Shown here one piece after another: positions 1-22,068 of a DNA stretch of 22,068 nucleotides. The stretch comes from an uncultured Duganella sp. (GTDB taxonomy: Bacteria > Pseudomonadota > Gammaproteobacteria > Burkholderiales > Burkholderiaceae), in contig CAMLSG010000074.1 of the NCBI GenBank assembly GCA_946482635.1, positions 1 to 22,068 on the forward strand, in the 5' to 3' direction. Positions within the stretch are counted from its first letter, which is position 1, and every line of letters begins with the position of its first letter. A program made the position numbers and the translations under genes. The notes beneath the pieces are model-generated. The model was given only the letters and a program-made list of their open reading frames with translations, had not been told where the DNA came from and ran no database searches.

Positions 1-1316
1 TCGGCGATGCCGCCGGCGTTGTCGGTGATCGGGCCGTAGGCGTCCAGCGCCACCACGATACCCGCCATCGACAGCATCGAGGTCGCCGCAATCGCAATGC
101 CGTACAGGCCGGCGAGCTTGAACGACACCAGGATCGCCACGCATACGGCCAGTACCGGCCATGCGGTGGATTTCATCGAGACGCCCAGGCCAGCGATGAT
201 ATTGGTGCCGTGGCCGGTGGTAGACGCTTCCGCAATATGGCGTACCGGCGTGAATTCGGTGCCGGTATAGAACTCGGTAATGTAGACCATCAGGCCTGTC
301 AGAACGATGCCGACCACGGTCGCGCCGAGCATCTTGTAGCGCATCTCGTCGTCAGGCCAGACCATCCAGGTCACGACCACAAAGCCGATCAGCGACAGGC
401 CGGCGGCCCACCACAAGCCGGTGTACAGCGCCGACATGATCTTCTTGCCCGGTTTCGCCTTGACCATCGAACAGCCGATGATGGAACCGATGATGGACAC
501 CGCGCCCAGCAGCATCGGGTAAATGGCCGCTTGTGCCGGCGCGCTGGTAATCATCAGTGCGCCAAGCAGCATCGTCGCGATCAGGGTCACCACATAGGTT
601 TCGAACAGGTCGGCAGCCATGCCGGCGCAGTCGCCCACGTTGTCGCCCACGTTGTCGGCGATCACCGCGGGGTTGCGCGGATCATCCTCGGGAATGCCCG
701 CCTCCACCTTGCCCACCAGGTCGGCGCCAACGTCGGCGCCCTTGGTGAAGATGCCGCCACCGAGGCGGGCGAAGATCGAGATCAGGGAGGCGCCGAAGGC
801 CAGGCCGATCATCGGCTTCAGCACTTCATGCACATTGGGCGCAGGATTGGGAGCGCCGGGAGCGCCCATCACCGTCAGCACCCAGTAGAAACCGGCTACG
901 CCCAACAGGCCCAGGCCGACCACCAGCATGCCGGTGATGGCGCCGCCCTTGAACGCAACATTGAGCGCTTCGTTCATGCCCACCGACGCGGCTTGCGCGG
1001 TACGCACATTGGCCCGTACCGACACGTTCATGCCGATGAAGCCGCAAGCGCCGGACAGCACGGCGCCAAGAAGGAAGCCGATGGCGGTTTTCATGTCAAT
1101 CGCCGCCCCGATGGCTACCAGCAGAACAACACCGACGATACCGATGGTGCGGTACTGGCGGGCCAGGTAGGCCGCTGCACCTTGCTGGATGGCTGTCGCG
1201 ATTTCCTGCATGCGGGCGTTGCCCGCGTTTTGACCAAGAATCCAGCTGCGCGCCCACAGCCCGTACACAACCGCGAGCACGCCGCACGCAATCGCGAACC
1301 ACAAACTTGCTGCCAT
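1..1316 (-). CDS. hppA: Membrane-bound proton-translocating pyrophosphatase, 5' part (runs off window)
   Basis: Integral membrane pump that couples hydrolysis of pyrophosphate to ion export across the inner membrane. The first 438 residues are visible; the family is usually near 680-700, so about a third is missing beyond base 1. Seen directly: a hydrophobic N-terminus starting [10 protein letters not shown], several membrane helices, the signature [20 protein letters not shown] near residues 186-205, and the acidic Mg-PPi loop DDPRNPAV...DNVGDNVGD near 211-229. The visible part ends in [14 protein letters not shown], also conserved. The ATG at 1314-1316 follows a purine-rich AAGGGGG. The residue that separates K+-dependent from K+-independent enzymes (GNTTAA versus GNTTKA) lies just past the window edge, so the subtype cannot be called. 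It is transcribed in the same direction as adk but separated by adk's terminator. Confidence 0.97.
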
Positions 1317-1420
1317 AAATTGCCCCCTTACGTTATTAGAATCAAAAGCTACAAAACGAACTCGGTACGACCGAACTACGTACTGCAAAACTTTGACACT
1401 TCACGGCCAGGGGGCCGCCA

Positions 1421-1485
1421 AACCGGTAGACCAGTGTCAGACCCGCAGGGTCTGACACTTGCGACGCGACTGTCGCGTACCGGTT
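1421..1485. repeat. Cruciform-like palindromic repeat (AACCGGTA family)
   Basis: A 65-bp element closed by AACCGGTA (1421-1428) and its exact complement TACCGGTT (1478-1485). Inside are two perfect hairpins: AGTGTCAGACCC (1433-1444) with GGGTCTGACACT (1448-1459) over a 3-base loop, and CGCGAC (1465-1470) with GTCGCG (1472-1477). Folded, it would be a three-way junction. The first 18 bases recur with two changes at the right edge of the window (22051-22068), so it is a dispersed repeat. The form recalls REP-type elements; no RAYT transposase gene is visible here. Confidence 0.8.
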
Positions 1486-1513
1486 AAAAAAAAGCGGGCC
1501 AGGAGCCCGCTTT
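1486..1513 (-). terminator. Rho-independent terminator of adk
   Basis: On the minus strand, eight bases past the adk stop codon: stem AAAGCGGGC (1505-1513) with its complement (1491-1499), a 5-base loop, and a run of eight T (1486-1493). It ends the exbB-to-adk transcription unit before the repeat and hppA. Confidence 0.9.
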
Positions 1514-1520
1514 ATATGTA

Positions 1521-2255
<735 letters not shown>

Positions 2256-3014
2256 TTATCCGCCACTTTTGTAGAGTGCTTGCACACGCGCCAGGTCTTC
2301 CGGAGTATCCACGCCGGCGGCCGGGGCGGAATCGGTCACGTGTACGGCAATCGGGTAGCCATGCCACAGGACGCGCAACTGCTCCAGGGCTTCAATCCCC
2401 TCCAGCGGCGACACTTCCAGCGCCGGGTAGGCTTGCAGGAAGTCGTTTCGATAGGCGTAAAGACCGATATGGCGCAAAGGGACGTAGCCGGCAGGCAGGG
2501 CCGACTTGTCCTTGGCGAAGGCATCGCGGTGCCACGGGATGGTGGCACGGCTGAAATAGAGTGCGCGGCCCTGCTTGTCCAGCACCACCTTCACCACGTT
2601 CGGGTTGAAGGCGTCGGCCGCATCGTGCAGCGGGTGGGCGCAGGTGGACATCGGCACCTCGGCGCCGATGCGGGCGGCGGCAGCCTGCAGCAGTTGCGGG
2701 TCGATCAGGGGCTCGTCGCCCTGCAGGTTGACAACCACGGCGTCGGCCGGCAGGTTCATGGCGCGCGCCACTTCGGCAATGCGGTCGGTGCCGGACGGAT
2801 GGTCGGCCCGGGTCATGAAGGCTTCGATGCCGTGCTGTTCGCAGGCTTCTTTAATGGAGGCGTGGTCGGTGGCGACAACGATGCGGGCGGCGCCGGCTTC
2901 TTGCGCCCGTTCGGCAACCCGCACCACCATCGGCTTGCCGCCCAGGTCGGCCAGGGGCTTGTTGGGCAGGCGGGTCGAGGCCAGGCGGGCCGGGATGATG
3001 ACGATGAAGGACAC
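2256..3014 (-). CDS. kdsB: 3-deoxy-manno-octulosonate cytidylyltransferase (CMP-Kdo synthetase)
   Basis: Activates Kdo with CTP to CMP-Kdo, the donor for the inner core of lipopolysaccharide; cytosolic. 252 residues, normal for the family. Seen: N-terminal nucleotide-binding [14 protein letters not shown] (8-21), [16 protein letters not shown] motif ([11 protein letters not shown] at 71-81) and QGDEPLI (98-104), whose aspartate binds metal in this family. The start is a GTG at 3012-3014: a GGAG lies six bases upstream, inside the end of the preceding gene, and the reading frame begins with the conserved SFIVIIPAR. Three bases separate it from the Trm112-like gene, so the two are very likely translated from one mRNA. 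Confidence 0.97.
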
Positions 3015-3017
3015 CGC

Positions 3018-3194
3018 TTACTCCGTGGTGTCTGGCAGGGAGCGCGCTTCGTCGGCCCACATGATCGGGATGCCGTCGCGGATCGGGTATGCCAGGCGGT
3101 CGCCTTTGCAAATCATTTCCTGGGCTTTTTTGTCGTACTCCAGAGGGCCCTTGCACACAGGGCAGACCAGGATATCAAGCAGGCGTGCGTCCAC
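3018..3194 (-). CDS. ycaR: Trm112/UPF0434-family small protein (YcaR-like)
   Basis: A 58-residue protein, [19 protein letters not shown] at its start, with cysteines 11, 14 and 29 and the family ending RDGIPIMW. The Trm112 family consists of small, often zinc-binding scaffold proteins; the role of the bacterial members is not settled. The start chosen is GTG at 3192-3194 because GGAG lies eight bases upstream and because upstream extension gives unrelated residues. It overlaps the end of lpxK by 20 bases and precedes kdsB by three. The same lpxK-ycaR-kdsB neighbourhood is known from enterobacteria, which supports the call. Confidence 0.9.
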
Positions 3195-4251
3195 GTAGTT
3201 TCTCCACAATTTGATCGGCCAGCGCCGCGTCGATGCGGGCGCCGACTGGAACGACCCAGATTCTTGGATCGTTGCGTAATTCTTCAATTTGCCAGCATTT
3301 TACTGCATCCTTCTCCGTCACCAGAATAAAGTCGGCCTCGATATTGGCGAAAGGACGGTCTCTAAAGTCGTGATGATCGGGCAGCGGCAGCTCTTGCGGC
3401 TGGATTCCTGCCGCGCGCAACATGCCGAAAAATCGGGCCGGATTGCCGATTCCCGCGGCAGCAGCCACTCGAAGCCCGCTCCCCTGCCCTGATGGCGCGG
3501 CGCGCTGCGCCAATTCGGCCAGCGACATGCGCTCGCTACGGTCGCCAAGGCGCTCTGCGACATCGCCTACGAGGCGCATCTGCCAAGGCGCTCCCGCCTG
3601 GACGCCGGCCGGCGCCACGGCGGCAGACAGCGCAGCGGTCAGTTCGGGCGCATTGACCACGGTGAAGTCCCGCTGCCGGGATGGCGGTTCGCGCAGGGGC
3701 CCGGCGGGCAAGGTCCAGCCATTGCCGACGCCCCGGCCGTCGAACAGCACGATTTCCACGTCGCGCGCCAGGGCGTAATGCTGCAAGCCGTCGTCCGTGA
3801 CGATCACGTTGATTTCCGGATGGGCCTCCAGCAAGGCGCGCCCCGCGGCTGCACGCGCACGGCCGACGAACACCGGGCAACCGGTGCGGGCGGCAATCAG
3901 TACCGGCTCATCCCCCACCTCGGCCGGCGTCGACCCAGCGCCGACTTCTCGCGGCGCGGCATCCTTGCTGCCAAATCCGCGCGAAACAACGCCCGGCCGA
4001 AAACCGGCCGCGCGCAGCGCGTCGACCAGCCAGATGGTGAGCGGCGTCTTGCCGGTACCGCCAATGAAAATATTTCCCACGACGACGACCGGCACCGGCA
4101 GGCGCTCGGCGTGCGATACGCCAACCGCATACAGGCCCCGGCGCAAGGCGGCCAGTCCCCGGAACAGCAGGGACAGCGGCCAGAGCGCGCATGCCAGCGC
4201 GCCCCGCCGCAACCACTCGCGCGAGAACGTCGTCTCGAGGGAAGAGGCCAT
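3175..4251 (-). CDS. lpxK: Tetraacyldisaccharide 4'-kinase
   Basis: Phosphorylates the 4' position of the lipid A disaccharide at the inner face of the inner membrane. 358 residues, typical length. Seen: a hydrophobic, arginine-flanked N-terminal segment (about 16-44) that anchors the enzyme, the P-loop [11 protein letters not shown] (59-69), VSRGFG (89-94), VGDEPVLIA (112-120) and VTDDGLQH (151-158). The ATG shares one base with the exbD stop (TAATG), so translation is probably coupled. The C-terminus overlaps the next gene by 20 bases. Confidence 0.97.
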
Positions 4252-4676
4252 TACTTGGCCTGGGCGGTCTGTGCCTCGAAGGTCACGCGCTCAAAGCCCG
4301 CCAGGCGCGCCGCTTCCATCACGTTGATCACCATCTGGTGCATCGCGAACTGGTCGGCATTGATCTTGACGATCGGGTTGGCGTCCTTGGCGGCGGACTT
4401 CATCTGCTCGGCCAGGCCAGGCACGTCGTGGAAGGCCACGGGGGTGCCGTTGATGGTGTAGTTGCCCTTGGCATCTACCGTCACGTTCAGGTCATTCGGC
4501 TGCTCCACCGTCTTTTCCGCATCGGCGGTCGGCAAGGTGATTTTCAGCTCGGTGAACTTGCTGTAAGTGGTGGTGATCATCAGGAAGATCAGGATCACCA
4601 GCAGCACGTCGATAAACGGGATCAGGTTGATCTCGGGATCTTCGCGCTTCTGGCCTCGGCGGAAATTCATCGCCAT
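4251..4676 (-). CDS. exbD: ExbD/TolR-family biopolymer transport protein
   Basis: Inner-membrane partner of ExbB in the proton-driven motor that energises TonB. 141 residues with one transmembrane helix at about 19-36. The motif INLIPFIDVLLVILIFLM carries the conserved intramembrane aspartate (D23) that conducts protons in this family. The rest is a periplasmic domain. It starts at an ATG with GAGGG upstream, 15 bases after exbB, and its stop overlaps the lpxK start. A TolR role cannot be excluded from sequence alone, but no tol/pal genes are near and two TonB-dependent receptors lie in the same window. Confidence 0.93.
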   Translation of the reverse strand: MAMNFRRGQKREDPEINLIPFIDVLLVILIFLMITTTYSKFTELKITLPTADAEKTVEQPNDLNVTVDAKGNYTINGTPVAFHDVPGLAEQMKSAAKDANPIVKINADQFAMHQMVINVMEAARLAGFERVTFEAQTAQAK

Positions 4677-4691
4677 AAACTAATCCCTCGC

Positions 4692-5297
4692 TTACTTGCG
4701 GGTGTTGTGGACCACGTCCACGAACTTGACCGCCTGCTGCTCCATGTCGATGACGAAGGAGTCAACCAGTGCGCGGAAGTGGCGGTAGAACACCAGGGTC
4801 GGCATTGCGATCGCCAGGCCGAAACCGGTGTTGTACAGCGCTACCGAAATACCGTGCGCCAGTTGCGCAGGATTGGCGCCGGCCGAGTTCTGCGAACCGA
4901 AGATCTCGATCATGCCGACCACGGTACCGAACAGGCCCATCAGCGGCGCCAGGGTGGCGATGGTGCCGAGGGTGGTCAGGAAGCGTTCCAGCTGGTGCGC
5001 CACGGCGCCGCCCGCCTCTTCGATCGATTCCTTCATGACGTCGCGAGGAGCGTTGACATTACGCAACGCTGCCGAAAGAACAACACCCAGTTGGGACGAT
5101 TTTTCCAGCTTGGTGATGATGTCGTTGTTGATATTTCCGCTGCGATAGACGCGTACCACTTCGTCCAGCAGTGTCTTCGGAATGATGCGCGAACGGCGCA
5201 GGTACATCAGGCGTTCAACGATCAGGGCAAGGGCAACGATGGAAGCGATCAGCAGAGGCCAGATCGGCCAGCCGGCGGCTTGGAAAATTGCGAGCAA
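4692..5297 (-). CDS. exbB: ExbB/TolQ-family proton channel protein
   Basis: MotA/TolQ/ExbB-type proton channel subunit, 201 residues. Three hydrophobic segments are visible: about 11-29, 106-130 (the conserved TLAPLMGLFGTVVGMI) and 145-168 (GISVALYNTGFGLAIAMPTL). The start is TTG at 5295-5297: AGGAG lies six bases upstream, and an ATG in the leader (5300-5302) is in another frame. It is the first gene of the envelope cluster. Upstream lies the 0.9-kb repeat array, which must contain its promoter. Confidence 0.93.
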   Translation of the reverse strand: MLAIFQAAGWPIWPLLIASIVALALIVERLMYLRRSRIIPKTLLDEVVRVYRSGNINNDIITKLEKSSQLGVVLSAALRNVNAPRDVMKESIEEAGGAVAHQLERFLTTLGTIATLAPLMGLFGTVVGMIEIFGSQNSAGANPAQLAHGISVALYNTGFGLAIAMPTLVFYRHFRALVDSFVIDMEQQAVKFVDVVHNTRK

Positions 5298-6191
5298 GAC
5301 ATACTCCTAAGAAAGAAAACCTAAACGCGCAATGTAGCCTGTCGAGAGCTAACAGGCAAGTGTGCGCATTCTTCACATTTTCTGTGGACAACATTGTTGG
5401 CAATCCAACTATTTCCACTTAAGTACATGATTTGATGATGATTTTTTCTAATGCAAAAATTTTCATCAGCTCTGGAAGGACCAGTTCTGCACATATTCTG
5501 TGGACAAAATTGTGGGGAATGGCGGCTTTTATATGCTAAGCCTTTGATCGCAAAGCGAATTATTCTCAAGCACAAAAAATGCGCATTGGCACTTTTCCTG
5601 CTTTTCCCCAGCTGTGCACTTCTTCACATATTCTGTTGATAAGATTGTTAGCAAGGCTATGCTTGAGGGGTAAAGTACTTGATCCATAAGGACTTTCTTG
5701 CCATGCGTAAAAATCTCGCATTGATGAATCCCGGCCGAAAAGTGGACAATTTTTGCCCTTCTGCACAAATTCTGTGGACAATATTGTGAGCAAGGCCGCA
5801 GGAGGTAGTGCAAGTCCTTGATCCGAAAAGACAATCAATTCACGCCCATTTTTTAGGCAGCAATTTTCCCCACAGCTTCTGTGGATAAAATTGTTAGCAA
5901 GGGACAGACTGGAGTGCCAAGTCCTTGATTTCTAAAATGAAAGTTACCCTGCAAACATTTTCATCACGCAATCTACGGCTGGAAAGAGTTCCTCACATAT
6001 TCTGTGGATATCTTTGTGCGTAACAGCCGGCCGCTATCGCAAAGTCCTTGATCTATAAGGGAATTCGTAAATTGCCCGCTTATGTAGCATTGGCGTTTAC
6101 CCTTAATAATCATGTGTTTACAAAAAATACTTGCGGTATGAAGTGATATATGACATAAGCATGACCGCTTTCAAAAAGTGTGGACAGGTCC
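5298..6191. other. AT-rich intergenic region with no credible gene
   Basis: About 890 bp between the divergent exbB and xseA genes, clearly richer in A+T than the flanks. Short open frames exist on both strands, but their translations only echo the repeats and lack ribosome sites. It must contain the promoters of both flanking genes; I could not pick either with confidence. Its main content is the six-unit repeat array annotated separately. Confidence 0.85.
5369..6060. repeat. Six-copy array of a 72-nt composite repeat with DnaA-box-like sites
   Basis: Units start at 5369, 5485, 5620, 5759, 5866 and 5989. Each unit reads TTCTKCACA, 5 bases, TGTGGAYAA, 3 bases, TGTTAGCAA-like, about 18 variable bases, then a module close to AAGTCCTTGATCTATAAGG. 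The distance from the first box to TCTGTGG is 12 in all six. The distance to the AAG of the second module is 53 in five and 52 in the first. Spacers between units are unique and 35-67 bp long. Unit 5 contains TGTGGATAA, the exact complement of the DnaA box TTATCCACA; three others have TGTGGACAA. Unit 1 is the most diverged. Function is inferred only: a DnaA-binding cluster or origin-like element. Confidence 0.85.
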
Positions 6192-7535
6192 ATGATCAAT
6201 AGCCCCGAACCCAACCAGGTCATCTCAGTCAGTGCCCTCAACCAGGCCGTTGCACGCCTGCTGGAGCGCTCTTTCCCCTTGCAGTGGATATCTGGGGAAA
6301 TCTCGAATTTCACTCGAGCAAGCTCGGGTCATTGGTATTTCACCCTGAAAGACGATGCAGCCCAGGTACGGGCCGTCATGTTCCGCGGCCGCGCCCAGTA
6401 CGCCGGCTTCGTGCCGCGCGAAGGCGACAAGGTCGAGGTGCGAGCGCTGGTCACCCTGTACGGGCCGCGCGGCGATTACCAGATCAATGTGGAGGCCATC
6501 CGCCGCGCCGGCGTGGGTTCCCTGTTCGAAGCTTTCCAGCGCCTGAAGGAACGCCTGGCAGCTGCCGGCCTGTTCGACAGCGAACGCAAGCGCGCCCTGC
6601 CCCTGTTCCCGCGCACCATCGGCATCGTCACCAGCCCGCAGGCGGCAGCCCTGCGCGACGTGCTGATCGCCCTGCGCCGCCGGGCGCCGCACGTCAACGT
6701 GGTGCTCTACCCCACCCTGGTGCAGGGCCAGCAGGCCGGCGCCCAGATTGCCTCCGCCATTGATACGGCATCGCGCCGCGCCGAATGCGATGTGCTGCTG
6801 GTCGTGCGCGGCGGCGGCAGCATGGAAGACCTGTGGTGCTTCAATGAGGAAGTGGTCGCTTACGCCGTCGCCAATTGCAATGTGCCGGTCGTATCCGGGG
6901 TTGGCCACGAAACCGACTTTACGATTTGCGACTTCGCTGCCGACGTACGCGCCGCCACCCCAACCGCTGCCGCCGAACTGGCCGCGACGCCGCGTGCCGA
7001 CTGGCTCGGTTCCTTGCGCGCCGACGCCACCGACCTGCGCCGCGCCATGCGCCGCGCCCTCAGCGACGCCACGCAAACCCTGGACAGCCTGCAGCGCCGC
7101 CTGCTCAGCCCGACGGCCCGCATCGCCCAGCAGCGCATGCAGTTGCAAAGCCTGTCCACCGCGATGATGCACGCCACCCGCAATCCCTTGCAGCAGGCGC
7201 GTTTCACGATCGACCGCCTGGCAGGCCGGCTGGCGGCCCGCAAGCCCGACGCCAGCAAAGCGCGGGCAGCGATGGAAGCCTTGCAGCACCGGGCCGGCGC
7301 CAGCATGCGCGCGCAACTGCTCCAGCGTCGCGACGCCCTGAATGCGCTGTCGGCGCAACTGGAATTACTGAATCCCCAGCGCACGCTGGAACGCGGCTAC
7401 GCCATCGTCACCGATGCTGCAGGCGCCGTGCTGCGCGACCCCGCGCATATCAAGCCGGGACAGTCGCTGGGCGTCCGCCTGGCCGAAGGCAGCGCCGACA
7501 TCGGCGTAGCCACCGTGCAGCCAACGCTTAGCTAG
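6192..7535 (+). CDS. xseA: Exodeoxyribonuclease VII large subunit
   Basis: Catalytic subunit of exonuclease VII, which degrades single-stranded DNA from both ends together with XseB. 447 residues, normal length. Seen: N-terminal OB-fold (about 11-105) with ISGEISNF and [10 protein letters not shown], then the nuclease domain with [14 protein letters not shown] (143-156), [15 protein letters not shown] (204-218) and [10 protein letters not shown] (235-244), then a long alanine/arginine-rich helical region and the conserved end ERGYAIV. I chose the ATG at 6192 (AGG five bases upstream); a GTG at 6180 is in frame but has no ribosome site. xseB is not adjacent; the next gene is sodB. Confidence 0.97.
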
Positions 7536-7598
7536 CGTTCGTATTACAATGCCGTTTCGGCAAAAATAACTTTTCGTCTCAATCAAAAGGAAACATTC

Positions 7599-8177
7599 AT
7601 GGAACATACCCTGCCACCACTGCCGTACGCAATGGACGCGCTGCAGCCGCACATCTCCAAGGAAACCCTGGAATTCCACTACGGTAAGCATCACCAGGCT
7701 TATGTCACCAACCTGAACAACCTGATCAAGGGCACCGAGTTCGAAAACCTGTCCCTGGAAGAGATCGTGAAGAAGTCTTCCGGCGGCGTGTTCAACAACG
7801 CAGCCCAGGTGTGGAACCACACCTTCTACTGGAACTGCATGGCTCCTAACGCCGGCGGCGCGCCTACCGGCGCCCTGGCTGACGCCATCAACGCCAAGTT
7901 CGGTTCCTTCGACAACTTCAAGGCTGAATTCACCAAGTCCTGCGTGGGCAACTTCGGTTCCGGCTGGACCTGGCTGGTGAAGAAGGCGGACGGCTCCGTC
8001 GAGATCGTCAACACCTCCAACGCCGCCACCCCGCTGACCGGCGCCGACAAGCCGCTGCTGACCTGCGACGTGTGGGAACACGCTTACTACGTCGACTACC
8101 GCAACGCCCGTCCTAAGTACGTTGAAACCTTCTGGAACCTGGTGAACTGGAACTTCGTGGCCCAGAACTTCGCTTAA
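7599..8177 (+). CDS. sodB: Superoxide dismutase [Fe]
   Basis: Dismutates superoxide to oxygen and hydrogen peroxide in the cytosol. 192 residues. Metal ligands are all present: H27 ([12 protein letters not shown]), H74 (WNHTFYW), D157 and H161 (DVWEHAYY). Gln70 in [11 protein letters not shown] is the outer-sphere glutamine at the position typical of iron enzymes; manganese enzymes carry it in the C-terminal domain. The ATG follows AAAGGAAAC. It lies 63 bp after xseA on the same strand and ends in its own terminator. A TACAAT at 7545-7550 could be its -10 box, but no good -35 is seen. Confidence 0.97.
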
Positions 8178-8197
8178 TCGCGGTTCTTCGCCCCATC

Positions 8198-8225
8198 AAA
8201 AGCCCGCTACGAGCGGGCTTTTTTT
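8198..8225 (+). terminator. Rho-independent terminator of sodB
   Basis: AGCCCGCT (8201-8208), a 3-base loop, and AGCGGGCT (8212-8219) followed by seven T, 20 bases after the stop codon. Three A before the stem can pair with the first T residues. Confidence 0.92.
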
Positions 8226-8242
8226 CGACCAAATTCGGGTCA

Positions 8243-8382
8243 AATTCGGGGTCAGATCTGTCATTCGGACAGCTAGCGCTCTCATTTGATATTTCTCAAT
8301 ACGCTAATTCCTCGGAATTTGCGTATTGAGATTTATCAAACAAACTGTACGCGTGTCCAAATGACAGACCTGACCCCGAATT
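8243..8382. mobile_element. 140-bp palindromic element with 29-bp terminal inverted repeats (MITE/REP-like)
   Basis: Ends AATTCGGGGTCAG...GGACA (8243-8271) and the complementary TGTCC...CTGACCCCGAATT (8354-8382) match at 27 of 29 positions. An inner pair, TTTGATATTTCTCAATACGC (8285-8304) and 8321-8340, matches at 18 of 20, and the centre is AATTCC-TC-GGAATT (8306-8319). Almost the whole element can fold into one long hairpin. An 11-base echo of its left end (AAATTCGGGTC) sits directly before it at 8231-8241. It encodes nothing. It fills the gap between the converging sodB and oxidoreductase genes, ending six bases before the latter's stop, and may act as its terminator. Confidence 0.8.
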
Positions 8383-8388
8383 GAAGAA

Positions 8389-9414
8389 TCAATAACGCGG
8401 CTTCACGCTGATCACGACCTTGCCGAAGTGGTTGCCCGAGGCGAGGTGCTGGTAGGCCTCGCGCGCTTCGTGGATGTCGAACACGCGGTCCACCACCGGC
8501 TTGATGTTGCGCTGTGAGACCAGGCGCGACAAGTCTTCCTGCATTTTGCGGCTACCGACGTAGATGCCGCTCATGCTCTTGCCGCCGATGACGATGCCCA
8601 GCAGCTGGACGCTGGTTTCGAAGCCGCCACCCAGGCCGCCAATCACAGCCACCTTGCCGCCCATGCCGGCCGATGCGATCGAACGCGCCAGCGTATCCTG
8701 GCCGCCCACTTCCAGCACCAGGTCGACGCCTTCGCCGTTGGTGGCGCGCAGCACTTCCTCCTGCCATTCAGGCGTCTTGCGGTAGTTGATCAGGACGTCG
8801 GCACCCAAGGCCCGCGCCCGTTCCAGCTTGGTGTCGCTGGACGAGGTGACGATGGCGCGCACGCCAGCGGCCTTGGCCAGTTGCAGCGCCCAGACCGATA
8901 CGCCGCCAGTGCCCAGCAACAACACGGTGTCGCCGGCTTTCAGGCCGCCTTCCACGAACAAAGCATTCCAGGCCGTGACGCCGGCGCAGGTCAGGGTTGC
9001 CGCTTCTTCATAACTCAGGTGCGCAGGCACGGCAACCAGGCCGCCTTCCTTGATCACCAGCTCTTCGGACAGCACGCCGTTGCTGCCAGCACCCAGCGTG
9101 ACGGCTGTCTTACCCGGCGTGACCTTGCCCTCCTCCCATTCAGGGAAGAACGCAGTCGCCACGCGGTCGCCGACGCGGAAGCGCTCCACGCCCGGGCCTA
9201 CCTCTATAACTTCGCCGGCCGCGTCGGAAGCTGGCACCACGGCGCCTTCACCGCTGACCGGATATGTGCCCTGCGCCACCATCAGGTCGCGATAGTTCAG
9301 CGAGACGGCGCGCACCTTGACACGCACCTCGTGGTACTGCAGTTCACGCTTCGGCAGCTTGACGGCTTCCAGGCTGTCGATACCGCCGCCGGGGGTGATT
9401 TGGTATGCATGCAT
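8389..9414 (-). CDS. Zinc-independent MDR-family NAD(P)-dependent alcohol dehydrogenase/quinone oxidoreductase
   Basis: Medium-chain dehydrogenase/reductase, 341 residues. The N-terminal GroES-like domain has VSLNYRDLMVAQG (38-50): an asparagine stands where zinc alcohol dehydrogenases have the catalytic cysteine, and the four structural-zinc cysteines are absent, so a zinc-free oxidoreductase is likely. The Rossmann motif GTGGVS is at 168-173 and the domain ends DRVFDIHEAREAYQHLASGNHFGKVVI, typical of the family. I chose the ATG at 9412-9414 because a very strong AAGGAG precedes it; the frame stays open further upstream without a ribosome site. The substrate cannot be told. Divergent from a LysR regulator 106 bp away, its probable controller. 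Confidence 0.9.
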   Translation of the reverse strand: MHAYQITPGGGIDSLEAVKLPKRELQYHEVRVKVRAVSLNYRDLMVAQGTYPVSGEGAVVPASDAAGEVIEVGPGVERFRVGDRVATAFFPEWEEGKVTPGKTAVTLGAGSNGVLSEELVIKEGGLVAVPAHLSYEEAATLTCAGVTAWNALFVEGGLKAGDTVLLLGTGGVSVWALQLAKAAGVRAIVTSSSDTKLERARALGADVLINYRKTPEWQEEVLRATNGEGVDLVLEVGGQDTLARSIASAGMGGKVAVIGGLGGGFETSVQLLGIVIGGKSMSGIYVGSRKMQEDLSRLVSQRNIKPVVDRVFDIHEAREAYQHLASGNHFGKVVISVKPRY

Positions 9415-9449
9415 TTGGATCTCCTTACAAGTTGTGGTTAAGTGAGAAG

Positions 9450-9480
9450 AACTATATAGTTTCCACGTGATCCACAGTGG
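9450..9480. promoter_or_regulatory. Candidate LysR operator region in the divergent promoter
   Basis: The 106-bp gap between the oxidoreductase and the LysR gene holds a perfect 12-bp palindrome AACTATATAGTT (9450-9461), directly followed by CCAC-N10-GTGG (9463-9480) and a tighter CCACaGTGG (9472-9480). LysR regulators usually bind dyads in such gaps. Which dyad is the site, and where the promoters start, is not resolved. Confidence 0.4.
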
Positions 9481-9520
9481 TGGAGTTTTATCGACAGATT
9501 GTCGCCCCAGAGGAACCAAT

Positions 9521-10486
9521 ATGAATGAACGCCTGAATGGCATCAACGTCTTCGTGCAGGCCGTGGAAGCAGGCAGTTTTTCCGCCGCTGCCACGCGGCT
9601 GCACCAGACCCGTTCCGCCGTGGCCAAAGCCATCGCGCGGCTGGAAGAACGCCTTGGCGTGCGGTTGTTCCACCGCACCACGCGCAGCCAGGCCCTGACT
9701 GAAGCGGGCCAGTCCTATTACGAGCGCTGCGTGCGGGCCCTGGCCGAACTGGATGCCGGCGAGGCCTGCATCGGCACCGGCCGCAGCGAACCAACCGGCC
9801 GCCTGCGCATCAGCGTCCCGGTGCTGTTCGGCCGCCAGTTCGTGGCGCCGCTGATGATGGACCTCGCCCAGCGCTACCCGCAACTGACCATCGACATCTC
9901 ATTCAGCGACCGGGTGGTGGACCTGCTGGAAGAAGGCTTCGACCTCGGCCTGCGTGTCGGCCCGCTGCCGAACAGCACCAGCCTGGCCGCGCGCCACCTG
10001 GGCCAGCAGCGCATGCTGATCTGCGCCGCGCCCTCCTACCTGCTGGCGCATGGCGAGCCCGAAGACATACAGGAAGTGAGCGAACGCGATGGCATCATGT
10101 ACTCGCGTGGACGCGTGGTAAAAGAATGGACGGTGTCGATGCCGGATGGCCGCACGCACGACATACTGCCGCGGCAACGCATGCTGGTGGATGATTTGCA
10201 GGTGATTGCCGATGCGGCTGCGCGCGGCATGGGCCTGGCCTGGCTGCCCTGCTGGCTGGCGGCCCCCTATGTGAAGCGGGGTGAGTTGAAAGTGCTGTTC
10301 GATTGCGGGGAGATGGAAGCCTCACGGATGCACCTGGTGTGGCCCCACACTCCCTACATGCCTGCCAAGCTGCGCGTCGCGATCGACACGCTGCTTGAGG
10401 TTACGCCGATCTACCTGGCGAGCGCGGAGGAGAACCCCGCAATCCCGCTGGCGGCGGATCATATGCGCCAGCGCAGGCCTGGCTAG
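9521..10486 (+). CDS. LysR-family transcriptional regulator
   Basis: 321-residue regulator with an N-terminal winged helix-turn-helix (about 5-62, AVEAGSFSAAATRLHQTRSA followed by IARLEERLGVRLFHRTTR) and a LysR substrate-binding domain (about 92-295, beginning GRLRISVPVLFGRQFVAPLM). It belongs to the common PA0477/DmlR-like group judging by the SAVAKAIARLEERLG helix. The ATG at 9521 is preceded by AGAGGAACC. Divergent from the MDR oxidoreductase, which it probably regulates in response to an unknown small molecule. It ends 24 bp before the stop of the converging TonB-dependent receptor gene, with no visible terminator between. Confidence 0.95.
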   Translation: MNERLNGINVFVQAVEAGSFSAAATRLHQTRSAVAKAIARLEERLGVRLFHRTTRSQALTEAGQSYYERCVRALAELDAGEACIGTGRSEPTGRLRISVPVLFGRQFVAPLMMDLAQRYPQLTIDISFSDRVVDLLEEGFDLGLRVGPLPNSTSLAARHLGQQRMLICAAPSYLLAHGEPEDIQEVSERDGIMYSRGRVVKEWTVSMPDGRTHDILPRQRMLVDDLQVIADAAARGMGLAWLPCWLAAPYVKRGELKVLFDCGEMEASRMHLVWPHTPYMPAKLRVAIDTLLEVTPIYLASAEENPAIPLAADHMRQRRPG

Positions 10487-10510
10487 CGCGATCCGCCTGG
10501 CCGGCGGGAC

Positions 10511-13384
10511 TTACATTCTCCAGCGCAGGGCAGCCGAGACCGAACGTCCGATCTGTACCGTACCAAAATTGGTCAACTGCGCATTACCCGCATTGCCGAA
10601 GTGGTAGTACTGCTGCTGCATTTCGTTCGTCAAGTTGACGCCACTGATATCGAACGACATGTTGTCGTTGATCTTGTACGAGATCTGCATGTCCACGCTC
10701 TTTTCCGGATGGCGCCAGATACCAATCGGATTGGCAAACAAGGCCGCTTCGTTTCGGTCCAGGAAGCCGGAGCGCCAGACATAGGACAAGCGCGCGCTGA
10801 CCGGGCCCTTTTCGTAAGCCAGGGTGGCGTTGTAGGAGCTCTTGGACACGCCGAAGAACGGCGTCTCGAGTTGCGAGACGATGACGCCGGCATCATTCGC
10901 GTCAGGCACGTTCTGCGACGAGGTCAGCCGCGTATAGCTGCCCTGGACGCCCAGGCCGTCCAGCAGGCTCGGCAACCCCTTCGGGAAGTAGATGAAGCCC
11001 AGCTCGGCGCCCTTGATCGTGCCGTTGGAGGCGTTGACCGGCGAGTTGATGACGTAGTCATAGCCGTTCGTATGATCGCCGCCCGAGGTCGAATTGCGGA
11101 ACGGATCGTTCGCCGGATCGACGTGAACCCTGTGGCGCAAGCTCACGACCAGGCCATCGATCTTACGCTTGAACAAAGTGCCGTAGAGTGCACTGTCCTT
11201 CTGGAAATACCACTCGGCCGTCAGGTCGAGGTTCTTGGAGTGCGTCGGTTTCAGGTCCGGATTGCCGCCGCTGCCCGAGCCATAACCTACCTTCGACACG
11301 TCGTCAGCGAGTTGCAGGATCGGATTCAGATCACCGAAGCTCGGGCGGCGCAGGGTTTCACCATAGTTGAAGCGCATCACGACGTCCTGGGACGGGTCGT
11401 AAATCAGGGTCATGCTCGGCAGGAGCTTGCTGGCCGACTTGCTGGCATTGGACGAGGTGACCGCCTTGGTGGTGGGATCCACCTTGTAGAAGGTCATGTC
11501 GGTATTGACCTTGACGTAGCGCGCGCCGAAATTGCCGCGCAGGCGATGGCCGAACAGCTCGTTTTGGGTATTCCCCATCAGGAACAGGTTGCTCGTCTTT
11601 TCATCGACTTCGAACGTCTTCTGCAGGCTCAACTTGTCCGTCGTCATGAAGTTCGCATCGACCGAGTTATAGAGCTTGCGCCAGTCGTCGATATGGTCGC
11701 GGATGTAATAGGCATTGGGCTCCACCCACGAACGCGGAACGTCGGAGATGTCCGTGCCGAAGTTCGAGTTGACGGAGGAATAAGCCGGTCCCAGCGAGGC
11801 GAGATTGCGGCCCAGGTTGCCCGATTGCGTCCGGTTCGCCTCCGACGCCTTGCGGTCGTCGAAGCGCACGCCGAACTGGATCGACTCGAGCGCACCCCAG
11901 CTGGTATCGTAGGTGCCCGACAGGTTGGCCGTCGCGGCGCTGCCCTTGTTACGGTTGGCGTTATCGAAGAACTGCGCAACATTCCACTTGGCCGGATCGG
12001 CCAGGTCGGCATCGTTATTGAAATGGAAGGCCGTATTGTTGCTGCCGTCATTGAAGTCGACGTTGATCGACGGTGCAACACGGTCGATACGGGTGGCCGT
12101 GAATTCCGAGTGATACTTGCTGGTCTGGTACGACAGGTCACCTTCCAGCTTCAGGCGGTCGCCAATATCCCACTTGCCGTTCAGGGCATAAACATAGGAA
12201 TCGGTTGCCGACGTGGTGTAGTCGCCGCTGTTGAAGCCATAGACGTTATTGACCTGGCGGCTCTTGATCACGTTCGTACCCGGGAAGGTCGTAATCGTCC
12301 CCGCAGGGTTGCTGCCGAGATCGCCCCACCAGTCAACGAAGCTGAACAGCAAGCGGTTGAAGGACTTGTCGCGATAACCGTTGTACATCGATTCGAAGGT
12401 GTAGACCGAATCCGCGTTCGGTTTCCACTGCAGGGCGATATTGGCGGCAGGACGCTCCCGCTTGCCCTCAACGTCGCTCTGGAAAACGGCGTCACGCGCC
12501 AGGTAATAAGGGTAAGCCTTGCCGTTAAAGTCGAGCGTTGAACCCTGTGCCATCGGCAAGCCGGCATGAGTGCCAGGCGTCCAGATCTTGTTGTCGAAGA
12601 TGCGCTGCAAGGGAATGTAACCTGGAGGAACTTCGCCGGCATTGGGGCTGGTGAACGGCACCATGGCGCCCGGCGTTACGCTCTCGTTGCGGTATTTCGT
12701 CTGGGTAGCCGACAGATTGATCAGGGCGCCAACTTCGCCAATGCCGGTTTCCCAGCGGTTGCTTAACATGGCGCTAAGCTGCGGGTTCGTCTTTTTCGCA
12801 GGCTCAAGATAGGTCTCGCGCACCGAAAGCGACACTTTCGGACCCTTGAAATCGAACGGCCGCAGCGACTTCACGTCAATCTGGCCTGCAATCCCGGTGT
12901 CCAGCTGGCTGGCGTCGCGCGTCTTGTAGACGTCGATCTGGCGCACCAGGGTCGAAGGAATATCCTGCAGCGCGACCTGCGTGCCGGACGCGGTGAAAAT
13001 ATTGCGGCCGTTCCAGGTGGTCTGGACGTCTGGCAAGCCGCGGATGGACAAGGTACCGACTTCGCCGCCGGCGCGGTTGGTAACCTGGATCCCGGTCACG
13101 CGCTGCAGCGCTTCGACGACATTGTTATCGGGCAGTTTGCCGATGTCTTCCGCAACGACCGATTCCAGGACCTGGTCGCTGGTGCGCTTGATTGCCAGGC
13201 TCTTGATCATCGATGCCTTGACGCCGGTGACGACCACAGTCGCGGTGTCGACCGGCTCCTTCTTTTCGGCGACGACGTTAGGATTGCTCTGAGCGGCTTC
13301 CTGGGCCCAGACCGATGCGCTGCTCAGCAGGCCAGTGGCCAGCATGCAGGCGACGGTGGTTTTCAAATTCAACTGGTGTTGCAT
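10511..13384 (-). CDS. TonB-dependent outer-membrane receptor, TonB-Xanth-Caul (carbohydrate) type
   Basis: 957-residue outer-membrane beta-barrel. Signal peptide 1-27 (cleavage after SVWA), candidate TonB box TATVVVTG (47-54), plug with SVVAEDIGKLPDNNVVEALQ (75-94) and RVTGIQVTNRAGGEV, SIRGLPDVQTTWNGR. This wording is typical of the large receptors of Xanthomonas and Caulobacter relatives, often for oligosaccharides. The barrel ends SAALRWRM, so the usual terminal phenylalanine is replaced by methionine, which is odd. The ATG at 13382-13384 follows AGGGAGA. No sugar hydrolase, transporter or local regulator is adjacent, so the ligand cannot be inferred from context. It depends on an ExbB-ExbD-TonB motor such as that encoded at 4251-5297. 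Confidence 0.93.
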   Translation of the reverse strand: MQHQLNLKTTVACMLATGLLSSASVWAQEAAQSNPNVVAEKKEPVDTATVVVTGVKASMIKSLAIKRTSDQVLESVVAEDIGKLPDNNVVEALQRVTGIQVTNRAGGEVGTLSIRGLPDVQTTWNGRNIFTASGTQVALQDIPSTLVRQIDVYKTRDASQLDTGIAGQIDVKSLRPFDFKGPKVSLSVRETYLEPAKKTNPQLSAMLSNRWETGIGEVGALINLSATQTKYRNESVTPGAMVPFTSPNAGEVPPGYIPLQRIFDNKIWTPGTHAGLPMAQGSTLDFNGKAYPYYLARDAVFQSDVEGKRERPAANIALQWKPNADSVYTFESMYNGYRDKSFNRLLFSFVDWWGDLGSNPAGTITTFPGTNVIKSRQVNNVYGFNSGDYTTSATDSYVYALNGKWDIGDRLKLEGDLSYQTSKYHSEFTATRIDRVAPSINVDFNDGSNNTAFHFNNDADLADPAKWNVAQFFDNANRNKGSAATANLSGTYDTSWGALESIQFGVRFDDRKASEANRTQSGNLGRNLASLGPAYSSVNSNFGTDISDVPRSWVEPNAYYIRDHIDDWRKLYNSVDANFMTTDKLSLQKTFEVDEKTSNLFLMGNTQNELFGHRLRGNFGARYVKVNTDMTFYKVDPTTKAVTSSNASKSASKLLPSMTLIYDPSQDVVMRFNYGETLRRPSFGDLNPILQLADDVSKVGYGSGSGGNPDLKPTHSKNLDLTAEWYFQKDSALYGTLFKRKIDGLVVSLRHRVHVDPANDPFRNSTSGGDHTNGYDYVINSPVNASNGTIKGAELGFIYFPKGLPSLLDGLGVQGSYTRLTSSQNVPDANDAGVIVSQLETPFFGVSKSSYNATLAYEKGPVSARLSYVWRSGFLDRNEAALFANPIGIWRHPEKSVDMQISYKINDNMSFDISGVNLTNEMQQQYYHFGNAGNAQLTNFGTVQIGRSVSAALRWRM

Positions 13385-13578
13385 CTGCGGTCTCCCTGAG
13401 TTGGTTTTTGTTGAAACCGAATGTAGGGGATCAGGCGGGATGCAATCCAATTAATTCTTTTCCGACTTTAATACCAGTTTTGATATCGAGCGCAGGCGCG
13501 CCCTAGAGGGGAAAGCACGTTCGTGCGCCTTCCAGGCAGGCCTTGCCGGGGTGCGTTGTAGTCTTGAAGCAACAGCTT

Positions 13579-13893
13579 TTAGCTGCCGCGTTCGACGTCG
13601 TCGTGTTCCTGGCGTTTGGCGTCGGGCAGGGATTCGACATGGTCGACATCGATATCGCTGCCATCCGGCGCCGGCGCATCGCGGCCAACGCTGGCCCGTT
13701 CGCCGGTGCCCTGGCCATCGGAATCGCTGTCGAGTTCGGTGTCGCCGGGGCCTGGTGGACGGGCGCCTTGCAAGTCGCTGCCGGAATCGGACGAATCGCT
13801 GGGGCCAAGTGCCCCGGTGCCGTGGCCCTTGCTGACTTCACGGTCAGGCTGGACCGGCATATTGTCCGGGTCGAGGGTACTGGTTCCTGACAT
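13579..13893 (-). CDS. Small acidic, probably disordered hypothetical protein
   Basis: 104 residues, starting MSGTSTLDPDNMPVQPDREV, rich in D, S, G, E and P, with repeated DSD/DSG tracts (PSDSSDSGSD, DTELDSDSDGQG, GSDIDVDHVESLPD). No cysteine, no hydrophobic segment and no signal peptide; predicted to be disordered and strongly acidic. I recall similar short proteins as conserved hypotheticals in Oxalobacteraceae but know no function. Support for reality: a perfect AGGAGG six bases before the ATG. Overlapping open frames on both strands lack such a site. Lies between the large receptor and the MarR regulator as a monocistronic gene. Confidence 0.75.
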   Translation of the reverse strand: MSGTSTLDPDNMPVQPDREVSKGHGTGALGPSDSSDSGSDLQGARPPGPGDTELDSDSDGQGTGERASVGRDAPAPDGSDIDVDHVESLPDAKRQEHDDVERGS

Positions 13894-13942
13894 GGTGTCC
13901 TCCTGTTTCCATTAATTTAACGAATTCAGGGCTTAGGCGGCG

Positions 13943-13966
13943 CAGTGTTGGAAGATGCCAACACTG
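13943..13966. promoter_or_regulatory. Perfect 9-bp inverted repeat in the divergent gap
   Basis: CAGTGTTGG (13943-13951), 6-base spacer, CCAACACTG (13958-13966). It lies about 50 bp upstream of the small acidic protein gene and has no T-run, so it is either a regulator-binding dyad or a leader hairpin. The rest of 13894-14190 holds the MarR promoter region. Confidence 0.4.
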
Positions 13967-14106
13967 TGTTACATGGGCAATAAAGCTGAAACATCTTCGG
14001 CTACTGGCCAGTTGTACCAAATTTCCCCTGTAAGTATAAGGTTTTCCCAAGATGTAACTTTCAAAAAAGACGGAACCCGAGCGCCGCCGTAGCTTTCGTT
14101 TGGGGT

Positions 14107-14120
14107 TTGATACAGATCAA
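14107..14120 (+). promoter_or_regulatory. FNR/ANR-type box upstream of the MarR gene
   Basis: TTGATACAGATCAA is a perfect match to the FNR consensus TTGAT-N4-ATCAA. Its centre lies 44-48 bp before the start site expected from the -10-like TAGTACAAT (14146-14154), near the -41.5 position used for activation by FNR. This suggests induction under low oxygen. Confidence 0.65.
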
Positions 14121-14190
14121 AAAGGCATTTACCTTAGGTCAACACTAGTACAATTCAGGCTTGAACAAATTGCACAGGAGTGCCTGCAGA

Positions 14191-14688
14191 ATGAGTAGTT
14201 TTGACGCAACAAACAAGCGCCTGAAAAACATTCATACTCGCATCCCGGAATTCCCGGAAGACCTGGTACGCCTGCTGCGCATGACCTATCACGTCCAGAA
14301 GCGCATGAAGGATCTGGCGAATTCGGTGCTGCGCAAGTACGACCTGGTCGATGCCAGCTACATGGTGCTGGCGGTGCTGTATGGATCGGAGAATGAGACT
14401 TCGACCGCGTCCAACCTGGGCGAAGCCTGCATGGAAAAGCCGGCCAACCTGACGCGGGTCTGCAACGACCTGGAAGCGCAAGGCCTGATCACCCGCGGCA
14501 ACCGCCCGGGCGACCGCCGCTGCGTGATGATCACGCTGACCGACGCCGGCCGCAACCTGATCGAGCAAGTGATGCCGGAAGTCTGGTCGCGCACCACCCG
14601 CGCCTACGACGGCTACAACGGCGACGACATCCGCGTGCAAGAGCAGCTCTTCAAGCGCCAGCTTGCCAACCTCGACGTCACCGCTTAA
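14191..14688 (+). CDS. MarR-family transcriptional regulator
   Basis: 165 residues. An N-terminal dimerisation helix pair (about 20-50) is followed by a winged helix-turn-helix (about 55-125): TASNLGEACMEKPANLTRV is the recognition region and NRPGDRRCVMITLTDAGR the wing with the family's D-R-R. Three cysteines (80, 91, 111) leave redox sensing possible but unproven. The ATG at 14191 has CAGGAG about ten bases upstream. MarR proteins usually repress efflux or stress genes; here no target lies beside it, since both neighbours point away or converge. The FNR-type box upstream links it to oxygen supply. Confidence 0.93.
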   Translation: MSSFDATNKRLKNIHTRIPEFPEDLVRLLRMTYHVQKRMKDLANSVLRKYDLVDASYMVLAVLYGSENETSTASNLGEACMEKPANLTRVCNDLEAQGLITRGNRPGDRRCVMITLTDAGRNLIEQVMPEVWSRTTRAYDGYNGDDIRVQEQLFKRQLANLDVTA

Positions 14689-14702
14689 AAATCAAGGACA
14701 TT

Positions 14703-14810
14703 AAAAAAGGGGACGTAACCCTTTTCCGCCGGCGGCGGAAAAACGTAAAAAAGGGGACGTACCCCTTTTCCGCCGGCGGCGGAAAAAAAAGGGGTACGTC
14801 CCCTTTTTTT
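14703..14810. repeat. Tandem plus inverted GGGGACGTACCCC repeat, bidirectional terminator
   Basis: Two direct copies of a 44-bp unit (14703-14746 and 14747-14790), each starting AAAAAAGGGGACGTA and containing CCGCCGGCGGCGG. An inverted copy GGGGTACGTCCCC (14791-14803) follows, with a run of nine T. The second unit and the inverted copy fold into a long hairpin (14747-14810) with A/T runs on both sides, so it can stop transcription of the MarR gene and of the converging small membrane protein gene, whose stop codon touches it. Confidence 0.85.
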
Positions 14811-15122
14811 TTATTTCTGCGGCTTGGTGTGCTTCATGGCGTAGTACAAGTGCTGCCACCAGTGCTCGCGTGACTGCACGCTCAGCATGCACTGGCGGTC
14901 GATCTCTTCCTTGAAGACGCGGTCGCGGCATTGCATATTGGCCAGCGCATTGCGCTGGTTTTCGGCATTCACCACGGCCAGCACGAGCCAGAACACCAGC
15001 CCGGACAGCAGGACCACCAGCGTCCAGGCCAAGTGGTTGACCCAGGTGCGCTGCACCAGGCCGGCCTCGTCAGGGGCCGACTCCCGGAACGCCCGCATCA
15101 CCCCTTCTTCACGTTCTTCCAT
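14811..15122 (-). CDS. Hypothetical single-pass membrane protein
   Basis: 103 residues. An acidic/polar N-terminus (1-30) is followed by one transmembrane helix (about 31-51, LAWTLVVLLSGLVFWLVLAV) and a hydrophilic C-terminal part with two cysteines (65 and 78). I do not recognise a family. It starts three bases after the dsbA stop, so the two are one operon. If the C-terminus faces the periplasm, the cysteine pair would be a plausible DsbA substrate; this is inference. Charge bias does not settle the topology. Its stop codon adjoins the bidirectional terminator repeat. Confidence 0.75.
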   Translation of the reverse strand: MEEREEGVMRAFRESAPDEAGLVQRTWVNHLAWTLVVLLSGLVFWLVLAVVNAENQRNALANMQCRDRVFKEEIDRQCMLSVQSREHWWQHLYYAMKHTKPQK

Positions 15123-15125
15123 GTC

Positions 15126-15782
15126 TTACTTCTTGCTTGCTGCAGCCTTGGCTACCAGGTAGTCCGCAACCGCCAGCGCTGCTGCCTGGGACTGGTCTTC
15201 CGGCTGGCCTGGACGGCCGGCCATCGATGGAGAGGTTACGTAGCGGCCATCGATCACCAGGGTCGGCGCGCTATCCACCTTGTACTGGGCGATGATGCTC
15301 TCCATGCGTTTCATTTTAGACTCGACGCTGAAGGATTTGTAGACGCTTTCGTACTTGGCCTTGTCGACGCCGGCGCTGACCACCACGGCAGTCACGTCGT
15401 CTTCGCGCATCAGGCGCTTGTGCTCAACGTGGATGGCGTTGAACAGCTTCTGGCTGGCGGCTTCCGGGGTGCCCATGGCTTCCAGGGTCACGTAGGCGCG
15501 TGCCAGCGGGTCTTTTTCGCCACGGGCGAAGTGGATGCGGCGGAAGTGGATCTTGTCGGCGTTCTGCTTGACCCAGGCCGACATGCGCGGCTCGAGCGCG
15601 TTGCAGTGCGGGCAGGTGAACATGAAGAACTCGACCACTTCGACCTTTTTGCCCTGGGCTTCGGTACGCACCGGGGTGTCGAGGGTCTTCCAGTCAACGC
15701 CCTCTTTCGGCTCGGCGGCATAGGCGCCGGCAGCGGTGAACATCAGGGCGGCAGAAGCAATCAGCAGTCGCAGCAAACGCAT
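15126..15782 (-). CDS. dsbA: Thiol:disulfide interchange protein DsbA
   Basis: Periplasmic oxidoreductase that introduces disulfide bonds into exported proteins. 218 residues. Signal peptide 1-22 (MRLLRLLIASAALMFTAAG, cleavage after AYA), thioredoxin-fold active site C57-P-H-C60 in FFMFTCPHC, an inserted helical domain, and the cis-proline loop SAPTLVIDGRY. Of two in-frame ATGs six bases apart, I chose the second: AAGG stands six bases from it but directly abuts the first. Co-transcribed with the small membrane protein downstream. A hairpin at 15841-15879 separates it from btuB upstream. dsbB is not in the window. Confidence 0.96.
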   Translation of the reverse strand: MRLLRLLIASAALMFTAAGAYAAEPKEGVDWKTLDTPVRTEAQGKKVEVVEFFMFTCPHCNALEPRMSAWVKQNADKIHFRRIHFARGEKDPLARAYVTLEAMGTPEAASQKLFNAIHVEHKRLMREDDVTAVVVSAGVDKAKYESVYKSFSVESKMKRMESIIAQYKVDSAPTLVIDGRYVTSPSMAGRPGQPEDQSQAAALAVADYLVAKAAASKK

Positions 15783-15840
15783 GGTCATCCTTACGGTGAA
15801 ATAGTAAACGCCGCGAGATTACCATTTTTTGCGCGCTGTG

Positions 15841-15879
15841 ATCAGCCCCGCGGGCCAAAATGGCGCCTGCGGGGCTGAT
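15841..15879. terminator. Terminator-like hairpin between btuB and dsbA
   Basis: ATCAGCCCCGC (15841-15851) pairs perfectly with GCGGGGCTGAT (15869-15879). There is no T-run on the minus strand, so it is a weak or non-classical terminator of btuB, located 20 bases past its stop. Confidence 0.5.
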
Positions 15880-15898
15880 TTAAGCCTGCTTTAAGCGC

Positions 15899-17842
15899 TT
15901 AGAAGTCGTAGCGCGCCGAAACTTTCAGTTGGCGGCCGCTGTTCGGGTAGATGCCCGCGCGGCAGCTGAAGGCCTGGCTGTAGTGGTCCTTGTCGAACAT
16001 GTTCAGCGCCATCACGGCCAGCTCCCATTGGCCGAACTTGCGCGCGTAGCGGCCGTCCACCACGGTATAAGCCGGCATGCGGGCGTCGCAGCTGTTGTCG
16101 AAATCGCTGCCGTAGCGCTGCTTGCCAACGCGCTGCACGCCGATGTCGGCGCTCTGGCCGTCGGATGGCAGCCATGCCAGGCGCACGGTCAGGATGTTCT
16201 TCGGCACCAGCGCCAGCTCACGGCCGGCGTTCGGGCCGGAGCGGAATTCGGCATCCACTTGCTGGAAGTGGCCCTGCACCTGCCATTCAGGCGCGAAGCG
16301 GTAGCTGCCGTCCAGCTCGAAGCCCTTGCGCTGGGTTGGCGCCAGGTTGGTGTTGGCGCCGAACAGGCCTGCGGTCGGATCGTAGTAGATCTCGTTGTCC
16401 AGGTTGTGGCGGAAGATGCGCGCGTCAACCTTGGCGGCGCCCTGCACATAACCGAGGCCGATTTCCGCATCATGCGACACCTGGGTTTCCAGCGGCTTGT
16501 TCGCTTGCGGGGTGAAGCCGTTCTCGTCGGAGTTGGCGACGCGATAGCTCTGGCCAACCTTGGCCCAGGCGGTCAGGCCCGGCGCGGCCAGCATGCTGCC
16601 CTGCACTTCCCAGGCGTTGTTGGCTTGCTTCACGCTGTAGGTGGCAGTGGTGAACGGCACCGGATCGACCGAGTCCTTGTCGAACAGCTCGCGGCGCACG
16701 CCGGCCGCCAGGCGGAATTGCTGCGGACCGGAGAATTTCATCTCGTCGCGCAGGTAGAAGGCCTTGCTCTTTTGCGTGGCGTCGGCAGCCGAGAAGGAGG
16801 CGGTGGTAACGCGGTTCCAGCGGCCGAAGTCGAAACCGGCTACCAGTTCGTTCAGCAGGCCATCGAACTGGCCCAGGTGGCGCACGCGCGGAGAGAACTG
16901 GGTCTGCTTGGTGTCGTAGGCGGAGCTTGAAACGCCCCATGGGCTGAAGTAGGTGGCTTCCGCTTCCTTCTTGCGGTGCGACAGTTCGGCCGCCAGGTCG
17001 AAGGCGCCGATCTTGTGCTCCCATGCCGCGGTATAGCGGTCGCTATCGAGCTTGCCGAAATCGTTCGGGGTCAGGGTCTGGCGCGGGTTGGCGTAGAACT
17101 GGGCTTCGGTCAGGCTGCCGGCAAAGCGCTGGTCCTGGCGCGCGATATCGGCGCGCAGCGAGAAGCGGCCAACACCGGTATTGAACTGCACGCCGCCGTT
17201 GAAGCGCGACTGCTTGAATTCATTGTTGTCGCGGTAGTTGTCGGAGCGCTGGTGGCCGGCCGACGCGTCGATGGCGAAATCGTCGAAGCCCTGGGCCACG
17301 CTGGCGCGCACTTCGCCGCTGTCGAACTGGCCCAGTTCTGTGAACATATTGCCGCTGCGCTCACCGGCCTGCGGGCGCTTGGTGGTGATCTGGATCACGC
17401 CACCGGTGGCGCCTTCGCCATACAGCACGCTGGCGCCGCCGCGCATGATGTCGATGCGCTCCACCATGTCAATCGGGATGGTGGACAGGGTGGCGCTGGA
17501 CAGTTCGTTTTCGTTCAGGCGCACGCCATCCAGCACGATCACCACGTTCTGGTCGCTGTTGGTGCCGAAGCCGCGCAGGTCGAGGCCGAAGTCAGGGCTG
17601 CCGGTCAGGCTCTGGCGGCCGTACACGCCGCCGATCTTGCGGATCGCCTGGTTGACGTCGGAGACGCCGGAGCGGCGGATATCGGCCGCGGTAATGGTGG
17701 TGGCGCCGATCGGCAGCAGCGACGGATCGCTGGCAAAGCGGGAACCGGAAATGACGACGGTGTTCGATTGCGCTTGGGCCGCTGCGGCAAAGCACAGGGC
17801 AACCGCTGCGGCAACGGCGCAGCGCGAGGTGATGAAGGTCAT
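15899..17842 (-). CDS. btuB: BtuB-like TonB-dependent vitamin B12 receptor
   Basis: 647-residue outer-membrane receptor for cobalamin. Signal peptide 1-24 (cleavage after AQA), TonB box TVVISG (28-33), plug with NQAIRKIGGVYGRQS, DLRGFGTNSDQNVVIVLDGV, and the barrel start IDIMRGGASVLYGEGATGGVIQ; it ends VSARYDF with the terminal phenylalanine. The B12 assignment rests on the cobalamin riboswitch in its leader, since the barrel alone would not prove the ligand. The ATG at 17840-17842 has no clear Shine-Dalgarno sequence, consistent with a controlled start. No other B12 transport or synthesis gene is in the window. Confidence 0.9.
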   Translation of the reverse strand: MTFITSRCAVAAAVALCFAAAAQAQSNTVVISGSRFASDPSLLPIGATTITAADIRRSGVSDVNQAIRKIGGVYGRQSLTGSPDFGLDLRGFGTNSDQNVVIVLDGVRLNENELSSATLSTIPIDMVERIDIMRGGASVLYGEGATGGVIQITTKRPQAGERSGNMFTELGQFDSGEVRASVAQGFDDFAIDASAGHQRSDNYRDNNEFKQSRFNGGVQFNTGVGRFSLRADIARQDQRFAGSLTEAQFYANPRQTLTPNDFGKLDSDRYTAAWEHKIGAFDLAAELSHRKKEAEATYFSPWGVSSSAYDTKQTQFSPRVRHLGQFDGLLNELVAGFDFGRWNRVTTASFSAADATQKSKAFYLRDEMKFSGPQQFRLAAGVRRELFDKDSVDPVPFTTATYSVKQANNAWEVQGSMLAAPGLTAWAKVGQSYRVANSDENGFTPQANKPLETQVSHDAEIGLGYVQGAAKVDARIFRHNLDNEIYYDPTAGLFGANTNLAPTQRKGFELDGSYRFAPEWQVQGHFQQVDAEFRSGPNAGRELALVPKNILTVRLAWLPSDGQSADIGVQRVGKQRYGSDFDNSCDARMPAYTVVDGRYARKFGQWELAVMALNMFDKDHYSQAFSCRAGIYPNSGRQLKVSARYDF

Positions 17843-17865
17843 GGCTAATACGATAGAAAGAGTAT

Positions 17866-17887
17866 CCGCCTGCGTCCCCGCAGCCGG
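17866..17887 (-). promoter_or_regulatory. Expression-platform hairpin candidate of the btuB leader
   Basis: CCGGCTGCG, a 4-base loop, then CGCAGGCGG on the minus strand, between the riboswitch core and the btuB start. It lacks a strong T-run, so control of translation is at least as likely as termination. Confidence 0.45.
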
Positions 17888-17920
17888 AATCCACAGAAGA
17901 CGAACCCTGCGCGGGCGCGC

Positions 17921-18097
17921 TTCCACCTCCCTGGCCGGTATCCGGGCTGGCAAGACTGACCGGGCCACCTTCCTGCGCAAGCAGTGGTTCATTGGCGCGG
18001 CCTGCCGTCATCAAGACGGCGCTTGCGTACCGTTGCGGGGGCAGCACATTGCGTTTCCCGTTTAACTGCCCCCGCGAACAGGGGGCGGGCACCAAGG
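17921..18097 (-). ncRNA. Cobalamin riboswitch
   Basis: On the minus strand, in the right order: TTGGTGCC, GTTAAACGGGAAACG (about 18052-18066), the B12 box GCTGCCCCCGCAACGGTA (18028-18045), CCACTG, AGGAAGGTGGCCCGG, and the closing AGCCCGGATACCGGCCAGGG with GGAGGT. These match the conserved core of adenosylcobalamin-type riboswitches. It would shut off btuB when cobalamin is plentiful. Confidence 0.93.
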
Positions 18098-18104
18098 CGC
18101 CGCC

Positions 18105-18110
18105 ATTATA
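18105..18110 (-). promoter_or_regulatory. -10 box of the btuB riboswitch transcript
   Basis: A perfect TATAAT on the minus strand, ending seven bases before the riboswitch core, which places the transcript start right at its 5' end. The -35 region is poor. Confidence 0.6.
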
Positions 18111-18135
18111 CGCTGCTTAAAGTTGGCATAAAAGT

Positions 18136-18165
18136 TTGGCAATCGGCCATCACCCGGGCTATATT
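18136..18165 (+). promoter_or_regulatory. Probable sigma-70 promoter of the M1 peptidase gene
   Basis: TTGGCA (18136-18141), 18-bp spacer, TATATT (18160-18165), about 30 bp before the ATG. It is back to back with the btuB promoter. Confidence 0.5.
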
Positions 18166-18195
18166 TTAGTGTTGCAAAAAACTCAATGGAGACTT

Positions 18196-20385
18196 ATGCG
18201 CATCACTCACCTTTTGGCCGCGGCCGCCCTGTTGGGCGGGGTCGCGGTCCAGGCCAGCCTGTGGGCCGGGAGCGCGACGCCCGCCACCGCGCCGGATGCA
18301 GGCAGCGGCATCGCGCTGGCCCCAGCCAAGGCGGCAGCCGTCACGGAGCCCAGCGCGCCCGGCGCCTGGGGCGGCATCCGCAGCGGCCAGGAGGCCACGC
18401 TGTCCGACCGCGTCGTCGATTACCGCATCGAAGCCAGCCTCGATCCGGTCAAGCACACCATCGACGGCAAGCAGCGCCTGACCTGGCGCAACCGCAGCGC
18501 CGAGGCTGTGCGCAGCGTTTACCTGCACCTGTACCTGAACGCCTTCCAGAACGGCTACAGCACCTTCCACACCGAAGAGCGCAAAACCGGAACCGGCATC
18601 CGCAACGGTGAATTGAGCAAGGATGGCGAATGGGGCTTCACTGAATTGCGCAGCGTGCAGCAAGGCGGCGCCAAGGTGCCGTGGAGCTTTGTGCATCCTG
18701 ACGGCGGCCCGTCTGCCGACCAGACCGTGGTGCGCCTGGACCTGCCGCAGCCTGTCGCCGCCGGCGCCAGCACCACGCTGGATATCGCCTTCTTCGACCA
18801 GCTGCCACGCGTGATGGCGCGCAGCGGCTACTTCGACAGCTTCCATCTGGTTGGGCAATGGTTCCCCAAGATCGCCGTGCTTGAATTGCCGGGCGAACGA
18901 GGCGCCACCACGGTGCGCTGGAATGCACATGAATACCACGCGGCGTCCGAGTATTACGCCGACTTTGGCAATTACGACGTCAAGCTTACCGTCCCGAGGG
19001 AATACACCGTCGGCGCCACCGGTGAATTGCAGGGCGCGCCCGAGGAAAAAGACGGCAAGCTGACCCACCATTTCGTACAGGGCGATGTGCACGATTTCGC
19101 CTGGACCGCCGACAAACGCACTGCCGCGCCACTGGTTGGAAGCTGGAGCGGCCCGGGCAGCCCGCAGGTGAAAATCACCGTCCTCTATCCGCCCGAATTC
19201 GCTTCCAACGCGGCGCCTGCCCTGCAGGCCACCAAGGATTCGCTGGATTACTTTTCGAAGACCCTCGGCCCCTATCCGTACAAGACCGTGACGGTGGTGA
19301 TTCCGCCGCATAACGCCAGCGAGGCGGGCGGCATGGAGTACCCGACCTTCTTCACTGTCGACAACTTCGCCAACCTGAAGCCCGGCACCCTCGCTTCCAC
19401 CGCACTGGACTTCGTTACCATCCACGAGTTTGGCCACGGCTACTTCTACGGCATCCTCGCCAGCAACGAGTTCGAAGAGCCGATGCTGGACGAAGGCCTG
19501 AACGAGTACTGGAACCAGCGCATGCTGCGCGACACTGGCCGCAAGGCATACATGACGACGCCGTTCCTGCGCGCGATCGGCTTTGCCCCCGCCATCGACG
19601 GCTTCGAATTCGAACGCCAGGGGACCCCGCGCGACGAGCCCTCCGACCCGCTGGGCCAGAATGCCTACACGCGCCTGCAAGGGATCGGCCCGGTGTATTC
19701 GCGCACCACGCTGGTCATGCACGACCTGGAAGCGCAACTGGGCAAGGAAACCATGGAGCGCGCCTTCAAGGAGTACTACCGGCGCTGGAAGTTCCGTCAC
19801 CCGAGCGTGGCCGATTTCCGCGAAACGCTGGCCGAAGTGAGCGGGCAGCGCAAGCTGGTGGAAACCGTATTCGCCCAGCAGGTCTATGCCACCACGCGCG
19901 TGGACGACCGCGTTTCCTCCTTCACCAGCGAAGAAGTGCTGCCGCTGCCGGGCCGGCAGGCGGAAGGCGGCAAGCTTGTCGACATGACCGAAGAGCAGGT
20001 GGACAAACACATCGAGCAGCTTCGCGATGCGTGGGAAAAGGCCAACCCGAAAGCCAAGCCGGGCACAGGTCCCTTCCCTTACCTGACGCGGGTCACGGTG
20101 CGCCGGCGCGGCGCCGATGTCCCGCAAAAGCTGGTGGTGACTTTCGCCGACGGCAGCAAGGAATTCAAGTTCTGGAGCGGCGAAGAGCGCTGGCACACCT
20201 TCGAGTGGACCAAGGGAGTGAAGGCGGTGTCGGTGCAGCTCGATCCCGAAGGCAAGCACCTGCTCGACGTGAGCAAGCTCGATGACAGCCGTACGGTGAA
20301 GAAAGACGGCAGCGCCTCGCGCCGCTGGACCTTCGACCTGGCCGCCATCATTCAGTCCCTGCTATCTTTCATCGCCACCATATGA
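18196..20385 (+). CDS. Exported M1-family zinc metallopeptidase (aminopeptidase-like)
   Basis: 729 residues. Signal peptide about 1-24 (MRITHLLAAAALLGGVAVQA). The N-terminal beta domain has VVDYRIEASLDPVKHTIDGK and LTWRNRSAEAVRSVYLHLYL, typical of M1 enzymes. The exopeptidase motif is AGGMEYPTF (377-385), in place of the GAMEN of classic aminopeptidases. The zinc site is H410-E-F-G-H414 with E433 18 residues further on (MLDEGLNEYW). The C-terminus ends in a short hydrophobic stretch (FDLAAIIQSLLSFIATI), perhaps a membrane contact. The ATG at 18196 has TGGAGA upstream. The stop overlaps the next gene by ATGA, so the two products are probably made together. Physiological substrate unknown. Confidence 0.92.
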   Translation: MRITHLLAAAALLGGVAVQASLWAGSATPATAPDAGSGIALAPAKAAAVTEPSAPGAWGGIRSGQEATLSDRVVDYRIEASLDPVKHTIDGKQRLTWRNRSAEAVRSVYLHLYLNAFQNGYSTFHTEERKTGTGIRNGELSKDGEWGFTELRSVQQGGAKVPWSFVHPDGGPSADQTVVRLDLPQPVAAGASTTLDIAFFDQLPRVMARSGYFDSFHLVGQWFPKIAVLELPGERGATTVRWNAHEYHAASEYYADFGNYDVKLTVPREYTVGATGELQGAPEEKDGKLTHHFVQGDVHDFAWTADKRTAAPLVGSWSGPGSPQVKITVLYPPEFASNAAPALQATKDSLDYFSKTLGPYPYKTVTVVIPPHNASEAGGMEYPTFFTVDNFANLKPGTLASTALDFVTIHEFGHGYFYGILASNEFEEPMLDEGLNEYWNQRMLRDTGRKAYMTTPFLRAIGFAPAIDGFEFERQGTPRDEPSDPLGQNAYTRLQGIGPVYSRTTLVMHDLEAQLGKETMERAFKEYYRRWKFRHPSVADFRETLAEVSGQRKLVETVFAQQVYATTRVDDRVSSFTSEEVLPLPGRQAEGGKLVDMTEEQVDKHIEQLRDAWEKANPKAKPGTGPFPYLTRVTVRRRGADVPQKLVVTFADGSKEFKFWSGEERWHTFEWTKGVKAVSVQLDPEGKHLLDVSKLDDSRTVKKDGSASRRWTFDLAAIIQSLLSFIATI

Positions 20386-21242
20386 ACCTGACCACCAATC
20401 TCAAACATGCCGCACGCGCCGCCATGCAATGGCGCCTGATGCTGATCTGGCTGATCGCCGTGCTGCTGCCGACAGCCATGCTGGCCCTGCCCATCTGGAA
20501 CAGCCTGGCGCCGCTGCTGGACAATTCGGTGCGCGCGCCCGAACTGGCGCGCGCGCTCGACGGCGTGGCCTTTACCGATATGTTCGCGGAGTTGCGCCGC
20601 AACGCCGTGTCGCTGCAGGCAGGCGGCATCGCGGCATTGGTCCTGACCTTGCTGCTGTCGCCTTTCCTGACCGGGAGCATCGTTACCGCCGGCCGCGCGC
20701 AGCAAAGGGCCACGCTGCGCGAGCTGTGCGCCGGCGGAGTCGCCGAGTATCCGCGCATGTTCCGCATGCTGCTGTGGGCGGTCGTGCCGCTGGGCGTGGC
20801 GCTCGCACTGGGCGGCGCGCTGGCCGATGCTGCCGAGACCTATGCCGGCAAGGCAGTGCAGGAAGCTGATGCGGCGCGCTGGCAACTGGCTGCCACGATC
20901 GTCGCCGCCCTGCTGGTGGCACTGGCCAACCTGACGCTCGATGCCGGCCGCGCCCAGCTGGCGATCGACCGCCGCCGCACTTCGGCAGTCAAAGCCTGGT
21001 GGGGGGGCCTCAAGCTACTGGCGCGCCGCCCCGGCGCCATGCTGGGCGCCTATGCCTTGCTGACCGTCGGCGGCCTGTTGCTGGCGGCCCTGCTGGCCGT
21101 GGCGCGGCTGAACGTGGCGGGCAGCAATGCCTTGCTGCTGGTGGCCGCTTTCGTTCTGGCCCAGTTGATCGCCCTGGCGATGGCCTGGATGCGCGCCGCG
21201 CGCCTGTTTGCGCTGATGACGCTGTCTGCAACGAATCGCTGA
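20382..21242 (+). CDS. Hypothetical six-helix inner-membrane protein
   Basis: 286 residues with six hydrophobic segments at about 18-40, 80-102, 128-148, 168-188, 216-238 and 243-266. Alanine- and leucine-rich, no recognised family and no catalytic motif. Its ATG lies inside the end of the M1 peptidase gene (ATGA overlap), which points to coupled translation and a shared task. It could anchor or assist the peptidase or transport its products; this is context only. A tract of seven G at 21001-21007 falls in the codons for AWWGGLK; the frame is intact. Confidence 0.85.
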   Translation: MNLTTNLKHAARAAMQWRLMLIWLIAVLLPTAMLALPIWNSLAPLLDNSVRAPELARALDGVAFTDMFAELRRNAVSLQAGGIAALVLTLLLSPFLTGSIVTAGRAQQRATLRELCAGGVAEYPRMFRMLLWAVVPLGVALALGGALADAAETYAGKAVQEADAARWQLAATIVAALLVALANLTLDAGRAQLAIDRRRTSAVKAWWGGLKLLARRPGAMLGAYALLTVGGLLLAALLAVARLNVAGSNALLLVAAFVLAQLIALAMAWMRAARLFALMTLSATNR

Positions 21243-21261
21243 CCGGAGTATATTGGTGGGC

Positions 21262-22050
21262 ATGACTACCCTGCCCACCTTCTTCCTGTCCCACGGCGGC
21301 GGTCCCTGGCCGTGGATGCGTGACCAATTCGGCAACGCCTACGACCAGCTGGACGCCTCGCTGCGCGACTTGCCGCGCCAGGCCGGCGGCAAGCCGAAAG
21401 CCCTGCTGGTCGTCACCGCGCACTGGGAGGGCCGCGACTTCCTCGTTTCATCGTCGGCCAGGCCGCCGATGATCTACGACTACGGCGGCTTTCCGCCGCA
21501 TACCTACCAGATCCAGTACCCTGCTCCCGGTTCGCCGGAACTGGCGGCGCGCGTCGCCGGACTGCTTGGCGGACGGGCGCGGCTTGACCCGGAGCGAGGC
21601 CTGGACCATGGCACCTTCAGCGCCATGTATCCGGCGTTCCCGGAAGCCGATGTGCCGATCGTGCAGCTTTCGCTGCGCCACGGCCTGGATCCGGCCGAGC
21701 ACATGGAAATCGGGCGCTTGCTGCGTCCTTTGCGCGACGAGGGGATTTTGATCGTCGGCAGCGGCCTGAGTTTCCACAACCTGCGCGCTTTCAATGCTGC
21801 CGGAGCGGAGGCTTCACGGCTGTTCGATGGCTGGCTGCGCGAGACCATGGCGGCTGCGCCGGCCGAGCGCACGAAGCGCCTGCTCGAATGGGAACGTGCA
21901 CCGGCTGCGCGCGTGGCGCATCCGCGCGAGGAGCATTTGCTGCCCCTGATGGTGGTGGTGGGCGCGGCCGAGGATGCGGCCGCGGAGGTGGTGTATCACG
22001 AAGACCGCTTCATGGGAGCATTGGCGGTCAGCAGCTTCAAGCTCGGTTAA
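21262..22050 (+). CDS. ygiD: Class III extradiol ring-cleavage dioxygenase, DODA/YgiD type
   Basis: 262 residues, LigB/DODA superfamily. Metal and catalytic histidines are recognisable: H11 (FLSHGGG), H54 (VVTAHWEG), H172 (GSGLSFHNLRAF) and H225 (PREEHLLPLMV), with GLDHGTF at 114-120. Relatives such as E. coli YgiD and plant DODA open the ring of DOPA or other catechols with a single metal ion; the natural substrate here is unknown. The ATG at 21262 is given; a GTG at 21256 in the same frame has better spacing from GGAG (21245-21248) and may be the true start. It lies 19 bp after the membrane protein gene and could be read with it. Confidence 0.9.
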   Translation: MTTLPTFFLSHGGGPWPWMRDQFGNAYDQLDASLRDLPRQAGGKPKALLVVTAHWEGRDFLVSSSARPPMIYDYGGFPPHTYQIQYPAPGSPELAARVAGLLGGRARLDPERGLDHGTFSAMYPAFPEADVPIVQLSLRHGLDPAEHMEIGRLLRPLRDEGILIVGSGLSFHNLRAFNAAGAEASRLFDGWLRETMAAAPAERTKRLLEWERAPAARVAHPREEHLLPLMVVVGAAEDAAAEVVYHEDRFMGALAVSSFKLG

Positions 22051-22068
22051 AACCGGTAAACCAGGGTC
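22051..22068. repeat. Start of a second AACCGGTA-family repeat (cut by window end)
   Basis: AACCGGTAAACCAGGGTC matches 1421-1438 at 16 of 18 positions and begins on the base after the dioxygenase stop codon. The remainder lies outside the window. Confidence 0.7.

Follow-up and report, generated by a model that had tools for sequence, protein, structure and literature searches.

A tandem array in the exbB-xseA gap of Duganella and its relatives shares the layout of the DnaA-recharging sites of Escherichia coli

The literature that we found treats DARS, the DnaA-reactivating sequences, as a pair of single sites present in E. coli and related bacteria. In the MG1655 genome the three DnaA boxes of DARS1 lie at 813107 (+), 813121 (-) and 813133 (-), between bioD and uvrB, and those of DARS2 at 2969135 (+), 2969149 (-) and 2969161 (-), between rppH and mutH. 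The accessible part of PMC10380432 presents the head-to-head arrangement of boxes I and II as characteristic of DARS and essential to it, and the corresponding parts of PMC5742627 and PMC8682772 describe it likewise. The sections of PMC5742627 available to us state that IHF is required at DARS2, that datA, which inactivates DnaA, needs IHF too, and that the complexes formed at datA are mainly head to tail. They also report that the core-IBS-FBS spacing of DARS2 is conserved in E. coli-proximal beta- or gamma-proteobacteria; DARS-like sequences are mentioned in many proteobacteria (PMC10380432, in part) and in Vibrio cholerae (PMC6090056, in part). Since three reviews, as far as their accessible parts go, report DARS-like sequences, a lone DARS-like core in this class is in itself no novelty.

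The locus described here belongs to an uncultured Duganella sp. and lies in a stretch of 22,068 nucleotides, the whole of which we analysed and call the window. Its exbB-xseA gap holds six repeat units at 5369-6053, found as ungapped 64-nt repeats starting at 5369, 5485, 5620, 5759, 5866 and 5989. Judging from the sequence, we think it probable (roughly 0.7) that the units are tandem DARS-type elements, that is, a multi-copy DARS. The features are the following:

4251-4676, exbD, beyond exbB
4692..5297, minus strand, exbB (MotA/TolQ/ExbB family), left flank, with its 5' end at 5297
5369..5403, plus strand, unit 1 core: box I 5369-5377 (+), box II 5383-5391 (-), box III 5395-5403 (-)
5420..5432, minus strand, unit 1 IHF-type site, 1 mismatch to WATCAANNNNTTR
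5485..5519, plus strand, unit 2 core: box I 5485-5493 (+), box II 5499-5507 (-), box III 5511-5519 (-)
5537..5549, minus strand, unit 2 IHF-type site, 1 mismatch
5620..5654, plus strand, unit 3 core: box I 5620-5628 (+), box II 5634-5642 (-), box III 5646-5654 (-)
5672..5684, minus strand, unit 3 IHF-type site, 2 mismatches
5759..5793, plus strand, unit 4 core: box I 5759-5767 (+), box II 5773-5781 (-), box III 5785-5793 (-)
5811..5823, minus strand, unit 4 IHF-type site, 1 mismatch
5866..5900, plus strand, unit 5 core: box I 5866-5874 (+), box II 5880-5888 (-), box III 5892-5900 (-)
5880-5888, minus strand, unit 5 box II, exact TTATCCACA
5918..5930, minus strand, unit 5 IHF-type site, exact match to WATCAANNNNTTR
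5989..6023, plus strand, unit 6 core (xseA-proximal): box I 5989-5997 (+), box II 6003-6011 (-), box III 6015-6023 (-)
6041..6053, minus strand, unit 6 IHF-type site at offset 52, 2 mismatches
6108..6120, plus strand (the core's own), unit 6 second IHF-type site at offset 119, 1 mismatch
6180..7535, plus strand, xseA (exonuclease VII large subunit), right flank

An earlier note on this DNA had described a six-copy array with three boxes and fixed 5- and 3-bp spacers in each copy, and this is what we find: the boxes stand at offsets 0 (+), 14 (-) and 26 (-) in 6/6 units. It was equally right about the irregular unit spacing of 107-139 (start to start we measure 116, 135, 139, 107 and 123), about the exact DnaA box of unit 5, about the AT-rich setting (the GC content of 5001-6000, 0.46, is the lowest 1-kb value in the composition table of the window) and about the lack of dnaA, dnaN and rep nearby, as none is present among the 12 window ORFs classified. 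Its count of about 18 DnaA sites is generous, because box III is weak: relative to the E. coli consensus TTWTNCACA, box II has 0-1 mismatch in all six units, box I has 1-2 (in the forms TTCTKCACA and TTCCYCACA) and box III has 1-3. As to the extent of the unit, the box trio stands but the unit is longer than the trio, since each copy carries an IHF-type 13-mer at offset 51 or 52.

Boxes with at most one mismatch to TTWTNCACA number 15 in 5300-6180, against a mean of 2.8 and a maximum of 8 in 200 dinucleotide shuffles; over the whole window a loose box count is mildly high (26 versus 16.6 in shuffles, a value reached by 2/100 of them). With a matrix built from 196 units, taken from the window and 30 same-genus loci and including the six window units themselves, the window cores score 44-55 bits versus at most 11.8 in 500 shuffles of the region, and the remainder of the window scores -10.2 or lower. 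Because the 196 units had originally been picked with a fixed-spacing pattern, we re-tested the spacing from box II alone. At the 159 TGTGGAYAA sites of the arrays, the best spacer to box I (range 0-12) was 5 in 144 cases, with 12 ties and three sites at 7, and the best spacer to box III was 3 in 132 cases, with 26 ties and one site at 5. Helical phasing between units was weak (R 0.30-0.34 for periods of 10-11, n = 165 spacings), and therefore the distance from unit to unit is not read as meaningful.

The IHF-type sites were missed by the earlier note. About 17 nt past box III lies AAGTCnTTGATT, which corresponds to the IHF consensus WATCAANNNNTTR when read on the opposite strand. On the minus strand, the best IHF-type match falls at offset 52 in 182/196 units and at 51 in the other 14, with no mismatch in 75 units, one in 66 and two in 55, and the positions that separate it from box III (35-52) are variable across the 196 units. 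At offsets other than 51/52, up to 61/196 units match IHF with two mismatches or fewer on some strand (49 on the forward one), in part through overlap of the same motif. A second IHF-type site (at most one mismatch) is found at exactly +119 on the core strand in 20/196 same-genus units; all 20 are the xseA-proximal unit, unit 6 of the window among them, and no other offset between 66 and 147 exceeds five units.

DARS1 and DARS2 have cores with the same 0/14/26 layout as the window units, and the central sequence of DARS2 is similar as well: its core reads TTATTCACCTTTTCTGTGGATAGAGTTGTGAAGAA and that of unit 3 reads TTCTTCACATATTCTGTTGATAAGATTGTTAGCAA. We ran the unit matrix over 440,001 bases of MG1655, selected so as to include DARS1, DARS2, oriC and datA (for datA at the position that we take it to occupy in this strain), a design that tests ranking and is not a genome-wide search. 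DARS2 came first (26.0 bits) and DARS1 second (15.5), followed by a further box group in the DARS2 region (11.1), a site at the oriC edge (8.6) and one in the datA region (4.2). With the spacers blanked, the 5/3 arrangement scored 20.7, versus 17.1 or less for the others (spacings of 0-11 in each gap, the other gap being held). An Infernal model of the unit, run with default filters, missed both DARS cores in E. coli and returned only two partial matches beside that of DARS2 (13 bits); the case rests on the plain matrix because the matrix found the two cores and Infernal did not.

DARS2 is also intergenic and mid-arm (2.97 Mb), like the array. The two 13-mers that we take as IBS1 and IBS2 sit 3 bp apart, in agreement with the published spacing. 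The IHF-type matches of DARS2 are at +93 (minus) and +109 (plus), and no unit has an IHF match with one mismatch or fewer at 92-94 or 108-110; the same-strand site at +109 differs from that of unit 6 at +119 by ten bp, one helical turn. DARS2 has a single core where the window has six, shows no counterpart of the +52 minus-strand site common to all units, is flanked by rppH and mutH instead of exbB and xseA, and has Fis sites; the Fis consensus GNNYANNNNNTRNNC has three exact matches in 5300-6180, compared with a mean of 0.8 and a maximum of 4 in shuffles. DARS1, like the array, is found upstream of a DNA-repair gene; it differs by its single core, its lower matrix score and its gap with bioD and uvrB, in which WATCAANNNNTTR has no match with one mismatch or fewer, and one with two at +121. 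The DnaA reactivation locus, one among several roles proposed in the earlier note, thus appears well supported by the core geometry of the E. coli DARS, which is kept in relatives.

The comparison with datA bears on a different role, that of a sink, in which the array would titrate DnaA or, together with IHF, promote ATP hydrolysis as datA does, so that initiation is delayed. Like datA, which has several DnaA boxes and an IHF site that, in the part of the source cited above, it needs, the array gathers many DnaA-type sites at one locus, alternating with IHF-type ones, and the datA region even has one facing box pair, 4392906 (+)/4392918 (-). However, the spacer of this pair is 3 bp and not 5 bp, and the region has no three-box 0/14/26 core, which all window units have; it peaks at 4.2 bits, far from the two DARS. 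The mainly head-to-tail complexes described for datA also fit poorly, and fixed spacers would be needless for a pure sink. We find a sink unlikely. It predicts an effect of deletion opposite in sign to that of a DARS.

The DARS-type geometry is kept in relatives; its lack there had been one of the refuting conditions named in the earlier note. A blastn search with the gap gave matches in 36/36 same-genus genomes and in 1/24 genomes of other families. The 30 same-genus loci have 5-8 units each (a lower bound where flanks end), with ExbB in 29 and XseA in 29; L024 and L040 each come without one of the two within their flanks. We also took the best 80 of 588 candidate named xseA loci, some of which have short upstream sequence. 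Among these 80, 30 have 2-7 units, 23 have one and 27 none, with top matches in Massilia eburnea and Pseudoduganella violaceinigra; 189/190 cores are on the xseA strand, and elsewhere in 547,819 bases no match reached 12 bits. Arrays occur in records of Massilia, Pseudoduganella, Duganella, Rugamonas, Janthinobacterium, Undibacterium and Collimonas, and single cores in those of Achromobacter, Bordetella and Aquitalea, among others. In the other families of the order, with one genome each, 21/30 have one core at xseA (13.5-40.7 bits, three of them only 13.5-18.7), always on the xseA strand and 145-423 bp upstream of the gene, and 9/30 have no core of at least 12 bits there. Within the family itself (best 30 of 60 genomes), 11 loci have at least two cores, 12 have one and seven have none within about 1.5 kb upstream. 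The element is therefore not indispensable, as these nine families and seven family loci do without a core. Matches with E<=0.01 were obtained in 307/399 genomes order-wide and 131/185 class-wide, counts that may include other DnaA-box pairs. In seven complete relatives the array lies at 19-34% of the chromosome from dnaA (the length of G021 being rounded), to be compared with 20.6% for DARS2 and 32.9% for DARS1 from oriC in MG1655. One family genome, G061, shows two DARS-type groups, C1:1427779-1429407, which XseA adjoins, and C1:5094452-5094948. DARS-type matches were also seen in other loci of the order (L105, L107, L108 and L113 among them), with XseA, ExbB, PriA and HemE not found within about 1.5 kb.

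A sister locus exists. Ten same-genus genomes each have two further matches outside the array, the second being weak in G021 and G001, and in the seven complete ones these matches are 96-236 kb from dnaA. The seven loci that we read (L283-L289) are all hemE-priA gaps. In each of them both cores follow the 0/14/26 layout, and at least one is accompanied on its own strand by an exact IHF-type site at +119 or +120. Elsewhere in the order a core of at least 12 bits (one of only 12.4) stands upstream of priA in 11/30 other families (L295, L297, L299-L302, L306, L307, L310, L315 and L319); in all 11 it is on the strand opposite to priA, and in 11/11 an IHF-type match with one mismatch or fewer is present at +117-120 for at least one core. 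The number of cores per hemE-priA locus is two in the genus and mostly one in other groups, with at least four in G044 (L319). This locus therefore has the same core as the array and the IHF-type site at +117-120 of the xseA-proximal unit, but its cores run opposite to the downstream gene, whereas those of the array are on the xseA strand.

The array could also serve transcriptional control, with DnaA and IHF regulating the divergent exbB and xseA promoters and linking either gene, or both, to replication. In other families the 21 single cores, all a few hundred bp upstream of xseA and on its strand, would suit this role, as would the presence of a core in 49/55 named loci with ExbB and in 4/25 without (best 80 of 588). 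We nevertheless regard it as improbable, for cores of this type, with IHF, are also present at a second gene pair, hemE-priA, six 35-bp cores are more than one promoter should require, and 5250-6250 has one sigma-70-like match versus 1.9 in shuffles. Two Duganella records have one core and no ExbB within 3 kb. In G015 (L282), moreover, xseA and the proximal unit are about 9.6 kb away from the other five units, and these five exbB-side units are still strong (46-55 bits). The array of L282 lies at 4599 and 14265-14940, and a very long ORF of repetitive sequence occupies part of the split of about 9.6 kb.

The copies resemble one another and stand in tandem, as those of a dispersed or selfish repeat without function might, a worry that the earlier note had raised in the form of a unit widely scattered over unrelated loci. 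What we find in ten same-genus genomes is that the strong matches are the array, followed by the hemE-priA pair and a few weaker scattered ones. When genomes are compared one to one, the closest copy of a unit belongs to the other genome in 708 cases and to the unit's own array in 324 (14/31 loci); this is the fair count, a figure of 82/87 units closest to another genome being biased by the many other genomes on offer. The units are not recent duplicates, since they are nearer to the copies of another genome than to their own neighbours. Boxes, spacing and IHF-type sites are kept while positions 35-52 drift. All this makes a functionless repeat hardly credible.

The earlier note had further considered a secondary origin or a remnant of plasmid iterons, for which the AT-rich DNA and the clustered DnaA-type boxes might speak. 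We see very little room for either. In one complete relative, G028, read in 20 stretches, there is no skew reversal at the array (3.05 Mb), around which the skew is -0.031, -0.0005 and -0.023; the sign changes between 1.4-1.7 Mb and between 4.6-4.9 Mb, with dnaA at 5.20 Mb. Positive values prevail on the arc that runs from 4.9 Mb to 1.4 Mb, and negative values between 1.7 and 4.6 Mb, where a single value (at 4.26 Mb) is positive but near zero. In the seven dnaA loci read out of nine, the other two starting at a contig end, one or two exact TTWTNCACA boxes are present within 1.5 kb upstream of the gene, and across these seven regions the unit model gives one weak partial match. No rep gene is among the classified window ORFs, and across the order the element is both old and kept in synteny in the exbB-xseA gap.

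Returning to the DARS-type reading, the distribution of the sites suggests an order of events. The xseA-proximal unit best matches the xseA-proximal unit of the other genome in 177/182 genome pairs (14/31 loci). A core with an IHF-type site near +119 is common to this unit, to the single cores of other families and to the hemE-priA locus, and for this reason looks ancestral; unit 6 is likely the ancestral copy. The site is present at +118-121 in 17/21 single cores of other families and near +119 in 10/23 named single-core loci, and in the named arrays it is at +117-121 in 19/30 proximal units versus 1/137 others. The +52 site (two mismatches or fewer) occurs in 163/167 cores of the 30 named arrays and in 7/23 named single-core loci (all from the best 80 of 588). 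Five of the seven are Oxalobacteraceae-named records (L210, L213, L229, L233, L234) and two are MAGs without a family name (L224, L240). The +52 site therefore seems to have come after the ancestral core, with multiplication last. As 21/30 other families have one core, 17 of them with the +118-121 site, the array appears, on sequence grounds, to have expanded from an older DARS2-like element.

By analogy with E. coli, ADP-DnaA would occupy boxes I and II as a head-to-head pair, a further DnaA would be held by box III against box II, and IHF would bend the DNA beyond box III. The dimer would then lose its ADP, and the apo-DnaA would leave and bind cellular ATP; so reloaded, it would become competent to start replication at oriC, countering the inactivation driven by Hda. 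Hda was found in 8/8 genomes asked, and therefore ADP-DnaA should be produced; IhfA was found in 8/8 as well. The DnaA of the nearest available genome is 55% identical to that of E. coli and keeps D269, R281, R285, L290, R334, R399, H434 and T435, which presumably include DNA-binding residues. The kept residues also include those that the available part of PMC5742627 names for oligomerisation and ADP release. The 5-8 units found at the locus in the genus would raise the number of reactivation centres, and with it the reactivation per chromosome, and the mid-arm place would set the dosage of the array. The array would in this way help to fix when enough ATP-DnaA exists for initiation.

The layout, which is that of the DnaA-recharging sites of E. 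coli, suggests that this family times the copying of its chromosome by a bank of such sites where E. coli uses single ones. A fuller scenario, to which we give slightly less than an even chance, is that in Oxalobacteraceae a single DARS2-like element of the exbB-xseA gap, with a core and the +119 IHF site, gained a phased +52 IHF site and multiplied to as many as eight cooperating units, forming a "DARS bank". Together with the two-core hemE-priA DARS near the origin, multi-copy DnaA reactivation would then be a main clock of initiation. In this scenario, bending by IHF from one core to the next could pile the units up as a single nucleoprotein structure.

The array, the fixed +52 IHF module, the exbB-xseA location and the hemE-priA sister locus are new. 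In titles and abstracts, a body of text that leaves most subscription papers outside, we found no description of DARS arrays or of the exbB-xseA and hemE-priA sites, the terms for the latter being unspecific. If the reading is true, up to eight cores in another family would mean that the dosage and layout of DARS are evolvable controls of the cell cycle. The series 0, 1, 2 ... 8 units at one syntenic place would be a natural means to learn how DnaA recharging scales with the number of sites, and the exbB-xseA and hemE-priA gaps make DnaA control outside enterics a testable question.

An RNA element was considered too and rejected: at gathering thresholds, the sole Rfam hit in the window is a cobalamin riboswitch away from the array. 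This riboswitch (RF00174, 59.5 bits, 17916-18111, minus strand) overlaps the listed 5' end of a 697-aa ORF (15899-17992, minus strand), the true start of which is probably further in.
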